Source: Occultella gossypii
GTDB lineage: Bacteria > Actinomycetota > Actinomycetes > Actinomycetales > Beutenbergiaceae
NCBI RefSeq assembly: GCF_019947135.1
Contig: NZ_JAGSHT010000021.1
Location: 124,001-188,000, forward strand
Direction of reading: 5' to 3'
Length of the DNA: 64,000 bases
Positions 1 to 64,000 of the stretch are shown piece after piece. The notes beneath the pieces are model-generated. The model saw nothing but the letters and a program-made list of their open reading frames with translations, did no database searches and was not told the origin of the DNA. Within the stretch, counting starts at the first letter, position 1. The number at the start of each line of letters is the position of its first letter. The translations under genes and the position numbers were made by a program.

Positions 1-330
1 CAGGTCCAGGTCGTCGACGGTGCGCGGCTCGCCCGTACTCACGCCGAGCAGTCGCACGTCCACGTCCTGGAACGTCATGTCCTGATAGGTGGCCGAGGCG
101 GCGGTGAACCGCACGTCCTCGAGCCGGCCCGCCAGGACCTGCGGCAGGAACAGGAAGCCGCCGATCTCCACCTCGATGTCACCGGAGAGCTCCGGCACCG
201 ACGTGGTGATCTCCTCCTCGAGCTGCGCCTCGGTCTGCGCCACCAGGTACCGGTCGACGCCGAACGCGACGCCGAGCAGCACGACCAGCAGCACCAGGGT
301 GCCGAGCAGGATCTTCCATCCGCGGGACAT
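1..330 (-). CDS. DUF2993 (LmeA-like) lipid-binding envelope protein, partial
   Basis: The 110 visible residues start with a single hydrophobic anchor (about residues 5-24) and continue into an extracytoplasmic region rich in acidic residues and beta-type alternation, with motifs such as EEEITTSVPEL, VEIGGFLF and LEDVRFTA. This is the usual opening of DUF2993 proteins, the family of mycobacterial LmeA, which binds phosphoinositides and supports cell-envelope lipoglycan maturation. The ATG at 328-330 is the first start after the membrane segment. The C-terminal part lies beyond the left window edge. The downstream neighbour on the same strand is a dienelactone hydrolase 18 bp away, with no obvious functional link. 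Family assignment is by recognition of pattern only; the exact ligand is unknown. Confidence 0.75.
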   Translation of the reverse strand, partial: MSRGWKILLGTLVLLVVLLGVAFGVDRYLVAQTEAQLEEEITTSVPELSGDIEVEIGGFLFLPQVLAGRLEDVRFTAASATYQDMTFQDVDVRLLGVSTGEPRTVDDLDL

Positions 331-348
331 GGTGCCCACGGTAGGCGA

Positions 349-1068
349 TCAACCCTGGGAGGCGCCGAGGTGTTCGTCGAGGAACGCGAGGGTGAGCGGC
401 CACGCGGCGGCGGAGGCCCCCGCGTGGTGGAAGGCCGGGTTCGGGTTGTCGAACGCGTGACCGGCGCCCTCGTGCAGGTGGAACTCGGCACGGTCGTTGT
501 CCGCGGTGACGGCGGCGCGGATCTTCTCGACCACGTCGAGCGGGATGTAGGCGTCCTCGGTCCCGAAGTGGTGCAGGCTCGGGTTGCCGACCGCCTGCGC
601 CAGATCGAGCAGGTTCGGCAGCGCGGAGCCGTAGTAGGAGACGAGCGCGTCGACGGGCTCCAGGGCGGCCACGTTGAACGCGAGCCCGCCGCCGTAGCAG
701 AAACCGATCACGCCGACGCCGCCGCTCACCTCCGGAGCCGCGCGCAACGCCGTCAGGGTCGTGCGGGCCTCGGCGAGGGCGTCCGCCCACGGCAGTTGCT
801 GGGCGAGCGCCATGCCCTTGCCGAGCTGGTCCGGGTCATCGTCGTCCACCTCGCCGGCGTCCAGGCGCCAGTACAGCTGCGGCGCGTACACGACGTACCC
901 GGCCCGCGCCAGGTCCGCTGCGCGGTCCCGGATGTATTCGCTGACGCCGAAGATCTCCTGCAGCAGGAGCAGGCCGGGGCCGATGCCCGACGGCGGCAGC
1001 CACCTGTGCACAGGCAGGTCACCGGAGCCCGTGGGTACGGTGCGGACCTCATGGGTCGGGTCGGTCAT
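349..1068 (-). CDS. dienelactone hydrolase family protein
   Basis: This 239-residue protein has the length and fold signature of cytosolic dienelactone hydrolase (DLH) family alpha/beta hydrolases. A nucleophile elbow GFCYGGG places the catalytic cysteine at residue 124. An aspartate in GTEDAYIP (D172) and a histidine in GAGHAFDN (H204) complete the Cys-Asp-His triad. The early motif LLLLQEIFGV supplies the oxyanion and substrate glutamate. DLH hydrolyses lactone or ester bonds in chlorocatechol-type degradation, but most genomic homologues have unassigned substrates. A longer reading frame runs upstream to 1197. I chose the ATG at 1068 because protein similarity starts there and the upstream part is the duplicated intergenic sequence. 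It is divergent from the membrane protein at 1164. Confidence 0.85.
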   Translation of the reverse strand: MTDPTHEVRTVPTGSGDLPVHRWLPPSGIGPGLLLLQEIFGVSEYIRDRAADLARAGYVVYAPQLYWRLDAGEVDDDDPDQLGKGMALAQQLPWADALAEARTTLTALRAAPEVSGGVGVIGFCYGGGLAFNVAALEPVDALVSYYGSALPNLLDLAQAVGNPSLHHFGTEDAYIPLDVVEKIRAAVTADNDRAEFHLHEGAGHAFDNPNPAFHHAGASAAAWPLTLAFLDEHLGASQG

Positions 1069-1163
1069 GACGGTCACGGTAGCGGTACCGACCCTCGGGT
1101 GGGGGAGGGACATCCCCGGCCCGGGGGATGTGCGCCGCGACGCGGCTCGCGAGCGTGTTTCGC
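1043..1163. repeat. duplicated promoter segment, copy A
   Basis: This intergenic stretch, including the first codons of the dienelactone hydrolase gene, recurs in diverged form at 1661-1775. Shared blocks include GGTCGGTC, GTCACGG, a GGGGGAG run and the terminal TCGCGAGCGTG just before the start codon of the rightward gene. Copy A contains a perfect inverted repeat, ACATCCCC and GGGGATGT separated by six bases, a plausible operator. Confidence 0.6.
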
Positions 1164-1688
1164 ATGACCACCCGGATTCTTCAGACGACCCACGCACCGC
1201 CGGCCGTTCGGTGGGCCGCCCGGATCGGTATCGCCTCGCTGCTGCCCTACGCGCTCATCAAGACCTACTGGGCCATGGGCGGTCGAGCCGGACTGAGGGA
1301 TGGCTTCGATTTGGCCACGGAGTTCCGGCGCAACGGTGCGCCCGAGGCGATCATCTGGCTGGAGCGGCACGGCATCGACTTCACCGCCATCCTCGCTCTC
1401 GTGGGATCGGTCCTGCTGGTCGCACTGATCCGGCCCTGGGGGATGCGGCTGCCGCGATGGATGGTGCTCGGGCCGGCTTGGGCGGGCGCGGCGTTCCTCG
1501 TCCCGTACGGCACCCTGACGGCGGTCGTCGCACTCGCCGGCTCGAACGATGACCGAACCGCCGCCACCACCGGCTGGCTCACGGCAGCAGCCGTCGCCGC
1601 CTTCTGTGGGATCGGAAGCGCGCTCGCCATCTGCGCGCGGTCATATCAGCGGCGTTCGGCACCGCGACATGACTCGGGTCGGTCGTGA
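1164..1688 (+). CDS. small integral membrane protein, unknown function
   Basis: The 174-residue product has four likely membrane segments: about residues 18-37, 62-82, 93-115 and 127-150. It has no catalytic motif that I recognise. It is followed after the duplicated promoter segment by another small four-helix membrane protein with the same general plan, a short basic N terminus then hydrophobic helices. The two may be diverged products of one duplication. The ATG at 1164 sits directly after copy A of the duplicated region, at the same relative position as the start at 1776 after copy B, which supports the start choice over the in-frame one at 1128. There is no strong ribosome binding site; the gene may be leaderless or weakly translated. 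Confidence 0.6.
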   Translation: MTTRILQTTHAPPAVRWAARIGIASLLPYALIKTYWAMGGRAGLRDGFDLATEFRRNGAPEAIIWLERHGIDFTAILALVGSVLLVALIRPWGMRLPRWMVLGPAWAGAAFLVPYGTLTAVVALAGSNDDRTAATTGWLTAAAVAAFCGIGSALAICARSYQRRSAPRHDSGRS

Positions 1689-1775
1689 CCGTCACGGCAG
1701 TGGTCCCCCGCGCGGGGGAGAGGTGTCCCCGCACCGGGGGGTGCGCACCGCACCGCGGTTCGCGAGCGTGGTGGC
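1661..1775. repeat. duplicated promoter segment, copy B
   Basis: This is the diverged copy of 1043-1163. On the minus strand it still encodes a fragment, VTVTTDPSHV, matching the N terminus region VTVMTDPTHEV of the dienelactone hydrolase, but without an ATG and without the rest of the gene. The segment therefore looks like a duplication that carried the 5-prime end of that gene along. Confidence 0.6.
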
Positions 1776-2243
1776 ATGAACCTGCAGACCCCTCAGAGAT
1801 CACGGGCACCACAGGCCCTTCGGACCACCCGGACGGCACGCCGGCTCACTGTCTTCGCCGGCTGGGCCATGGTCGCGATCGCGGTGCTCCACACCCTCGC
1901 CATCGCCGTGCACCCGTACTGGGCCGAGTGGTTCGCCGGCGGGCTCCGGGGGTCGGACCCCGACCCCCTCTCGCTGGCCACGTTCTGGGCCCTACCCGGT
2001 GGCTTCGTGCCGGTGCTGGCTCTGCTCGGGCTGCTCACCGTCCGGCTGGGACGGCGCGGCGAGCGACTGCCCGGCTACGTCGGCTGGGTGCTGCTGGCCT
2101 GGGTCGTGACCGCCATCGCCCTGATCGGTCCGAGCGGCTTCCTCTTCGGGATCGTCCCGGCGGTCGCGCTCATCGCGTCCTCCGTGCTCGGTCGCCGCGA
2201 CCGCGTGCCGGACCACCACGCCCAGGTGGCGGCGCTCCGATAA
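1776..2243 (+). CDS. DUF6463-like small membrane protein
   Basis: The 155-residue product has a basic N terminus (residues 1-24) and four hydrophobic helices at roughly 26-45, 67-89, 101-120 and 122-140. The WFAGGLRG and ATFWALPGGF segments between helices 1 and 2 resemble the DUF6463 family of actinobacterial membrane proteins, whose function is unknown. It follows the other small membrane gene and is preceded by the second copy of the duplicated promoter segment, so both genes may answer to the same regulator. The start at 1776 directly follows that copy. Downstream lies the Erm-like methylase, in the same direction but 69 bp away. Confidence 0.6.
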   Translation: MNLQTPQRSRAPQALRTTRTARRLTVFAGWAMVAIAVLHTLAIAVHPYWAEWFAGGLRGSDPDPLSLATFWALPGGFVPVLALLGLLTVRLGRRGERLPGYVGWVLLAWVVTAIALIGPSGFLFGIVPAVALIASSVLGRRDRVPDHHAQVAALR

Positions 2244-2312
2244 TCCGTTGTCCGCACCCGCCGGCGGAACCTACCGTGGCGGCCATGGGCAACTACTTCA
2301 TGATGGTGCGTC

Positions 2313-2879
2313 GTGTCCGGGAACGGGCAACGACGATGGGGCTGGCACCGACTCCGCAAGACCTGGGCTGAACGGATCCTCGACGGCATCGCCGTCCTCG
2401 ACACCGACCTCGTCCTGGACCTCGGGTCGGGGACCGGTGCGCTGACGCTGCCGATAGCGGCACGCGGGGCCCGGGTGATCGCCGTCGAACTGCATGCCGG
2501 CCGCGTGAACCGGCTCCGCGACGCCGTCGCCGGTCATGACCGGGTGACGGTGGTGGAGGGTGACATGCTGGAGGTGCCGCTGCCCCACCGTCCGTTCCGA
2601 GTGGTGGCGAACCCGCCATATGCGGCCGCCGCCGCGTTGGTGCGGCGGCTCACCGAGCGCGACTCGGCACTGCGGCGGGCGGACCTCGTGGTGCCCCGGT
2701 GGATGGCGAACCGGTACGCGGCCGCCCCGCCGCGCGGGTTCACCGCCGAGATCGGCGCCCACGTGCCGGCTCGGGCGTTCGACCCGCCACCGCGGGACGA
2801 CAGCGCCGTGCTGGTGCTACGCCGGGTCAGGTCGCCGCGCCGACGCCGCGGATCGCGGCGCCGTCCCGCGCCGCGCTGA
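2313..2879 (+). CDS. short Erm(37)-like 23S rRNA adenine N6-methyltransferase
   Basis: This 188-residue protein has the SAM-binding motif DLGSGTGALTL (residues 36-46), the acidic end of strand 2 (VEL, E59), a GD motif at 83-84 and the adenine-binding NPPY motif at 100-103. Together these define the KsgA/Erm family. It begins with RRWGWHRL and ends soon after the catalytic domain in a basic tail. It therefore lacks most of the C-terminal rRNA-binding domain of classical Erm proteins (about 245-290 residues). That is the architecture of mycobacterial Erm(37), about 180 residues, which methylates A2058 and neighbouring adenines and confers intrinsic macrolide resistance. The start is a GTG; a TGA at 2301 excludes further extension. 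No leader peptide or attenuator is evident. Resistance is an inference. Confidence 0.75.
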   Translation: MSGNGQRRWGWHRLRKTWAERILDGIAVLDTDLVLDLGSGTGALTLPIAARGARVIAVELHAGRVNRLRDAVAGHDRVTVVEGDMLEVPLPHRPFRVVANPPYAAAAALVRRLTERDSALRRADLVVPRWMANRYAAAPPRGFTAEIGAHVPARAFDPPPRDDSAVLVLRRVRSPRRRRGSRRRPAPR

Positions 2880-2885
2880 CCGGTG

Positions 2886-4265
2886 TCAGTGTGCGCCGAT
2901 CACGCAGACGTCCGCCTCCGGGACCTCGGTGCCGGCCGAACGGGCGGTGAGAATCAGCCGCACCTGGGGTTCCGCACCCGGGATCAGGGAGGCTCTGGTG
3001 ATCGCTGAGCTGGTCGGGATGCGCTGCTCGGCGGTCCAGGTTCGCCCGGATCGGAGGAGGTACGTCTGCACCCCGACGGGCTGGTCCCGCGGCACCATGT
3101 AGAGGCGCGTGATCGCCGGGTTGACCTGTTCGAGTTCGAGCAGCCCCAGGTCGCGTCCCAACTCGTGGACCGACCAGTCGCCACCGGACCAGACCGCCGA
3201 GTTGATGACCTTCGTGTCCGCGTCCTGGGTGTTGAACACCAGCAACGGGCGACCCGCCACTTCGCCGACCACGTGCGTGTAGCCGATGTCCCGGCTCAGA
3301 GGCTTGGCGCGCTCGAGTTCGGAGTGCACCGCCTTGGTGGCCGCCTCCATCGTCTCCCCGTCGATCCAGGTGCCGAGATCGGTCCCGGCGGCGTTGTAGA
3401 AGTGCTCGTCGTCCGGGTGGAATGCCGCGTAGTAGAGGTTGCGGTGGTACCGGTCGTGCTCGTGGACCTCGGGCCCACCGCCGGCGAGCGTCCACACCAG
3501 GTGGAAGCGTTCCGGTGACCGCCCATGCGCTGACGTGTGCCGGACCTGACCGAGGTAGACCTCGTTCAGATTGTCAGCACGTCCGGCGGATCCGATCGCC
3601 CAGGGAGCGTCCGGAGCGCCCCGAACCCAGGTGCGCCCGTTGTCGCGGGAGACCAGGTACAGAACCGGTCGATCATCGGTGAAGGCCTCCTCATCGACGA
3701 ACTGGGAGGTCTGGCGGTAGAAGAGGTAGATGTCGCCGAAGTCGGACTTGACCGGCATCGGGTAGCTCGAGAAGGCCGCAAGCGGGATCTCGGCGTCGGT
3801 CCACGGCCCATCGACGCTGTGCGGGCTGGATCTGGCAACGCGCTGGGTGGAGTTGTGCGCGCCGTGGAAGACCAGCAGCGCGCCGTCGTCGGCCTGGACC
3901 ATGGCCGGATAATTGTGCGCGTCGGGGAACGGCGACGTACCCACGCGGCGTGGGGCCGACCAGAGCCCGGTGACGTGGGAGTACGCGGCCACGTACGGGT
4001 GTGACGCCGCTCCGATCCAGCTGATGAACGTCTGCTGCGACCGGGGATCGTAGACGCCGCCGGCCATCGGTCGCCGGTCGGACTTGGTCGCGGCCGACGG
4101 GGCCACCACACGCGCGTCCAGTCGCTCGTGCGGCGTGGTTGCGCGGGCGGCCGGCCGCGACGGTGCGCCGAACGCGGGCGCCGCGAACCGCCCAGGCAGG
4201 GCAGCGGCTGCCGTGGCGCCGCTGCCGATGGCGAGGAACTGTCGTCGAGAGATCGGAAATGCCAT
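2886..4265 (-). CDS. Tat-exported BNR_4 protein, candidate polysaccharide lyase
   Basis: The 459-residue protein begins with a Tat signal (SRRQFLAIGSG, residues 6-16, then an Ala-rich h-region), so it is exported. The mature part has beta-propeller features (repeated W and DG motifs, VSRDNGRTW) of the BNR_4 group, which includes ulvan lyases of PL24 and PL25. Two histidines 20 residues apart (H117 in PDAHNYP and H137 in GAHNST) followed by YLFYRQ (Y180, Y183, R184) resemble the catalytic layout I recall for those lyases. It is the last gene of the transport operon, 59 bp after the binding protein. The long frame upstream to 4856 is spurious; the ATG at 4265 precedes the Tat motif. The substrate is unproved; sialidase-like or other glycan binding remains possible. 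Confidence 0.7.
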   Translation of the reverse strand: MAFPISRRQFLAIGSGATAAAALPGRFAAPAFGAPSRPAARATTPHERLDARVVAPSAATKSDRRPMAGGVYDPRSQQTFISWIGAASHPYVAAYSHVTGLWSAPRRVGTSPFPDAHNYPAMVQADDGALLVFHGAHNSTQRVARSSPHSVDGPWTDAEIPLAAFSSYPMPVKSDFGDIYLFYRQTSQFVDEEAFTDDRPVLYLVSRDNGRTWVRGAPDAPWAIGSAGRADNLNEVYLGQVRHTSAHGRSPERFHLVWTLAGGGPEVHEHDRYHRNLYYAAFHPDDEHFYNAAGTDLGTWIDGETMEAATKAVHSELERAKPLSRDIGYTHVVGEVAGRPLLVFNTQDADTKVINSAVWSGGDWSVHELGRDLGLLELEQVNPAITRLYMVPRDQPVGVQTYLLRSGRTWTAEQRIPTSSAITRASLIPGAEPQVRLILTARSAGTEVPEADVCVIGAH

Positions 4266-4324
4266 GACGTGTCCTTTCACGAAGGGAGCCCGGAGGGCCG
4301 GCCCGGCAGGCCCTCCGGCAGGCG

Positions 4325-5968
4325 TCACTGCTGGGCGGCGTAGGCCTCCTCGTACTCGGCGCGGATGTCGTCCCCGCCACCGGATCGCCAGGACGCGACC
4401 GTGTCGTCCCACGAGTCCACCGGTTCGCGGCCGAGCAGGATCCCGTTGCGGGCGTCGTTGAGCATCGTCGACAGCTGTCCGCCGACGCGGCCCTGGCTCT
4501 CCGAGTACAGGCCCCAGGACGCGGTCAGCGAGCTCGCCGGCACCGCGACGGCCTGGTGGTCGTACACCGCCTGGGCGACGTCGGGCATGCCGGGGAAGTA
4601 CGTCTCCTTCGGTGCATCGACGAGGTACTCCACCGGGAACGCGCCGTTCGCGGTATAGGCCAGACCGTCCTGGTTCAGCACCGGCTCGGTCCCGTCCAAC
4701 TCGAACGTCACCCCCTCGATGCCGTAGCTGCGGAAGAGGTGCTCCTCGGTGCCGAAGGGGGCGGCCAGCCAGTCCAGCACCTTCAGCAGCATCCTGATCC
4801 GGTCCGGGTCGGCCTGCGCGAGCGACGTGAACGAGTTGTTCGGCATCCCCTGCCACATCGGGGCCGGCTCACCGTCTGGACCGGGCGCGACCTGGAGGCC
4901 GAGTCGGTAGGCGTCACCGATGGTGTTCCGCGCGAAGAACCCGGCCACGGCCGTGTAGGTGTCCTCGATCACGGCGGCCGAGCCCTGGCTGAACCAGGCC
5001 TTGGCGTCGGCGTTCGCACCGCCCACGCCGTCCGGGTGGACCAGACCCTCTTCGACCAGCTTCCGGCCGAACTCCAGGGCATCCTTCTGCTCGGGGACCT
5101 CGAGCGCGTGGGTGAACGATCCGCTGGCGTCCACCATCCACTCGTTCTGGATGCCGAGCATGGCCTGGAGGACCACGAACGGCACCTCGGTGAGGGCCCA
5201 CACATTGGCCTGGGTGTCGGTCATGTCGCGGCACAGCTGCAGGAACTCGTCGAGGCTGCCGAACGAGGGATCCACGCCGCGGGCCTCGAACAGGTCGTCC
5301 CGGGTGAAGATGATCTGGGACCCGGTGATGCCTCGCTGCACGGGCAGCCCGTAGAGCCTGCCGTTGTACACGGTGCCCCGCCAGGAGTCGGTGGGCAGGT
5401 TCGCCAGGAACGGGTAGTCGGCGATCGCATCCCCGGCGAGGAACTCGGTGAGGTCCTGGCACTTGGCCTCGAGGAACTGCGGTAGCTGGGACAGCGAATC
5501 GTCCACGTTGAAGATGTCGCCCAGGTTGTCGCCCGCCACCGCTGTCGCGAACCGCTGCGGGTAGTCGGCTCCGGGGGTGATGGACAGCTGCAGTTCGGAG
5601 CCGACCCGCTCGTTCAGTTCGGCCCAGTAGGGGTTGCGGTCGGCTGTGGGCGGGATCGGGGCGAACGTGCCCATCGATGCCGAGATCGGGCTGCCGTCGC
5701 CCGGCTTCTCGGTGGTGGCCGGCTGCGGGTCGGCCGGGTAGGCGAAGAACACGTTCGGGATGCCGCCCTCGCCCGTGATGTCGGGCTGGACGCCCTGGTA
5801 CGGGATGTAGCTCGGCAACACCGAGGCGGCTGCGGACGCAGCTGCCGAAGGGTCGTCACCGCCACTCGATGAACCTGAGCAGCTTGCCAGGACCGGGGCG
5901 GCCGCGAGCGCGGCCAGTCCTCCGAGGCCGCCACGTAGGACGGTGCGACGAGAGATGGAACTGCTCAT
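4325..5968 (-). CDS. ABC transporter carbohydrate-binding lipoprotein (LplA-like)
   Basis: The 547-residue protein has an N-terminal Tat motif, SRRTVLRG, and a lipobox LASC (cysteine near residue 30). It should be exported folded and lipid-anchored. Its large size and features such as DDLFEARGVDPSF and PMWQGMPNNSF are typical of the family 1 solute-binding proteins partnered with LplB/LplC-type permeases, which import oligosaccharides, often uronate-containing ones. Both permease genes lie just upstream (50 bp gap) and the candidate lyase lies downstream. A good ribosome binding site, GAAAGGAA, sits nine bases before the ATG. No ATP-binding subunit is in the operon, as usual for such systems, which share a common MsiK-type ATPase elsewhere. 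Confidence 0.88.
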   Translation of the reverse strand: MSSSISRRTVLRGGLGGLAALAAAPVLASCSGSSSGGDDPSAAASAAASVLPSYIPYQGVQPDITGEGGIPNVFFAYPADPQPATTEKPGDGSPISASMGTFAPIPPTADRNPYWAELNERVGSELQLSITPGADYPQRFATAVAGDNLGDIFNVDDSLSQLPQFLEAKCQDLTEFLAGDAIADYPFLANLPTDSWRGTVYNGRLYGLPVQRGITGSQIIFTRDDLFEARGVDPSFGSLDEFLQLCRDMTDTQANVWALTEVPFVVLQAMLGIQNEWMVDASGSFTHALEVPEQKDALEFGRKLVEEGLVHPDGVGGANADAKAWFSQGSAAVIEDTYTAVAGFFARNTIGDAYRLGLQVAPGPDGEPAPMWQGMPNNSFTSLAQADPDRIRMLLKVLDWLAAPFGTEEHLFRSYGIEGVTFELDGTEPVLNQDGLAYTANGAFPVEYLVDAPKETYFPGMPDVAQAVYDHQAVAVPASSLTASWGLYSESQGRVGGQLSTMLNDARNGILLGREPVDSWDDTVASWRSGGGDDIRAEYEEAYAAQQ

Positions 5969-6018
5969 GGTGCATTCCTTTCGTTTCCGGGGGGTCGGGC
6001 CGTCGTTGCACCGGGCAG

Positions 6019-6906
6019 TCAGCCTTTGACTGCTCCGGTGAGGACGCCCTTGGCGAAGTGCTTCTGGAGGAACGGGTAGACGATCAGGATCGGGACGATC
6101 GTGACGACGAGGATGGCCATCTGGACCGAGGCCTGGGGCGGCACCACGTCAACCGTGGCGCCGAGGTCGGAAGCCCCGAGTTCGGCGTTGTTCACGACGT
6201 AGGTCCGTAGGACGAGCTGCAGTGGCCACTTGCTGGAGTCGTTCATGTACAGGAGCGCGTTGAAGAACGCGTTCCAGTACCCGACGGCGTAGAACAGGCC
6301 GATCACGGCGAGGACGGCCTTGGACAGCGGGAGCATGATCCGGGTGAAGATCGTCAGGTGTCCGGCACCGTCGATCCGGGCGGAGTCCGTCAGCTCGGCC
6401 GGGACCCCCATGAAGAAGGCCCGCAGCACGATCACGTTGAAGCCGCTCAGGGCAGTCGGCAGGATCAGCGCCCAGTAGCTGTCCAGGAGCCCGAACTCCT
6501 TGACCACCAGGTAGTTCGGGATCATCCCGGGAGAGAACAGCAGGGTCAGCAGGACGAGCATCAGCATCGGCTTCTGCCCGAACGAGCCGTGCCGGGAGAG
6601 GGCGTAGGCGAGCATGGTCGAGGCGACCAGGCTCACCGCGGTGCCGACCAGGGTGATCCCGATGCTGACGAGCATCGCCTGCGACACGACTCCGCCGGCG
6701 AAGATCGACCGATAGGCGTCCAGGGTGACGCTCGAGGGCAGCAGGACGAACCCGCCCGCCGCGTTGACCTGTTCGCGGCTCGCCACGCTCGTGGACAGGA
6801 TGCCGACGAACGGGATGATCACGAGGGCGCAGATCACCGTCAGGGCGATGCCCTTCAGGACGCGCGCCGGCATCGGCGGGGCATCCAGGCGACGTGTTGC
6901 GCTCAT
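6019..6906 (-). CDS. ABC carbohydrate permease, LplC-type
   Basis: This 295-residue protein has six likely transmembrane helices and the inner-membrane permease EAA-loop motif (ELTDSARIDGAGHLTIF, about residues 188-204), which docks the ATPase. It belongs to the CUT1-type MalG/LplC class. Its ATG at 6906 overlaps the stop codon of the LplB-type permease gene by four bases, indicating translational coupling. The longer frame to 7017 is only the shadow of that upstream gene. It works with the 333-residue permease and the lipoprotein at 4325-5968 to move an oligosaccharide, presumably a product of the secreted lyase, into the cell. Confidence 0.88.
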   Translation of the reverse strand: MSATRRLDAPPMPARVLKGIALTVICALVIIPFVGILSTSVASREQVNAAGGFVLLPSSVTLDAYRSIFAGGVVSQAMLVSIGITLVGTAVSLVASTMLAYALSRHGSFGQKPMLMLVLLTLLFSPGMIPNYLVVKEFGLLDSYWALILPTALSGFNVIVLRAFFMGVPAELTDSARIDGAGHLTIFTRIMLPLSKAVLAVIGLFYAVGYWNAFFNALLYMNDSSKWPLQLVLRTYVVNNAELGASDLGATVDVVPPQASVQMAILVVTIVPILIVYPFLQKHFAKGVLTGAVKG

Positions 6907-7904
6907 GACTTGTACACCCCTGCCTCGCCGAAGATGTGGGCCACCTTGTTGGCGCCGAGCACGAGGAGCACGCCCACCAGCCCCTTGACGAGGCCGACCG
7001 CGGCCGACACGCCCCACTGGCCACCGACGATCCCGTTGTTGTAGACGTAGGTGTCCAGGACCTCGCTCGCTGCGAGCCCGACGGCCTGCTGCTGCAGGAT
7101 GATCTGCTCGAAACCGACGGTCAGCGAGTCACCGAGGCGCAGGATCAGCAGCAGGATGATGAGGCCGCGGATGCCGGGCAGTGTCACGTGCCAGAGTTGT
7201 CGGGTCCGGGAGGCGCCGTCGACGCTGGCCGCTTCGTAGAGCGAGGAGTCGATCTGCGAGAGGGCGGCCAGGAACAGGATCGTCGCCCATCCGGTGTCCT
7301 TCCAGATGACCTGGGTGGTCAGCAGTCCCACGAACAGGTCGGAGTTGCCCATCAGCGAGATGGGGTCCAGGCCGTGTGCGCGCAGGGTGTTGTTGAGCAG
7401 CCCGCTGCCGCCGACCATCTGCTGGAAGACCGCGACGACGATCACCCAGGACAGGAAGTGCGGCATGTAGAGGATCGACTGCACCACCCGCTTCACGCGC
7501 TCGGAGAGGAGGCTGTTCAGGAGCAATGCCAGCGCGATCGGAGCGGGGAAGACGAACAGCACCTGCACCAGGGTCAGGACCAACGTGTTCCGCAGCGCAC
7601 GCAGGAACGCCGGATCGCCGTTGAAGATGATCTCGAAGTTCTGCCAGCCCACCCAGGGACTCGACCCGAACGGCAGGAACGGGACGTAGTCCTGGAACGC
7701 GATGACGTTCCCGACCAGTGGCAGGTAGTGGAACCCGAGGACGAGGGCCAGGCCGGGCAGCGCCATCAGGATCAGGGCACGGTCGCGATGGAAGCGGTGA
7801 TGCCAGCGGGTGCTGCGCCGTGGTGACCGGCTCGGGGACGGCTCAGGGCCGGCCGGGCCGTTGCGATCGCGTGCCGGCACGGGTCTTGTCACGGTGTGAC
7901 TCAC
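6903..7904 (-). CDS. ABC carbohydrate permease, LplB-type
   Basis: The 333-residue protein has a long basic cytoplasmic N terminus (about 45 residues) followed by six hydrophobic segments. An EAA-like motif, YEAASVDGASRTRQL, occurs in the second half. This is the MalF/LplB-type partner of the LplC permease downstream. I chose the GTG at 7904 because a near-ideal ribosome binding site, AAAGGAGGAG, ends three bases upstream; the much longer frame to 8156 only reflects overlap with the epimerase gene. It is separated from the upstream enzyme gene by 50 bp, the largest gap of the enzyme half of the operon. That strong Shine-Dalgarno may serve to keep transporter levels high. Confidence 0.87.
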   Translation of the reverse strand: MSHTVTRPVPARDRNGPAGPEPSPSRSPRRSTRWHHRFHRDRALILMALPGLALVLGFHYLPLVGNVIAFQDYVPFLPFGSSPWVGWQNFEIIFNGDPAFLRALRNTLVLTLVQVLFVFPAPIALALLLNSLLSERVKRVVQSILYMPHFLSWVIVVAVFQQMVGGSGLLNNTLRAHGLDPISLMGNSDLFVGLLTTQVIWKDTGWATILFLAALSQIDSSLYEAASVDGASRTRQLWHVTLPGIRGLIILLLILRLGDSLTVGFEQIILQQQAVGLAASEVLDTYVYNNGIVGGQWGVSAAVGLVKGLVGVLLVLGANKVAHIFGEAGVYKS

Positions 7905-7954
7905 GCTCTCCTCCTTTGGATGCGGGTCGACGAATGGGTGGGAGGCGCCGCCGG

Positions 7955-8845
7955 TCAGACCGGTCCGGCGGCGCTCTCGTAGAGCCGGCGGGCGAGCGCG
8001 AGGTCCCGTGCGACGACCTCGGCGAGCGGGCCGTCCGGCGCGGTGTACTGGGCGCTCAGGCAGACCGGGCCGGCGTAGTTGCGTGCGCGCAGCTGGGTCA
8101 TCACGGTCGACCAGTCGGACAAGCCGTCCGCGCCCTCCACGAACCACGAGCGCCACTGCGTGCGGGTCCGGTCGGCGGAGTCATGGCCCGGCTCCGGCGG
8201 GAGCTGGCGGTAGACCGCGTTCTTCAGGTTCACGATGTCCAGGCGCGGCGCCGCGATCTCCAGGGTGAGCGTCGGATCGTCGCCGGCGAGCGCGTCGTGT
8301 GCTGCGTCCCAGATCAGCGTGAAGTCAGCATGCGGAAGCCCGTCGAGCAGGTCCAGGACCTGCGCGGTGGAGGCCACGTACCGGCCATGGTGGGGCTGGA
8401 CGCCCACCTTCACGCCGTACTGGCGGGCCCACCGGGCCGACTGCTGCAACTGGGCCCGGAACCGGGCCACGGATGCGATGTAGCCGTCCGCCTCGATCGG
8501 TGCCATCACCCGGATGGTCGGCACGCCGGAGGCCTGGCACGCCGCGAACGTCGGTTCGGTCAGGTCGGCGGCGACGCTGATCGGGACGACGCCGGAGTCC
8601 TCGAGCTGCGCCACGAACTCGGGCAGGCGCGCCTCGACCCGCTGCGGGGTGACGAAACTGTTCGGCCGCACCGGGATCTCGACCCCGGCGAATCCGATGT
8701 CCGAGACGAGGGTGCCGAGCTGCGCCCCGGAGAGGTCGGCCCACGGCTTGGCGAAGACCGACCAGGTGACCCGGTCCCGGGACAGCACGCCCGCCTGGTG
8801 ATCCGCCGGGGCCACGGCTCCGTGTCCATGCTGTGTCATCGCCAT
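7955..8845 (-). CDS. sugar phosphate isomerase/epimerase family TIM-barrel enzyme
   Basis: The 296-residue product matches the xylose-isomerase-like TIM-barrel superfamily (AP_endonuc_2 fold). Recognisable points are the N-terminal FAKPWADLSG, GFAGVEIPVR on strand 2, VGVQPHHGRYV on a middle strand, and LIWDAAHDAL followed by DIVNLKNAV, where metal-binding Glu, Asp and His residues usually sit. Family members isomerise or epimerise sugars and keto-acids such as hydroxypyruvate or inosose. Its position between the enolase-superfamily enzyme (one-base TGATG overlap) and the permease genes supports a role in converting the imported sugar. An alternative start six bases in (ATG at 8839) cannot be excluded. 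The substrate is unknown. Confidence 0.75.
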   Translation of the reverse strand: MAMTQHGHGAVAPADHQAGVLSRDRVTWSVFAKPWADLSGAQLGTLVSDIGFAGVEIPVRPNSFVTPQRVEARLPEFVAQLEDSGVVPISVAADLTEPTFAACQASGVPTIRVMAPIEADGYIASVARFRAQLQQSARWARQYGVKVGVQPHHGRYVASTAQVLDLLDGLPHADFTLIWDAAHDALAGDDPTLTLEIAAPRLDIVNLKNAVYRQLPPEPGHDSADRTRTQWRSWFVEGADGLSDWSTVMTQLRARNYAGPVCLSAQYTAPDGPLAEVVARDLALARRLYESAAGPV

Positions 8846-10029
8846 CAGTCCTGCTCTCCGTAGTTCAAGGGCCGTGCCAGCGCCCGGATCCGGTCCTCGT
8901 CGACCTCGATGCCCAGCCCCGGACCGTTCGGAACCTGCGCCACGCCGTCGGTGATCTGCAGCCCGTCCACGAACAGCTCGGCGAGCAGTTCCGGACCGTT
9001 CAGTTCGGCGGGCAGCGCCAGGTCGACGAGGCTGAACAGGTGCAGGGCGGCCGCGAACCCGATTCCGCAGTCGGTCAGGCCGCTCGCGAGCACCTCGAGT
9101 CCGTGCGCCTCGGCCACCGCCACGGTGCGCTGTGCCGCGCGCAGGCCGCCCGACTTGCAGACCTTCACCACGACCAGGTCGGCGAGGTCGAGCGTCGCGC
9201 TCCGCGCCAGGTCGGCACTGCTGAAGCTGCCTTCATCGATGGCGATGGGAAGGTCGATCATCTCCCGCACCCGTCTCATCCCGCCCCAGTCCACGCTCGG
9301 GACCGGTTGCTCGAGGCAGTACAGGTGTGGCACGTCCTCGATCTGCTCGAGGAGCTGTCGCACGGCCGACGGCCGGTAGGACTGGTTCGCGTCCAGCCAG
9401 ATGGGCTTGCCGTCGGCGTGGCTGGCGACGGTGCGCACCGCGGCCGCGTCCGCAGCGACATCGCCGGAGATCTTCACCTTGAACGCGTGCATCGCGCTGG
9501 ACTCGAGCACCCGGTCGCGGATCACGTCGAGCGGGTCCACTCCGATCGCGGAGCAGAGCGGTAGCTCGGTGCGGGTGGCTCCGCCGAGCAGGGCATGCAC
9601 GGGCAGTCCGAGCACCCGGCCGGCGAGGTCGTGCAGGGCGATGTCCACCGCAGCCCGTGCGAACGGGAAGCCGCTGGAGACCGACGGGCTCAGGAGTGCG
9701 CTTGCCCGCCGATGGAACGCCTCGACCTGGGTGGGGTCGGTGCCGATGAGCAGCGGTGCCAGGTACCGGCGGACGATCACCGCCATCGTCTCGATCGTCT
9801 CGTGGCTCCAGCTCGGGAGGGCACGCTGTTCGCCCCAGCCCACCTGTCCGTCGTCCGCCGTGATCCTGACGAACAGCACGTCGCCGTCCTGGTGGGCCGA
9901 ACCGACCGATCCGCTGCCGAGCACGAACCGGTGCTTGAACGGCACCGGAACGGCGAACACCTCCACTGTGGCGATCCGGCTGCTGACGCGCGGCGTCTCG
10001 GCGCGGGGAGCCGTCTGCACGGCGCTCAC
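8845..10029 (-). CDS. enolase-superfamily enzyme, muconate-lactonizing/dipeptide-epimerase type
   Basis: The 394-residue protein has the capping domain (about 20-140) and TIM barrel of the enolase superfamily. Catalytic features are the K-x-K motif (K184, K186 in AFKVKI), metal ligands D213 (WLDAN), E240 (CLEQP) and D265 (AIDEG), and a K-x-x-K-x-G-G motif (K289, K292). This two-lysine layout places it in the MLE subgroup, which contains cycloisomerases, racemases, sugar-acid dehydratase relatives and dipeptide epimerases. In this operon a sugar-acid or lactone reaction is more likely than a peptide one. The start is a GTG whose first bases overlap the stop of the upstream dehydrogenase gene (GTGA). 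The upstream frame to 10608 is spurious. Confidence 0.82.
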   Translation of the reverse strand: MSAVQTAPRAETPRVSSRIATVEVFAVPVPFKHRFVLGSGSVGSAHQDGDVLFVRITADDGQVGWGEQRALPSWSHETIETMAVIVRRYLAPLLIGTDPTQVEAFHRRASALLSPSVSSGFPFARAAVDIALHDLAGRVLGLPVHALLGGATRTELPLCSAIGVDPLDVIRDRVLESSAMHAFKVKISGDVAADAAAVRTVASHADGKPIWLDANQSYRPSAVRQLLEQIEDVPHLYCLEQPVPSVDWGGMRRVREMIDLPIAIDEGSFSSADLARSATLDLADLVVVKVCKSGGLRAAQRTVAVAEAHGLEVLASGLTDCGIGFAAALHLFSLVDLALPAELNGPELLAELFVDGLQITDGVAQVPNGPGLGIEVDEDRIRALARPLNYGEQD

Positions 10030-11012
10030 GCGCTGACCGCCAGACGCTGGGGGTCGACGAACGAGGTGCCCCGGGTGCCGTCGCGCAGCCATGCGGTGAC
10101 GTCCGCCATCACGAACGCGGTCAGGTCCGCGTGCCCTTGGACGGTGTCCCCGGCGACGTGCGGGGTGAGGAGTACGTTCGGGGCGGTCAACAGCTCGGCA
10201 GCGAGGGTCGGCGGTTCGACCTCGAACACGTCGAGGGCAGCGAGGATCCGGCCCTGCCGGATCGCCTCGGTGACGGCGGGGCCGTCCAGTGTGGCGGCAC
10301 GAGCGGAGTTGATCAGGACGGTGCCCGGGCGGATCGCGCCGATGAGGTCGGCGCCGATGAGGCCCTCGGTCTCCGGTGTGCTCGGCACGTGGATGGAGAT
10401 GACGTCGGCATCCATCACCTCCAGCAGGGACGCCTGGCGCACCCCCAGTGTGGCCGCCCGCTCCGCGGTGAGGTACGGGTCGTACACGCACAGGTCGACG
10501 GCGAACGGCCGGAGGAGCCGGATCAGCGCGCGTGCCGTGGAACTCGCGCCGACCAGCCCCACGGTGCGCCCGGTCAGTTCCGAGCCACGCAGTTGCGGCT
10601 GCTTCCACCCGCCGGCCCGGACGGCCCGATCGAGCTCGGGCAGTCGGCGCAGCAGGGTCAGGATCGCACCGAGGCAGTACTCACCGACCGAGAGGGCGAT
10701 CCGCTCCCCGGCCGAGAACACCGCCGTGCCCGCCGCCATCGCGTCGGCGTCGATAAGCCGCTTCACGGACCCGGCCGCGTGTGCCACCACCTTCGGGGCG
10801 CCGGCCGCCGTCAGGAGCGCCGTGTCCAGGTGCGGCGTGCCCCAGCTGGTGAGCACCACGTCGGCTCCGCTGACGAGCTCGGCGACCTCGGCAGCGCCGA
10901 GCTCAGCGCTACCCCAGCGCACTGCGAAGCTGGTCTCCAGCCAGTCGCGGGTGGCGGGTGCGCACACGTCCTCGGCTCGGGCAGGGGTCATCACGGCAGA
11001 AAGGCTGATCAC
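10026..11012 (-). CDS. D-isomer-specific 2-hydroxyacid dehydrogenase family protein
   Basis: The 328-residue protein has the two-domain NAD(P)-dependent 2-hydroxyacid dehydrogenase plan. The catalytic arginine (R238 in INSARAA), glutamate (E266 in DVFEVEP) and histidine (H285 in LTPHVAG) are all present. The dinucleotide-binding loop is degenerate: GLVGASSTAR where most relatives have GxGxxG, so cofactor preference may be unusual. It reduces or oxidises a 2-keto/2-hydroxy acid, fitting catabolism of a sugar acid. It is the first gene of the operon. The GTG at 11012 is preceded by CAAGGAGAC at good spacing; the frame extending to 11357 runs into the divergent regulator and is not used. Confidence 0.8.
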   Translation of the reverse strand: MISLSAVMTPARAEDVCAPATRDWLETSFAVRWGSAELGAAEVAELVSGADVVLTSWGTPHLDTALLTAAGAPKVVAHAAGSVKRLIDADAMAAGTAVFSAGERIALSVGEYCLGAILTLLRRLPELDRAVRAGGWKQPQLRGSELTGRTVGLVGASSTARALIRLLRPFAVDLCVYDPYLTAERAATLGVRQASLLEVMDADVISIHVPSTPETEGLIGADLIGAIRPGTVLINSARAATLDGPAVTEAIRQGRILAALDVFEVEPPTLAAELLTAPNVLLTPHVAGDTVQGHADLTAFVMADVTAWLRDGTRGTSFVDPQRLAVSA

Positions 11013-11116
11013 GCAGGTCTCCTTGGGGCTGAACGAGGTGGCGGCTGACTGGAGGTTAAGCGGTGATCGCGATACTCGTCCAAGGCCGTTTTCGCATCGC
11101 TTGATACCTTTTGCGC
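11013..11116. promoter_or_regulatory. divergent regulatory region of the catabolic operon and its LysR gene
   Basis: This 104-bp gap separates the first operon gene from the divergent LysR gene and is AT-richer than its flanks. The motif GATAC occurs twice (GCGATACTCG and CTTGATACC), about 25 bp apart. LysR proteins usually bind such gaps and respond to a pathway intermediate. The exact operator is not resolved. Confidence 0.5.
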
Positions 11117-12004
11117 ATGATGTATTCGTTGGCTCAACTCCGCGGGTTCGTCGCGGTGGCCGAGCACGGTCATTTCGGCCGCGCGGCGGAGGCTCTGCTG
11201 ATGAGCCAGCCGCCACTGAGCCGGCAGATCCAGGCGCTGGAGCGTGCGGTCGGGGTGTCCCTGTTCGACCGCGGTCCGCGCGGCGTGCAACTGACCGTGG
11301 CCGGGCACGTGTTCCTGCGCGACGCCCGCCGCATCCTCTCCCTTGCCGACGGAGCACCGGAGACGGCGCGGAGGGTGGCGGCGGGCCAGGCCGGCCGGAT
11401 CCAGGTCGCCTTCATCAGCGCCGCGGCACTGAGCATCCTGGAGCCGCTGCTCACCGAGATCAGTTTCGAGCTCGCGCAGCTGGAGGTCGCCCTCGTCGAA
11501 CTCAGCGGGACCGAACAGCTCCAGGCGCTCGCCGACGGCCGGATCGACCTCGGCCTGGTGCGGCCGCCGGTGCCCACCGAGGAGCTCGAGGCCCAACCCG
11601 TGCATGCCGAGCCGCTGATCGTGGCGCTTCCCGACGGCCATCACCTCGCCCAGGCGGACGGGCCGATCGCCCCGGCGGACCTCATCGACGAGCCGATCCT
11701 CGAGTACGCCGAGGACGGCACCAACTACCTGCACGACCTGTGCGTCCGGCTGCTCGGCAGCGAGAACTTCGTCGCCGCGCAACGTGTCTCCCAGCTGTCC
11801 ACGGCGCTCGCCCTGGTGCGGGCTCGCCGCGGTGTCGCCGTGGTGCCTCGGTCCGCGGCCGCGATGAGTTTCGAGGGCGTGATCTACCGGGACGTGGTGG
11901 GCCCGTCGCCACAGGTCTCGCTGCACGCCTGCTGGCGCCGGGACACGATGAACCCCGCACTCATCAACGTGATCGCCTACCTTCGAGCCCGGTTGCAGCC
12001 CTGA
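11117..12004 (+). CDS. LysR-family transcriptional regulator
   Basis: The 295-residue protein has the N-terminal winged helix-turn-helix of LysR regulators (LRGFVAVAEHGHFGRAAEAL, then SQPPLSRQIQALE, residues 6-43), followed by the periplasmic-binding-protein-like effector domain (from about residue 90). It is divergent from the seven-gene catabolic operon, the classic LysR arrangement, so I infer that it controls the operon in response to an intermediate such as a sugar acid. Start choice: tandem ATG codons at 11117 and 11120. An in-frame TTG at 11111 is less likely. It ends 45 bp before the HTH_42 gene, which seems an independent unit. Confidence 0.88.
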   Translation: MMYSLAQLRGFVAVAEHGHFGRAAEALLMSQPPLSRQIQALERAVGVSLFDRGPRGVQLTVAGHVFLRDARRILSLADGAPETARRVAAGQAGRIQVAFISAAALSILEPLLTEISFELAQLEVALVELSGTEQLQALADGRIDLGLVRPPVPTEELEAQPVHAEPLIVALPDGHHLAQADGPIAPADLIDEPILEYAEDGTNYLHDLCVRLLGSENFVAAQRVSQLSTALALVRARRGVAVVPRSAAAMSFEGVIYRDVVGPSPQVSLHACWRRDTMNPALINVIAYLRARLQP

Positions 12005-12049
12005 CCCCGACCGGGCCGGCTGTCGGCGGTCCTTGGCATACTCGCACGC

Positions 12050-13165
12050 ATGCTCACGCGCCGGGACCTCGCCCTGCTCCGCCTCCTCGCGCAGCGCCTC
12101 GCCGGTCCACGTCTCGCGACGCCGGCGGACGCGGTGCGTCACCTCGGCGCCGCGCAGGCGCAGGACCTTCCGGGTGCCCTCACGTCCATCGCACTGCGGG
12201 TCGACGGCGGAACTCGCCAGGCCGTCCAGGTCGCCCTGGCCTCGGGGCAGGTGGTCCGCTCCTGGCCGATGCGTGGGACGCTGCACCTGGTGCCGGCCGA
12301 GGATCTCGGCTGGATGCTGGGCATCACCGGCCCGCGCATGATCGCCGGTGCCGCGCGCCGTCGCGCCGAACTGGGCATCACCGAGACCGTTCTGGACCAG
12401 GCCCGGGAGGTAGCCCTCGGGGCGCTCGCGGATGAACCCGGGCGGCCCGCGCCGGCCGCTGTCGCCGGCGGTGAGGAGACCACACGTCCCGCCGGGCTGC
12501 GCCGGTCGGACCTGTTCGGGCTCTGGGATGCGGCGGGCCTGCTCGTACAGTCGCAGACCGCGGTGCACCTGCTCGGCCAGCTCTGTCAGGAGACCACGCT
12601 CGTCCTCGGGCCGCTGTCAGGCACCGAGCAGCTCGTGGTCGGCTACCAGGACTGGATCCCCGAACCGGTGCGTCTCGACCGCGACCAGGGCCTGGCCGAG
12701 TGGGCCCGCCGCTACCTGCGCAGCCACGGCCCGGCCACCGACCGGGACCTGGCCCGCTGGGCGTCGCTCAGCCTCACCGACGCCCGCGCCGGGATGGCCG
12801 CCGTCCGTGGCGAGTTCACTGCCGTCGACCTCGACGGCGTCGAACATCTCATGGATCCGGCGCTCCCGGACCTGCTCGCCGACCACCGCGCCGACGCGCG
12901 CCGGCTCCGGCTGCTGCCCGGGTTCGACGAGTTCGTGCTCGGCTACGCCGACCGCACGTTCACGGTGCCGAAGGAGTTCGAGGATCGGATCGTGCCCGGC
13001 GGCAACGGCATGTTCCGGTCCACCGTGGTCAAGGGCGGCCAGGTGATCGCCACCTGGAGGCGCGCCGGCACGGGCGCGAAGGCCCGGATCGACCCGGAGC
13101 CGTTCGCCTCACTCGGCCCGCGCGACCTCGCCGCCATCGAACGGCGCTACGCCGAGCTGCCCTGA
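12050..13165 (+). CDS. HTH_42 winged-helix protein, AlkZ-like DNA glycosylase candidate
   Basis: The 371-residue protein belongs to the HTH_42 (PF06224-type) family of tandem winged-helix proteins. This family includes AlkZ, the Streptomyces glycosylase that unhooks azinomycin interstrand crosslinks, and E. coli YcaQ/AlkX. The catalytic QxQ motif of AlkZ is present as Q36-A-Q38 in GAAQAQDLPG. Other family landmarks are RSWPMRGTLHLVPAEDL (about 76-92), RSDLFGLWDAAG, and the C-terminal LLPGFDEFVLGYADR and TWRRAGTG segments. A second member lies at 15607-16701. Length is close to AlkZ. No antibiotic gene cluster is adjacent, so general protection of DNA from alkylation or crosslinks is the best inference. 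Confidence 0.75.
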   Translation: MLTRRDLALLRLLAQRLAGPRLATPADAVRHLGAAQAQDLPGALTSIALRVDGGTRQAVQVALASGQVVRSWPMRGTLHLVPAEDLGWMLGITGPRMIAGAARRRAELGITETVLDQAREVALGALADEPGRPAPAAVAGGEETTRPAGLRRSDLFGLWDAAGLLVQSQTAVHLLGQLCQETTLVLGPLSGTEQLVVGYQDWIPEPVRLDRDQGLAEWARRYLRSHGPATDRDLARWASLSLTDARAGMAAVRGEFTAVDLDGVEHLMDPALPDLLADHRADARRLRLLPGFDEFVLGYADRTFTVPKEFEDRIVPGGNGMFRSTVVKGGQVIATWRRAGTGAKARIDPEPFASLGPRDLAAIERRYAELP

Positions 13166-13173
13166 GCCGCCGA

Positions 13174-13246
13174 GCGTGCGATTCCCCCGGTGGCCCGCGG
13201 CTCGGAACGTGGTGACCGCGCGTTCGCCAGCCATCGGCGCGGCGAC
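13174..13246. repeat. intergenic palindromic repeat, diverged member
   Basis: The segment begins GCCGAGCGTGCGATTC and closes with CGCGCGTTCGCC, so its ends are imperfect inverted repeats of each other. It resembles the two copies at 40881-40945 and 40953-41018. It lies between an HTH_42 gene and a membrane protein gene. Confidence is limited because the middle part differs. Confidence 0.4.
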
Positions 13247-13289
13247 GGGGTGGGATCGGTAGGTCCGCATCCCGGTCGATCGTGGGGGC

Positions 13290-13892
13290 ATGAGAAGCCT
13301 CCTCGGTCTGGTGCGGACGCTCGCGATCATCGCGGCGGTGTGCGCTGCGGTGTCCTTGATCGCCGGCCCGATGCTCCTGATCGTCGGCAGCAACGACTTC
13401 CGGCAGGGCACCACGGACATCGATGGGGATGTGGGTTCCCTGGTGACCCTGCTCACGAACGACTATCTGGGCGGGGGCCGGTGCACCTTCGAGGGTGCCC
13501 TGACCCAGGTGGAGACGCTGTCATCGGGCAGTTACGAGATCAACGGGGTGCCGTTCTTCGCGCAGGCCACGCTAGAGGTGACCGGCTCCGGCGGCGGGTC
13601 GATCGCCTGCGAACCCGGGCTGCTCTACTACGTCTCGCCGACGCCGTCGTGGCTGGCCGGACCGGTGCGGGCACTGTCCGGGCTTGGCCTGGCCGGCCCG
13701 ATCGTCACGATCGGGCTCGGCATCGCGGTCGCGTTCGTGACCGGTCTGGTCCGGTCGATGCTCGCCGAACCGAAGCGACGCCGCCCCGGGTCGCGACCGG
13801 ACTCGCCGACCGGAGGCGACCCCGGTTGGTCCGCCCGACCGGATCTGCCGGAGCCGCCCGGGCTCAGGCCGAGGGAGTACCGAGCGCGGTGA
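13290..13892 (+). CDS. two-helix membrane protein, unknown function
   Basis: The 200-residue product has a first membrane helix at about residues 7-32, an extracytoplasmic domain of about 90 residues with two cysteines (in GGRCTFEG and SIACEPG) that could form a disulfide, a second helix at about 122-150, and a polar proline-rich tail. I do not recognise the family. The last 29 bp overlap the 3-prime end of the convergent ECF42 sigma gene, so the C-terminal residues may be dispensable. The ATG at 13290 follows a GGGGG run six bases upstream that can act as a weak ribosome binding site. Confidence 0.6.
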
Positions 13893-15102
13893 GCCGCCCG
13901 GCGAGCAGGTCGACCTCGGTGGCGTTCTCGGTCAGTTCCAGCGCCCGGCGCAGCGCCGCGGCCGCCTCATCGGTCCGGCCCAGCTCGGTCAGGAACTGGG
14001 CCCGGGTCGCGTGGAACAGGTGGTAGCCGTCCAGGCCCGCACCGGCCAGGCCGTCCACCTCGGCCAGCGCGGGACCCGGCCCGGCCACCTGCGCGAGGGC
14101 GACGGCCCGGTTCAACCGCACCACCGCCGTCGGGCTCATCGAGAGCAGCCGGTCGTAGAGGGCGAGCACCTGGAACCAGTCGGTGTCGGCGTGGGTGGCG
14201 GAATCGCTGTGCACCGCGTTGATCGCGGCCTGCACCTGGTAGGGCCCCGGTGCGCCCCGGCGCAGACACGCGCGCACGAGGTCCTGGCCCTCGGCGATCA
14301 GATCGGCATCCCAGCGGCCACGATCCTGATCCGCCAACGCCACGAACTGCCCCTCGGGCCCCGTGCGGGCCGTACGCCGGGACTCGGTGAGCAGCATCAG
14401 GGCGAGCAGGCCGCGCGCCTCCGGCTCGTCCGGCATCAGCTCGACGAGCACCCGGCCGAGTCTGATCGCCTCCGCGCACAGGTCGGCGCGGATCAGATCC
14501 TCGCCCGCGGAGGCGGTGTAGCCCTCGTTGAAGATCAGGTAGACGACCGCGAGCACGGACGTCAGCCGGTCCGGCAGGTCGTGGTCCTCGGGCACCCGGT
14601 AGGGGATGTTCGCGGCCGTGATCTTGCGCTTGGCCCGCACGATCCGCTGCGCCATCGTGGCCTCGGGCACCAGGAACGCCCGCGCGATCTCCGGCGTGGT
14701 GAGTCCCCCGAGCGTGCGCAGCGTCAACGCGACCCGGGCGGCCGGCGCGATGGCGGGGTGGCAGCACGTGAAGATCATCCGCAGCTGGTCGTCCCTCACC
14801 GGACCCACCGGCTCGGGTTCGTCGCGGGCGTGCAGGAGCGCCGCCTCGGCGTACTTGTCATGGCTCTTCGCCTCCCGGCGGAGCCGGTCGATGGCCCGGT
14901 TGCGTGCGGTCACCACGATCCACGCCCCGGGGTTCGGTGGCGTCCCATCCTGGGGCCACTTCTCGACGGCGGCGATGAATGCGTCCTGCACCGCATCCTC
15001 GGCGAGCGAGAGGTCGCCGAGGATGCGGGTCAGGGTGGCCACGCACCGTCCGTGTTCGGAACGAAAAACCTGTCCGACGGCGGCGGTCGCGTCAGTGCTC
15101 AT
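13864..15102 (-). CDS. ECF42-group RNA polymerase sigma factor with C-terminal TPR domain
   Basis: The 412-residue protein has sigma region 2 ([20 protein letters not shown] to about residue 75, with AEDAVQDAF) and sigma region 4 (about 105-160, [20 protein letters not shown]). A long helical C-terminal extension contains [19 protein letters not shown] and tetratricopeptide-like repeats. That extension is the hallmark of the ECF42 group, which has no anti-sigma factor and depends on the extension for activity. The gene directly upstream encodes a YCII/DGPF protein, the conserved ECF42 partner, 18 bp apart. The two likely form one transcript. The sigma factor is expected to drive its own operon through the TGTCGA-type promoter upstream of the YCII gene. 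Confidence 0.9.
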
Positions 15103-15120
15103 CGACGGCTCGTCGGCGGC

Positions 15121-15480
15121 TCACTCGGTCGGTACCGCCTGGAACGGACGGACCTCGACGGGGGAGAAGCAGGCCTTCGAGGCCTGGTCGGCGTACGCCA
15201 GGGCCGCGTCCAGGTCCGGGGCCTCGATCACCCAGAAGCCGCCGAGCTGTTCCTTGGTCTCCAGGAACGGGCCGTCGGTGACCACGGCGTCGCCCTGGGT
15301 GCTGTCGACCTTGGTGGCGGTACTGGACGGCTCGAGGCCGCCGCCGAACACCCAGGCCCCGGCCTGCTGGAGCGAGTCGTTGAAGGCACCCACCTGGGCG
15401 TAGGCCTCCTCGAGGCCCTCCGCGGGGATGTCGGCCATCTCCTGGTCGGTGCTCCAGATGGAGAGCAGGTACTGCGTCAT
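15121..15480 (-). CDS. YCII/DGPF-domain protein, ECF42 partner
   Basis: The 119-residue protein is a YCII-related (DGPF) domain. The diagnostic VVTDGPFLETKEQLGGFWVI segment (residues 66-85) is preceded by WVFGGGLEPSS. YCII proteins have a ferredoxin-like fold and their role is unknown. ECF42 loci conserve one or more of them as sigma targets. A strong ribosome binding site, CAGGAGGAA, precedes the ATG at 15480. It is transcribed with the sigma gene. A distant paralogue stands alone at 36435-36803. Confidence 0.88.
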   Translation of the reverse strand: MTQYLLSIWSTDQEMADIPAEGLEEAYAQVGAFNDSLQQAGAWVFGGGLEPSSTATKVDSTQGDAVVTDGPFLETKEQLGGFWVIEAPDLDAALAYADQASKACFSPVEVRPFQAVPTE

Positions 15481-15531
15481 GTCGGTTCCTCCTGTTCGGG
15501 GTGGGTCCCTCTGACCCGCCTCTCATCCCTG

Positions 15532-15559
15532 CTACGAACGACGGATGTCCCGATCGACA
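15532..15559 (-). promoter_or_regulatory. candidate ECF42-type promoter
   Basis: On the minus strand TGTCGA (15559-15554) is followed after 17 bases by CGTA (15536-15533), about 50 bp before the YCII start codon. The ECF42 group has been reported to recognise a TGTCGA -35 element with a CG-rich -10. The -35 matches exactly; the -10 is only a partial match. Autoregulation is inferred. Confidence 0.5.
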
Positions 15560-15606
15560 CCCTCGCCCAGATTTCTTTCGGAAGTTTTCTCCGGCCCTCG
15601 AGAACC

Positions 15607-16701
15607 TCAGGTGACGAACGCCTCCCGGGCCGCCCCGAGGTACGCGGCGAGCCGGTCCGCCGCGGCCTCGACCGCCTTCACCTGTTCCGGGGTGAGGCCG
15701 GCGGCGAGCTTCAGTTCGATCCGTGCGACACCCCGGCCCGGCGCCCGCTTCCAGGTGCCCGCGTTGAGCCCGTCGACCAGGACCGTGGAGGCGTACGGGT
15801 CGATCCACGGGTCTGCGTCCGGCCCACGCGGATGGTCCGGCGCGACCGGAAAACCCAGCGCCGGGTAGGTGAGCGTGACCTCGTCATAGATCGGCAGCAG
15901 ATGCGCTCGCGGGGCCTCCGGTGCGGTCCGGGCCGGGACCGTGGGGTCGAGCCACAGCGGGGTCCCGTCCACCTCCACCCGCTCCAACCGGTCACCGAGG
16001 ATCTCGAGTCCGAGCCGCACCTCGGCCTGGGTCAGCTTCGTCCACCGCGTCAGGTCCTTGATCGATGCCGGCCCGTGCCCGGCGTAGAACCGATGCACCA
16101 GCCGGGCCACCGCCTCGTCCCGGTCGAGCGGGGTCTCCGGCGGCACGACCTCGTCCACCAGGAGGTACGTGTGCTGGGCGCCCTTCATCGGCCCGCTGAC
16201 GATCACCCCGTGGAGTTCGTTCATCAGGTGCAGGTCCCCGAGCGCCAGGCCCTTGTGCGGCAGGCCGGCGGCCTCCATGTGCGGGGCGATCTCCCGGCGG
16301 GTCAACGCCGTGCGTCCCGCCAGGACCTTCCGGAACACGTCCGCACCCCGAGCCGCCACGTCCTCGTCCAGGCCGAGCCGGGCGAAGTGGCCGCGCATCG
16401 ACGAGAGCACCTTCGGCGAGGTCAGCCCGAGGATCCAGCGCAGGTCCTGCGGCGCCACGAAGTGCCAGGTGGGGCGCAGGATGTGGGTACGCAGGAACTG
16501 ACCCTCGTCGAACGCGGCCCGCACCCCGTCATCGGTCCCGCCCCGGGTGCGCATGCCGAGCGACCACATCGCGTTCGGGGCCTCCTGCGACTGCACGCAG
16601 GTCAGCAGCCGGACGACGTCCGCGGGCTCAGGAAGGCCGGACGAGGTCAGCCGCTGCGTGGCCATCCGACGGCGCAGCACCCACTCCCGCGTGATCCCCA
16701 T
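15607..16701 (-). CDS. second HTH_42 winged-helix protein, AlkZ-like
   Basis: This 364-residue protein is a diverged paralogue of the product of 12050-13165. The AlkZ-type catalytic motif is Q37-S-Q39 in CVQSQEAPNA, at the same residue positions I recall for AlkZ (Q37, Q39). The landmarks LRPTWHFVAPQDLRWILGL (about 92-110) and the C-terminal HLLPIYDEVTLTYPALGFP also align with the family. It differs from the first copy mainly in a longer central segment. It stands 127 bp downstream of the YCII promoter on the same strand, apparently as its own unit. DNA glycosylase activity is inferred from the motif; DNA binding alone is the fallback. Confidence 0.75.
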   Translation of the reverse strand: MGITREWVLRRRMATQRLTSSGLPEPADVVRLLTCVQSQEAPNAMWSLGMRTRGGTDDGVRAAFDEGQFLRTHILRPTWHFVAPQDLRWILGLTSPKVLSSMRGHFARLGLDEDVAARGADVFRKVLAGRTALTRREIAPHMEAAGLPHKGLALGDLHLMNELHGVIVSGPMKGAQHTYLLVDEVVPPETPLDRDEAVARLVHRFYAGHGPASIKDLTRWTKLTQAEVRLGLEILGDRLERVEVDGTPLWLDPTVPARTAPEAPRAHLLPIYDEVTLTYPALGFPVAPDHPRGPDADPWIDPYASTVLVDGLNAGTWKRAPGRGVARIELKLAAGLTPEQVKAVEAAADRLAAYLGAAREAFVT

Positions 16702-17065
16702 TGCGGGTAACTATTCCCCATTCCGGCCGGTCGCGGGAGTCCCCCGGCCGTGATCCAGCGGTGCCGGGCCGGCATTGCGTCTCACCTGTCGGACAAACCG
16801 GGAGGCTCGCCGCCGGCCCGATCCGGACGGGCCAGGATGGTCGCCGGATCCCGAGCTGCAGTGTGCACCGGGAAACTCGGGGGAGAACCAATGACCAGCG
16901 CGGACCGAGGCCTGTGCCTCATCCGGCGGCGCGCCGTGGACCGGTCGCCAGGCCGGCGTGCTCTGTTGCTGACCGAACCCCCAGCGCGTCGCCGCGCCCC
17001 ACGCCGACCGCTGTCAGCAACGGCCGGCTGTGTCCCGTCACCCATCCGAGAGGCTCTCCATCGTC
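16702..17065. other. intergenic region without a convincing gene
   Basis: These 364 bp separate divergent transcription units. The only notable item is an ATG at 16891 with GGGGGAGAA just upstream, opening a frame with LIRRRAVD that runs into the symporter gene. It might be a leader peptide, but it does not end early and lacks a terminal cysteine run. Promoters for both flanking genes must lie here. Confidence 0.5.
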
Positions 17066-18463
17066 ATGTCCAGCACCAGCACACCCGCCGACCAGCAGGC
17101 CAAGCGCCGGCTCCGGTTCCCGTCCTTCAGCGCGCAGATCATCATCGCGCTCGTCCTTGGTGTCGGACTCGGCTGGCTCGCGCTGACCATCGGCCCCGTC
17201 GTCGACGCCGAGGGTGAGGAGGCGCCGAACTGGCTCACCGAGACGCTCAGCACGATCGGCTCTTCGTTCGTGACCCTGCTGCGGGCGATCGTGCCGCCGC
17301 TGGTGTTCACCGCGATCGTCGCCTCCATCGCGAACCTGCGGAAGGTCACGAACGCGGCGCGCCTGGCCGGGCAGACCCTGCTCTGGTTCGCCATCACCGC
17401 GCTCATCTCCGTGGCCATCGGCATCGGCCTCGGCCTGGTGCTGCGGCCGGGCGAGAACACCGCGATCGGCGCCGACGCCGCGGAGGAGCCCGGCCGCACC
17501 GGCAGCTGGCTCGACTTCCTCACCGGCCTGATCCCCGGCAACGCGCTCGGCCTCGGCGCCTCGGCCGGTGGCGACGGCTCGATCTCCATCAACTTCAACG
17601 TGCTTCAGATCGTGGTCGTCTCCCTCGTGGTCGGGCTCGCGGCGCTGCGCACCGGCAGCAAGGCCGAGCCGTTCCTGACCTTCAACGCCTCGGCGCTCTC
17701 GATCATCCAGAAGGTGCTGTGGTGGATCATCCGCCTCGCCCCGCTCGGCACCCTCGGGCTCATCGGCCGCGCCATCGCGACCTACGGCTGGGACCTGCTC
17801 GCCCCGCTCGGCACGTTCACCGTGGCGATCTACGTGGGCCTGGCGCTCGTGCTGTTCGTCCTCTACCCGATCCTGCTGCGCGCCAACGGGCTGCCGGTGC
17901 TGCGCTACTTCCGCGGCGCCTGGCCGGCGATCCAGCTCGGGTTCGTCTCCCGCTCCTCGATCGGCACCCTGCCGGTCACCGAGCGCGTCACCGAGCGCAA
18001 CCTCGGCGTGCCTCGCGAGTACGCCTCGTTCGCCGTGCCGCTCGGCGCGACCACGAAGATGGACGGCTGCGCGGCGATCTACCCGGCCGTCGCGGCGATC
18101 TTCGTCGCCCAGTTCTACGGGATCGACCTCTCCGTCACGGATTATCTGCTCATCGCGTTCGTCTCCGTGGTCGGCTCGGCCGCGACGGCCGGCCTCACCG
18201 GGGCGCTGGTGATGCTCACCCTCACCCTGTCCACGCTCGGGCTGCCGCTCGCCGGCGTCGGTCTGCTCCTCGCGATCGACCCGATCCTGGACATGGGGCG
18301 TACCGCGGTGAACGTCGCGGGCCAGGTGCTCGTGCCCACGATCGTGGCCAAGCGGGAGGGCATCCTCGACCTCGACCAGTACCACCGCGCGGACGCCGAG
18401 GACCTGTTCACCGAGGACGACGACGCGGCGACCGCCGAGCCGGAGCTCGTCGGGTCCCGCTGA
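17066..18463 (+). CDS. dicarboxylate/amino acid:cation symporter (DAACS family)
   Basis: The 465-residue integral membrane protein fits the DctA/GltP family. It has eight hydrophobic segments plus hairpin loops. The first serine-rich hairpin is SRSSIGTLPVTERV (about 306-319), the TM7 motif is ATTKMDGCAAIYP (in place of the usual NMDGT), and the TM8 motif is DPILDMGRTAVNV with the substrate-binding Asp, Arg and Asn. It would import C4-dicarboxylates, glutamate or serine/threonine with sodium or protons. I use the ATG at 17066, preceded by GAGAGG; an upstream in-frame GTG near 17030 adds only 12 residues. Downstream it meets the homopolymeric G/C tract and a convergent gene. Confidence 0.88.
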   Translation: MSSTSTPADQQAKRRLRFPSFSAQIIIALVLGVGLGWLALTIGPVVDAEGEEAPNWLTETLSTIGSSFVTLLRAIVPPLVFTAIVASIANLRKVTNAARLAGQTLLWFAITALISVAIGIGLGLVLRPGENTAIGADAAEEPGRTGSWLDFLTGLIPGNALGLGASAGGDGSISINFNVLQIVVVSLVVGLAALRTGSKAEPFLTFNASALSIIQKVLWWIIRLAPLGTLGLIGRAIATYGWDLLAPLGTFTVAIYVGLALVLFVLYPILLRANGLPVLRYFRGAWPAIQLGFVSRSSIGTLPVTERVTERNLGVPREYASFAVPLGATTKMDGCAAIYPAVAAIFVAQFYGIDLSVTDYLLIAFVSVVGSAATAGLTGALVMLTLTLSTLGLPLAGVGLLLAIDPILDMGRTAVNVAGQVLVPTIVAKREGILDLDQYHRADAEDLFTEDDDAATAEPELVGSR

Positions 18464-18472
18464 CGAGCCGGC

Positions 18473-18612
18473 GGGGGGGGGGGGGGGGGGGGGGCCCCCG
18501 CCCCCCCCACCCCGCCGCCGGAGGGCCCGACGCCCGCCCCCGGCGGCGCGGCCGCGGGGGGGGCCCCCCCCCCGGGGGGGGGGGGGGGGGGGCGGGCCCC
18601 CCCCCCCCCCCC
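18473..18612. other. pure G/C homopolymer tract, probable assembly artefact
   Basis: About 140 bp consist almost entirely of G and C in long runs: 22 G, then C-rich, GC mixed, G and C blocks, ending in a long C run. Only one A per roughly 40 bases interrupts it. It lies between two convergent genes, where a strong bidirectional hairpin terminator would be expected. Such texture is what error-prone reads through a hard GC hairpin produce. Treat the bases as unreliable. Confidence 0.8.
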
Positions 18613-18623
18613 ACGACCCGGCG

Positions 18624-21326
18624 TCAGCTTCGACCGGTCGCCATGCGACGGCGGGCGATCAGAGCAGCGGCTCCCAGCAGCACCGACGCGATGGCGGCAA
18701 GGGTGAGCCCCGCGACGTCGGGGTCGACGCCTGTCGCGGCCAGTCCTGCCCCGCCGGGACCGGCACCCGGCCCGGTGAGCCCGTCGTCCGCGGCCACGAT
18801 CTCCAGTTCGGCCCAGCCCATCAGCGCGCCGTTCTCGGCCTGGACCACGATCCGATGCCGACCCACGGTCGCGTCGGCGGGGATGGTCACCCGGAAGGTG
18901 TCATCGGCGGCCACGGTCAAGGTGCCGAGCAGCACCGGGTCCGACAGCAGCCACACGTGGACGGTCGCACCTGCTGCCCCCGGGACGGTGAACGTGACCG
19001 TCTCACCGGGCTCGGCCGTCGCGGGACCTGTGACGCCGCCGCGGGTGTCGTCGGTGAGCTCGTCCACCGACGGTGCCGTCGGCCCTGTCGGGGCGGTCGG
19101 CTCGGGGTCCGTGGGACCGGGCTCGCCCGGGCCGGCCGGCGCACATGTGCCGCCCTCGGCCACCCGCAGGGAGACTCCGTCGTGGGCGGCGTCGGAGATC
19201 CACAGGGTGGTCGGCGCCGCGCTCGGATCAACGGCGCACCACGCGAACGCGAGGCCCTCGTTGGTGAACGACGTGTTCATCCCCGTCGGTGCGTGGTGGT
19301 CCACCTGCCAGGTGAGCACGCCGTCATCGAAGGCGAACACGGAACTGCGGTTCTCGCACGCCTCGTCGCACAGCCCCCAGAGTTCGTTGCCCCCGGCCCG
19401 CCAGTCCAGCCCCATCAGGACCGGCACCGACTCCGTCGCCTGTGCGGTCTGCAGCAGCGTCGTGGCGCCGTCAGCCTCGAGCACCACCAGGTGCACCGCG
19501 CCGGTCTGCTCCACGGCCACCGCGAAGATCCCACCGAAGTGCTCGTCGTAGGCGGCCGGGTCGTACGTCGCGCCGGCGGCGTCCCGCACCCCGAGCGAGG
19601 TCGCGTCGGCGTCGGAGATCCACTCGATACCCTCCAGGCCTGCGTTCGCGCCGAGGGCTCCGGTGATCGACGTGAGATTCCACTCGTGGGTGGTGCTCGT
19701 CGCGCCCTCGTCGCCCAGTTCGACCCGGAGCACCGACGGTCGGCTCGTTCCGCTCGCCGTGTTGTCGCGCTCGGTCGAGAGGAAGATCGCGCCATCGCCG
19801 GCCACGGTCAGGCCCTCCGCGTCGGGTTGACCCGCGCCGCCGGGGTAGGACGGCAGCCAGGACCGCGCGATCGTGTAGGACTCGCCGGCCGCGCCGGGGC
19901 CAGCGAGTTCGAAGATCTCGGCGTTGTCGTTGTTGACGGCGTAGACGGTGCCGTCGGCGGCGATGTCCAGGCCGGACATGTCCTCACCCCAGGTACCCGG
20001 GGCGACCGCGTCACGCACGTCGTTCTCGAACGGCCAGGGGGAGGCGACGACCTCCGGGCCGGGGATCTCCTCGCAGGCGTTGACGAGCTCGAAGGTGCCC
20101 TCGGAGGTGTCCCCGAACGGACCGGTCAGGTCCGGGCACCGCCCGATGGTGGCCGTGGCATGGTTCTCCCAGGCCAGGGACGCGACCACGGTTCCGGTCT
20201 CGTCCCGCAGGGTGACGCTGTCCTGCCCGCCGAGGCCGAAGTGCGGCTCGGTGAGGATGCCGAGGTACCCGCCGGACTCGATCTCGCCCGCCAGGACGAT
20301 CGGGGCGTGCGTCGGGTCGCCGTCGACGAGGGTCCAGCCGGTCACGTCCGCCGTCTGCGCCTGGTCGGTGTTGGCCAGTTCCACCCAGTCGCCGCGCGGG
20401 TCGCCGTTCGACTCCACCTCGTTGATGACGACGGCGAGGCTGGGATCCCGGGCGACGTTCGCCGACCCGGGGGTTGCGTTGGTGTCCACGAACGTCCCGG
20501 TGCCGTCCGGTATGCGGCCCTCGGTGAACGCGTGGTCGGTCCAGGAGTAGGAGTCCACCTGGCCGAGCCCGTCGGCGACGTAGAGCCGGATCTCGTCCGC
20601 CTTGCCCAGCCCGAAGCCGGCGTCGGTGACGTTGGTCTCGACCACCAGGAACGCGCCGGGCTCGAGCTCGGTCCCGTCCGCGATCTCCAGCGCGCTCAGG
20701 TCGTCGTCGTCACGCAGGATCCAGCCGGACAGGTCGACCGTCCCGGTGCCGGTGTTGACCAGCTCCACCCAGTCCTCGCCGCCGTCGGGGTCGTCGGACA
20801 TGACCTCGTTGACCGCGATGGTCTCGTCCGCGTCGTAGAACGCCGGCGCCTCGCGCTCGACGTTCGCCGCACCCGGCGTGGGCTCGGTGTCGGTGAACTC
20901 CCCGGTGCCGTCGGGCAGGCGGCCCTCGCTGAACGCATGGTCCGTCCAGGCGTAGGAGTCCACCAGCGTGATCCCGTCCGTGGCGAACAGGCGGGCCTCG
21001 TCGTTGCTGCCGAGCCCGAAGCCGTCCGGGCCCTCGTCCGGCTCGATGATCAGGAAGGCGCCCGGGGCGATGATGGTCTCGGGCAGCACCACGCCGTGGG
21101 CGTTGTCGTTGTCGCGCAGGATCCAGCCGGTCACGGTGACCGGCTCCGACCCGATGTTCGTCAGCTCGACGAAGTCGGGGGCGGAGGTGGCGCTGTTCGA
21201 GGACACCTCGTTGATCCGGATGTCGGTCTCGGCGGCCTGCGCGGGTACCGGCGCGGCGATCACGGCGCCGAGACTCAGGCCGAGGACACCGGCGGCGGCG
21301 AGGGTGAGCGGGATCGGACGGCGCAC
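18624..21326 (-). CDS. cell-wall-anchored protein with three lamin-tail domains and a beta-propeller
   Basis: The 900-residue protein starts with a signal peptide (residues 1-32, ending AQAAE). Three consecutive lamin-tail-type repeats follow (about 34-160, 166-290 and 300-415), each with INEV, W-x-EL or FVELTN, GW-x-L-x-D-D/N and the closing DSY-x-WTDHAF. A six-bladed-type propeller region (about 440-700) contains MSGLDIAADGTVYAVNND. A proline/threonine-rich spacer leads to an Ig-like domain (about 740-840) and a C-terminal sorting signal LAATG, hydrophobic helix and RRR tail, a class E sortase motif. It should be displayed on the cell wall. Substrate and role are unknown; lamin-tail domains occur in secreted nucleases and adhesins. 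No sortase gene is in the window. Confidence 0.85.
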   Translation of the reverse strand: MRRPIPLTLAAAGVLGLSLGAVIAAPVPAQAAETDIRINEVSSNSATSAPDFVELTNIGSEPVTVTGWILRDNDNAHGVVLPETIIAPGAFLIIEPDEGPDGFGLGSNDEARLFATDGITLVDSYAWTDHAFSEGRLPDGTGEFTDTEPTPGAANVEREAPAFYDADETIAVNEVMSDDPDGGEDWVELVNTGTGTVDLSGWILRDDDDLSALEIADGTELEPGAFLVVETNVTDAGFGLGKADEIRLYVADGLGQVDSYSWTDHAFTEGRIPDGTGTFVDTNATPGSANVARDPSLAVVINEVESNGDPRGDWVELANTDQAQTADVTGWTLVDGDPTHAPIVLAGEIESGGYLGILTEPHFGLGGQDSVTLRDETGTVVASLAWENHATATIGRCPDLTGPFGDTSEGTFELVNACEEIPGPEVVASPWPFENDVRDAVAPGTWGEDMSGLDIAADGTVYAVNNDNAEIFELAGPGAAGESYTIARSWLPSYPGGAGQPDAEGLTVAGDGAIFLSTERDNTASGTSRPSVLRVELGDEGATSTTHEWNLTSITGALGANAGLEGIEWISDADATSLGVRDAAGATYDPAAYDEHFGGIFAVAVEQTGAVHLVVLEADGATTLLQTAQATESVPVLMGLDWRAGGNELWGLCDEACENRSSVFAFDDGVLTWQVDHHAPTGMNTSFTNEGLAFAWCAVDPSAAPTTLWISDAAHDGVSLRVAEGGTCAPAGPGEPGPTDPEPTAPTGPTAPSVDELTDDTRGGVTGPATAEPGETVTFTVPGAAGATVHVWLLSDPVLLGTLTVAADDTFRVTIPADATVGRHRIVVQAENGALMGWAELEIVAADDGLTGPGAGPGGAGLAATGVDPDVAGLTLAAIASVLLGAAALIARRRMATGRS

Positions 21327-21454
21327 GGGGTCTCCTACGGGTCGGGGGCTGGGCCGATCGTGGCGGAAGCCGGCGAACGGGAGGTGAACGCAGGGCGACG
21401 ACCTCCCGATGACGGACGGAACAGGCCGCCGGGTGGGCGCCGTAGGCTTTGCCG

Positions 21455-23314
21455 GTGAGCAATCGAACCGCCCGTGTGCGCGCCTCCGAACTCGTCGGCC
21501 GGGGTTGGCTGAACACCGGCGGGCGGGAGGTCTCCCTCGCCGACCTGCGCGGCAAGATCGTCATCCTCGACTTCTGGACCTTCTGCTGCATCAACTGCCT
21601 GCATGTCCTGGACGAGCTGCGCGAGCTCGAGGAGCGGCACCGGGACACCGTGGTGATCGTCGGCGTGCACTCGCCGAAATTCGTGCACGAGGCGGATCCT
21701 GATGCCCTCGTCGCCGCCGTGGAGCGGTACGGCGTGGCCCACCCGGTGCTCGACGATCCCGAGCTCGTGACCTGGTCCGCGTACACCGCGCGCGCCTGGC
21801 CGACCCTCGTCCTGATCGACCCGGAGGGCTACATCGTCGCGCAGATGGCGGGGGAGGGGCACGCCCCGAACCTGGAGATCCTCATCGGCGAACTGATCGC
21901 CGAGCACGACGCGAAGGGCACCCTGCACCGCGGCGACGGTCCGTACGTGGCGCCCGCGCCGCCGTCGGGCATGTTGCGCTTTCCCGCCAAGGTGATCGAA
22001 CTGCCGGGCGGCAACCTGCTCGTCGCGGACGCCGGCCATCATAGTTTGGTCGAGCTCGAACCCGACGGCGAGACCCTTCTCCGCAGGATCGGTTCCGGTG
22101 AGCGTGGTGCGGCCGACGGCCCCGCGCACCTCGCGCGGTTCAACGAGCCGAACGGCCTGTGCCTGGTCCCCGACGAGCTGCGTTCGCGGCACGGCTTCGA
22201 CGTCCTCGTCGCCGACACGGTGAACCATCTGCTGCGCGGCGTGCGGCTGGCCGACGGGCACGTCACCACGGTGGCCGGCTCGGGGCGCCCGTACCGCGTC
22301 GGTGCCCCGGACAATGCCGACGAGCCCCACGACGGTGTCTCCGGCGCCCGGCTGCCGAACCTCTCCTCGCCCTGGGACGTGGCCTGGGTGCCGCGCATCG
22401 GCGGCTTCCTCGTCGCCATGGCCGGCACACACACGCTCTGGGCGTTCGACGAGGAGCAGCAGCACGTCTGGCACGTCGGCGGCACCATGAACGAAGGGCT
22501 CGTCAACGGGGAGGTCCGGCAGGCCTGGTTCGCGCAGCCGTCCGGCCTTGCGCCCGATGACGACGGGCGGGTCTGGGTCGCGGACGCGGAGACGTCCGCC
22601 CTGCGGCTCGTGCAGTTCAGCGGCGGCTTCGACGCGGACGTGAGCACCGCCGTCGGGCAGGGCCTGTTCGAGTTCGGCCACGTCGACGGGCCGGCGTCCG
22701 ACGCGCTGCTGCAGCACCCGCTCGACGTGTGCGTCCTGCCTGACTCCTCCGTCGCGATCGCCGACACCTACAACGGCGCGGTGCGCCGCTACGACCCCGC
22801 CACCGGGCAGGTCACCACGCTCGCGCGGGACCTCGCCGAGCCGTCCGGGCTGCTCGTGGTCGACGGCGGGGCGCACCTGCTCGTGGTCGAGTCCACCGCG
22901 CACCGGCTCACCCGGGTGCCGCTCGGGGACGCCGGCAAGGCGCACGACGGCGGGGCGCACCGCACGCAGCGGCCGGTCGCCGAGGTGGGGCCTCGCCTCG
23001 ACCTCTCGGTGGTGTTCACCCCCGCGGCCGGCCAGAAGCTCGACGACCGGTTCGGACCGGCGACGCAGGTCAGCGTGTCCGCGACACCCACCTCGCTGCT
23101 GCGTGAAGGCGTCGGGATCTCCACGGATCTGACCCGCACGCTCACGCTCGGGCCGGGCGAGGGGGTGCTGCACGTGACCGCCCGGGCCGCGTCCTGCGAC
23201 GCCGACCCGGCCGTGGAGTTCCCCGCCTGCCACCTGGCCCAGCAGGATTGGGGGATCCCGGTGCGGGTGGGCGCCGACGGGGTCGCGGAGCTGAGCCTGC
23301 CGCTGTTCGGCTGA
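21455..23314 (+). CDS. thioredoxin-domain NHL-repeat protein (NHLRC2-like)
   Basis: The 619-residue protein begins with a thioredoxin-like domain (about 1-160). Its redox motif is TFCCINCLH, i.e. CINC plus an additional cysteine, followed by the cis-proline region AWPTLVLIDPEG. An NHL-repeat propeller follows (about 170-490) with repeated LLVADAGHHSL, VLVADTVNH, VWVADAETSAL and VAIADTYNGAVRRYD motifs, and then a C-terminal beta domain. This is the architecture of NHLRC2-type proteins. No signal peptide is evident, so it probably acts in the cytoplasm in redox or protein quality control; the precise role is unknown. The GTG at 21455 is preferred to the TTG two codons upstream. It is divergent from the cell-wall protein. 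Confidence 0.87.
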   Translation: MSNRTARVRASELVGRGWLNTGGREVSLADLRGKIVILDFWTFCCINCLHVLDELRELEERHRDTVVIVGVHSPKFVHEADPDALVAAVERYGVAHPVLDDPELVTWSAYTARAWPTLVLIDPEGYIVAQMAGEGHAPNLEILIGELIAEHDAKGTLHRGDGPYVAPAPPSGMLRFPAKVIELPGGNLLVADAGHHSLVELEPDGETLLRRIGSGERGAADGPAHLARFNEPNGLCLVPDELRSRHGFDVLVADTVNHLLRGVRLADGHVTTVAGSGRPYRVGAPDNADEPHDGVSGARLPNLSSPWDVAWVPRIGGFLVAMAGTHTLWAFDEEQQHVWHVGGTMNEGLVNGEVRQAWFAQPSGLAPDDDGRVWVADAETSALRLVQFSGGFDADVSTAVGQGLFEFGHVDGPASDALLQHPLDVCVLPDSSVAIADTYNGAVRRYDPATGQVTTLARDLAEPSGLLVVDGGAHLLVVESTAHRLTRVPLGDAGKAHDGGAHRTQRPVAEVGPRLDLSVVFTPAAGQKLDDRFGPATQVSVSATPTSLLREGVGISTDLTRTLTLGPGEGVLHVTARAASCDADPAVEFPACHLAQQDWGIPVRVGADGVAELSLPLFG

Positions 23315-23336
23315 GGCTTGTTCGGCGTGCTCAGCC

Positions 23337-24032
23337 TTACTCGGCCGCGCGATCTCCGGCCGGGTGCAGCCGGCCGAGCCCGCCGAACACCGCGACGTTC
23401 AGGTCGAAGGCCAGCCGGGCCTCGTCGACCAGCCGCTCGCGGTCCGCGACGGTCAGCGGCAGGGCGTCCATCGCCGCCCGGTAGCGCTCCTTGAACGGTG
23501 GGATCTTCTCGATCCGCTCGAACGTGTAGAAGGCCAGGCCGTCCTCGGTGAGCCCGTAGTGGCGCTGCATCATCCGCTTGATCACCTGGCCGCCGGAGAG
23601 ATCGCCGAGGTAGCGGGTGTAGGCGTGCGCGAGGTAGGCCACGACGTCGTCACCGATCTGATCGAGTCGGTCGACATACAGCAGCGTCTCCGGCAGGACC
23701 GCGATCGGTTCCCGGTGGTCGGGGCCGATCATGCCGGTGAGGGCAGTCAGGTCCGCGGCCAGAGCGTCGCCGCGGCGAAGCTCGTCGAAGACCAGGCCCG
23801 CGCCGACGGGATTCTCGCGGATCCGGTCCCCCGCGGCCTCGAGCGCGGCATAGATCGCGGTGTGTTGCGCCGCCAGGGCGGCGAACGCTCTCACATCGAG
23901 GTGGCCGCCCATGAGGTTCTGGACGAAGCCCGTGGACTCGGCGCGTTCGTGCACGTCCCGGGTGGCCGAGCGCAGGAGCAGGCTTGCGGGTTCGTCGAGG
24001 TCGACGGCGGTCTGCGTGGGGCTGAGGGTCAT
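23337..24032 (-). CDS. biliverdin-producing heme oxygenase
   Basis: The 231-residue protein is a canonical bacterial heme oxygenase. The proximal heme ligand is H28 in RDVHERAES, and the distal helix has the flexible glycine motif YLGDLSGGQ (about 141-149). RYRAAMDALPL marks the C-terminal helix. It cleaves heme to biliverdin, carbon monoxide and free iron, using NADPH- or ferredoxin-derived electrons, mainly to obtain iron from heme. A near-consensus DtxR/IdeR iron box lies about 46 bp upstream, so repression in high iron is expected. No heme importer is adjacent; the downstream neighbour is the convergent thioredoxin-NHL gene. Confidence 0.93.
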   Translation of the reverse strand: MTLSPTQTAVDLDEPASLLLRSATRDVHERAESTGFVQNLMGGHLDVRAFAALAAQHTAIYAALEAAGDRIRENPVGAGLVFDELRRGDALAADLTALTGMIGPDHREPIAVLPETLLYVDRLDQIGDDVVAYLAHAYTRYLGDLSGGQVIKRMMQRHYGLTEDGLAFYTFERIEKIPPFKERYRAAMDALPLTVADRERLVDEARLAFDLNVAVFGGLGRLHPAGDRAAE

Positions 24033-24077
24033 GTTCGGGCAACTTTCGCGACGAAGTGTCAGGAAGATACCCTCAAG

Positions 24078-24096
24078 ATAGGTGAGGTTAACCTAA
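24078..24096 (-). promoter_or_regulatory. DtxR/IdeR iron box upstream of the heme oxygenase gene
   Basis: The 19-bp sequence ATAGGTGAGGTTAACCTAA matches the consensus iron box (TTAGGTTAG-S-CTAACCTAA) at 16 of 19 positions by my alignment. It sits where it would occlude the promoter; two copies of TATCTT on the minus strand just downstream are candidate -10 elements. Iron-loaded DtxR/IdeR binding here would repress the heme oxygenase gene. Confidence 0.85.
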
Positions 24097-24213
24097 GTTC
24101 GCAAGTCCCGGGCCGGCAAGCGCCCAGGCGTTCGTTCGCGGCGCCGACCAGGTCGGAGAACCGGCCCTGAGTCAGAGGCTAGAGCTGGGCGCCCGGTCCG
24201 GTCCGGTGCATGC

Positions 24214-24837
24214 TCATGCGGGTTGGAGGGCGTCCTCGGGCATCCCGACGGCGCGTAGGACGAACGACTCCGTGGCGGTGATCGCCCGCTCCCGTTCGGG
24301 TCCGGAGTCCGGGAAGGTGCGCCCGGACAGGCAGGAGTTGATCAGCGGGACGACGGCGGAGACGTCCTGGTCGGGCAGGGTGTCATCGGCGATCCCCGCC
24401 TCGAGGATCCGGCCGAGCAGCGACTCGACCTGCTTCACGTGCTCGCGCAGTCGCATCCCGGTCTCGTGCGAGACCACCGAGCGCAGGTCCGGGCCCGGTG
24501 CGAGGTGGTAGACGCGCTTGAGGTTGATCTGCTCGCGCACGTAGACCCGCAGTTGTTCCTGAGGGTCGGCCACCTCCGCGAGCGCCGCGGTCAGCTCGGC
24601 CACGAAGTGGGAGGTCTCGTGCTCGATGAACGCGATGAGCAGCGATTCCTTGTCCGGGAAGTGGTTGTAGACCGACGTTCGGCCGACGCCGGCGGCCGCC
24701 GCGATGTCCGCCAGGCTCACCGAATCGAACCCGGACTCCGCCATGAGCTGCGACAGCGCGGCGAAGAGCTTGTTGCGCACGTGCGCGCGGTGTTCAGCGA
24801 GGGTGGATCCGATGATCTTTGGCACGCCCAGCATCAT
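24214..24837 (-). CDS. TetR-family transcriptional regulator
   Basis: The 207-residue protein has the TetR N-terminal helix-turn-helix (residues about 15-62): LFAALSQLMAESGFDSVSLA, then DIAAAAGVGRTSVYNHFPDK. A variable helical ligand domain follows. The start uses the first of two adjacent ATG codons at 24837; the second is at 24834. The frame that extends to 25644 is spurious because it crosses the NUDIX gene. It shares strand with the heme oxygenase gene (181 bp away, separated by the iron box) and with the NUDIX gene, but has no clear target. TetR repressors generally autoregulate; the ligand is unknown. Confidence 0.87.
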   Translation of the reverse strand: MMLGVPKIIGSTLAEHRAHVRNKLFAALSQLMAESGFDSVSLADIAAAAGVGRTSVYNHFPDKESLLIAFIEHETSHFVAELTAALAEVADPQEQLRVYVREQINLKRVYHLAPGPDLRSVVSHETGMRLREHVKQVESLLGRILEAGIADDTLPDQDVSAVVPLINSCLSGRTFPDSGPERERAITATESFVLRAVGMPEDALQPA

Positions 24838-24902
24838 GCCACTTCGTGACACCGGTGCCCAATCGGTCGTGAAAATAGTACGGCGGGCTGGCGGGTGTGC
24901 GC

Positions 24903-25352
24903 TCAGTCCACGCTGTCGAGCCGGGCGACCCCGTCGGTGACCTGCTGGACGGCACGCACGATCGGGACGTCCAGCTCCAGCCAGTCCACCGAGTCGACCT
25001 CGGCCAGTCCGAGCCACCGGAGTTCGTCGTGGTCCGCGAGGGGAGCCGGCTCGCCGTCGATGATCCGCGCCAGCCAGACGCGCATCCGGTGCCCGTGCAG
25101 GATCGGCCAGTCCGTGCCGTCGGGGCCGGGGATGGCGGCACCGATCGCGACCTCCACGCCGAGCTCCTCGCGCAACTCCCGACGCAGGGCCTCCAGGTCG
25201 TCCTCGCCCGGCTCGACCTTCCCGCCGGGGAACTCCCACTGGCCGGCGAGCGACTTCGGTGCGCTTCGCCGGGCCGCGAGGAGGCGGCTGGGGGCATCGA
25301 GGTCGTCGAGGATCGCGGCGGCGACCACGAGGGAGCGAGGGGCTGGCGTCAT
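24903..25352 (-). CDS. NUDIX hydrolase, MutT-like (8-oxo-dGTP diphosphatase candidate)
   Basis: The 149-residue protein contains a complete NUDIX box from GGKVEPGED to REELGV (residues about 43-66), matching G-x5-E-x7-R-E-x2-E-E-x-G. The sequence WEFPGGKVEPGE and the short length are typical of MutT/NTP-pyrophosphohydrolase members that remove oxidised dGTP and prevent mutations. Other nucleotide substrates are possible. The start ATG at 25352 faces the long noncoding region, whose first DnaA-box-like nonamer lies 22 bp upstream, so the promoter overlaps that region. Confidence 0.88.
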   Translation of the reverse strand: MTPAPRSLVVAAAILDDLDAPSRLLAARRSAPKSLAGQWEFPGGKVEPGEDDLEALRRELREELGVEVAIGAAIPGPDGTDWPILHGHRMRVWLARIIDGEPAPLADHDELRWLGLAEVDSVDWLELDVPIVRAVQQVTDGVARLDSVD

Positions 25353-25373
25353 CTGCCCATCGTATCGACTGCG

Positions 25374-25698
25374 CTATCCACAGACCTTGTGCACAGGTGT
25401 GTGTATCGCCGACGTTTACGCAGGTGAAGCTTGTGGAGCCGGCGCGCAACGAGCAAGAAGCGCGTGGGTGACGAGCGGGTGACGAGAGGGTGACGGGCGG
25501 GTCGTTCGGAGGTTCCCACCAGCGTCCACGGCGGTCCGGCCGGACCTCGGTGGCCGGCGGTGCCCGATCGCTCGCAGAGTTGGCCCCGCAAGCCCTCTGC
25601 GACACCGACTTATCCACAATTTTCTTCCACAGCTGTGTGCACAACCGATGAATCCGCAGGTGAACCTGTGGAGCAACCTGTGGGTCAACTGGGGATAA
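25374..25698. repeat. cluster of DnaA-box-like nonamers
   Basis: Nonamers similar to TTATCCACA occur at 25374-25382 (CTATCCACA), 25387-25395 (TTGTGCACA), 25610-25618 (TTATCCACA, exact), 25623-25631 (TCTTCCACA), 25636-25644 on the minus strand (TTGTGCACA), 25667-25675 minus (TGCTCCACA) and 25690-25698 minus (TTATCCCCA). A further exact TTATCCACA is at 25996-26004. The two ends of the cluster also share CGCAGGTGAA followed by TGTGGAG. This density suggests DnaA binding. It may titrate DnaA, as datA does in E. coli, rather than serve as an origin, because dnaA and dnaN are not adjacent. Confidence 0.55.
25466..25498 (+). repeat. 11-bp tandem repeat, three units
   Basis: GGGTGACGAGC, GGGTGACGAGA and GGGTGACGGGC follow one another without spacing. 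The first two units contain the 15-mer GAGCGGGTGACGAGA, which is identical to the 3-prime end region of the tRNA-Gly gene at 52897-52911. Confidence 0.7.
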
Positions 25699-25718
25699 AA
25701 GAAAGGTGGGTGAACCCC

Positions 25719-25747
25719 TTGCGAACGGTCGATGACCTGACTAGAAA
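25719..25747 (+). promoter_or_regulatory. candidate housekeeping promoter for the noncoding RNA
   Basis: TTGCGA (25719-25724) and TAGAAA (25742-25747) are separated by exactly 17 bp, fitting sigma-A-type elements at four of six positions each. The predicted start near 25754 leads into the hairpin-rich stretch and not into an open reading frame with a ribosome binding site. Confidence 0.5.
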
Positions 25748-25753
25748 TAACCC

Positions 25754-26470
25754 CATCGAGTTCACCGACTCGGTCGCAGAGGAGGAGCACAAGCTCACCG
25801 GATGCGGGTTCGAGATCCAAGGCAACACGCCGGGAGTGATCCCAGGCGAGGTGTCGAGGAAGACGGGCCGGCGCTGGTGTGGCGGAGTTCAACCGAAGCG
25901 GTCGGACCGCAGGACGGGTCAACCGTTCGGCGGGGCGGTAGGCGGTACTGGAAAGGCAATGATGTCCTTGCAGGCTCGGACGACGGGGAGACCCGTTATC
26001 CACAGCGCAAGGCTCGATTGCACAACCGGCGGCGCCGACTGTGCGGATCCCGGTCAGCCCGGGCCTTAGCAAGTGAGGAATCGGGGAGACCCGAACCCGA
26101 ACACCGCGGGGCCAGGATGGACCTCGATCCGTACGGAGTGCGGATCCTGGGACGCTGGGGCCGTACGACCCGCGTCGTGGCAGGAGCTTCGGCTCGGCAA
26201 CGACGCAACCGTGTGACCCTAGGACGCTGGGGACCACACACCCGCATCAGCGGACTTGATGCTCGAAGCAGATCCCGACGATGAACCGGCTCGCGGACTT
26301 GGTCCACAAGTCGGGGGTGTGGATGACACCCGCATCGCACGGCCTGCATCGGGTACCTGTACTAGGGAGGCTCACTGCTCAGGCAGGAGTAGCCGGCGGA
26401 CTCATCCCCAGCCGCTCACCGCCCAGGTACAAGCAAGGCCCCTCGGACGCTTACTCCGAGGGGCCTTTGC
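25754..26470 (+). ncRNA. candidate large structured noncoding RNA of unknown class
   Basis: From the predicted start to the terminator (about 715 nt) the plus strand contains a series of perfect short stems: GCGGT/ACCGC (25898-25910), GATCCG/CGGATC (26126-26146), ACGAC/GTCGT (26165-26178), GAGC-TTCG-GCTC (26184-26195), TGCT/AGCA (26260-26270), GACTTG/CAAGTC (26296-26312), GGGTGT/ACACCC (26315-26331) and CTGC-TCAG-GCAG (26375-26386). The last is nested in GGCT/AGCC. Two imperfect direct repeats, GGACGCTGGGG followed by CCGC, lie at about 26149 and 26222. I do not recognise RNase P, tmRNA, SRP or 6S signatures. Function unknown; the 5-prime end is a prediction. Confidence 0.5.
26435..26468 (+). 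terminator. strong intrinsic terminator
   Basis: AAGGCCCCTCGGA (26435-26447) pairs perfectly over 13 bp with 26455-26467 around a 7-base loop, and a T-rich run follows. No protein-coding gene ends upstream on this strand, so it most simply terminates the candidate noncoding RNA. Confidence 0.88.
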
Positions 26471-26586
26471 TTTGCTCTTCCATGATGCCGGGCCCGTCGC
26501 GTGACACGTGCACCGACACACCCATCAGCGGTGAGACGTTCGCCACGAAACCGTGAGGTTCCTGCCGAAAGCCGTAGGGTGGAACC

Positions 26587-27354
26587 GTGATCGAACTGAA
26601 GACCCCCGCCGAGATCGAGGCGATGCGACCGGCCGGCGTATTCGTGGCCGGTGTGCTCACCGCGTTGAAGGATGCGGCCCGCGTCGGTGTGAACCTGTTG
26701 GACCTGGACAAGCTGGCCCACGCGATGATCCGCGACGCCGGCGCCGAGTCCTGCTACATCGACTACCACCCCTCCTTCGGGGCCAGCCCGTTCGGCAAGG
26801 TCCTGTGCACCTCGGTCAACGACGCCGTGCTGCACGGCCTCCCGCACGACTACACGCTCCGCGACGGCGACCTGTTGTCGGTGGACTTCGCCGTCAGCGT
26901 GGACGGCTGGGTCGCCGACTCGGCGCTCAGCGTGGTGGTCGGCACGCCCAAGGACGAGGACCTGCGCCTGATCGAGACCACCGAGCTCGCCCTCGCGGCC
27001 GGAATCAAGGCGGCTACGGTCGGCAACCGGCTCGGCGACATCTCCGCGGCCATCGGTGAGGTCGCCACCAGGAACGGTTACGGCGTGAACACCGACTTCG
27101 GCGGCCACGGCGTCGGCCGCACCATGCACGGTGAGCCGCACGTGCCGAACGCGGGCCGGGCCGGCCGCGGCATGCCGTTGCGCCCGGGCCTGGTGATCGC
27201 CATCGAGCCGTGGTTCATGGCCGGTACCGACGAGATCTACACCGACCCCGACGGTTGGACCCTGCGCTCCAAGGACGGCTCCCGTGGCGCGCACAGCGAG
27301 CACACGGTCGCCATCACGGCGGACGGTCCGGTCGTTCTCACCGCCCGCGCCTGA
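26587..27354 (+). CDS. map: type I methionine aminopeptidase
   Basis: The 255-residue protein has all five metal ligands of MetAP type I: D100 (SVDFAV), D111 (VADSAL), H174 (GGHGVGRTMH), E207 (AIEPWF) and E238 (AHSEHTV). It removes initiator methionine from nascent proteins when the second residue is small. The start is a GTG (MIELKTP), preceded by an AGGGTGG sequence. It is not in the ribosomal protein cluster, where many actinobacteria keep one map gene, so it may be a second isoform. The 116 bp between the upstream terminator and this start contain its promoter. The next gene is 137 bp away and is unrelated. Confidence 0.95.
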   Translation: MIELKTPAEIEAMRPAGVFVAGVLTALKDAARVGVNLLDLDKLAHAMIRDAGAESCYIDYHPSFGASPFGKVLCTSVNDAVLHGLPHDYTLRDGDLLSVDFAVSVDGWVADSALSVVVGTPKDEDLRLIETTELALAAGIKAATVGNRLGDISAAIGEVATRNGYGVNTDFGGHGVGRTMHGEPHVPNAGRAGRGMPLRPGLVIAIEPWFMAGTDEIYTDPDGWTLRSKDGSRGAHSEHTVAITADGPVVLTARA

Positions 27355-27491
27355 GGGTCACGGCCCGCGCCCGGCACCTGCGCCCGGTTGCCAACGCACG
27401 CGCCCGACTGGCCGTACCGCCAACGCAGCCGGGTCACGAGCCCGGGTCGCGGCCCTCAATTCTCTTGCCTGGTCGCCGCCGCGCCGCAACG

Positions 27492-28397
27492 ATGGCGCCA
27501 ATGAGCATGCATCCCGGCCAGGCGCCCACCGACGAGCACCTGGTCCGCCGTCTGCTCGCGGCCCAGTTCCCCCGGTTGGCCGACCTGGCGATCACAGCTG
27601 TCGACCACTACGGCACCGACCACGACATCTATCGCCTCGGCCCTGACCTCGTGGTCCGGCTGCCCCGCACCGACTGGGCCGCGGGGCAGGCCGTCACGGA
27701 ATCGGTGTGGTTGCCCCGCCTCGCGCCGGTGTTGCCGCTGCGGATCCCCGAGCAGGTCGGCCTCGGGACCCCGGGGGAGGGTTTCGCCTACGCGTGGTCG
27801 ATCTGCACCTGGCTGCCCGGTTCGTCGAGCGCGGACACCCGCCCCGGCGATCTCGTCCAGGCCGCCCACGAACTCGGCGCCTTCGTGACCGCGCTGCGCC
27901 GGGTCGACACGGCCGGCGCCCACCCCCGGGAGCGCGGGTGGCGGGGCGGGCCGTTGTCCGAGTCCGACGACGGTTTCCGGGCCGCCGTCGCGGAGCTCGG
28001 GAGCAGGATCGACGGCCGCGCCGCGCTGGCCTCCTGGGCGGAGTCCCTCGCCGCGGACGCCTGGGCGGAGCCGGAGGTCTGGATCCACGGGGACCTGCTC
28101 CCGGGCAACCTGATCGTGGTCGACGGCCGCCTGGACGCCGTCATCGACTGGGGCGCCCTCAATGTCGGCGACCCCGCCTGCGACCTGCAACCGGCCTGGA
28201 GCGTCTTCTCCGGCGAGAGCCGGCGCGCCTACGCCGACGCCCTCGGCGCGGACGACGCATCCTCGCTGCGCGGGCGCGGCTGGGCACTCGCCCAGGCCGT
28301 CATCGCCCTGCCGTACTACTGGGAGACCAACCCGGGCATCGTGCGCCAGTCGGCCCACGCCGTCGGGCAGGTGCTCGCCGACGGCATGCGGCACTGA
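27492..28397 (+). CDS. aminoglycoside phosphotransferase (APH)-family kinase
   Basis: The 301-residue protein has the APH/choline-kinase fold. The catalytic loop is WIHGDLLPGNLIV (HGD-x4-N) and the metal-binding motif is VIDWGALNVGDPACDLQPAW. The N-terminal lobe has YRLGPDLVVRLPR, where the ATP-binding lysine is replaced by arginine near VVRLPR. Members phosphorylate aminoglycosides, macrolides or small metabolites; genomic actinobacterial copies like this are mostly of unknown substrate. Three in-frame ATG codons, 27492, 27501 and 27507, precede MHPGQAPTDEHLV. None has a clear ribosome binding site, so the start is uncertain by up to five codons. The gene is convergent with the PPOX gene. 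Confidence 0.8.
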   Translation: MAPMSMHPGQAPTDEHLVRRLLAAQFPRLADLAITAVDHYGTDHDIYRLGPDLVVRLPRTDWAAGQAVTESVWLPRLAPVLPLRIPEQVGLGTPGEGFAYAWSICTWLPGSSSADTRPGDLVQAAHELGAFVTALRRVDTAGAHPRERGWRGGPLSESDDGFRAAVAELGSRIDGRAALASWAESLAADAWAEPEVWIHGDLLPGNLIVVDGRLDAVIDWGALNVGDPACDLQPAWSVFSGESRRAYADALGADDASSLRGRGWALAQAVIALPYYWETNPGIVRQSAHAVGQVLADGMRH

Positions 28398-28468
28398 CGC
28401 CCGACGGCGGAACTCGCCCGAGCGGCGAGGACTCGCCCGGCCGGGAACGTAAGCAAGAAGGGCCCGGT

Positions 28469-28930
28469 TCAGCCCGCAAGGCGCGCCGGGAACCCGCCGG
28501 TGGCGATCGGGCCCCAGGACTCGATCGTGATCCGGATCAGCGACTTCGCCTGACGGCGCATCGCCTCCCGGTACTCGTCCCAGTCCGGGTGCTCGCCGGA
28601 GATGCACCGGAAGTACTCCACCAGCGGCTCCACGGAGTCGGGCGGGTCGATGACCTCGGCGGTTCCGTTGACCTGCACCCACGCGTCCCCGAACGCGTCG
28701 GAGAGCACGCACACCGATGCCGCCGGCCGCTTGCGCAGGTTGACCGCCTTCGCCCGGTCCGGGTACGTCGAGATCACGAGCCGGCCGCCGGTGTCCAGGC
28801 CGCAGGTCGCCGGCGAGAGTTGCGGGCTGCCGTCGTCGCGGGTGGTGAGCAGGATGCCCTGGTGGCGGGTCCGGACGAAGTCCTCCAGCTCGGTGCGCGA
28901 GACGGTGGTGTTCGTGGCGATCTGGGGCAC
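28469..28930 (-). CDS. PPOX-class FMN/F420-binding oxidoreductase
   Basis: The 153-residue protein is a split-barrel flavin or F420-binding protein of the pyridoxamine-5-phosphate-oxidase-like class. Typical segments are the N-terminal LEDFVRTRHQGILLTTR, DGSPQLSPATCGLD, LVISTYPDRAKAVNLRKRP and ASVCVLSDAFGDAWVQV. Such proteins in actinobacteria often use coenzyme F420 or FMN to reduce small molecules. The GTG at 28930 follows the ribosome binding site AAGGAG at ideal distance, which decides the start over an ATG at 28999. It is divergent from the isochorismatase gene (128 bp), and the two may share regulation. Confidence 0.83.
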   Translation of the reverse strand: MPQIATNTTVSRTELEDFVRTRHQGILLTTRDDGSPQLSPATCGLDTGGRLVISTYPDRAKAVNLRKRPAASVCVLSDAFGDAWVQVNGTAEVIDPPDSVEPLVEYFRCISGEHPDWDEYREAMRRQAKSLIRITIESWGPIATGGFPARLAG

Positions 28931-29058
28931 GGGTTCTCCTTGGTCGACGCTTGTTGTCGCAGCGGCCCGCATGGGCCTTCGGGTCCGATCATCCCGCACT
29001 CGTCGGTGGCCTACCGTTGTTCCGTCAACGCGGGACCGTGCACCCAGGAGATGCCCTC

Positions 29059-29613
29059 ATGACCACACTGGAGTCCCGGCCCAACACCGCCCTGCTGGTG
29101 ATCGACATGCAGAACGGCGTCGTGGCCGGGCTGCACCGGCGGGACGAGGTGGTGGCGAACATCGGCACCCTCGTGGAGAGGGCCCGCCGCAGGAGTGTGC
29201 CCATAGTGTGGATCCAGGACTCCGGTGTGGATATGCCCCACGGGAGCCAGGCGTGGGAACGCATCCCGGAACTGGTCCACGCGGAGCCGGAGGGCGTCGT
29301 CCACAAGCTCTACCAGGACTCGTTCGAGGGCACCGACCTGGACCAGGCCCTCGCTGCCGCTGCCGTCGGACATGTGGTGGTGACCGGAGCCCACACCGAT
29401 GCGTGCGTCCGCGCCACGATCCACGGCGCTCTCTTCCGCGGCTATGACGTGACGCTCGTCGGGGACGCCCACACCTGCGCAGATCTGAGCACGCACGGCG
29501 CGCCGCCGCCGGAACAGGTGATCGCCCACACCAATCTCTACTGGCGGAACCAGCGGGCTCCGGGCCGGATCGCCGCCGTCGCGGACACCGAGGACGTGAC
29601 GTTCGGGGGCTGA
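29059..29613 (+). CDS. isochorismatase-family cysteine hydrolase
   Basis: The 184-residue protein has the family catalytic triad: D16 in LLVIDMQNG, K83 in VVHKLYQDSF and C116 in TGAHTDACVRAT. It includes the conserved cis-peptide region before the cysteine. Members hydrolyse amides, ureides or isochorismate; the substrate here is unknown, and nicotinamidase-like or N-carbamoyl hydrolysis is possible. The start ATG at 29059 has CCAGGAG eight bases upstream. An ATG at 29051 is out of frame, and the frame's first start at 28951 would run through the promoter region shared with the divergent PPOX gene. Confidence 0.87.
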   Translation: MTTLESRPNTALLVIDMQNGVVAGLHRRDEVVANIGTLVERARRRSVPIVWIQDSGVDMPHGSQAWERIPELVHAEPEGVVHKLYQDSFEGTDLDQALAAAAVGHVVVTGAHTDACVRATIHGALFRGYDVTLVGDAHTCADLSTHGAPPPEQVIAHTNLYWRNQRAPGRIAAVADTEDVTFGG

Positions 29614-29635
29614 CGCGTCCCTGGGTCGGCCCGGG

Positions 29636-30649
29636 TCAGCGGACGGCGGGGGTCAGTTGCGTCACCGGCGCGACCAGCGACTCGACCTCGGCGACCTGCT
29701 CGGCCAGGTCCGCCTTCTCGACCGGCCACAGGTCCACGCCCACCTCGAGCTTCGACCCGGACCCGGGCGTGAACACGATGCCGCGCAATGGGGAGACGTC
29801 GCGGTAGTCCCGGCCCCAGCCGAGCACCACGTAGCGGCCGTCGATGAACTGGTCGTTCGTGGGGTCGATGTTCAGCCAGCCACCGCCGGGCAGCCACACC
29901 GACGCCCACGCGTGCGAGGCGTCCACCCCGCGCAGCTTCTCCCGTCCGGGAGGCGGCATCGTCTCCAGGTAACCGGACACGTACCGCGCCGCCAGGCCCA
30001 TCGACCGCACGCAGCCGATGAGCAGGTGCGCGAAGTCCTGGCAGACCCCGGCCCGCCCGGCGAGTACCTCCGGCAGCGTGGTGGACACCGACGTCGCGCC
30101 GGGCCGGTAGGTGAAGTCGGTGTGGATCCGGGTGGCGAGCTCGGCCACCACCTCCGCGACCGGGCGGCTCGGCTCGAACGACGGCAGCGCGTACTCGCGC
30201 ACCTCCTCGCTCAGCTCGACCATCGGCGAGGCCAGCCGGGACTCGGCGATCGAGACCGCCGCGCCCGGTCCGCCCATAGGATCCCCGGGAGCCACCGGTC
30301 GCAGCGTCCGCACCAGTTGGGCGACCTGCTCCCACGGCACCTGGGGCAGCCGGGCCGGATCCGCTCGGCGGCGCCCGGTCGAGATGACCGAGTGGCCGGT
30401 GACACGCAGCTGCCGGTGCGGCGCGGTGACGTGGAAGTAGGTGGAGCGGTTGCCGCCCCAGTCCTTGTGCTCGGCGATCAGGTCCGCGCCGGGTTCGACC
30501 GCGAGCCCGCTCGCGTGCACCTGCTGTCCGCCGCCGCGACGCGGCAGCAGCAACGCCCGTCCGTAGGAGGAGGTGACCTCGTCCGGGTAGGTGTAGGTGG
30601 TCGTGTGGGTGAGCCGGTAGTGAAACTCGCCCTGGTGAGTGCGGCTCAT
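29636..30649 (-). CDS. transglutaminase-like cysteine peptidase
   Basis: The 337-residue protein has a bacterial transglutaminase N-terminal beta domain (about 8-100, HYRLTHTTTYTYPDEVTSS) and a transglutaminase core. The catalytic triad is C203 (AGVCQDFAH), H246 (DASHAWASV) and D262 (NIDPTND). In the paired arrangement with circularly permuted ATP-grasp and alpha-E proteins, this family has been proposed to act in a peptide synthesis and cleavage system (amide-ligase predictions of Iyer, Aravind and colleagues). It overlaps the upstream ATP-grasp/alpha-E gene by four bases, so the two are co-translated. No export signal is present. Confidence 0.88.
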   Translation of the reverse strand: MSRTHQGEFHYRLTHTTTYTYPDEVTSSYGRALLLPRRGGGQQVHASGLAVEPGADLIAEHKDWGGNRSTYFHVTAPHRQLRVTGHSVISTGRRRADPARLPQVPWEQVAQLVRTLRPVAPGDPMGGPGAAVSIAESRLASPMVELSEEVREYALPSFEPSRPVAEVVAELATRIHTDFTYRPGATSVSTTLPEVLAGRAGVCQDFAHLLIGCVRSMGLAARYVSGYLETMPPPGREKLRGVDASHAWASVWLPGGGWLNIDPTNDQFIDGRYVVLGWGRDYRDVSPLRGIVFTPGSGSKLEVGVDLWPVEKADLAEQVAEVESLVAPVTQLTPAVR

Positions 30650-33219
30650 GGCCGGCTCCCGGACGCGGCGGAACCTCCGCCGTCGGGCGCCCTTGTGTCC
30701 TGCCCGACGGCGTCCGGTAAGCCGACCTCGTCGGCTCGCGGTACCCAGGTGCCCGCCGCGTCGAGCCACTCGGCCGGCATCGGCCGGCTGAAGTGGGCCT
30801 TCGCGATCTCGGCGCCGAGCTCCTCCAGGCGCCAGCGCAGGGACTCCAGCGCCTCGGCGAGCCGGGGTCTGGCGCCGGTCCCGTCGGGCTGGACGGCGCT
30901 CGCCGGGTCGAGCTCGGCGAGCAGGTCGACCAGGTCCGCGAGCAGCCGGTCCCTGGCCTGGACGCGCGCCGCCGGCGCGGGCAGCGTCGCGAACCCGGCA
31001 CCGATCCGGGTGACCTGGTAGGCGAGCGAGCGGGGGTTCTTCTCGTCCAGCAGCAACAGCTCGCAGAACGTGTCCAGGCGCGCGTGCGTCTGCCACCGCC
31101 GCCGGTAGGTGATCACGGACTCGTTCGCGATGAGCAGGGATTCCAGCACGAGCGAGTCGACCGCAGGCTCCCGGTGTGCGGTGACCGCTGCGAGCAGCGT
31201 GCGGACCAGGTGCTGCGCCCGCTCGACCCGGCGCCCGATGTCCATCAGGGTCCAGCCCACGTCGTGCACCATCGACTCCGCGCCGATGCCGGCCAGGGCA
31301 AGCGACCCCTCGAGGGCTCGGGTGAGCACGGGGCCGAGACCGCTGTCGGGCTCGCCGAGCTGGGAGCGGCGGGCGCGCTCGCGGTTCAGAGCCCGCTCGA
31401 TCGACCCCATCGCGATCCAGGTGTCCGCGGCCAGCTGGTCGCGCACGGCGGTCGCGGACCGGGTCATCGCGTCGACGGCGTACGCCACGGTCCCGGGCCG
31501 GGTGCCGTCGATCACGAGCTCGGACAGGCTCCCGCTCGTGGCGACCTGTTCGAGCGCGGCGGTCAGCACCGTGAGCGCCTGCCCGCCAGTGCTCGCGGGG
31601 GCGAGGTGGTAGTCGTCCCAGCGGTCCGTGACCGCTCGGATCAGGCGGATCGTGGCCTCGGTCCGCTCGGCGTACCGGCCGAACCAGTACAGGTCCTCCG
31701 CGGCGCCCGCGGAGATCGAGCTCGCGTCTGCCCGCCGGGGCGCGTCCGAGGTGCCGTCCCGCAGCCAGGTGTCGGTGATCGGCTGCGGTTCGGCGGACAG
31801 GATCCAGACATCCTTCGCCACGGCCCCGAGCGGCACGTGGGCGACGGTCTGGGCGTCCTCCGGGGTCACCCGGGCCAGTGCGCCGGACATCACGTGGTAG
31901 CCGCTGGGCCGGGCCACCGCGAACGTGCGCAGCACCGTGGAGCGGGGCTCGAGGGTGCCCGCGCCCACCGACGGTGTGGTCGAGGCGTCCACCGGTTCCT
32001 GGCCGACCCACCGGTGCGGCTCGGCGGAGATCCGCACGGCCAGGTCCGCGCGCTCGCCCACGGTCAGCTCCCAGCCGTTGTACTCGGGCCCGCCGGCCTC
32101 GGTCGCCTTGAGCACGAGCCGGTCCAGGTTCGCGATCACGTGTGAGCACATGCTGCGCTCGCCGCACCAGTAGGTGACCGCCGAGCCGAGCAGGAGGTCG
32201 GTGCCGAGCAGGTCCCGGCACAGCCGGGGCAGATAGGTGAGCAGCGCCGGGTTCTCGAGGACGCCGCTGCCGAACGTGTTGACCACGGTGACCGCGCCGG
32301 AGCGCGCCGCATGCACCAGTCCCGGCACCCCGAGCCGGGAGTCGCCGCGCAGGTCCAGCGGGTCGCAGTAGTTGCCGTCGACCCGCCGGATCAGCACGTC
32401 CACCGGCTCCGGCTCATCGAGGGACCGCAGCCAGAGCCGTCCGTCGGAGACCACCAGGTCCTCGCCCTCGACCATCGGGTAGCCGAGCATGGTGGCCAGG
32501 TAGCCCTGGTCGAAGGTGGTCCGCGCGTGCGGCCCGGGCGTGAGCAGCGCGACCCGCGGCGCGTCCCCGGCCGAGGGTGGCGCCACGTCATGCAGAGCCA
32601 GCCGCATCGCGTGGTAGAACGGCCCGAGCCGGCGGATCCTGGCCTGCCGGTACAGCCCGGCCAGCACCTGCGCGATGACCCGCCGGTTCTCCATCGCGTA
32701 CCCGGGCCCGTTCGGCGCCTGGGTACGGTCGGCGAGGGCCAGCCAGGAGCCGTCGGCGTTGCGGGCCAGGTCCGCAGCGTGCAGGAACAGCTGGTGTGGC
32801 CCCGGGATCGTGATGCCGTCCACGGCGCGCAGGAAGCCGGAATGGGCCAGCACGATCTCCGCCGGGATCGCACCGGAACTGAGCAGCCGGCGCTCGGAGT
32901 ACAGGTCGGTCAGGATCGCGTCCAGCAGTTGTGCGCGCTGGCGCAGCGCCGCCTCGAGCCGGACCCACTCCACCTCGTCGATCAGCACCGGCAGCGGGTC
33001 GAGCAGCCAGGGCTTGTCCTGCGGGGCCGCGCCGTAGCGGACGCCGTGGTCCTCCAGGAGCGAGCGCACGTCCGCGCTGCGGCCGGCCAGCTGCTCCCAG
33101 GACCCGACCCCGGCGAGGTCCGCGAGCTGGTCCCACGCGGCCCGGGCGGCGCCGCTGGACTGCAGCATCTCGTCGTGCCCGGGACCACCGGCGCGGTAGC
33201 TGGCCAGCAGATCGGTCAC
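30646..33219 (-). CDS. fused circularly permuted ATP-grasp and alpha-E domain protein
   Basis: This 857-residue protein joins two domains that are separate genes in many bacteria. Residues about 60-480 are the circularly permuted ATP-grasp ligase: DKPWLLDPLPVLID, VDGNYCDPLDLRGDSRLGVPGL, NTFGSGVLENPALLTYLP and GERSMCSHVIANL. Residues about 510-825 are the helical alpha-E (DUF403) domain: AEDLYWFGRYAERTEATIRL and MDIGRRVERAQHLVRTL. ATP-grasp enzymes of this group are predicted to form peptide-like amide bonds, with the transglutaminase as the opposing or processing activity. The GTG at 33219 starts the protein. The unit faces the divergent Rsm22-like gene. Confidence 0.88.
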   Translation of the reverse strand: MTDLLASYRAGGPGHDEMLQSSGAARAAWDQLADLAGVGSWEQLAGRSADVRSLLEDHGVRYGAAPQDKPWLLDPLPVLIDEVEWVRLEAALRQRAQLLDAILTDLYSERRLLSSGAIPAEIVLAHSGFLRAVDGITIPGPHQLFLHAADLARNADGSWLALADRTQAPNGPGYAMENRRVIAQVLAGLYRQARIRRLGPFYHAMRLALHDVAPPSAGDAPRVALLTPGPHARTTFDQGYLATMLGYPMVEGEDLVVSDGRLWLRSLDEPEPVDVLIRRVDGNYCDPLDLRGDSRLGVPGLVHAARSGAVTVVNTFGSGVLENPALLTYLPRLCRDLLGTDLLLGSAVTYWCGERSMCSHVIANLDRLVLKATEAGGPEYNGWELTVGERADLAVRISAEPHRWVGQEPVDASTTPSVGAGTLEPRSTVLRTFAVARPSGYHVMSGALARVTPEDAQTVAHVPLGAVAKDVWILSAEPQPITDTWLRDGTSDAPRRADASSISAGAAEDLYWFGRYAERTEATIRLIRAVTDRWDDYHLAPASTGGQALTVLTAALEQVATSGSLSELVIDGTRPGTVAYAVDAMTRSATAVRDQLAADTWIAMGSIERALNRERARRSQLGEPDSGLGPVLTRALEGSLALAGIGAESMVHDVGWTLMDIGRRVERAQHLVRTLLAAVTAHREPAVDSLVLESLLIANESVITYRRRWQTHARLDTFCELLLLDEKNPRSLAYQVTRIGAGFATLPAPAARVQARDRLLADLVDLLAELDPASAVQPDGTGARPRLAEALESLRWRLEELGAEIAKAHFSRPMPAEWLDAAGTWVPRADEVGLPDAVGQDTRAPDGGGSAASGSRP

Positions 33220-33357
33220 GGTGCGGAGCCCTCGGTCGTGGGATGGAACTCCTGAGATCCTATGCCAACAGTAAAGAGACCGCCTCTGCTGGGCACCGTG
33301 AATTTACCTGAAATTGACGCGTTCGCCACGGGGTCGTTGCACGTCATACTTGCCCGT

Positions 33358-34326
33358 GTGTACCGCCTGCCCAGCCCGCTCTCCGACGCGATCGACGGCG
33401 TGGTCGCCGAGCACCCGTCGGCCAAGGTCGCCGCCGCGGCCCGGTCGCTGAGCGAGCGCTACCTGGCCGACCACGCGGCGTCCGTGCCGATCATCGACTC
33501 GCGCCTGCGCGCCGCGGCGTACGTGCTGACCAGGATGCCGGCGACCTACGCGGCCGCACGCGCCGCCGTCGAGCAGGTCCGCCGCAGCGTCCCGGACCTG
33601 CAGCCGCGCCGCGTACTCGACCTGGGCTGCGGCACCGGCGGCGTCAGCGCCGCGGTCGCGGACGCGTTCGACGGCATCGAGGAGCTGCGGCTGGTCGATT
33701 ACTCCGCGGACGCCCTCGCCCTGGCGCAACGCCTGCTCGCCGGCGCCGGCCCACGGCTGCTCGCCTCCCAGCGCCGCCTCGGCGGCAAGGCCGGGCCCGA
33801 CGGCGCAGCGGACGTCGAGCTCGCGGTCTGCGGCTTCGTCCTGGGGGAGCTGGACGAGGCCGCTCGCGCAGCCGTGGTCGCCGAGCTGGTGGCGGCCGCG
33901 CCGACGGTCCTCATCGTGGAGCCGGGCACGCCGGCCGGGTATCGGCGGATCCTGGGCGCGCGCGAGCAGCTGCTCGCGGCCGGCCTGACGCTCGCCGCGC
34001 CCTGCCCGCACCACGAGGAGTGCCCGCTCACCGGTGACGACTGGTGCCACGCCGTCGCCCGCCTCGAACGCACCGTCGCCCACCGGGCGGCCAAGGGCGG
34101 CAGCCGGGACTACGAGGACGAGAAGTTCGCCTACATCGCCGCCACCCGGCTGCCGGTGACCCGCCCGGCGGCCAGGGTGCTGCGGCACCCGCAGATCCGG
34201 CCCGGGCACGTCCTGCTGGAGTTGTGCCGGGCGGACGGGACGGCCGCCGGGCTGACCGTCTCGAAGAAGCAGGGTGCCGACTATCGGGCCGCCCGCCGGG
34301 TGGAGTGGGGCGAGGGCTGGGGCTGA
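33358..34326 (+). CDS. Rsm22-like small-subunit ribosomal methyltransferase family protein
   Basis: The 322-residue protein has a SAM-binding motif, VLDLGCGTGGVSAAV (residues about 86-100). It also has the Rsm22/METTL17 signature: VEPGTPAGYRRIL, then cysteine-rich APCPHHEECPLTGDDWCH, which in mitochondrial relatives binds an iron-sulfur cluster, and HRAAKGGSRDYEDEKFAY. Rsm22 proteins associate with the small ribosomal subunit; whether they methylate rRNA is debated. I prefer the GTG at 33358 over the ATG at 33262 because conservation with relatives starts there. The sequence CATACT lies about ten bases upstream, suggesting a leaderless transcript. It is divergent from the ATP-grasp gene. Confidence 0.82.
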   Translation: MYRLPSPLSDAIDGVVAEHPSAKVAAAARSLSERYLADHAASVPIIDSRLRAAAYVLTRMPATYAAARAAVEQVRRSVPDLQPRRVLDLGCGTGGVSAAVADAFDGIEELRLVDYSADALALAQRLLAGAGPRLLASQRRLGGKAGPDGAADVELAVCGFVLGELDEAARAAVVAELVAAAPTVLIVEPGTPAGYRRILGAREQLLAAGLTLAAPCPHHEECPLTGDDWCHAVARLERTVAHRAAKGGSRDYEDEKFAYIAATRLPVTRPAARVLRHPQIRPGHVLLELCRADGTAAGLTVSKKQGADYRAARRVEWGEGWG

Positions 34327-34413
34327 TCGCTCCCCGAACGCCCGGAAAGCACTGGCACGAGCGCCGGAAGTGGCGGATGATGGATGCCATCCGCCCCCGT
34401 GGAGGTGAGGCAC

Positions 34414-35112
34414 ATGAGTGCCAGCCGAGTTCCCGATCCGGTCCCCGATGTGCTGCCGCTGCTCGCCCGGGGAAAACACCGCAATCCGCGCCGCGGCGCC
34501 TGCTTCATGGAGCTGGCGTCCTACCTCGCCGGCGAGCCCTGGACCGACTCACCGGCCTGCACCGACGAGTCGCTCGCGCATCTGGCCCGCCTCGTCAACG
34601 ACTTCACCACGGACGCCCGCCGGCCCGCGCTCGCGCCGCTGATCCCGTCGGTGATCGGGCTTCGCGACCTGGGGCCCGGGTTCGAGGACGAGGTCGCCCT
34701 GGTGGCCGCGATGCACGCGCTTCCGGTGGCCTCGATGGACCGGCAGCGAGGCCTCGCCGTCGGGATGCTGCGCACCCTCGGCCAGGTGGACGCCTACCGC
34801 ACCCGCGCCACGACCGAGTTGACCCGGGCCGCCGCCAAGGTGCTGGACGACCATGCCGACGCCAAGCGTTGGGGTCTCGCGTTCGCGGCTCGGATGGGCT
34901 CCGGCCCGGTGAACCAGTCCTCCGCCCAGGTGATCGTCGAGGTCGCCGTGCGTGGCATCGCCGAGGCCTGCGTCCCGGACCCGGCCGTCCGGCTGCGCAC
35001 CCTGCTTGCCGAGGTGATCGAGATGGCGCGGCAGCGGGCCGGCCTGGCCACGACCGAACCGGCTTCGCTGAACCCGCAGCAGTGGCACGCGGTGGTGAGC
35101 GCGGCCGGCTGA
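34414..35112 (+). CDS. conserved actinobacterial hypothetical protein
   Basis: The 232-residue protein has no membrane segment or known catalytic motif. Its N-terminal half contains GKHRNPRRGACFMELASYLAG, then WTDSPACTDESLAHLARLVND and LAPLIPSVIGLRDL. I recall this pattern from many uncharacterised actinobacterial proteins in which the CFME and cysteine-containing segments are conserved. The C-terminal half is helical. The ATG at 34414 is preceded by a strong GGAGGTGAGG ribosome binding site, which decides it against the ATG 30 bases upstream. It follows the Rsm22-like gene by 87 bp and may be independent. Confidence 0.7.
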   Translation: MSASRVPDPVPDVLPLLARGKHRNPRRGACFMELASYLAGEPWTDSPACTDESLAHLARLVNDFTTDARRPALAPLIPSVIGLRDLGPGFEDEVALVAAMHALPVASMDRQRGLAVGMLRTLGQVDAYRTRATTELTRAAAKVLDDHADAKRWGLAFAARMGSGPVNQSSAQVIVEVAVRGIAEACVPDPAVRLRTLLAEVIEMARQRAGLATTEPASLNPQQWHAVVSAAG

Positions 35113-35160
35113 GGCGCAATGCCGGCGTGCCCGGCAGGTTTCGGTGGGCGGTCGCCATCC

Positions 35161-35218
35161 CAGAGGCCGCGTCCGACCGTTCCCATGACCAGAGGCCGCG
35201 TCCGACCGTTCCCCTGAC
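35161..35218 (+). repeat. 29-bp tandem repeat, two units
   Basis: Two head-to-tail copies start with CAGAGGCCGCGTCCGACCG (35161-35189 and 35190-35218) and differ at one base. They lie just upstream of the palindromic elements in a 358-bp gene-free interval. Confidence 0.85.
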
Positions 35219-35263
35219 GCCAGATGCGGGTCGCGTGGACCCTGACCCACAATTCGCGTCAGG
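35213..35263. repeat. palindromic intergenic element, copy 1
   Basis: The outer arms CCTGACGC (35213-35220) and GCGTCAGG (35256-35263) are perfect inverted repeats. Inner arms GGGTC (35228-35232) and GACCC (35244-35248) also pair. The layout is typical of REP-type elements or a transcription terminator pair. Confidence 0.65.
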
Positions 35264-35289
35264 CGAACCACGGGGGTGCGCGTTCGCCC

Positions 35290-35334
35290 GACGTGAAGTG
35301 CGGGTCGCCGACGTGGTGATCGACATTTCGCGTC
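35290..35334. repeat. palindromic intergenic element, copy 2
   Basis: GACGTGAA (35290-35297) pairs with TTCGCGTC (35327-35334) at seven of eight positions. The interior shares TGCGGGTCG and ACATTTCGCGTCAG with copy 1, so the two are diverged copies of one element about 25 bp apart. Confidence 0.55.
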
Positions 35335-35470
35335 AGCGGAGCGGCGTGCGCCGTCTCGCATGGCTCGACGCACGGTTGCTGCCGGTCGGCAGGCGATGTG
35401 TGCTCCGGGGCGATCGGTGGCGAGGAGGAGTTCGGCGCGCCCGTCAGCAATCACCCGTACCCTCGCACCC

Positions 35471-36178
35471 GTGGATCTCTGGGATGAACTCACGCAGCGA
35501 GTGCTGCCGTCGGCGGCCGTCGTCGCCCTGGACGTGCGGTCGCTGTACATCGTGCTCGGCGTCGCGCTCGCGGTGGTGGTGATCCGGCCGGCATGGAACG
35601 TGGCGCGGCTCGGCGTGACCCTCGTGCACGAGCTCGGGCACGCCCTGGTGGGGATCGCCGTCGGACGGCAGTTCACCGGGTTCGTGCTCCGGGCGGACAT
35701 GTCCGGGCACGCCGTGACCCGCGGCCCAAGCCGCGGCTTCGGCCGGGCGGCGAGCACCTGGGCCGGCTACCCGGCACCCGCGATCATCGGGACCCTCCTG
35801 GTCTGGGCCGCCGCGCGCGGCTGGGCAGCGCCGGTGCTGACGGCGGTGCTGCTCGTGCTGATCGTCTCACTCATCCGCGTCCGCTCGCTCCTGACGGCCG
35901 TGGTGATGGTCGCCGTGATCGCGGGCACCGGCGCGCTGTGGTGGTGGCGCGCCGACGCACTGCAGCAGCAGGTCCTCATCGGTGCCGGTCTGGTGCTCGT
36001 GGTCGGGGCGTGGCGGCACGTCGGCGCGGTGCTTCGCGAACGCGGCGGATCGAGCGACCCAGCAGTCCTGGCTTCCCTGACCCGGGTGCCGAAGGCGATC
36101 TGGAACTTCACCTTCCTGCTCGTCTGCGCGGCCGCCACCTGGGTGTGCGCACTCGAGGTGCTCGCCCTGCGCGGCTAG
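35471..36178 (+). CDS. M50-family zinc metallopeptidase-like membrane protein
   Basis: The 235-residue membrane protein has the zinc-binding HELGH motif (H53, E54, H57) at the end of the second hydrophobic stretch, followed by about five more helices. This fits the small M50B (PF13398-type) group related to site-2 proteases. An aspartate that would be the third ligand is not obvious to me, so proteolysis is uncertain. The GTG at 35471 is preferred: a TACCCT sequence ends nine bases upstream, suggesting a leaderless transcript, and the frame upstream overlaps the palindromic repeats. Confidence 0.78.
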   Translation: MDLWDELTQRVLPSAAVVALDVRSLYIVLGVALAVVVIRPAWNVARLGVTLVHELGHALVGIAVGRQFTGFVLRADMSGHAVTRGPSRGFGRAASTWAGYPAPAIIGTLLVWAAARGWAAPVLTAVLLVLIVSLIRVRSLLTAVVMVAVIAGTGALWWWRADALQQQVLIGAGLVLVVGAWRHVGAVLRERGGSSDPAVLASLTRVPKAIWNFTFLLVCAAATWVCALEVLALRG

Positions 36179-36434
36179 CGCGATCGCGCACACCAGGATG
36201 GCTTCGTCCTCGCCTGCTCACCTCGCCATGACCGTAGCGGCGGAGAAACGCACGTGCGCGGCGGACAGCGGGCTTGGTGAAGGGCTCGTCAGATCGCGAA
36301 AGCTCTCGTGCGCGGCGCGTCAGCCAGGATCCTCACGCCCAGCGACAGATCGGCGGCGCACACGAGCATGAAGTCCGCATTCAGCGCCGCCGGTCTGCCG
36401 ATGAGTTTCCGCGTCCAGGACGGTCCACATGGGC
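36179..36434. other. intergenic region, nothing convincing
   Basis: These 256 bp hold no convincing gene. The sequence GTGCGCGGCG occurs twice (around 36254 and 36308) and may be decayed repeat material. I see no TGTCGA-type promoter for the YCII gene that follows. Confidence 0.4.
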
Positions 36435-36803
36435 ATGAGCCAATACCTGCTGTCCGTTCCGCACAACTCCGACGAGGAGCCGACCATGGAGACCATGGAC
36501 CCGGCCGAGCTCGAGGCGGCCATGGCTGCCACCGGTGCGATCCTCGAAGAACTCACGTCGACCGGCGCCTTCGTCTTCGCTGGCGGGCTGATGCCGCCCT
36601 CGAGCGCGATCACCGTCGACAACACCGGCGAGTCACTGAGCACGGTCAACGGCCCCTTCGTCGAGGCTCCCGAGTACCTCGGGGGCTTCTGGGTCATCGA
36701 CGTGGCCGACGAGCAGACCGCCGTTGGCTGGGCCGCGCGCGCATCGAAGGCGCTCGGCGGCCGGATCGAGGTCAGGGCCTTCCAGGTACCGTCAGGCAGC
36801 TGA
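36435..36803 (+). CDS. orphan YCII/DGPF-domain protein
   Basis: The 122-residue protein is a YCII-related protein with MSQYLLSVPH at the start (compare MTQYLLSIWS in the ECF42 partner). It has FVFAGGLMPPSS and NGPFVEAPEYLGGFWVIDV, where the family DGPF motif is NGPF. Unlike the copy at 15121 it has no sigma factor gene beside it, though it might be a distant ECF42 target. I choose the ATG at 36435 to match the paralogue's start; another in-frame ATG lies six bases earlier. No clear ribosome binding site is visible. Confidence 0.78.
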   Translation: MSQYLLSVPHNSDEEPTMETMDPAELEAAMAATGAILEELTSTGAFVFAGGLMPPSSAITVDNTGESLSTVNGPFVEAPEYLGGFWVIDVADEQTAVGWAARASKALGGRIEVRAFQVPSGS

Positions 36804-37013
36804 GTTCACTTTCGAGAGAGACACTGACGTCTACCAGCGTTCGCGTGTGACCTCGTTGAACCTGGTCCCGTGGTCCTCGATCGCGGTGTGCGCTCGGCCG
36901 GCATCGCTGCCGAAGAGCCCACCCTTGAGCGGGGCCCCACTCGGGACCGAGGAGGCCGCGTACCTGCCCGGCATGGTGCGTGAGAGATCGCTGAGGTCTG
37001 ACCCGACACGCAC

Positions 37014-37048
37014 GGCGCGTCCCTGCGGGCATCCCGCGGAGACGCGCC
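37014..37048 (-). terminator. hairpin terminator of the subtilisin gene
   Basis: GGCGCGTC and GACGCGCC pair perfectly, with an inner CTGCGGG/CCCGCGG stem around a CAT loop. It lies nine bases beyond the stop codon of the subtilisin gene. There is no T-run, as is common in high-GC actinobacteria. The 210 bp between it and the YCII gene hold no convincing gene. Confidence 0.7.
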
Positions 37049-37056
37049 GGTGCGGC

Positions 37057-39156
37057 TCAGTTGCCCCGGTTGCCGTTCGAGTACCAGAACGGCAGCAGGA
37101 AGGTCTCATCACCACCCGTCAGGACTAGGTCACCCTCTGCGGCCGCGGGCCCCCGGGTCGAGAGCGTCACATCGAATGTGGCGGTCCCGCCGGCAGGAAC
37201 GTCCACCGACGCCGGGAAGGTCATCGCCGGAGAACCGCCGGTGATGTCGAAGGTGCGGGCGACCGACGAGAGATTCCGGACCGACACCGTGATCGTCTCG
37301 ACCACAGGCCCGTTGCCATTGCTGATGCCGAAGCTCAGCGACATCGGGTCGAATGTCGCGGTCGCGGCGAAGGCACGCGTCAGATCGATTCGCCCACCGC
37401 CGCGCTCCATCACGGTTGCGAGCGCCCCGCCGACCTCGGCGGCCCAGACCTGACGCTCGGCGTTGTTCCCGAGCAGCGACTTGACGTCCGTAGGACTCAG
37501 ACCCGGGTCGTGCGCGAGAAGCAGGGCCGCCGAGCCCGCCACGTGCGGGGTCGCCATGGACGTCCCCTGGAACATCGCCCATCCGAGGTCCCCGGTCGCC
37601 TCGTCGAACACTGAGGAGAAGATGTTCACTCCGGGTGCCATCACGTCGGGCTTGATGTTCTCGGTGAACGGCGCCGGACCACGCGAACTGAACCCCGCGA
37701 GGATGTCGGCGTTCTCGGTGAGCACCTCGACCGGCATGCTGCCGTCGATGGTCACCGTCGAGGGCAGGGCGGCTTTGACCGTCAGGCCGTCGTCCAGGCT
37801 CACCATCACGGCCGGGATCTCGCCCTCGCCGCCCATGGCGGTCGGGTCGCCACCGACGTTGTTGTAGACGACTACCCCGATCGCCCCCGCGGCCGCCGCG
37901 GAGGCGACCTTCTCGGCGAACGTACAGGTGCCGCGCTGGACCAGCACGACGGCGCCGGACACGTCACCGTCGGGACTGCTGCCGGGGCAGGCCGTGTCGG
38001 TACCAGCGCTCCAGGCGGCGAACGGCGCGTCCGTCACGGGGCTCGCGGCGAACGGGTCGAAGTCCCCCACGGCCGCACCGACGTCCCCGACCCCAGCGAC
38101 GGCAACGTTCACTCCCACGTAGTGCGGGTTCGTCGTGGCACCCGCCGTGAGTGCACCGAGCGCGTTGCCCGGGGAGCCGACGGTCGATGGCCCTGGGCCT
38201 TCGTTGCCGGCCGCGACTGCGGCCACCACACCGGCAGCGGCGGCCGCGTTGATCGCCTCGGCGAGGGAGTCGTGCGGACCCTGGATGCTACCGCCGAGGC
38301 TGAGGTTGATGACCTCCATGCCGTCGTTGACGGCGTCCTCGACCGCACGCACGATGTCGTGGCTGAAGGCGCTACCGTCCTGCCCCACGAAACCTCCGCC
38401 GTAGCCCGGGAACACGTTGTAGTCGAAGAGGTTCGCGCCTGGTGCGACACCACTGATGGTGCCCTGCACGGGGCCGCCCGGGTCGACCGCGCTCAGGTCG
38501 GTCACGCAGCCGGCCACCGTACCCGCGACGTGTGTCCCGTGGTTGAACACGATGTCCTCGCCGGTGCCGGCCACTCCCGAGGCATACACCTTGTGCGAGA
38601 TCTCGTCCTTGCAGGCGAAGAACGGGTGGTCCTCGCGGATGCCGGTGTCGATGATGCCCACGTCGATGCCGGCCCCGTCGGTCTCACCGTGGGTCGACTG
38701 CCACACGTCGACGGCGTTGATCACGTCGACGCTGGCGTTCATCGTCGGGCGGTAGGTCCAGCTCGAAGTGACGTCGGCGACACCGGGAGCGTTCGCCAGC
38801 GCCTGCAGGCTCGCGCCGTTCAGCCTCACGGCGAACCCGTTGAGCACCGTGTCGTACTCGGCGATCACCTCGGCCTGCGGGATCCGCTGGGCGACGAAGG
38901 TTCGGTAGTTCGCGTGCTCGTTCGCGAGGAAACGCTCGTAGGCCCGATAGGCCGGGCTGGTCGGGTCGAGCCGACCGCGCTGTGGGCGGGTACCCGGGAG
39001 TCCGGGTTCGCCACCGGCATAGGTGGCGAGTGGGGCGGACTCGAGCGTGACGATGGCATATTCGCTCGGCGCAGCACGCTCCGGCGGTGCGGCCACGGCG
39101 GCGAGTGGTGTGGCCAACGCTATCGCGGATGCCAGGACTAGGGTCTTGCGCAACAT
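37057..39156 (-). CDS. secreted subtilisin-like serine protease (S8) with PA domain
   Basis: The 699-residue protein has a signal peptide (residues 1-23, ending AVAAP), an I9-type inhibitory propeptide (about 30-130) and an S8 catalytic domain. The triad is D170 (VGIIDTGI), H206 (NHGTHVAGT) and S533 (GTSMATPHVAG). A protease-associated (PA) domain is inserted before the catalytic serine (about 385-475), and a beta-rich C-terminal domain follows (about 590-699). It should be an extracellular endopeptidase. Start choice: the ribosome binding site GGAGG directly abuts the ATG at 39162 but stands seven bases before the ATG at 39156, so the latter is better. No sorting signal is present. Confidence 0.92.
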   Translation of the reverse strand: MLRKTLVLASAIALATPLAAVAAPPERAAPSEYAIVTLESAPLATYAGGEPGLPGTRPQRGRLDPTSPAYRAYERFLANEHANYRTFVAQRIPQAEVIAEYDTVLNGFAVRLNGASLQALANAPGVADVTSSWTYRPTMNASVDVINAVDVWQSTHGETDGAGIDVGIIDTGIREDHPFFACKDEISHKVYASGVAGTGEDIVFNHGTHVAGTVAGCVTDLSAVDPGGPVQGTISGVAPGANLFDYNVFPGYGGGFVGQDGSAFSHDIVRAVEDAVNDGMEVINLSLGGSIQGPHDSLAEAINAAAAAGVVAAVAAGNEGPGPSTVGSPGNALGALTAGATTNPHYVGVNVAVAGVGDVGAAVGDFDPFAASPVTDAPFAAWSAGTDTACPGSSPDGDVSGAVVLVQRGTCTFAEKVASAAAAGAIGVVVYNNVGGDPTAMGGEGEIPAVMVSLDDGLTVKAALPSTVTIDGSMPVEVLTENADILAGFSSRGPAPFTENIKPDVMAPGVNIFSSVFDEATGDLGWAMFQGTSMATPHVAGSAALLLAHDPGLSPTDVKSLLGNNAERQVWAAEVGGALATVMERGGGRIDLTRAFAATATFDPMSLSFGISNGNGPVVETITVSVRNLSSVARTFDITGGSPAMTFPASVDVPAGGTATFDVTLSTRGPAAAEGDLVLTGGDETFLLPFWYSNGNRGN

Positions 39157-39296
39157 CGGCATACCTCCACAAGGACAGGCTGGGACGGCGCCGAAAGGGG
39201 GTGGGCGTCGTCGCCCGTGCGCGCGGTCGGTCGGCCGCGTCGGCGGTCACAATACGCTTGTCCGCCACCTCTGGCACGGCGAACGGAGGCAGCCGT

Positions 39297-39316
39297 CGTC
39301 TCCCCATCCGGAGACG
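39297..39316 (-). terminator. hairpin downstream of the acyltransferase-MazG gene
   Basis: CGTCTCC and GGAGACG pair perfectly over seven bases around a six-base loop, 31 bp past the stop codon at 39348. No T-run follows. Confidence 0.5.
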
Positions 39317-39347
39317 GGACTCCGGGCGTAGTTGCGGCGTCGAGGCC

Positions 39348-40841
39348 CTACCGGTTGTCGCCCGAGGTCTGGTCGGTCCATCCGTGCCGGGCGAGCACCG
39401 CCGCCAGGTCCGGCGGGGTGTAGGCGGGACCCTTCAGGATCTTCCCGTCCTCGCGCAGGATCGGCAGGCCGTCCGCACCGAGCTTCGACAGGTTCGAACG
39501 GTGGATCTCGGCGAGCACGTGCTCGAGCGGGATGCCGCACTCGATCGCCATCCCGTAGACCACGTAGACCAGGTCGCCGAGCGCGTCGGCGGTGGCGACG
39601 GTGTCCCGGCGGCCGTCGTCCAGGGCCTCGGCGCGCGCGAACGCCGCTTCCATCTCGGCGCCGGCCGCGTCGCCGTAGACGGCCTGGACCAGTTCGGCGA
39701 GCTCTTCCGCGACCAGGGCCAGGCGCATCGGCACCCGCGGTCGCGCAACCTCCGGTGCGCCGCCGGCGAGCGGCATCGAGTAGACGCGGTGGAACTCGGC
39801 GACGAGGACCTCGGGGTCGTGCCCCGGGCGCAGCGAGTCAGGGTCCGAGCCGCCCGACGGCGGAGGTGACGTCGGGCGCCCGACCGCACCACCGCCGTCG
39901 GGCAGGCCTGGCCCAGCCGCCCGCGGGAGGGGCACCTCCCCCTCGCGGGCGTACCAGTGCCCGCCCGTGCGCAAGTGCGCGACGACGGCCCGCTCGAGCG
40001 AGGTGTGCTGCGGGAGGGAGTCCAGGTCCACCTCGCCGCGACGGTTGAAGACGAAGAACATGACCTCCGTGTCCGCGGTGTCCCGGCTCGGCGTCAGCTC
40101 CCAGCGTTGCTGGAACGAGGCCATGTTCGAACCCGGCGCGAGCACCTCGCTCAGCTGCGGATCGAGCAGCCAGCTGGCGCAATGGATCGTCGCGGCCGGG
40201 TAGTCGGGGAAATGCCGGGCGAAGAACGTGACGGCCCGTGCGAACGAGGCGTCCACGGCCGACGGCGTGAGCGGGCCGATCCGGGGGATGTGAGCGGACA
40301 GGGCGATGCCTTCGCCGCCCGGGCGTCGGCGCGGCGTGTACTGGAGCCGGCCGAGCCAGTAGTTGCCGCCGGTCCAGTGGCCGATCAGCCAGTCCTGGGT
40401 GTGCAGCCCGAACTCGCCGAACGTGAGCCGGTGCACGTGCATCTGCTGGCCGAGGTCGCCGAGGGTGCGCCACGAGATCGCGTCGGAGATGCCGCGCTCG
40501 CGGTGGAACTCCCGCACGTCGCCGGCGGTTGCCACGAAGGCGAGGAAGGCGCCGACACCGTCCCCGCCGCGGCTGGTGCCCGGCTCGCGGGGGAAGATCA
40601 GGCCGGGGATGTCCATCGTGATGTCGCCGAGGCGATCGCGGAGGGCGTTCGCGTACCCGGCGACCCGGCCGAGGGTGTCGGGCTCGTCGAGCGCCGTGGC
40701 GACGGCGGCCTCGGCCTCCGGTAGGTCCTCGGGACGCAGGCCGAGCAGGACCAGGATCTCGGGCAGGTCGGGCGCTCCGAGCCGGGCGGCGATGTCCGCG
40801 GCGGTCAGGGGAACGAGCGTGCGGGTGTACGCGGCAGGCAT
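39348..40841 (-). CDS. fusion of acyltransferase (NAT_N/GNAT_C) and MazG-like pyrophosphohydrolase
   Basis: This 497-residue protein joins two unrelated domains. Residues about 1-300 match the actinobacterial acyltransferase-domain group (NAT_N then GNAT_C): DLPEILVLLGLRPEDLPEAE, ISWRTLGDLGQQMHVHR, FGLHTQDWLIGHWTGGNYW and TIHCASWLLDPQL. After a glycine/proline linker (305-341), residues about 342-497 form an all-alpha MazG/PRA-PH-like NTP pyrophosphohydrolase. The metal-binding motif is E380-x2-E383 (VAEELAEL) plus D419 and D423 (ADALGD). The reading frame is continuous, so it is not a stop-codon readthrough artefact. The ATG at 40841 fits the first domain. No experimentally known partner is adjacent. 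Confidence 0.75.
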   Translation of the reverse strand: MPAAYTRTLVPLTAADIAARLGAPDLPEILVLLGLRPEDLPEAEAAVATALDEPDTLGRVAGYANALRDRLGDITMDIPGLIFPREPGTSRGGDGVGAFLAFVATAGDVREFHRERGISDAISWRTLGDLGQQMHVHRLTFGEFGLHTQDWLIGHWTGGNYWLGRLQYTPRRRPGGEGIALSAHIPRIGPLTPSAVDASFARAVTFFARHFPDYPAATIHCASWLLDPQLSEVLAPGSNMASFQQRWELTPSRDTADTEVMFFVFNRRGEVDLDSLPQHTSLERAVVAHLRTGGHWYAREGEVPLPRAAGPGLPDGGGAVGRPTSPPPSGGSDPDSLRPGHDPEVLVAEFHRVYSMPLAGGAPEVARPRVPMRLALVAEELAELVQAVYGDAAGAEMEAAFARAEALDDGRRDTVATADALGDLVYVVYGMAIECGIPLEHVLAEIHRSNLSKLGADGLPILREDGKILKGPAYTPPDLAAVLARHGWTDQTSGDNR

Positions 40842-40880
40842 GGAGCAACCGTACGGCCTCGCCCGTGGGTGCCAGACTTC

Positions 40881-40945
40881 CGGCGAGCGTGTCATCGTGC
40901 GGCCGACAGTGCCGATGAGCCGAACAACCGCACGTTCAGCCGGCG
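40881..40945. repeat. intergenic inverted-end repeat, copy 1
   Basis: It begins CGGCGAGCGTGTCA and ends GCACGTTCAGCCGGCG, so the ends are imperfect inverted repeats (GGCGAGCGTG versus the complement of CGCACGTTCGCC-like ends). It is followed eight bases later by a second copy. Confidence 0.65.
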
Positions 40946-40952
40946 CCGTCTC

Positions 40953-41018
40953 TGGCGAGCGTGTCAGTGTGCGGCGGATGGCGCCGATGGGCCGCAGAAT
41001 CGCACGTTCGCCGGGCGA
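40953..41018. repeat. intergenic inverted-end repeat, copy 2
   Basis: It shares with copy 1 the blocks GGCGAGCGTGTCA, GTGCGGC, GCCGATG, GCCG and CGCACGTTC in the same order, about 73 bp later. Its ends GGCGAGCGTG and CGCACGTTCGCC can pair to form a hairpin. Confidence 0.65.
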
Positions 41019-41035
41019 GCGGCCCGGGTGAGGCC

Positions 41036-41365
41036 TCAGGCGGTGGCGGCCGGTGGGTCCTCGGTGCCGGCCGTGCGCAGCGCCGCCCGGCGGAGCATCT
41101 CGTGGGCCTCCTCCGGGGGCAGGGTCGCCTGGCTCACGTCGTCCGAGCCATCTACCGTGGGCGCCGCGCCGGGCAGCTCGGTCTGGAACGCGGCGGCCGC
41201 GGCGTCGATCTCGGCCTGGCTGTGCTGGTTGGCCAGGGACATGATCTCGCCCCACAACTGCTTCGCTTCGGCCTCCTGCTCGGGGCCGGCCTGCTCGGAC
41301 AGTTCGAGTGCCTCGAGGCGGGCGCCGATCTCGTCCATGCGCTGACGGAACTTCGCGTAATCCAT
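41036..41365 (-). CDS. small helical hypothetical protein
   Basis: The 109-residue protein is acidic, Ala/Glu-rich and probably all helical (RMDEIGARLEALELSEQ, EAEAKQLWGEIMSLANQ). The first 60 residues have a heptad-like pattern suggesting a short coiled coil, followed by a flexible tail. No family is recognised. The ATG at 41365 lacks a Shine-Dalgarno, but TACGCT stands about eight bases upstream, suggesting a leaderless message. It is downstream of the MarR gene on the same strand by 26 bp, so it could be transcribed with it. Confidence 0.6.
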   Translation of the reverse strand: MDYAKFRQRMDEIGARLEALELSEQAGPEQEAEAKQLWGEIMSLANQHSQAEIDAAAAAFQTELPGAAPTVDGSDDVSQATLPPEEAHEMLRRAALRTAGTEDPPAATA

Positions 41366-41391
41366 TCGACCGAGCGTAGGAGCCGGACGCC

Positions 41392-41913
41392 TCAGGAGCG
41401 AACCGCAGCCATGGGGAGTTCAACCGGGGGGTCACCGGCGCCCGTGACGTCGATGTCCCGGAGCCCGCACGCCACCCGGCGCAGCAGGCCGCGCAGCACC
41501 TCGCGCTCGTCCGGCGCGAGGGCCTCCATCGTGCTGTCCTCGGCCGCGCGCACCCGGCGCTCGAGCTCGGCCAGAAGGGCCCGGCCGGTGGCGGTGGCCA
41601 CGACCCGCCGAGCCCGGCGGTCGGTGGGGCTCTGCTCCCGCAGGACCAGGCCCGCCTCGACCAGGTCGTCGATGAGGTAGGTCATCACGGTCCGGTCGAT
41701 GCCGAGGTGCGCGGCCAGGGCGACCTGGGTCGGCTGGTCCCCGTGGACCACGACGTCGAGCACCTGGTAGCCACGGGAGCCGTGCGGAACGTCCGCGACC
41801 ACCTCGGCCACGGCGGCCTCATAGGCCCGCAGCAGGGTGCCGATGTGCCAGCCGAAGTCCCCCTCACGGCGGGCGCGGCACCGCTCGTGCGTCGGTTCGG
41901 GGTTGGTGGCCAT
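41392..41913 (-). CDS. MarR-family transcriptional regulator
   Basis: The 173-residue protein has the MarR winged helix: RGYQVLDVVVHGDQPTQVAL, then AAHLGIDRTVMTYLIDDLVE, then LVLREQSPTDRRARRV, which is the wing with the conserved D-R-R. C-terminal helices form the dimer interface. I use the ATG at 41913; an upstream in-frame ATG at 41949 lies within the operator region. It is divergent from the pair of LLM-type oxidoreductase genes, so I infer that it represses them and itself until a small-molecule ligand is bound. Confidence 0.88.
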   Translation of the reverse strand: MATNPEPTHERCRARREGDFGWHIGTLLRAYEAAVAEVVADVPHGSRGYQVLDVVVHGDQPTQVALAAHLGIDRTVMTYLIDDLVEAGLVLREQSPTDRRARRVVATATGRALLAELERRVRAAEDSTMEALAPDEREVLRGLLRRVACGLRDIDVTGAGDPPVELPMAAVRS

Positions 41914-41940
41914 GTGGGAATGATACGCCCAGATGTGCGG

Positions 41941-41961
41941 TTGATCCAATCATCGGATCGA
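41941..41961. promoter_or_regulatory. candidate MarR operator in the divergent promoter region
   Basis: GATCC (41943-41947) and GGATC (41955-41959) form a perfect inverted repeat with seven bases between; one further base pair extends the arms. The adjacent TATGAT (about 41964) and, on the minus strand, TATCAT (41922-41927) could be the -10 elements of the two divergent promoters, so binding here would block both. Confidence 0.55.
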
Positions 41962-42038
41962 CATATGATCTGCCAGACAACACATATCGCCGAGGTCCCC
42001 GAGGGCTCACGGCGACCCGGACCACACGAGGTGCGCAC

Positions 42039-42971
42039 ATGCCGGACTACGGCCACGACCTGACCTTCGGAACCTTCATCACCCCCACGAACGCCGCGCC
42101 GGCGAAGGTGGTGGAACTCGCGAAGACAACCGAGGCAGCCGGGCTCGACCTGGCCACCTTCCAGGACCACCCCTACCAGGCCGGCTTCCTCGACACCTGG
42201 ACGCTGCTGAGCTACGTGGCCGCGCAGACCGAGCGGATCTCGTTGTCCGCCAACGTGATCAACCTGCCGCTGCGCCCGCCCGCCGTGCTCGCGCGGGCCG
42301 CCGCCAGTCTCGATCTGCTCTCCGGAGGCCGGTTCGAGCTGGGCCTCGGCGCCGGCGCGTTCTGGGATGCCATCGCGGCCATGGGTGGCCCTCGCCGCAC
42401 GGCGGGGGAGTCCATCACCGCCCTGAGCGAGGGCATCGACATCATCCGCGGCCTCTGGGACACCAGCACCCGGGAGCGCCTCGTCGTGGACGGGACGTTC
42501 TACCAGGTGGACGGCGCCAAGCGCGGCCCGGCCCCGGCGCACGACATCCAGATCTGGCTCGGCGCCTTGAAGCCGCGGATGCTCCGTCTGATCGGCCGCA
42601 AGGCCGACGGCTGGCTGCCCTCCCTGGCCTACATCAAGGAGCTGAGCGACCTGACCGCCTCCAACACGACCATCGACGAGGCCGCGATCGCCGCCGGACG
42701 CACCCCGGGTGACGTGCGCCGGCTGCTGAACATCGGCGGCGCGTTCTCCACCCAGCGCAGCGACCGGCTGCTGGCCGGCCCGCCCGAGCAATGGGCCGAG
42801 CAGCTCTCCGACCTCACCCTCGAGTACGGCTTCTCCAGCTACATCCTCTCCGGCGACGACGCGCAGGCGATGATGATCCTCGGCCAGGAGGTCGCTCCCG
42901 CCGTGCGCGAACTCGTGCGCGCCGAGCGTGGCGCCGACGAGACCGACGCGACCCCCGCCGTCGGGCTCTGA
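42039..42971 (+). CDS. LLM-class flavin-dependent oxidoreductase
   Basis: The 310-residue protein is a luciferase-like TIM-barrel enzyme. Landmarks are LTFGTFITP at the start, LDLATFQDHPYQ, ISLSANVINLPLRPPAVLAR, ASLDLLSGGRFELGLGAG (the usual flavin-binding glycine stretch) and QIWLGALKPRMLRLIGRKADGW. Cofactor is FMN or F420. It is closely similar to the N-terminal domain of the next gene, from which it is separated by two bases, so the pair arose by tandem duplication. Regulation by the divergent MarR protein is inferred. The substrate is unknown. Confidence 0.87.
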   Translation: MPDYGHDLTFGTFITPTNAAPAKVVELAKTTEAAGLDLATFQDHPYQAGFLDTWTLLSYVAAQTERISLSANVINLPLRPPAVLARAAASLDLLSGGRFELGLGAGAFWDAIAAMGGPRRTAGESITALSEGIDIIRGLWDTSTRERLVVDGTFYQVDGAKRGPAPAHDIQIWLGALKPRMLRLIGRKADGWLPSLAYIKELSDLTASNTTIDEAAIAAGRTPGDVRRLLNIGGAFSTQRSDRLLAGPPEQWAEQLSDLTLEYGFSSYILSGDDAQAMMILGQEVAPAVRELVRAERGADETDATPAVGL

Positions 42972-42973
42972 CC

Positions 42974-45256
42974 ATGGACTACGGACACCCCCTGGAGTTC
43001 GGGGCCTTCATCAACCCCGACAGCGCCGACCCGGCCGGCGTCGTCGACCTCGCCCGACGCGCCGAGGAGCTCGGCCTCGACCTCGTCACCGTGCAGGACC
43101 ATCCCTACCAGCCCGCGCTGCTGGAGACCTGGACACTGCTCTCCTGGATCGCCGGCAGCACGGACCGGATCCGGATCGCCCCGAACGTGCTGAACATGGC
43201 GATCCGCCCGCCCGCCGTGCTCGCCCGCGCCGCCGCGAGCCTGGACCTGCTCTCCGGTGGGCGCCTCGAGCTCGGCCTCGGCGCCGGGCACTTCTGGGAC
43301 GCGATCGCCGCGATGGGGACGCCGCGGCTCAGCCCCGGGGAGTCCGTGGACGCGCTCGCGGAGGCGATCGAGATGCTCCGCACCATCTGGGCCGGCGACG
43401 CCTCGACGCCGCTCGAGGTGCCCGGCGCCTTCCACACCCTCGACGGCGCCCAGGGCGGGCCCGCCCCCGCGCACACCGTCTCGCTGTGGATCGGCGCGCT
43501 CAAGCCACGCATGCAGCGCCTCATCGGCGCGAAGGCGGACGGCTGGTGGCCCTCGCTCGGGCGGCTCGGCCCGGGCGACCTGGCGGCCGGGAACGCCGTC
43601 GTCGACGCCGCCGCCACCGAGGCCGGGCGCGACCCGCGCGAGATCCGCCGCCTGCTCAACATCACCGGCTCGTTCGGCCCAACGGCGCAGGGCCGGTTGA
43701 GCGGACCTCCCGCCACCTGGGTGGAGCAACTGCTCCCATACGCGCTGGACGACGGCGTGGGCACCTTCGTGTACGCGGCGCCGGACCGGGCGCACCTCGA
43801 GACGTTCGCGACCGAGGTGGCGCCCGCCCTGCGCGAGGCCGTCGCCACCGTGCGGGACGTGCGCGAGACCGAGGTCGGCGCCGTGGTTCCGCTGGCGATC
43901 CGCGCCAAGCGGCGCGAGGGCATCGACTACGACACCGTCCCGGCCGCACTGGCCGCGACCGCCGTCGAGCCCGGCCACGCCGGCTTCGCGGGCGTGCGCA
44001 ACACCTACCTGCGCGGCGGCTCACCCGGCCTGGTGCTACGGCCGGGCGACGCCGACGAGGTGGCGCAGGCGCTCTCCTTCGCACGGTCCCAGCCGGTGCC
44101 GCTCGCGGTCCGCAGCGCCGGGCACGGCATCAGCGGCCGCTCCACGAACGACGGCGGCATCGTCATCGACCTGTCCCGCCTGAACCGGATCGAAGTCCTC
44201 GACGCCGCGACCCGGCGGGTCCGCATCGAGCCGGGCGCCCGCTGGGGCGAGGTGGCGCAGGCGCTGCACCCCTACGGGTGGGCGCTCAGCTCCGGGGACT
44301 TCGGCGGCGTGGGCGTCGGCGGGCTGGCCACGGCCGGCGGGATCGGCTGGCTCGGCCGCGAGCACGGGCTCACCATCGACCACGTGCGCGCCGTCGAGAT
44401 CGTCCTCGCGGATGGTCGGCTCGTGCGGGCCGACGCCGAGCACCACCCGGACCTGTTCTGGGCTGTGCGCGGGGCGGGCGCGAACTTCGGCATCGTCACC
44501 GCGTTCGAGTTCGAGGTCGACGAGGTGGGGGATGTCGGCTTCGCCCAACTGGCCTTCGACGCCGGGAACGTCGCCGAGTTCCTTGAGAACTGGGGCGCCC
44601 TCCAGGAGGCGGCGCCTCGGGATCTGACCAGCTTCCTGATCATCGGTCGCCCCCGCGGTGGGCAGGTGGTGGCCACCGTGATGGCGACCGTCGACTCCGA
44701 CGACCCGGACACCGTGATCAGCAGGCTGCAGCCGTTCGCGACGCTCGGCCCGCTCCTGCAGCAGGCCGTGCAGATCCTGCCGTACCCGGCCATCGTGGCC
44801 GCGCCCGACGGCGGCCAGCACGGCCAGGGCGAGCCCGCCACCCGGTCCGCACTGGTGGACCACATCACGCCCGAGCTCGCGGCCGCGGCCAGCAAGCTCA
44901 TCCACAGCGGCGTGAGCTACTTCTTCCAGATCCGGTCCGTCGGTGGCGCCGTGGCGGACGTGCCGCCCGATGCGACGGCGTACGCGCACCGGTCCGCGAA
45001 CTTCTCCGTGATCGCGTTCGGAGCCGGCCGGACCCGCCTCGACGCGGTCTGGGACACCCAGATCCAGCCGCACGCGAACGGGCTCTACCTGAGCTTCGAG
45101 ACCGACCCCCGGCCCGAGCGGATCACCGACGCGTTCCCGCCGGCCACGCTGGCCCGGTTGCGCGAGCTCAAGGGCAGGCTCGACCCGGAGAACGTGTTCC
45201 GGGACAACTTCAGCGTGGCGCCGGCGAAGCCAGGGCTGGCAACCGTGGCCGGCTGA
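42974..45256 (+). CDS. fusion of LLM oxidoreductase and FAD-linked (BBE-type) oxidase
   Basis: This 760-residue protein combines an LLM flavin domain (residues 1 to about 300, paralogous to the upstream gene) with a PCMH-type FAD-linked oxidase (about 335-760). The second half has YLRGGSPGLVLRPGDADEV, the flavin-attachment region VRSAGHGISGRSTNDGG with its histidine, GGLATAGGIGWLGREHGL, and the berberine-bridge-like C terminus RLDPENVFRDNFS. Both halves are oxidoreductases that can act on the same organic substrate, so channelling is plausible. It follows the LLM gene by two bases with no separate ribosome binding site, suggesting translational coupling. The frame is uninterrupted across the junction. 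Confidence 0.88.
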   Translation: MDYGHPLEFGAFINPDSADPAGVVDLARRAEELGLDLVTVQDHPYQPALLETWTLLSWIAGSTDRIRIAPNVLNMAIRPPAVLARAAASLDLLSGGRLELGLGAGHFWDAIAAMGTPRLSPGESVDALAEAIEMLRTIWAGDASTPLEVPGAFHTLDGAQGGPAPAHTVSLWIGALKPRMQRLIGAKADGWWPSLGRLGPGDLAAGNAVVDAAATEAGRDPREIRRLLNITGSFGPTAQGRLSGPPATWVEQLLPYALDDGVGTFVYAAPDRAHLETFATEVAPALREAVATVRDVRETEVGAVVPLAIRAKRREGIDYDTVPAALAATAVEPGHAGFAGVRNTYLRGGSPGLVLRPGDADEVAQALSFARSQPVPLAVRSAGHGISGRSTNDGGIVIDLSRLNRIEVLDAATRRVRIEPGARWGEVAQALHPYGWALSSGDFGGVGVGGLATAGGIGWLGREHGLTIDHVRAVEIVLADGRLVRADAEHHPDLFWAVRGAGANFGIVTAFEFEVDEVGDVGFAQLAFDAGNVAEFLENWGALQEAAPRDLTSFLIIGRPRGGQVVATVMATVDSDDPDTVISRLQPFATLGPLLQQAVQILPYPAIVAAPDGGQHGQGEPATRSALVDHITPELAAAASKLIHSGVSYFFQIRSVGGAVADVPPDATAYAHRSANFSVIAFGAGRTRLDAVWDTQIQPHANGLYLSFETDPRPERITDAFPPATLARLRELKGRLDPENVFRDNFSVAPAKPGLATVAG

Positions 45257-45393
45257 ACCTCCGACAAAGGAACGCGCATCGGCCGTCAGCGCGGCGGTCG
45301 GCAGGCGGCGGCGCCGAACCGGCCGGATCTGTGAACGTCCAGGGGCATCCGGGCAGGATAGAGAAGTCGCCCTGCGACACACAGCGCGCGTGA

Positions 45394-45774
45394 TCACACG
45401 AAGGACTCCGGTCCGAAACGACCCCACGCCACGAAGGTGATCAGGGCGAGGTATGCCATGTTCACCAGCGCGTGCGTGACGGCGTGGCGGCGCAGTTCCA
45501 CGATCGCCGCCCCGACCATGATCAGACCCAAGCCAACGGCCGCCACCGGCACCAGCGCGGGCGCGATGTCGAGCACTGCGGGCAGGATCAGGCCGATGCC
45601 GCAGAGCATCTCGACGGCTCCGAGAGCCTTGATGAAGCCGGCACTGAAGTCGTTGACCCATCCCGCGGCCGGAGCCTTGGCCAGCTTCTCCTTGGGGGTG
45701 AGTAGCTTCCCGGCGCCGGAGAAGAAGAAGACTGCTGACAACAGACCCGTGATGATCCACAGAGCGAGGTTCAT
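45394..45774 (-). CDS. DoxX-family membrane protein
   Basis: The 126-residue protein has four hydrophobic helices and the DoxX family pattern: IITGLLSAVFFFSGAGKL at the N terminus, then IKALGAVEMLCGIGLILP and ALVNMAYLALITFVAWGRFG. DoxX proteins are poorly understood and have been linked to thiosulfate oxidation and redox stress. Its divergent neighbour is an ECF41 sigma gene, and DoxX-type genes are known ECF41 targets. A matching ECF41 promoter lies upstream, and GGGAGAAAA is the ribosome binding site nine bases before the ATG. Confidence 0.87.
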   Translation of the reverse strand: MNLALWIITGLLSAVFFFSGAGKLLTPKEKLAKAPAAGWVNDFSAGFIKALGAVEMLCGIGLILPAVLDIAPALVPVAAVGLGLIMVGAAIVELRRHAVTHALVNMAYLALITFVAWGRFGPESFV

Positions 45775-45826
45775 GTATTTTCTCCCGATCGGTTACGTCG
45801 GCCCGCTCGGGCCCGTCATCACCCAT

Positions 45827-45853
45827 GACGGGACTTGCGGGAGGAAGGTAACA
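45827..45853 (-). promoter_or_regulatory. ECF41-type promoter for the DoxX gene
   Basis: On the minus strand TGTTACC (45853-45847) is followed by exactly 16 bases and CGTC (45830-45827). The published ECF41 consensus, as I recall it, is TGTCACA-N16-CGTC, so the spacing and -10 match exactly and the -35 at five of seven positions. The site overlaps the ribosome binding site of the divergent sigma gene. Confidence 0.65.
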
Positions 45854-45855
45854 AC

Positions 45856-46734
45856 ATGAGCCGATCAGGTTCGGGAGAGGCACTGGCGGACGCTTTCGAT
45901 GCACAGCGCGGCCGCCTCGTCGCGGTGGCGTATCGGATGCTCGGCTCGCGCGCGGACGCCGAGGACGCCGTCCAAGAGGCATGGCTGCGGTTGGCGCACC
46001 AAGACCCCGCATCGATCGACAACCTCGCCGGCTGGCTGACCACGGTGGTGGGCCGGGTGTCCATCGACGTGCTGCGCTCGCGCCGAGTCAGGCCCGAGCA
46101 GCCCACGGACCCGCTGCCGGAACTCGTCGTGACGGAAGACGGCGACTCGCCAACCGAGGAGAACGTGCTGCTCGCCGAATCGGTTGGGCTGGCACTGCTC
46201 GTGGTCCTCGACACCCTCCGCCCGGCCGAACGGTTGGCATTCGTGCTGCATGACATGTTCGCCGTGCCGTTCGAGGAGATCGGGCAGATCCTCGGGAGGT
46301 CCGCGGATGCGACCAAGATGCTCGCCAGCCGTGCCCGGCGGAAGGTGCAGGGGACGCCGCAACCTGCCGACGAACGGCAGCAGCAGCGCGCGGTGGTCGA
46401 TGCGTTCCTCGCGGCCGCGCGGGACGGCGATTTCGAAGGGCTGCTGCGCGTACTCGATCCGGACGTGACGTGGCGCAGCCAGAATGCGCACGGCGTCGCC
46501 GTCAAACTCGGTGCGACCGAGGTGGCCATTGCGGCCGAGCGCGGCGCCAGGGCCGAGGCAACGGCGTGGCCCGTCCTGGTCAACGGTGAGCCCGGGATCG
46601 TGGCATGGACCGCGAGCGGCAAGCCGATGGGCGTGATGGCATGCACCGTGGTCGATGGTCGGATCGTCGAGATCCTGTCGCTACGGGATCCGAAGCGCCT
46701 CGCGGAGATGGACCTCCCGGGACGTCCCCAGTAG
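45856..46734 (+). CDS. ECF41-group sigma factor with SnoaL-like C-terminal domain
   Basis: The 292-residue protein has sigma region 2 (DAFDAQRGRLVAVAYRMLGS, then AEDAVQEAWLRL), sigma region 4 (VLHDMFAVPFEEIGQILGRS) and a fused C-terminal SnoaL/NTF2-like domain (about 180-285, VVDAFLAAARDGDFEGLLRV). That is the SigJ/ECF41 architecture, where the extension replaces an anti-sigma factor. The ATG at 45856 follows GGGAGGAAGG at good distance. It is divergent from the DoxX gene, a probable target with the matching promoter. The usual oxidoreductase or carboxymuconolactone decarboxylase partners are not nearby. Confidence 0.9.
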   Translation: MSRSGSGEALADAFDAQRGRLVAVAYRMLGSRADAEDAVQEAWLRLAHQDPASIDNLAGWLTTVVGRVSIDVLRSRRVRPEQPTDPLPELVVTEDGDSPTEENVLLAESVGLALLVVLDTLRPAERLAFVLHDMFAVPFEEIGQILGRSADATKMLASRARRKVQGTPQPADERQQQRAVVDAFLAAARDGDFEGLLRVLDPDVTWRSQNAHGVAVKLGATEVAIAAERGARAEATAWPVLVNGEPGIVAWTASGKPMGVMACTVVDGRIVEILSLRDPKRLAEMDLPGRPQ

Positions 46735-46827
46735 CCCGTGTTGCTCAAGGCTCTGGAGTCAGCGGAGCGTCGCGCTCCACTCGGCTGGGCTCGCCCTGGT
46801 GGCAACCCACCACCGCGATCGTGTAGT

Positions 46828-46959
46828 GGGGGCTGGTTCAACTCTTCGCTGACGGCCCACGGCCAGGAGGTGGCCAAGTGCATCGCATTGAAGCTTCGCC
46901 GGTATGTGCCACCAGCCGAAGCGGTGCGCATCTACACCTCAGATCTGCTGCGCACGGCT
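46828..46959 (+). pseudogene. fragment of a histidine phosphatase (phosphoglycerate mutase-like) gene
   Basis: In one frame the sequence encodes GGWFNSSLTAHGQEVAKC, followed after a short stretch by VRIYTSDLLRTA. These are the segments that normally follow the catalytic RHG motif and that end in the conserved S-D-L-x-R-T-A of histidine phosphatases. The N-terminal RHG box and everything after RTA are missing, and no start codon or ribosome binding site fits. The base composition is lower in GC than in neighbouring genes. It is probably a remnant left by deletion. Confidence 0.65.
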
Positions 46960-46964
46960 TCTAT

Positions 46965-46978
46965 CAATTCAGGCATTG
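46965..46978. promoter_or_regulatory. candidate operator of the CmtR-like repressor
   Basis: CAAT-TCAGGC-ATTG is a short perfect inverted repeat in AT-richer sequence, 17 bp before the ArsR-family start codon. TACTGT (46982-46987) may be the -10, which would make the message nearly leaderless. ArsR repressors typically bind such promoter-overlapping palindromes. Confidence 0.4.
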
Positions 46979-46994
46979 CTGTACTGTCCCGCTC

Positions 46995-47330
46995 ATGACC
47001 ACGGGCACTGCAACGCTGACCCACACCGCCGCGCTCGCGCGCCTGGGCCACGCACTCTCCGACCCGACCCGCGCCGGCATCCTGCTCGCGCTCCGGGAGG
47101 CGCCCGCCTATCCCTCGGACCTGGCGGACGCGCTGGAGGTGTCCCGGCAGGTGATGTCGAACCACCTCGCCTGCCTGCGCGGCTGTGGCCTGGTCGAGGC
47201 GATGCCGGAGGGGCGGCGCACCTGGTACCGCCTCGCTGACTCGCACCTCGCCCCCGCGCTCGACCACCTGCTCGGGGTGGTGCTGTTCGTCGAGCCCGAC
47301 TGCTGTGACGGAGAGGGGTGCGCCTGCTGA
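46995..47330 (+). CDS. ArsR-family metal sensor, CmtR-like
   Basis: The 111-residue protein has the ArsR winged helix: LGHALSDPTRAGILLALRE, then SDLADALEVSRQVMSNHLA, then VEAMPEGRRTWYRLAD. Two cysteines in C60-x3-C64 (ACLRGC), in the recognition-helix region, and a cysteine-rich C terminus (C103, C104, C109, C111) match the thiolate sites of the mycobacterial cadmium/lead sensor CmtR (C57, C61, C102). It should bind Cd, Pb or a related soft metal and release its operator. The gene overlaps the cation diffusion facilitator gene by one base (TGATG), indicating a metal-inducible efflux operon. Confidence 0.85.
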   Translation: MTTGTATLTHTAALARLGHALSDPTRAGILLALREAPAYPSDLADALEVSRQVMSNHLACLRGCGLVEAMPEGRRTWYRLADSHLAPALDHLLGVVLFVEPDCCDGEGCAC

Positions 47331-48061
47331 TGAGCGTCCCGACCCTCACCGAGCAGCGGCGTGAGCTCCTACACCGACGGATCCGGCTCATCGTGGCGAT
47401 CACGATCGGCTACAACCTCATCGAGGCCGTCATCGCGATCGCGGCCGGCGCCGCGGCGTCGTCGACGGCGCTGATCGGCTTCGGGCTGGATTCCACGATC
47501 GAGGTGCTCTCCGCCGCCGTCGTCGCCTGGCAGTTCACCCGGCGGGATCCGCAGCGCTGGGAGAAGCCGGCGTTGCGGGTCATCGCGATCGCCTTCTTCG
47601 CGCTCGCGGCGTATGTCGGCGTGGCCTCGGTCCTCGCCCTGGCCGGTGGCGGCGAGGTCCGGCACTCCACGGTCGGCATCGTCCTCGCCGCCGTGAGCGT
47701 CGTCGTGATGCCGTTCCTGTCCTACGCCGAGCGCCGCGCCGGTCGCGAGGTCGGCTCGGCCACCGCCGTCGCGGACTCCAAGCAGACCCTGATCTGCACG
47801 TACCTCTCGGCCGCGGTGCTACTCGGCCTCGTGGCGAACAGCCTGTTCGGCTGGTGGTGGGCCGACGCGATCGCCGGACTCGTCATCGCCGCGTTCGCGC
47901 TCCGGGAGGGCGTCGAGGCGTGGCAGGGCGACACGTGCGCCACGAGCGTCGGCATGATCCTCGATGCCCACCAGCCAGACCCCGCTGCACCGCCGGGCCC
48001 GGCGCAATACGGTTACCCCAGAGGCGGGGGTGACCCCCGCCGTCGTCCACCGAGCCCGTAG
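47330..48061 (+). CDS. cation diffusion facilitator-family efflux transporter
   Basis: The 243-residue membrane protein has five or six helices. The metal-site residues on helix 2 appear in STALIGFGLDSTIEVLSA, and a later ATAVADSKQT carries the matching acidic residue. This fits the CDF-like cation_efflux family. The protein is short: it lacks the long cytoplasmic C-terminal metal-sensing domain of canonical CDF transporters (about 300 residues) and ends in a Pro/Gly-rich tail. Coupling to the CmtR-like sensor suggests efflux of cadmium, lead, zinc or related ions. The ATG at 47330 overlaps the sensor's stop codon; the start four codons upstream is unlikely. Confidence 0.82.
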   Translation: MSVPTLTEQRRELLHRRIRLIVAITIGYNLIEAVIAIAAGAAASSTALIGFGLDSTIEVLSAAVVAWQFTRRDPQRWEKPALRVIAIAFFALAAYVGVASVLALAGGGEVRHSTVGIVLAAVSVVVMPFLSYAERRAGREVGSATAVADSKQTLICTYLSAAVLLGLVANSLFGWWWADAIAGLVIAAFALREGVEAWQGDTCATSVGMILDAHQPDPAAPPGPAQYGYPRGGGDPRRRPPSP

Positions 48062-48073
48062 TGAGGAAGACCT

Positions 48074-49756
48074 GTGAGCACCGCACCGATCGACGCCACC
48101 ACCACCAGCGCCTGGGCGGAGCTGACCGGCCACGCCGCCGCCCAGACGCCGGATCTGCGCGCCTGGTTCGACGCTGATCCCGGCCGGGCCGAGCGGTTCA
48201 CGTTCGATGCCGCGGACCTGCACGTCGACCTGTCCAAGAACCTGATCACCGACGAGACCCTGGCCCTGCTGTTGCGCCTGGCCGACGAGGTCGGTCTCTC
48301 CGGCCGGATCGAGGCGATGTTCACCGGCGAGCACATCAACGTCACCGAGGACCGAGCCGTGCTGCACACTGCGCTGCGCCGCCCGGCCGGCGCGAGCCCC
48401 GCGCTCGTGGTCGACGGGCAGGACGTGGACGCGGATGTGCACGCCGAGCTGGCGCGGGTCTACGCGTTCGCCGAGCAGGTCCGCTCCGGCGCGTGGACCG
48501 GGGTGACCGGCAAGCGGGTCGCCACCGTGGTCAACATCGGCATCGGAGGCTCCGACCTCGGCCCGGTGATGGCGTACGAGGCGCTCGCCCCGTACGTCCA
48601 GGACGGTCTCGAGGTCCGGTTCATCTCCAACATCGACCCGAGCGACGTCGCCGAGACCACCGCCGGGCTGGACCCGGAGACCACCTTGTTCATCGTCGCG
48701 TCGAAGACGTTCGGCACCCTGGAGACGCTCACCAACGCCCGGCTCGCCCGGGAGTGGCTCTGGACGAACCTGGAGTCCGCGGGTGCTGTCGATGGCTCCG
48801 AGGCCTCCCGCACCGACGCCGTTGCCAAGCACTTCGTGGCCGTCTCCACGGCGCTGGACAAGGTCGCCGCGTTCGGCATCGACCCGGCGAACGCGTTCGG
48901 GTTCTGGGACTGGGTCGGCGGCCGGTACTCGGTGGACTCCGCGATCGGCACCTCGCTCGCGATCGCGATCGGGCCGGAGGCGTTCGCAGAATTCCTGGAC
49001 GGCTTCCACGCCATCGACCAGCACCTGCGCTCGACCCCGTTCGCGCAGAACGTGCCGGTCCTGATGGGGCTGCTGAACGTCTGGTACGTCAATTTCCTCG
49101 ACGCGCACACGCACGCGGTGCTGCCCTACGCGCAGTACCTGCACCGGTTCCCCGCGTACCTGCAGCAGCTCACCATGGAGTCCAACGGCAAGGGCGTGCG
49201 CTGGGACGGCAGCCCCGTCACCACCCAGACCGGCGAGGTGTTCTGGGGCGAGCCCGGCACGAACGGCCAGCACGCGTTCTACCAGCTCATCCACCAGGGC
49301 ACCAGGACCATCCCGGCCGACTTCATCGCCGTCGCCAACCCCGCGCGGCCGTTGCGCGACGGTGACACCGACGTGCACGGCCTGTTCCTCGCGAACTTCT
49401 TCGCCCAGACGAAGGCCCTCGCGTTCGGCAAGACCGCGGACGAGGTCCGCGCCGAGGGCACCGCCGAGGCGATCGTCCCCGCACGCGTGTTCACCGGGAA
49501 CCGGCCGACCACCTCGATCCTCGCCCCGGCGCTCACGCCGTCGGTGCTCGGGCAGCTGATCGCGCTCTACGAGCACATCACGTTCGTGCAGGGCGTGGTC
49601 TGGGGCATCGACAGCTTCGACCAGTGGGGCGTGGAGCTCGGCAAGCAGCTCGCTACCCAGATCGCCCCTGCGGTCACCGGGGATGCCGACGCGCTCGCCG
49701 CGCAGGACACGTCCACCCAGGCGCTGATCCGGCACTACCTGGCGCAGCGGGACTGA
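48074..49756 (+). CDS. pgi: glucose-6-phosphate isomerase
   Basis: The 560-residue protein is a full-length phosphoglucose isomerase. Recognisable motifs are [13 protein letters not shown] (about 155-167), [13 protein letters not shown] for the phosphate-binding loop, [13 protein letters not shown] (the family signature), and [13 protein letters not shown] and INQ-type equivalents. It interconverts glucose-6-phosphate and fructose-6-phosphate in glycolysis and gluconeogenesis. The GTG start follows GAGGAAGACC at proper spacing. It is unrelated to the metal efflux pair upstream except by position, 12 bp away. The convergent peptidase gene ends 21 bp downstream. Confidence 0.97.
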
Positions 49757-49777
49757 GCGGGAGCGGGTCGACCGAAC

Positions 49778-51397
49778 TCAGCGGATCCGGACCGGGTCCA
49801 TCCAGGCCAGCACGTGCTCGGTGCCGAACGGCCACAGTGCCTCCAGCGCGGCGGCCGGGTCGGTGCCGAGTGCCGGTAGTCCGGGCAGCGTGGGTCTGGT
49901 GTGCACCGGCCGGGCCGGTGCGTCCGTCGGTAGCCCGGCCAGGCGCCGGGCGTAGGCGAGTCCGTCGTGCAGGTCGCCGAGGGCGTCCGCGAGACCGAGC
50001 CCGACGGCGTCGCGTCCGCTCCAGATCCGGCCTCGCCCGAGCTCGTCGACCCGTTCCGTACTGAGTCCCCGGCCGGTCGCCACCCGGTCCACGAACCTTC
50101 CGTAGACCTCGTCCATCACCTTGCGGAACCGCTCGCGCTGGGCGTCGGTGAACGGCCGCGCGGCGCTCAGGGCAAGCGCGTCCTCGCGGCCCACCGGTTC
50201 GGGATGGAAGCCGTGCCGGTCCGCGAACTCGGTCAGCACCGGCTTGCCGATGACCACTCCGATGCTGCCGGTCAGGGTGAACGGGCTGGCCAGCACGTGG
50301 TTGGCGCCGGCGAGCACGTAGTAGCCGCCGGACCCGGCCACCGAGCCCATCACCGCCACCACGGGCTTCCGGCACGCGACCACCGCCCGGTGGATCAGGT
50401 CCGAGGCGAGCGCCGACCCGCCGCCGGAGTCCACGTACAGCACGATCGCCTTCGTGTGCTCCTCGCGCTCGGCCCGCCGCAGTGCCGCCACCACCGTGTC
50501 CGACCCGGCCCGTGGGCCGCCCAGCACCGGCACGGGCGGGCCGCCCGCACTCGGCCCGGAGACGATGGCGCCGACCACGGGGACGACAGCGACGCCGTCG
50601 GGCTGGCCGCGCAGCGGCGTTCGGCGCCCGCCGCCGGCGCGTTGGGGTCGCAGCAGGTCGAGGGTGCGAGCCAGCGACGTGTCGGCCACGGTGACGATCT
50701 CGTCGTCGTACGCGATCCGGGTGATCAGACCGGCCTCGAGGAGTTCCGTGGCCGAGGTCAGCCCGGCGTCGAGCCAGGCGCCGGCCACCTCCTGCGAGAC
50801 GCCGCGCGCGCTCGCCAGTGCCTTCACCCAGGAGGCCTCGACCGACTCGAGGTAGGCACCGAGCTGCTCGCGCTGAGCATCGTCCATGTGGTCCTGGCTG
50901 AACGGGGTGAGCGCGGACTTGTACTCGCCGATCCGCAGGTTCTCGAACCCGATGCCGTGGCTGCGCAGGAATGCGCCCAGGTAGACCTGCTCGCCGGCGA
51001 ACCCGGGCACGGACACGTCCGCGGATTCCGGCGCGACGACGTCCGGGACCGGCGCGGTGGCCAACAGTCCGGTCATCGTGACCTGCTCGAGGTAGGCGGT
51101 CACGTGCTTGCGCTCGGCCAGGCGCGCGAGCATCCCGGCGATCGCATCGGCCGTGGCCAGGTCGGCGGTGAACCCGCGCACCCGCACCACGACGGCGCTC
51201 ACCCAGTCGGCGTCGCCGATCCGGTCCAGCCGGCCGGACAATGCCTCGAGGGTCGTGGTGCGCTGCAACAGGCCGCCGAGGCCGGGTCGGCGCTGCGCGG
51301 GGTACGGGCCGGAGAGGTCGAGGATCACCCGGTCCGGTTCGGCCGCCGAGCCGGGACGGCGTCCGAGCAGCGGGGCCAGGGTGGGGAGTGCGCGCAT
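49778..51397 (-). CDS. sppA: signal peptide peptidase SppA-like S49 protease
   Basis: The 539-residue protein has tandem S49 domains (about 25-250 and 265-480), as in E. coli-type SppA. The catalytic dyad is K160 in GEYKSALTPF in the first domain and S356 in GSVAGSGGYYVLAG in the second. It would degrade remnant signal peptides or membrane-associated peptides. Unlike E. coli SppA, it has no N-terminal transmembrane anchor, so it may be peripheral or cytoplasmic. The ATG at 51397 begins MRALPTLAPL; a much longer frame upstream is spurious. It is convergent with pgi and divergent from the BrkB-family gene. Confidence 0.88.
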   Translation of the reverse strand: MRALPTLAPLLGRRPGSAAEPDRVILDLSGPYPAQRRPGLGGLLQRTTTLEALSGRLDRIGDADWVSAVVVRVRGFTADLATADAIAGMLARLAERKHVTAYLEQVTMTGLLATAPVPDVVAPESADVSVPGFAGEQVYLGAFLRSHGIGFENLRIGEYKSALTPFSQDHMDDAQREQLGAYLESVEASWVKALASARGVSQEVAGAWLDAGLTSATELLEAGLITRIAYDDEIVTVADTSLARTLDLLRPQRAGGGRRTPLRGQPDGVAVVPVVGAIVSGPSAGGPPVPVLGGPRAGSDTVVAALRRAEREEHTKAIVLYVDSGGGSALASDLIHRAVVACRKPVVAVMGSVAGSGGYYVLAGANHVLASPFTLTGSIGVVIGKPVLTEFADRHGFHPEPVGREDALALSAARPFTDAQRERFRKVMDEVYGRFVDRVATGRGLSTERVDELGRGRIWSGRDAVGLGLADALGDLHDGLAYARRLAGLPTDAPARPVHTRPTLPGLPALGTDPAAALEALWPFGTEHVLAWMDPVRIR

Positions 51398-51619
51398 GGT
51401 TCGAGGCTAACCCGCCACCTGGCCCGCGGCGGCTCGGGCGTTCGTTCGTCAGGCGCCGTCCTCGTCGTGCGCCGCGGCGAAGTCGAGGACCGCGCCCGCG
51501 CGGTACGGACTCGTATTCGCCCACGGACGCCCCGATAGGATGCGGCTCGCCAGGCCTTTTCAGGGCGCCGCGAGTCCGGGGCCCGCGACCGAACGCCGGA
51601 ACGAGGTGAGGGGCAGCGC

Positions 51620-52768
51620 ATGTCCGGCACCTTGAGAGACCGCGCCGCCGTGCCGGCTCGCCGCGTGGTCGCCGCCGCCGAGCGCGTGCAGGGCCTGTTC
51701 CCGGCGCGCGTCTGGCGCCACTTCACCCGCAAGGGCGGGTTCGTGCTCGCCGCGGGGGTGAGCTACCAGGCGCTGTTCGCGATCTTCGCCACCCTCTACA
51801 TCGCATTCGCGTGGGTCGGGCTGTGGCTCGGTGGGAGCACCCCGGCGATCGAGGCCCTCATCGCCCTCGTGGACACCTATCTGCCCGGGCTGATCGGTGA
51901 GAACGGGGTCCTCACCGAGGACCAGGTGTTCGCAATCGCCCGCGATGCGTCCGCGTTGCTGAGCATCACCGGCCTGATCGCCGTGATCGTGTTCGTGTGG
52001 ACGGCGATCGGCTGGATCTCCTACTCGAGGCTCGCCGTGCGGGCGATCTTCGGTCTGCCGCCGGATACGCGTCAGTACGTGCGGCTCAAGGCACGCGACT
52101 TCGTGGTGGCCGTGTTCTTCAGCCTGATGCTGCTCATCGGCGGGGTGCTGAGCGGTGCCGGGTCCTGGTTCCTCGGCGAGGTCTTCGATGCCCTGGGGTG
52201 GAGCACGACGTCGAACGCTTTCAACGCGCTGATCAGGCTGGCCACGGTGCTCGTGGCATTCGTCGTCGATGCGCTCACCCTCACCGCGATCTTCAAGTTC
52301 CTCGGTGGTGCGAGCGTGCCCTGGCGCCGGATCCTGCCCGGCGCCGCCCTCGGTGGGGCGGCGATCGTGGTGCTGCAGCTCGGGGCCGGCTACCTCCTGT
52401 CCAGCTCACCCGCGAACCCGCTGCTGGCGACGTTCGCCGTCTTCATCGGGCTGCTGCTGTGGTGCCGCCTCGCCGGGGTGGTCATGCTCGTCTCGGCGGC
52501 CTGGGTCGCGGTGTCCGTCGCCGATGCCGGCCTCTCGCTCGCGCCGGAGTCGGATGCGCCCGCCGAGGAGGACCCGGACACCCGGCTCGCGCAACTGCTC
52601 GCCGTCTGCGAGGAGATCCGCGACGCGGCGGCCGCGCACCGGGACGCGCCGTTCTACCGGCGCCGGGCGGCACGGCGGCGTGAGGAGGCAGCGATCGAGG
52701 AACTCGACGAGTTGTTGCGCGGGGATCTTGCCGCGGACGTGTCCGGATCGGCCGGCGTCGTGACGTGA
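51620..52768 (+). CDS. YihY/BrkB-family membrane protein
   Basis: The 382-residue protein begins with a cytoplasmic stretch and the family's F-x-x-KGGFVLAAGVSYQALFA segment (about 35-55), followed by five further hydrophobic segments to about residue 305. FIGLLLWCRLAGVVMLVSAAW is near the end of the membrane domain, and an acidic, arginine-rich cytoplasmic tail (310-382) follows. YihY/BrkB proteins are widespread; their transport or envelope role is not settled. The ATG at 51620 follows GAGGTGAGGGG. The 222 bp upstream to the divergent SppA gene contain only promoters; nothing else is seen. The tRNA gene lies beyond its 3-prime end on the other strand. Confidence 0.85.
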   Translation: MSGTLRDRAAVPARRVVAAAERVQGLFPARVWRHFTRKGGFVLAAGVSYQALFAIFATLYIAFAWVGLWLGGSTPAIEALIALVDTYLPGLIGENGVLTEDQVFAIARDASALLSITGLIAVIVFVWTAIGWISYSRLAVRAIFGLPPDTRQYVRLKARDFVVAVFFSLMLLIGGVLSGAGSWFLGEVFDALGWSTTSNAFNALIRLATVLVAFVVDALTLTAIFKFLGGASVPWRRILPGAALGGAAIVVLQLGAGYLLSSSPANPLLATFAVFIGLLLWCRLAGVVMLVSAAWVAVSVADAGLSLAPESDAPAEEDPDTRLAQLLAVCEEIRDAAAAHRDAPFYRRRAARRREEAAIEELDELLRGDLAADVSGSAGVVT

Positions 52769-52852
52769 TGGAGCGGGTGACGAGAGCCGTCGTCGCGACC
52801 GACTCGTTCCTCGCCGGGCGCTCCTCCTCCCGATACTCGGCACCACGCTCGC

Positions 52853-52893
52853 ATGAGAATGGCCGCCTCGACTTCGTCGGGCGGCCATCTCAT
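52853..52893 (-). terminator. hairpin terminator downstream of tRNA-Gly
   Basis: On the minus strand ATGAGA-TGGCCGCC pairs with GGCGGCCA-T-TCTCAT (one bulge) around a loop that itself can pair, four bases after the tRNA 3-prime end. It may work in both directions, also serving the BrkB-family gene. Confidence 0.75.
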
Positions 52894-52897
52894 TGCG

Positions 52898-52968
52898 AGC
52901 GGGTGACGAGAATCGAACTCGCGCTATCAGCTTGGGAAGCTGAAGTTCTACCACTGAACTACACCCGC
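52898..52968 (-). tRNA. tRNA-Gly(CCC)
   Basis: The 71-nt cloverleaf on the minus strand has an acceptor stem GCGGGTG/CACCCGC and U73 discriminator as in bacterial glycine tRNAs. The D arm is GTTC-AGTGGTA-GAAC, the anticodon stem is TCAGC/GCTGA with loop TTCCCAA giving anticodon CCC, and the T arm contains TTCGATT. CCA is not encoded. It reads GGG codons. A hairpin terminator follows immediately. Confidence 0.96.
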
Positions 52969-53050
52969 ATGCGTGCGGCTGACCCGAACGCGCGGCCCAG
53001 CATACCCGGTGCTGGGGCTGGGCTTCACCCGGGCGCGCTAACGTGGGCGC

Positions 53051-53632
53051 GTGCTGCTCTCCGATCGTGACATCCGCGCCGAACTGACCACCGGGCGGAT
53101 CGGCCTGGATCCGTACGACGAGTCGATGATCCAACCCTCCAGCGTCGACGTCCGCCTGGACCGCTACTTCCGGCTCTTCGACAACCACAAGTATCCGGTC
53201 ATCGACCCCGCCCAGGACCAGCCCGAGCTCACCCGGATGGTCGAGGCCGCCCCCGGGGACCCGTTCGTGCTGCACCCCGGGGAGTTCGTGCTCGGCTCCA
53301 CGTACGAGCTGATCAGCCTGCCCGACGACGTCGCGGCCCGCCTGGAGGGCAAGTCCAGCCTCGGCCGGCTCGGACTGCTCACGCACTCCACCGCCGGGTT
53401 CATCGACCCCGGGTTCTCCGGCCACGTCACCCTCGAGCTCTCGAACGTGGCGACCCTGCCGATCACGCTCTGGCCCGGCATGAAGATCGGGCAGATGTGC
53501 TACTTCCGGCTGTCCAGCCCGGCGGAGCACCCGTACGGGTCCGGTGCCCAGGGCTCGCGCTACCAGGGCCAACGGGGCCCGACGGCGTCCCGTTCGCACC
53601 TGAACTTCCACCGCACCGACGTGGGGCAGTAG
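53051..53632 (+). CDS. dcd: dCTP deaminase
   Basis: The 193-residue protein is a trimeric dUTPase-superfamily dCTP deaminase. It has [18 protein letters not shown] at the start, [18 protein letters not shown], then [19 protein letters not shown], which carries the catalytic glutamate, and [10 protein letters not shown]. It makes dUMP precursors for dTMP synthesis by deaminating dCTP; in mycobacteria the enzyme also cleaves dUTP, giving dUMP directly, and the same may hold here. The GTG at 53051 is the natural start. TAACGT lies about seven bases upstream, suggesting a leaderless transcript. It precedes a hypothetical gene by four bases. Confidence 0.93.
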
Positions 53633-53636
53633 CGCA

Positions 53637-54620
53637 GTGCCCGACGGCGGAGCTCGAGTTCTCGACGCCGGCCTCGCCCGGTCGAAGCACCTGTTGCTGC
53701 TCGGTGCGGACGTCACCGACGACGAGGTCGAGGCCCTCGTGCTGAGCCGGTTCCCCGAGGCCGGCCGCGTGAACGCGACCGTGCTCGCGCTCACCCCGCA
53801 GTCAGCCCTCGAGGGCCCCTGGGCCGTGCCGGAGCCGGCCGCCCTCGGCGCCGGTCCCGAGGTCACCCAGGCGTACGCGATCGCGGTCCCCGCCGAGCGG
53901 GGCGACCCGGTGCCCGAGGACCTGCGCGGCCTCGGCGGGATCCTGGATGCGTTCGCCGACGGGCCGCCCGTGGGGCACGAACTCGCGATCATCGAGTTCG
54001 CGCAGGCGGCCGCGCGGCGACTCGGCGGAGCGGTGCGGGTTGCCGGAACCGGCGCCCTGATCACCCCCGAACCGGGCGTGGACCTGGCCGTGCACTCCGA
54101 GGTGTGGCTGCACCCCGAGGCGCTGGTGCACGTGCTCACGCCTGCGTTGCCGGGGGTGGCCCTCCATCTGGGCCCGGTCGCAGACCCGGGAGCGCAGCCG
54201 CCCACGGCGCCGGCGCCCCGACCCGCCGGCACCGAGGACCTGGACGAGGGCGAGCGGGCCTGGATCCAAGCCGAGGCGGACGCGTTCGACGCGCACGCGC
54301 TCGCGGCGGAGCCCGCCACCGAGGCCTACGGCGCCGTCTGCGCGCTGCCCGACGGCGGCACGGTCGCCGTCGAGGTGGAGGCCGAGGTGTCCGTGCCGCT
54401 CGTGCTGGAGGGCCTGGACTGGGCTCGCTCCGGCGTGATCCGCTACGACCTGCGGTGGTTCCCGGCGGATCCGGAGGCCTACCATTCCGCACCGCTCGAC
54501 GCCCCCACCCTGGTGGCCCGCGAGCGCGCCACGGCGCTCGTGGAGGGTGCCGCGCGTGCCCTGCTGGACGCCATCGGCGGCGAGACGACCGACGACGACG
54601 GGTTCCTCGTCGACCCGTGA
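53637..54620 (+). CDS. hypothetical protein downstream of dcd
   Basis: The 327-residue protein is acidic, without membrane segments or signal peptide. Two features stand out: an N-terminal alpha/beta stretch (HLLLLGADVTDDEVEALVLS) and a proline-rich spacer (about 185-200) that separates it from a C-terminal part with AWIQAEADAFDAHALAAEPA and a segment of beta character. I do not recognise a family. Its GTG start is four bases after the dcd stop with no ribosome binding site, so it is probably translated by coupling. The tight linkage suggests a nucleotide-related role, but only position supports that. Confidence 0.65.
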   Translation: MPDGGARVLDAGLARSKHLLLLGADVTDDEVEALVLSRFPEAGRVNATVLALTPQSALEGPWAVPEPAALGAGPEVTQAYAIAVPAERGDPVPEDLRGLGGILDAFADGPPVGHELAIIEFAQAAARRLGGAVRVAGTGALITPEPGVDLAVHSEVWLHPEALVHVLTPALPGVALHLGPVADPGAQPPTAPAPRPAGTEDLDEGERAWIQAEADAFDAHALAAEPATEAYGAVCALPDGGTVAVEVEAEVSVPLVLEGLDWARSGVIRYDLRWFPADPEAYHSAPLDAPTLVARERATALVEGAARALLDAIGGETTDDDGFLVDP

Positions 54621-54689
54621 GCAGAGCGGGTCCGGCCGTTCCCCAGATCGTGGACGCGGCACGGAACGGGTCCGTCGCCTTGGTAGTAT

Positions 54690-54858
54690 CCGAACGGTTC
54701 CCACCCACCCATCACGCCGCTCGAATCAGAGGCGGTGTGCGTGGCCGTACCTTCTTTGTCCTACCTAAACGCACACATCAGTTCACCTGAGGCGACCCGT
54801 CGCCGCGACCCCGTGCTCGACCTGACAATCTGACCACGCCCACTGATCAGGAGCGGAC
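54690..54858 (+). promoter_or_regulatory. structured 5-prime leader of the mnh operon
   Basis: A TAGTAT box (54684-54689) could be the -10 of the operon promoter. Between it and mnhA, stems GTGTGCGT/ACGCACAC (54735-54742 with 54769-54776) and GGCGA/TCGCC (54791-54795 with 54800-54804) are perfect, and CCGC/GCGG (54717-54720 with 54732-54735) can compete with the first. The intervening sequence is AT-richer than the surroundings. No long reading frame occupies it. This could be an ion- or metabolite-sensing leader; I cannot assign it to a known riboswitch class. Confidence 0.45.
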
Positions 54859-57837
54859 GTGCTGCAGCTACTCGCTTTGCACCTTCTCGCCGCCGTGGCT
54901 GCGCCTGCCATCATGCGGCGGTTCGGTCGCAAGGGGTTCCTGCCGCTGGCGTTGGTGCCCGGGTCGGCGGCGGTGTGGGCGGTGGCCAACACGGGAGCCG
55001 TGCTGGACGGGCGGGGTCCGACGCTGGACGTCTCATGGATCCCGGCGCTGGACATGTCGCTGGCCTTCCGGCTGGACGTCCTCTCCTGGCTGATGGTGAT
55101 CCTCGTCGGCGGCGTCGGCGCGATCGTGCTCGGCTACTGCGCCTGGTACTTCGCGTCCGGGGCGAAGTTCCTGGGCCGGTTCGCCGGGGTGTTCGTCGCG
55201 TTCGCCGGGGCCATGCTCGGGCTCGTCACCACGGACAACACGCTCGTCCTGTACGTGTTCTGGGAGCTCACCACGGTGTTCTCCTACCTGCTGATCGGTC
55301 ACTACTTCGACCGCAAGGGTGCTCGCCGGGCGGCGATGCAGGCGATCATCGTGACGACCCTCGGCGGCCTCGCGATGCTGTTCGGCTTCCTCATCCTCGG
55401 TGCGGCCGAGGGCGGCTCCTACGTGATCTCCGAGCTGATCGCGAATCCGCCGCTCGATGGCAGCGCGCTGGTGACCGCCGGGATCGTGATGGTCCTGGTC
55501 GGTGCGATCAGCAAGTCGGCGCTCGTACCGTTCCACTTCTGGCTCCCCGGTGCGATGGCCGCACCCACCCCGGTGAGCGCCTACCTGCACGCCGCGGCGA
55601 TGGTGAAGGCCGGTGTGTACCTGGTGGCCCGGTTCGCCCCCGGATTCGCCGAGGTCGGCTTGTGGCAGTGGATGATCCTGCTCACCGGTGGCGCGACGAT
55701 GATCCTCGGCGGCTACCGTGCGCTGCGGCAGCACGACCTGAAGCTGCTGCTCGCGTTCGGCACCGTCAGCCAGCTCGGCTTCCTGATCCTCCTGGTCGGG
55801 CAGGCCGACCGGGCCATCGCGCTCGCCGGGCTCGCCCTCATCGGGGCGCACGCCATGTTCAAGGCGACCCTGTTCCTGACCGTCGGCGTCATCGATGCCG
55901 CCGCCGGCACCCGTGACCTGCGCCAGCTCTCCGGGCTCGCCAAACACCTGCCCTGGGCCACCGTGCCCGGCGTGCTCGCCACGTTCTCGATGGTGGGCCT
56001 GCCACCGTTCGCCGGGTACGTCGGCAAGGAGGCCGCCCTCGAGGCCCTCGTCCACAGCGACGATCCGATGACCTTCGCGCTGCTCGTGATCGTCGTGATC
56101 GGGTCGATCCTCACGTTCGCCTACGGGATGCGTTTCCTCTGGGGCGCGTTCGCCCGGAAGAAGGGCGTCGAGGACACCCCGGTGGACAAGGAGGCGGCTG
56201 GCCTCTACATCGCGCCCAATGTGCTCGCCTTCGCCGGCCTCGTCGCAGGCCTGTTCCCGGTGGCCGGCGAGACGTTGCTGGCGCCGTACGCGGACACCTA
56301 CCCGGTGGGCGAACCCGGGCACCTGACCCTGTGGGGCGGATTCGGGACCCCGCTGTTGCTGACCGGGGTGATCATCGTCGGCGGGGTGCTGCTGATGCTG
56401 GCCCGGCGCGGGGTCGAGCGGGTCCAGGAAGTGGTCTCGGTCGGACCGGACGCGGACCGGACCTACCGGGGCACGATGCGCCGGCTGGACAGCGTGTCCG
56501 TTGCGGTGACCTCGATCACCCAGCGTGGTTCGCTGCCCGTGTACCTGGCGCTGATCCTGCTCACCACCGTGGTGATGATCTGGACGTCCGTCTATGCAGG
56601 GGGCCTGCGCATCGGCGCGGTGAAGCCCTGGGACTACCCGGTCCAGGCGGGCGTCGCCATCGTGGTCGCGGTCGCGGCCTTCCTCACCGCCCGGGCCCGC
56701 CGCCGGCTGAAGGCCGTGGTGCTGCTCGGCATCACCGGCTACGGCGTGGTCCTGCTGTTCGCGCTGCACGGCGCACCCGACCTGGCCCTGACACAGGCCC
56801 TCGTGGAGACCATCACCCTGGTGGTGTTCATCCTGGTGCTGCGGCGCCTGCCGGCCTACTACTCGAACCGGCCACTGAAGGCGAGCCGGTGGTGGCGCGC
56901 CATCCTGGCGATCGCGGTCGGGCTGACCGTCACGTTCGTGGCGCTGGTGATCCCGAATGCGCGGGTCACCGACAGCATCGCCGAACTGTTCCCCGAGGAG
57001 GCCTACAACTACGGCTACGGCAGGAACATCGTCAACGTCACCCTCGTCGACATCCGCGCCTGGGACACCATGGGTGAGATCTCGGTGCTGCTGGTGGCGG
57101 CGACCGGCGTCGCGTCCCTGGTCTTCCTGCGGGCCCGCGCCGGCCGCGTCGAGCGGATCCGTGACCATGACATGGACCGCGGCTCGGTGTGGGCCAGCGA
57201 CGCCCCGGGTGACGACGCGCTGGTGCGGCAGGGGCGGACCATCCCGGTGCGCAGCACCCGCAACCGGCGCTGGATCAGCGCCGGCGTCGCCCTCGCGCCG
57301 CACCGCCGGTCGGTGATCTTCGAGGTCGCCACCCGGCTGATCTTCCACACCATGCTCGTGTTCGCGATCTACCTGCTGTTCGCCGGGCACAACTCCCCCG
57401 GCGGCGGGTTCGTGGCCGGCCTGGTGGCCGGCATCGCGCTCACGGTGCGCTACCTGGCCGGCGGCCGGTACGAGCTCGGTGAGGCTGCACCGGTGCTGCC
57501 CGGTCTGCTCCTGGGCAGCGGCCTGTTCCTGTCCGCCGGCGCCGGGGCGGTGCCACTCGCCTTCGGCGGCGTCGTGCTGCAGTCCGTGGTCATCGACATC
57601 CCCCTCGGCTACCTCGGTGACGTGCACCTGGTCACCACGCTGTTCTTCGACATCGGCGTGTTCCTCGTGGTCGTCGGCCTGATGCTGGACATCCTGCGCT
57701 CGCTCGGCGCCGAGGTGGACCGCCAGGGCGAGGCGGAGGGCAGGGCGGTGCCGGACGTCGCCCACGACTCCCCACGATCCACCGCCGACGATGCCCAGCC
57801 ACTCGAGGACGCCCTCACCGGGGGAGGTGCACCGTGA
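54859..57837 (+). CDS. mnhA: Na+/H+ antiporter subunit MnhA/MrpA with fused MnhB domain
   Basis: The 992-residue membrane protein is the large actinobacterial form in which MrpA and MrpB are fused. Residues 1 to about 500 form the NADH-dehydrogenase-ND5-like antiporter core with conserved charged residues in YVFWELTTVFSYLL and GAISKSALVPFHFWLPGAM. A DUF4040/MrpA C-terminal part follows (about 560-680). The MnhB region is about 810-940: FHTMLVFAIYLLFAGHNSPGGGF. It exchanges cytoplasmic sodium for protons, giving pH and salt resistance. The GTG start follows CAGGAGCGGAC. The next five genes are mnhC to mnhG, overlapping by four bases each except as noted. Confidence 0.95.
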   Translation: MLQLLALHLLAAVAAPAIMRRFGRKGFLPLALVPGSAAVWAVANTGAVLDGRGPTLDVSWIPALDMSLAFRLDVLSWLMVILVGGVGAIVLGYCAWYFASGAKFLGRFAGVFVAFAGAMLGLVTTDNTLVLYVFWELTTVFSYLLIGHYFDRKGARRAAMQAIIVTTLGGLAMLFGFLILGAAEGGSYVISELIANPPLDGSALVTAGIVMVLVGAISKSALVPFHFWLPGAMAAPTPVSAYLHAAAMVKAGVYLVARFAPGFAEVGLWQWMILLTGGATMILGGYRALRQHDLKLLLAFGTVSQLGFLILLVGQADRAIALAGLALIGAHAMFKATLFLTVGVIDAAAGTRDLRQLSGLAKHLPWATVPGVLATFSMVGLPPFAGYVGKEAALEALVHSDDPMTFALLVIVVIGSILTFAYGMRFLWGAFARKKGVEDTPVDKEAAGLYIAPNVLAFAGLVAGLFPVAGETLLAPYADTYPVGEPGHLTLWGGFGTPLLLTGVIIVGGVLLMLARRGVERVQEVVSVGPDADRTYRGTMRRLDSVSVAVTSITQRGSLPVYLALILLTTVVMIWTSVYAGGLRIGAVKPWDYPVQAGVAIVVAVAAFLTARARRRLKAVVLLGITGYGVVLLFALHGAPDLALTQALVETITLVVFILVLRRLPAYYSNRPLKASRWWRAILAIAVGLTVTFVALVIPNARVTDSIAELFPEEAYNYGYGRNIVNVTLVDIRAWDTMGEISVLLVAATGVASLVFLRARAGRVERIRDHDMDRGSVWASDAPGDDALVRQGRTIPVRSTRNRRWISAGVALAPHRRSVIFEVATRLIFHTMLVFAIYLLFAGHNSPGGGFVAGLVAGIALTVRYLAGGRYELGEAAPVLPGLLLGSGLFLSAGAGAVPLAFGGVVLQSVVIDIPLGYLGDVHLVTTLFFDIGVFLVVVGLMLDILRSLGAEVDRQGEAEGRAVPDVAHDSPRSTADDAQPLEDALTGGGAP

Positions 57838-58355
57838 TCGACATGACGCCCAACGTCACGCTCGCGATCGTGGTCGGCGTACTGGTCGGCACCGGGGTGT
57901 ACCTGCTCCTGGAACGCAGCCTGTCCCGCGTGATCATCGGGGTGACCCTGATCAGCAACGGCGTCAACGTGCTGATGCTGATCGCCGGGGGAGCGGCCGG
58001 CGGGCCACCGCTCATCGGCAGCGGCCCCCCTGAGGACATGGCCGACCCGTTGCCGCAGGCGATGGTCCTCACCGCGATCGTGATCAACCTCGGTCTGACC
58101 TCGTTCGTGCTCGCGATGGCCTATCGCAGCTGGCAGCTGCACGGCCATGACGAGGTGCAGGACGACCTCGAGGACCGCCGGATCGCGCGCCGCGCCGAGC
58201 GTGGCGCGGTGGACAAGCGGGACGACGACGTCGGCACCAACCTGGCCATCGAGGCCGCCGAGGCGCGCGACGAGACCGAGGAGGTCCCCCTGGTCACCGG
58301 CCACGGGCCCCAGCTCGGCGCCGAGGACGACGACGTGACGGGACGACGATCATGA
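57834..58355 (+). CDS. mnhC: Na+/H+ antiporter subunit MnhC
   Basis: The 173-residue subunit has three membrane helices (NuoK-like): MTPNVTLAIVVGVLVGTGVYL, VIIGVTLISNGVNVLMLIAG and ALTAIVINLGLTSFVLAMAY-type segments. A charged cytoplasmic tail of about 60 residues is longer than usual. The GTG start overlaps the mnhA stop codon (GTGA). It assembles with MnhA, D, E, F and G into the Mrp complex. Confidence 0.93.
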   Translation: MIDMTPNVTLAIVVGVLVGTGVYLLLERSLSRVIIGVTLISNGVNVLMLIAGGAAGGPPLIGSGPPEDMADPLPQAMVLTAIVINLGLTSFVLAMAYRSWQLHGHDEVQDDLEDRRIARRAERGAVDKRDDDVGTNLAIEAAEARDETEEVPLVTGHGPQLGAEDDDVTGRRS

Positions 58356-59890
58356 ACTGGCTCGTTCCGTTGCCCGTGGTGATCCCGCTGATCGCGGCGG
58401 GCCTGGCCCTGGCCATGTCCCGCCGGCCACGGGTGCAGGGTGCGATCTCCGTCGCCGCCCTGAGCCTGGTCCTCGCCGTGGCCGTCGGCCTCATCTTCGT
58501 CACTCACACCCAGGGTCCGCAGGTGGTCAACGTCGGCGGCTGGTCCGCCCCGGTCGGAATCGCCCTCGTCGGCGACCGGCTGTCCGCCCTGATGCTGCTC
58601 GTCTCGGCCATCGTGCTGCTCTGCGTGCTCCTGTACTCGCTCGCCCAGGGCATCGCCGACGGCAACGAGGGCGCCCCGGTCGCCATCTATCACCCGACGT
58701 ATCTCGTCCTCGCCGCCGGGGTCGCCAACGCGTTCCTGTCCGGGGACCTGTTCAACCTCTACGTCGGCTTCGAGATCCTCCTCGCGGCCTCGTTCGTGCT
58801 GCTCACCCTCGGCGGCACCGGCGAACGGATCCGGGCCGGGTCGATCTACGTGATCGTCTCGCTGCTGTCCTCGATCCTGTTCCTGATCGCAATCGCGATG
58901 ATCTACGCGGCCACCGGAACGCTGAACCTCGCCCAGTTGTCCGAGCGGCTGCTCGACATCGACCCCGGGGTCCGCCTGGTCCTGCAGGTGATGCTGCTGA
59001 TGGGCTTCGCGATCAAGGCCGCGGTGTTCCCGCTCTCGGCCTGGCTGCCTGACTCCTACCCGACGGCGCCGGCCCCGGTCACGGCGGTGTTCGCCGGGTT
59101 GCTGACCAAGGTCGGCGTGTACGCGATCATCCGGATGCAGACCCTGCTGTTCACCGATGGCGCCCTGGACACAGTGCTCATGTGGGCGGCCCTGCTGACC
59201 ATGCTGGTGGGCATCATCGGCGCGGTGGCCCAGGACGACATCAAGCGGTTGTTGTCCTTCACCCTGGTCAGTCACATCGGCTACATGATCTTCGGGATCT
59301 CACTGGCGAACCAGACCGGGCTGTCCTCCGCCATCTTCTACGTCGCCCACCACATCACCGTGCAGACAGCGCTGTTCCTGGTCGCGGGCCTCATCGAGCG
59401 CCGCGGTGGCACCACCTCGCTGGAGAAACTCGGCAGCCTGGGCAAACTCGCCCCGGCGCTCGCGATCCTGTTCTTCGTGCCCGCCATGAACCTCGCCGGG
59501 ATCCCGCCGATGTCCGGCTTCCTCGGCAAGGTCGGCCTGCTCCAGGCGGGCCTGGAACTCGGGTCGTCGCTGGCCCTCGCGACCGTTGCCGCCGGCCTGC
59601 TCACGTCTCTGCTGACCCTGTACGCGGTGGTCAAGGCCTGGAACAAGGCGTTCTGGCAGGATGCCCCCGAGAAGTTGCCCAACGAGAGCACGCCGCGCTC
59701 GATGTTCGGGCCCACCGCCGTCCTGGCCACCCTCGGTGTGCTGTTCGCCGTGATCGGAGGCCCGTTGTACAACTACACCGATGCCGCCGCCCGGGACCTG
59801 CAGGCGCAGACCCCCTACATCGATGCGGTCCTGGTCCATGGTGACCGCGGCGAGGGCGACTCCGACGCGGCCGGGGGTGACGACGGATGA
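58352..59890 (+). CDS. mnhD: Na+/H+ antiporter subunit MnhD
   Basis: The 512-residue protein is the second proton-translocating, NuoN/M-like subunit with about 14 helices. Conserved residues include the glutamate in LYVGFEILLAASFVLL and the lysines in GFAIKAAVFPLSAWLPDSYP and TKVGVYAIIRMQTL. It overlaps mnhC and mnhE by four bases each (ATGA). It is needed with MnhA for ion exchange. Confidence 0.95.
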   Translation: MNWLVPLPVVIPLIAAGLALAMSRRPRVQGAISVAALSLVLAVAVGLIFVTHTQGPQVVNVGGWSAPVGIALVGDRLSALMLLVSAIVLLCVLLYSLAQGIADGNEGAPVAIYHPTYLVLAAGVANAFLSGDLFNLYVGFEILLAASFVLLTLGGTGERIRAGSIYVIVSLLSSILFLIAIAMIYAATGTLNLAQLSERLLDIDPGVRLVLQVMLLMGFAIKAAVFPLSAWLPDSYPTAPAPVTAVFAGLLTKVGVYAIIRMQTLLFTDGALDTVLMWAALLTMLVGIIGAVAQDDIKRLLSFTLVSHIGYMIFGISLANQTGLSSAIFYVAHHITVQTALFLVAGLIERRGGTTSLEKLGSLGKLAPALAILFFVPAMNLAGIPPMSGFLGKVGLLQAGLELGSSLALATVAAGLLTSLLTLYAVVKAWNKAFWQDAPEKLPNESTPRSMFGPTAVLATLGVLFAVIGGPLYNYTDAAARDLQAQTPYIDAVLVHGDRGEGDSDAAGGDDG

Positions 59891-60522
59891 GGGCGGGCGG
59901 ACCGCGCACGTGGCTCGAGAAGTTCCCGATGGTGTTGTGGCTGACGGCATTGTGGGTGCTGTTCTGGGGCGAGCTGAGCCTGGCGAACGTGCTCGTGGGT
60001 GTGCTCATCGGGCTGTTCGTCATGACGGTCATGCCGATGCCCCGGATCGGCTTCGAGGGCCGGGTTTCCGTCATCGGCACCGCGATCCTGCTGGGGAAGT
60101 TCGCCGTGGACGTCGCGATGGCGTCCGTGCAGGTGGCAGGGCAGGCCCTGCGGTTCGGGCGAGACCCGCACGGCGCCGTGATCCGGGTGCCACTGCGCGG
60201 GCACTCCGACCTGTTCCTGACCCTGACCGCGGTGCTGTGTTCGCTCGTACCCGGTTCCATCATCGTGGAGGCCCACCGGCTCTCTGGCACCCTGTACGTG
60301 CACATCCTGGACGTGCCCACCGTGGGCGGGGTCGAGAAGGCGAAGGCCGACGTGCTCGCCCAGGAGCGGCGCGTGCTCTACGCGCTCGCGACGGACGCCG
60401 ACATCGCCGAGGCGGGCCTGCCGCCCCGGCCGTGGAAGCGGAGCCGCGGCAACAGACCGAACGCAGCCTCCGCCGTCGACAATGGCCGTCCCACCGACGG
60501 CGAAGGGACGGTGACCCGATGA
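59887..60522 (+). CDS. mnhE: Na+/H+ antiporter subunit MnhE
   Basis: The 211-residue protein has two or three N-terminal membrane helices (FPMVLWLTALWVLFWGELSL, ANVLVGVLIGLFVMTVMPMP) and a cytoplasmic ferredoxin-like domain containing TLTAVLCSLVPGSIIVEAH and LYVHILDVP, as in MnhE. The C terminus is basic. It overlaps mnhD and mnhF by four bases. Confidence 0.93.
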   Translation: MRAGGPRTWLEKFPMVLWLTALWVLFWGELSLANVLVGVLIGLFVMTVMPMPRIGFEGRVSVIGTAILLGKFAVDVAMASVQVAGQALRFGRDPHGAVIRVPLRGHSDLFLTLTAVLCSLVPGSIIVEAHRLSGTLYVHILDVPTVGGVEKAKADVLAQERRVLYALATDADIAEAGLPPRPWKRSRGNRPNAASAVDNGRPTDGEGTVTR

Positions 60523-60860
60523 GTGTGGGTGTGCTGATCACGTGTGGGGTGTTGCTCACGGCCGCGGCGATACTTGCCATGAGCCGGGTCGAGCGCGGGC
60601 CGAGCATGCTCGACCGGATCGTGGCGATCGACGTGATGGTGGCTGCGATCATCGGATGCCTGGCGATCCTGTCCGCGTGGTCCGGCCGGGTGGACCTGGT
60701 GCCCGTCCTCATGGTGCTCGCGCTCGTCGGGTTCGTCGGGTCGGTGACGCTGGCCCGGTTCGCCGCCGCGGAGCCCGACGAGGAGCGCCGCATCCTCACT
60801 CCTGAGGAGATCGCCGAGGCCGACGCCAAGGTGCGGGCCGAGCTGGAGGAGGAGTCGTGA
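60519..60860 (+). CDS. mnhF: Na+/H+ antiporter subunit MnhF
   Basis: The 113-residue subunit has three helices (about 4-24, 36-56 and 60-80) and the MnhF hallmark RGPSMLDRIVAIDVMVA. An acidic tail follows. The ATG at 60519 overlaps the mnhE stop (ATGA); longer frames in this phase are shadows of mnhE. Confidence 0.93.
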   Translation: MSVGVLITCGVLLTAAAILAMSRVERGPSMLDRIVAIDVMVAAIIGCLAILSAWSGRVDLVPVLMVLALVGFVGSVTLARFAAAEPDEERRILTPEEIAEADAKVRAELEEES

Positions 60861-61222
60861 ACGTCTCGGACATCGCCATGGTCGCCTCCTCGGTGCTCCT
60901 TGTCCTGGGCAGCCTGCTCACCCTGATCGCCGCGATCGGGGTGACCCGGTTCCCGGACCTGCTGGCCCGGATGCACGCCGCGACCAAGCCCCAGGTGCTC
61001 GGCCTGGTGCTCATGATGGCCGGCCTCGCACTCGCGCTCGGCACCTCACAGGTGACCTGGAAGCTCACCCTCGTGGTGCTGTTCCAACTGATCACCGCGC
61101 CCGTGTCGGCGCACATGGTGGGCCGGGCCGGCTACCGCACCGGCAAGGTGCGCTCGGATCTGCTGGTGGTCGACGAACTCACCGATGACCTGCGGGCCGC
61201 GCGCGAGGAGGCGGACCGCTGA
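60857..61222 (+). CDS. mnhG: Na+/H+ antiporter subunit MnhG
   Basis: The 121-residue subunit has three helices and the MnhG signature GVTRFPDLLARMHAATKPQ, followed by VTWKLTLVVLFQLITAPVSAHM. The GTG start overlaps the mnhF stop codon. It closes the Mrp operon; the DUF4235 gene is convergent and ends 45 bp away, and a GGCCAGCTGGCC palindrome lies between. Confidence 0.94.
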   Translation: MNVSDIAMVASSVLLVLGSLLTLIAAIGVTRFPDLLARMHAATKPQVLGLVLMMAGLALALGTSQVTWKLTLVVLFQLITAPVSAHMVGRAGYRTGKVRSDLLVVDELTDDLRAAREEADR

Positions 61223-61267
61223 ACGCGGACGGGCCAGCTGGCCGCAGCTGACCCTGACCCGTTCGGC

Positions 61268-61522
61268 TCAGGCCTTCTCGATGTCCCCGCGTGACATCCA
61301 CTTGCCGGCGGTCCGGGTGGCGAACGTCCGCGCGAACGCGACCACGGCGCCGCTCACCGCCGCGAACACCACCAGCTCGCCGAGGCTGATCTCGCCGTCG
61401 TCCGGGTCGCCCGTGGGCGGCTCGTGCCCGGTGACGCCCTTCCACACCAGGGAGATCAGCTTGTTGGCCGCGAACCCCGCAGCGATGGCGGCGATGGTGG
61501 TCACGATCTTCTGTGCGTTCAT
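61268..61522 (-). CDS. DUF4235 small membrane protein
   Basis: The 84-residue protein has two membrane helices (IVTTIAAIAAGFAANKLISL and LGELVVFAAVSGAVVAFART). An intervening EPPTGDPDD stretch and the C-terminal tail TRTAGKWM complete the common actinobacterial DUF4235 form. Function unknown; it may influence the cell envelope. The start ATG at 61522 has CCAGGAGTG ahead of it on the minus strand. It is convergent with mnhG and divergent from the thiamine riboswitch. Confidence 0.83.
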   Translation of the reverse strand: MNAQKIVTTIAAIAAGFAANKLISLVWKGVTGHEPPTGDPDDGEISLGELVVFAAVSGAVVAFARTFATRTAGKWMSRGDIEKA

Positions 61523-61645
61523 GCGAGCACTCCTGGTGATTGCGGATCGGCTCCGGCCACCCTATCCGGCGCGGACCGGCCCCCGCCCGGCGAGTGGGCA
61601 CCCGGGCACCGGTGCCTCGGCCGCGGTGTACCGTTGGCCCCATAA

Positions 61646-61731
61646 CGACAGGGGAGCGCCACCAGCGCTGAGAGTGCGGCCCGCCGCAGACCCTCGAACC
61701 TGCTCCGGCTAGCACCGGCGAAGGGAGTCGA
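61646..61731 (+). promoter_or_regulatory. TPP riboswitch (THI element)
   Basis: The core motifs of the thiamine pyrophosphate aptamer are present in order: ACAGGGGAGC, GCTGAGAGTG, then CCGCAGACCCTCGAACC, TGCTCCGGCTAGCACCGGCG and the closing AAGGGAG. It precedes the thiB start by about 70 bp. Bound TPP should repress thiB and thiP, most likely at translation because no terminator hairpin with a T-run follows. Confidence 0.95.
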
Positions 61732-61799
61732 GTTCCTCTCCCATGTGGTGTTCACGCACCGCCTGGACCCCTTCTCAATTCCAGTTGAGGAGGACGCAC

Positions 61800-62918
61800 A
61801 TGTTCCACCATGCACGTAGAACCCAGGGCCCGGCGCCCGTGCCGGCCGGGCGCCGTCGCGCCGCGACGGGGCTGGCCGCCCTCGCCGCGGTCGCGCTCGT
61901 CGGCTGCTCCCTCGCCGGTGGCGACGAGGGCGACGGCGGCGCCGACCCGAGCGCGAGCGGCGGCGGTGTCGTACGGGTCGTCACGCACGACTCGTTCAAC
62001 CTCTCCGAGGACCTGATCACGGCGTTCGAGGCCGACACCGGGTACACCCTCGAGTTCAGCGCCCCCGGCGACGGCGGCGCCCTCGTGAACCAGCTGATCC
62101 TCACCAAGGACTCCCCGCTCGGGGACGTCGCGTTCGGCGTCGACAACTCGTTCGCCAGCCGGGCCATCGACGCCGACGTGTTCGAGCCGTACGCACCCGC
62201 GGACCTGCCCGCCAGCGCCGAGCAGTACCTCGCCGACGACGCCGGCTCGCTCACCCCGATCGACGTCGGCGACGTCTGCCTGAACGTGGACCACACCTGG
62301 TTCACCGAGCACGGCATCGCCGAACCGGTCACGCTCGAGGACCTGCTCGCCCCCGAGTACGAGGGCCTGACCGTCGTGTCCAACCCGGCCACCTCCTCAC
62401 CCGGGCTCGCGTTCCTGCTCGCCACCGTCGGCGCGTTCGGCGAGGACGGCTGGGTCGACTACTGGGCGGACCTGTCCGCGAACGGGCTCAAGGTCGTCCA
62501 GGGCTGGTCGGACGCGTACTCGGTGGACTTCTCCGGTTCCACCGGCGCCGGTGCCTACCCGATCGTGCTCTCCTACTCGACGTCGCCGGCGTTCGAGGTG
62601 GCCGAGGGCGAGGACACCGCCCCCACCGGCGCGCTGCTGGACACCTGCTTCCGGCAGGTCGAGTACGCCGGGGTGCTCGCCGGGGCCGAGAACCCCGAGG
62701 GGGCCAGGGCGTTCATCGACTTCCTGCTCACCGAGGCGGTGCAGGCCGACATCCCCGGCCAGATGTACGTCTACCCCGTCGACGACACCGTCGAGCTGCC
62801 CGAGTCCTGGACCACCTTCGCCCCGCTCGCCCCCGAGCCGTTCGAGGTCGCGCCCGAGGACATCGCCGCGAACCGGGACGCCTGGATCCAGACCTGGACC
62901 GACACGGTGATCGGCTGA
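61800..62918 (+). CDS. thiB: thiamine ABC transporter substrate-binding lipoprotein
   Basis: The 372-residue protein has a lipobox (ALVGC, cysteine at about residue 39) and a periplasmic-binding-protein fold: VVRVVTHDSFNLSEDLITAF at the start, then GDVAFGVDNSFASRAI, DVCLNVDHTWF, VVSNPATSSPGLAFLLATVG, and DYWADLSANGLKVVQGWSDA. This is typical of ThiB/TbpA thiamine-binding proteins. The ATG at 61800 has the strong ribosome binding site GAGGAGGACGC. It lies under the TPP riboswitch and upstream of the permease, so it imports thiamine when TPP is low. Confidence 0.95.
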   Translation: MFHHARRTQGPAPVPAGRRRAATGLAALAAVALVGCSLAGGDEGDGGADPSASGGGVVRVVTHDSFNLSEDLITAFEADTGYTLEFSAPGDGGALVNQLILTKDSPLGDVAFGVDNSFASRAIDADVFEPYAPADLPASAEQYLADDAGSLTPIDVGDVCLNVDHTWFTEHGIAEPVTLEDLLAPEYEGLTVVSNPATSSPGLAFLLATVGAFGEDGWVDYWADLSANGLKVVQGWSDAYSVDFSGSTGAGAYPIVLSYSTSPAFEVAEGEDTAPTGALLDTCFRQVEYAGVLAGAENPEGARAFIDFLLTEAVQADIPGQMYVYPVDDTVELPESWTTFAPLAPEPFEVAPEDIAANRDAWIQTWTDTVIG

Positions 62919-62929
62919 GGATCGCATCG

Positions 62930-64000
62930 ATGTCCGGCCACGTGAAGGACATGCGGAACACGGCGGGGCGCGCCCGGGGCAGGCCCGGGTCGGCCGGCAG
63001 GGTTCCACGGCGCAGCACCATCGCCTGGGTCGTCGCGGGCGCGATCCCGCTCGCGTTCCTCGCCGTGTTCTTCGCCTGGCCGGTCGCGGCACTGGTCGGC
63101 CGCGGCTTCACCACCGACGGCGCCCTCGACCTCTCCGGGTTCGCGGAGGTGTTCGCCCGCCCCCGGACCTGGCGGATCATCCGGCTCACCCTGGTCCAGG
63201 CCCTGCTCGGCACCACCCTCGCGGTGCTGCTCGGGCTGCCCGGCGCGTACCTGCTGTACCGGCGAACGTTCCGCGGCCGGGCGCTGGTGCGGGCGTTCGT
63301 CACGGTGCCGTTCGTGCTGCCGACCGTGGTGGTCGGCGTCGCGTTCCGGTCACTGCTCACCGAGGGCGGCCCACTCGGCTTCCTGCACCTGGACGGCACG
63401 TTCACCGCGATCGTCCTGGCGCTCGTGTTCTTCAACTACACGGTGGTGGTGCGCACGGTCGGTGGCCTGTGGGAGCGCCTCGACCCGCGCACCGAGCAGG
63501 CCGCCCGCGCCCTCGGCGCTCCACCGTGGCGGGCGTTCCTGACCGTGACCCTGCCCGCGCTGACCCCGGCCATCGCATCCGCCGCGTCCGTGGTGTTCCT
63601 GTTCTGCGCCACCGCGTTCGGGGTGGTCATGGTCCTCGGCGGCACCCGGTACGGCACCATCGAGACCGAGATCTGGATCCAGACCACCCAGTTCCTGGAC
63701 CTGCGCACCGCAGCCGTGCTCTCGGTGGTCCAGCTCGTGGTGGTCGGGGTGTCCCTGGCCCTGTTCTCGCGGGCCCGCGCCCGCCGCGAACGCGCGCTTG
63801 ACCTGCAGGGCCGGCCCGCCGACGAGCAGACCGCGCAGCGGCTGCGCCTGTGGAACCGGAGCCGTCCTGGAGGCGACCTCCTTCCCACCGTGGTGACCTC
63901 CGCCGTCGTCATCGTCCTGCTCGCACTCCCCTTGGGGAACCTGCTCGTCCGCTCCCTGCGCACCCCGGACGGGTGGAGTCTGGGCAACTACGCGGCGCTG
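62930..64000 (+). CDS. thiP: thiamine ABC transporter permease, partial
   Basis: The first 357 residues are visible; the gene continues past the window. The N-terminal arm is basic, and six or more helices follow. The EAA-type motif EQAARALGAPPWRAFLTVTL (about 184-203) docks the ATPase. ThiP normally has two fused permease halves of six helices each, and a second half begins here (GGDLLPTVVTSAVVIVLLAL). The ATG at 62930 has AGGA nine bases upstream; another in-frame ATG lies at 62951. It starts 11 bp after thiB in the same riboswitch-controlled operon; a thiQ ATPase gene is expected beyond the edge. Confidence 0.93.
   Translation, partial: MSGHVKDMRNTAGRARGRPGSAGRVPRRSTIAWVVAGAIPLAFLAVFFAWPVAALVGRGFTTDGALDLSGFAEVFARPRTWRIIRLTLVQALLGTTLAVLLGLPGAYLLYRRTFRGRALVRAFVTVPFVLPTVVVGVAFRSLLTEGGPLGFLHLDGTFTAIVLALVFFNYTVVVRTVGGLWERLDPRTEQAARALGAPPWRAFLTVTLPALTPAIASAASVVFLFCATAFGVVMVLGGTRYGTIETEIWIQTTQFLDLRTAAVLSVVQLVVVGVSLALFSRARARRERALDLQGRPADEQTAQRLRLWNRSRPGGDLLPTVVTSAVVIVLLALPLGNLLVRSLRTPDGWSLGNYAAL

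Follow-up and report, generated by a model that had tools for sequence, protein, structure and literature searches.

What is encoded between the NUDIX gene and map in Occultella gossypii? In the 64,000-nt stretch of DNA that was analyzed (hereafter the window), the NUDIX gene is on the minus strand (24903–25352; Pfam NUDIX) and map on the plus strand (26587–27354; Pfam Peptidase_M24), and an earlier note, made from the letters alone, had placed between them a large noncoding structured RNA of no class it could recognize. It is almost beyond doubt that a real structured RNA gene is present there, on the plus strand at 25754–26473 (~720 nt, or 25.75–26.47 kb of the window). The covariation in two domains, the broken reading frame, and the absence of an Rfam match bear out that description. 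The finding is confirmed as real and as larger than first thought: that earlier sequence reading could reveal neither the array of DnaA-box-like sequences that precedes the RNA nor the wider class to which the RNA belongs.

The RNA gene, its signals, and its fold

The 5′ end of the gene is inferred from the −10 box and the 3′ end from a hairpin. The proposed σA-like promoter TTGCGA-N17-TAGAAA is present on the plus strand (25719–25747, with TTGCGA at 25719–25724 and TAGAAA at 25742–25747), and in the 15 homologues of the family a TTGC is followed, with much the same spacing, by TAGA, TACA, or TACT. Also present is the 13-bp hairpin proposed as terminator (26435–26467, plus strand), with arms at 26435–26447 and 26455–26467 and a CGCUUAC loop. 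A simple promoter and terminator scan found, at its thresholds, neither of the two at the RNA locus; despite this, conservation supports both as putative signals. A hairpin with a TTCG loop and two imperfect direct repeats (GGGACGCTGGGG.. and AGGACGCTGGGG..), also listed in the earlier note, can be recognized by eye. The transcript itself is inferred from sequence only, without expression data.

The segment 25747–26475 folds with −371.7 kcal/mol (z = −10.5, with none of 20 shuffles equally low) and, without the end hairpin, with z = −4.6 (8 shuffles). The antisense strand also folds strongly (z = −11.2), so that folding energy cannot fix the strand of the RNA. The strand is fixed by the 60 G-U against 10 A-C cells in the 5′ domain and, likewise, by the GNRA loops, in agreement with the placement on the plus strand.

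The 5′ domain (25747–25937, plus strand; alignment A1) contains 33 base pairs in five helices; in 16 of these pairs, both partners are changed in one or more sequences. In the 15-sequence alignment, 92.7% of the cells are paired (31.8%–46.6% in a slid control) and 55 cells are double changes (16.5 after shuffling); none of 500 shuffles matches the observed pairing or covariation. In the 3′ junction module (26267–26349, plus strand; alignment A2), which contains hairpin A (GGGUGU-GGAUG-ACACCC, 26315–26331), 8 of 17 pairs show double changes, a number reached in 7 of 500 shuffles; there are 31 double-change cells (11.5 shuffled), and the covariation score is reached in none of 500 shuffles. The number of further pair types in this module is not better than in shuffles (215/500). 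One of its helices is off by one column in some rows and, read by hand, shows four or five of five pairs in all 15 sequences. The alignment of relatives, which had been proposed as a check for covarying stems, yields strong covariation in both regions; both structures were drawn from these same sequences, so that the tests favor them. Hairpin B (26396–26415, plus strand) presents in its loop a UCAUCC (26402–26407) that is a possible loop–loop partner of GGAUGA (26321–26326). A 5′ GGATG with a 3′ CATCC or CATTC occurs in 12 of the 15 family members (without a shuffle control), and the evidence for this contact is weaker than that for the helices.

The RNA is 97.2%, 97.0%, and 91.8% identical to its counterparts in three congeneric genomes; for map, the values are 93.8%, 93.5%, and 89.6%, and for the spacer at 25353–25600, they are 75.6%, 74.5%, and 67.2%. 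In the most distant of the three (G003), 91.8% for the RNA and 89.6% for map thus stand against 67.2% and 73.5% for the flanking spacers, and the indels in the RNA are of 1, 2, 2, 1, and 1 nt. A 160-amino-acid ATG frame on the sense strand is mostly open in the two nearer genomes; in G003 it is broken by stops, and a sense-strand coding region was rejected on this ground. Judged from these comparisons, the locus behaves as a noncoding gene, in keeping with the earlier statement that no plausible protein is encoded.

Comparison with known RNA families

Rfam contains models for GOLLD, ROOL, and OLE as well as one for 6S RNA. In Rfam 15, no family matches the RNA region, in line with an unrecognized class, and none matches the 20 loci of the wider class that were scanned, ten of which are also without a match at E 0.05. 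The best sub-threshold match is ar7, with 21 bits for a gathering score of 60. The RNA has no match in the phage and plasmid collections; in viral contigs, one match to a short pattern reaches 12 bits only. GOLLD and ROOL had been offered only as comparisons, and an identification with either is unsupported: there is no Rfam match and none in the phage collection, and, as far as the absence of phage and plasmid matches and the constant locus across the family can tell, the RNA does not share the phage or prophage location of those RNAs. 6S RNA was rejected for want of a match at the gathering score in the Rfam scan, and RNase P RNA because each of the 24 family genomes has one RF00010 match at another place, that of the window genome lying on contig C25. 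In the literature searched (preprints and most subscription papers were outside its scope), no title or abstract start reports this RNA. Elsewhere in the window, there is a TPP riboswitch at 61640–61743 (Rfam RF00059), and a tRNA-Gly (CCC) at 52897–52968 is the only tRNA found.

The RNA in related genomes

In a blastn search, 25 of the 99 relatives gave a match. The BLAST matches L021, L024, and L025 appear coding and were set aside, L023 being outside this judgment. The neighborhoods of map were compared in all 24 genomes of the family, and the RNA is found upstream of map in 15 (Occultella, Ruania, Pseudactinotalea, and others), with lengths of ~445 to 810 nt. A NUDIX relative is on the other flank in 13 of the 15; it was not found in G004, nor in the sequence examined around the RNA of G008. 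Carriers include Occultella aeris, O. glacieicola, Ruania albidiflava, R. rhizosphaerae, Candidatus R. gallistercoris, Pseudactinotalea suaedae, P. terrae, Actinotalea caeni, and one Actinomycetales bacterium; the NCBI taxonomy differs from the family used here, with Occultella placed in Ruaniaceae and Pseudactinotalea assigned to Cellulomonadaceae. In a pattern scan of named genomes that gave 74 stretches, the model built from the 15 sequences (R1) scores nine at 106 bits or above and the rest at 20.8 bits or below.

R1 finds no further copy within the 24 family genomes and only weak hits beyond them: in 3 of 396 genomes of the order (L076–L078, coding-like by eye) and in 3 of 394 genomes of the class (L153–L155). 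The RNA is absent upstream of map in G013, though this genome is in the genus Ruania, a member genus; two box clusters persist there upstream of map (L052). In G022 (L042), unlike in the relatives seen, more than 1 kb with short tandem repeats separates the RNA from map.

DnaA-box-like sequences around the RNA gene

Upstream of the promoter are two clusters of DnaA-box-like sequences. Cluster A (25374–25432) contains CTATCCACA, TTGTGCACA, and CTTGTGGA and is kept in G001–G003 while the DNA between the clusters diverges. Cluster B (25610–25698) is made of 12-nt phased CTGTGGA/CTGTGGG repeats and ends in TGGGGATAA. Inside the RNA gene, a TTATCCACA box (25996–26004, plus strand) is kept in three other aligned genomes of the genus. 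Exact matches to TTRTNCACA number four in the 64-kb window, where 0.41 would be expected, and every one of them falls within 25387–26004. The kind of box cluster that would mark a DnaA-controlled or a DnaA-titrating locus is therefore present.

In 36 members of the family and the order, GTGGA/TCCAC occurs two to five times per 180 nt upstream of the −35 box (mean 3.8); 616 windows taken from these loci give a background of 0.72. The 19 members from the order were chosen partly by their boxes; the 15 family members, which alone were selected regardless of boxes, have a mean of 3.6. In G001, a single contig, TGTGGA-led 12-nt phased arrays are found at 5 of 14 listed pattern places: just before dnaA, at oriC between dnaA and dnaN, at the RNA locus, and at two more. 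Across the whole genome of G001, the phased TGTGG-N7-TGTGG occurs less often than its reversed control (14 vs. 51), and TTRTNCACA exceeds its own only modestly (53 vs. 36). In the same genome, a tight DnaA-box-like cluster lies in front of dnaB (L159, ~1165–1290; 5.579 Mb). The RNA locus of G022 has only one exact TTRTNCACA box. The array suggests, but does not show, that DnaA controls the RNA: there are no DnaA binding data, and the boxes may be read by another protein.

Members outside the family

Sixty-nine RNAs were kept. Of these, 15 belong to the family, 19 come from elsewhere in the order, and 35 were obtained by searching the class. They span at least 14 families (f1, f3, f9, f10, f15, and f17 in the order; f27, f32, f34, f38, f43, f45, f49, and f54 outside it) and are 183 to 887 nt long. 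Their common marks are a DnaA-box-like array upstream, a TTGC/T-N17-18-TAGAA-like promoter, a rapidly changing body of GNRA-capped hairpins, and a 3′ hairpin. The stem of the end hairpin varies, with ends ranging from CCCCTCGGA to CCCCGGGAA and CCGTTGCGA (CTCGGA being the commonest, with 39), and its 7-nt loop reads CNCNUAC: in 68 seven-nucleotide loops, C3 occurs 68 times, U5 67, A6 63, C1 62, and C7 59, with positions 2 and 4 free. GNRA hairpins with at least four Watson–Crick pairs number 158 (45, 23, and 90 in the family, order, and class sets), against ~10 in shuffles (3.0, 3.1, and 4.3) and five on the antisense strand (2, 1, and 2); UUCG loops, like the GNRA loops, are far above shuffles. 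Twenty members folded without the end hairpin give z values from −0.6 to −5.8 (8 or 20 shuffles), and some single members are not remarkable by folding energy alone.

The way in which these members were assembled bears on the counts. With the loop left free, the end-hairpin pattern is found in 46 of 396 genomes of the order (7 with the reversed control); seven of these genomes (G195, G070, G163, G216, G119, G233, and G030), with an end hairpin but no box array with a promoter, were left out. The box-plus-promoter pattern occurs in 117 of 374 class genomes among the matches listed, many by chance, since the reversed control gives at least as many. The class set started from 63 loci, 30 from the pattern search and 33 hand-picked stretches with a right-looking promoter, of which 33 have the hairpin by a loop-blind rule (two duplicates removed), four were added, and 26 dropped. 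The four additions (L257, L259, L261, and L268) were made for their CUCAUAC loop, which slightly biases the loop count; L218 was kept with another loop and L242 with an 8-nt loop, and two of the 35 (L218 and L219) belong to the order. As 14 of the 35 come from a single family (f38), the counts are not independent. Five further loci (in G009, G015, G248, G172, and G097) are member-like and stay outside the 69 because they failed the promoter filter.

We regard it as probable, with some confidence, that the 69 RNAs form one class. Their bodies do not align across families; motif searches and some picking by hand brought in the members from beyond the family, so that homology of the bodies is not shown. 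The shared frame makes a common origin of the bodies likely without proving it. None of the 54 members that are not in the family set has a relative of map or NUDIX within the 1.4–3.1 kb examined; among their neighbors are a Macro-domain gene and an ABC ATPase in G080 and a GNAT acetyltransferase in G539.

A few members have particular architectures. In G080, the end hairpin is present twice, with the additional copy ~530–700 bp upstream of the first (L162, ~1683–1712 and 2384–2412), and the same double hairpin is found in G382, G311, G391, G293, and G171; in this one genus of f9, two nearly identical hairpins frame the boxes, the promoter, and the RNA. Three f45 genomes, G725, G705, and G597, have two promoter-and-box matches each (L268/L269, L272/L273, and L265/L266) and possibly two RNAs each; among these six loci, the CUCAUAC end hairpin is present only in L268. 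In L230 and L231 (f27), the body is a row of many near-identical GAGC(G/A)ATC-type hairpins.

Discussion

The RNA has its own promoter and its own end, and neither map nor NUDIX accompanies the 54 outside members, which points to an RNA acting in trans; a binding partner is suggested by the many hairpins of the body and by the conservation of the end loop. The reading that we prefer, at a probability of only about 0.4 and in the absence of expression or binding data, is that of a trans-acting RNA under DnaA-type control that titrates a protein machine. DnaA, or a protein reading the same boxes, would tie the synthesis of the RNA to replication or growth; the GNRA hairpins would fold the body into a compact scaffold via tertiary contacts; the 3′ hairpin would be both terminator and binding site; and the RNA would bind and titrate a conserved protein machine in trans. 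RNA polymerase heads the list of candidates, since each of the bacteria so far examined by RIP-seq has shown one abundant type of polymerase-binding RNA (6S, Ms1, or CoRP); nothing in the sequence points to polymerase in particular. A bolder form, to which we grant only a small chance, would make the RNA a replication-coupled counterpart of 6S RNA, a DnaA-controlled RNA present throughout the class that links chromosome replication with transcription, or with a different protein machine, by means of a large, fast-evolving scaffold of GNRA hairpins ended by a conserved 7-nt recognition loop.

The size of the RNA and its GNRA and UUCG loops, so far above shuffles, would also suit an RNA-only scaffold or cage with a defined, perhaps oligomeric fold like OLE, ROOL, and GOLLD, working by its architecture and not by protein titration (there are no oligomer data). 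Complements of hairpin loops do occur downstream in 14 of 19 members (shuffled mean 7.1, maximum 11) and in 19 of 35 (mean 4.7, maximum 9), but the hits are not all the same element, and the family set stays at shuffle level (5 of 15 vs. 5.6, with a motif that excluded GGAUGA); with members down to ~190 nt and no Rfam match, such a scaffold remains possible and no more. The rows of near-identical GNRA-capped hairpins in some members, such as L230 and L231, evoke a decoy RNA, like CsrB or an ANTAR-type sponge, for a protein that binds RNA at repeated hairpins; the hairpins being few and different in Occultella and in the ~190-nt members, this is unlikely as a general account (ANTAR-type loops were outside the comparison). 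In a datA-like locus, the DNA boxes would be the functional element and the RNA secondary, with, for example, nearby transcription resetting DnaA occupancy. The oriC-like arrays, the gathering here of all the exact sites of the window, and the persistence of box clusters without RNA in G013 speak for DnaA titration, which we nevertheless hold to be quite unlikely: the structure of the RNA is itself under selection, the RNA is more conserved than map, and, outside the family, the RNA sits at other loci, so that no fixed distance to oriC is shown.

A true homologue of Ms1 or CoRP would have the right size range, a strong-looking promoter, and usually one gene per genome. Ms1, of ~230–300 nt, is intergenic, lies beside a HAD-IB hydrolase, and is divergent in sequence, to the point that its intergenic regions may be dissimilar; by synteny and similarity it is predicted in Occultella and Ruania (PMC9130861, on the part of the text available). 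Here the neighbors are NUDIX and the M24 peptidase map, without a HAD-IB hydrolase, and the length is ~720 nt (183 to 887 nt in the wider set). The end hairpin CCCTCG..CGAGGG is absent from all seven HAD loci checked (L206–L212, in G000, G001, and G009; L213 and L214 were outside the check), which hold at most two boxes, and the three in G000 are on contigs other than that of the window. Thus, the RNA is most likely a different gene from Ms1. CoRP of Corynebacterium, a 516-nt RNA that binds RNA polymerase, lies between tRNA genes and, from the accessible portion of the report, has close homologues only in its genus (PMC11077062); the RNA here is not beside tRNA genes. Homology with either is accordingly very unlikely. 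The position directly upstream of map in Occultella leaves the thought of a map leader or riboswitch, which can hardly be maintained with the end hairpin preceding map, more than 1 kb between the two in G022, and, in the sequence examined, no map next to any of the 54 non-family members; a coding region, with its frame breaks, is no more credible.

These considerations leave the trans-acting RNA under DnaA-type control as the preferred reading. Large structured bacterial RNAs are few, and the present one, whose counterparts extend to 14 or more actinomycete families, has no match in Rfam 15 where scanned. The association of an oriC-type box array with a highly structured RNA makes a concrete test possible, that of DnaA setting the RNA level and of the binding partner. 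The RNA also bears on the proposal that each bacterial species has one type of abundant polymerase-associated RNA, some of them still unknown (PMC11077062, as worded in the section available). If there is one per species, a second polymerase RNA would be odd where Ms1 is predicted, as in Occultella and Ruania.

Among known RNAs, GOLLD, ROOL, and OLE are likewise large and ornate, the function of the first two being unknown according to the excerpt at hand (PMC12286853); the RNA described here differs in having no Rfam match and a conserved chromosomal locus in the family. 6S RNA is an analogue in the way it works, since the RNA described here would, like it, bind RNA polymerase; 6S RNA is different in being 180–200 nt long and a single bulged hairpin (PMC9130861, partial text). 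Ms1 shares with the present RNA its actinobacterial origin, its intergenic position, and its divergent sequence (same source and extent). CoRP is also actinobacterial, intergenic, and structured, with ~500 nt, although it lies between tRNA genes and the only tRNA of the window is at 52897. While homology with it is not established, CoRP is, from what the available part of its description gives, closest to the present RNA in size and offers the best precedent for the function proposed (PMC11077062).
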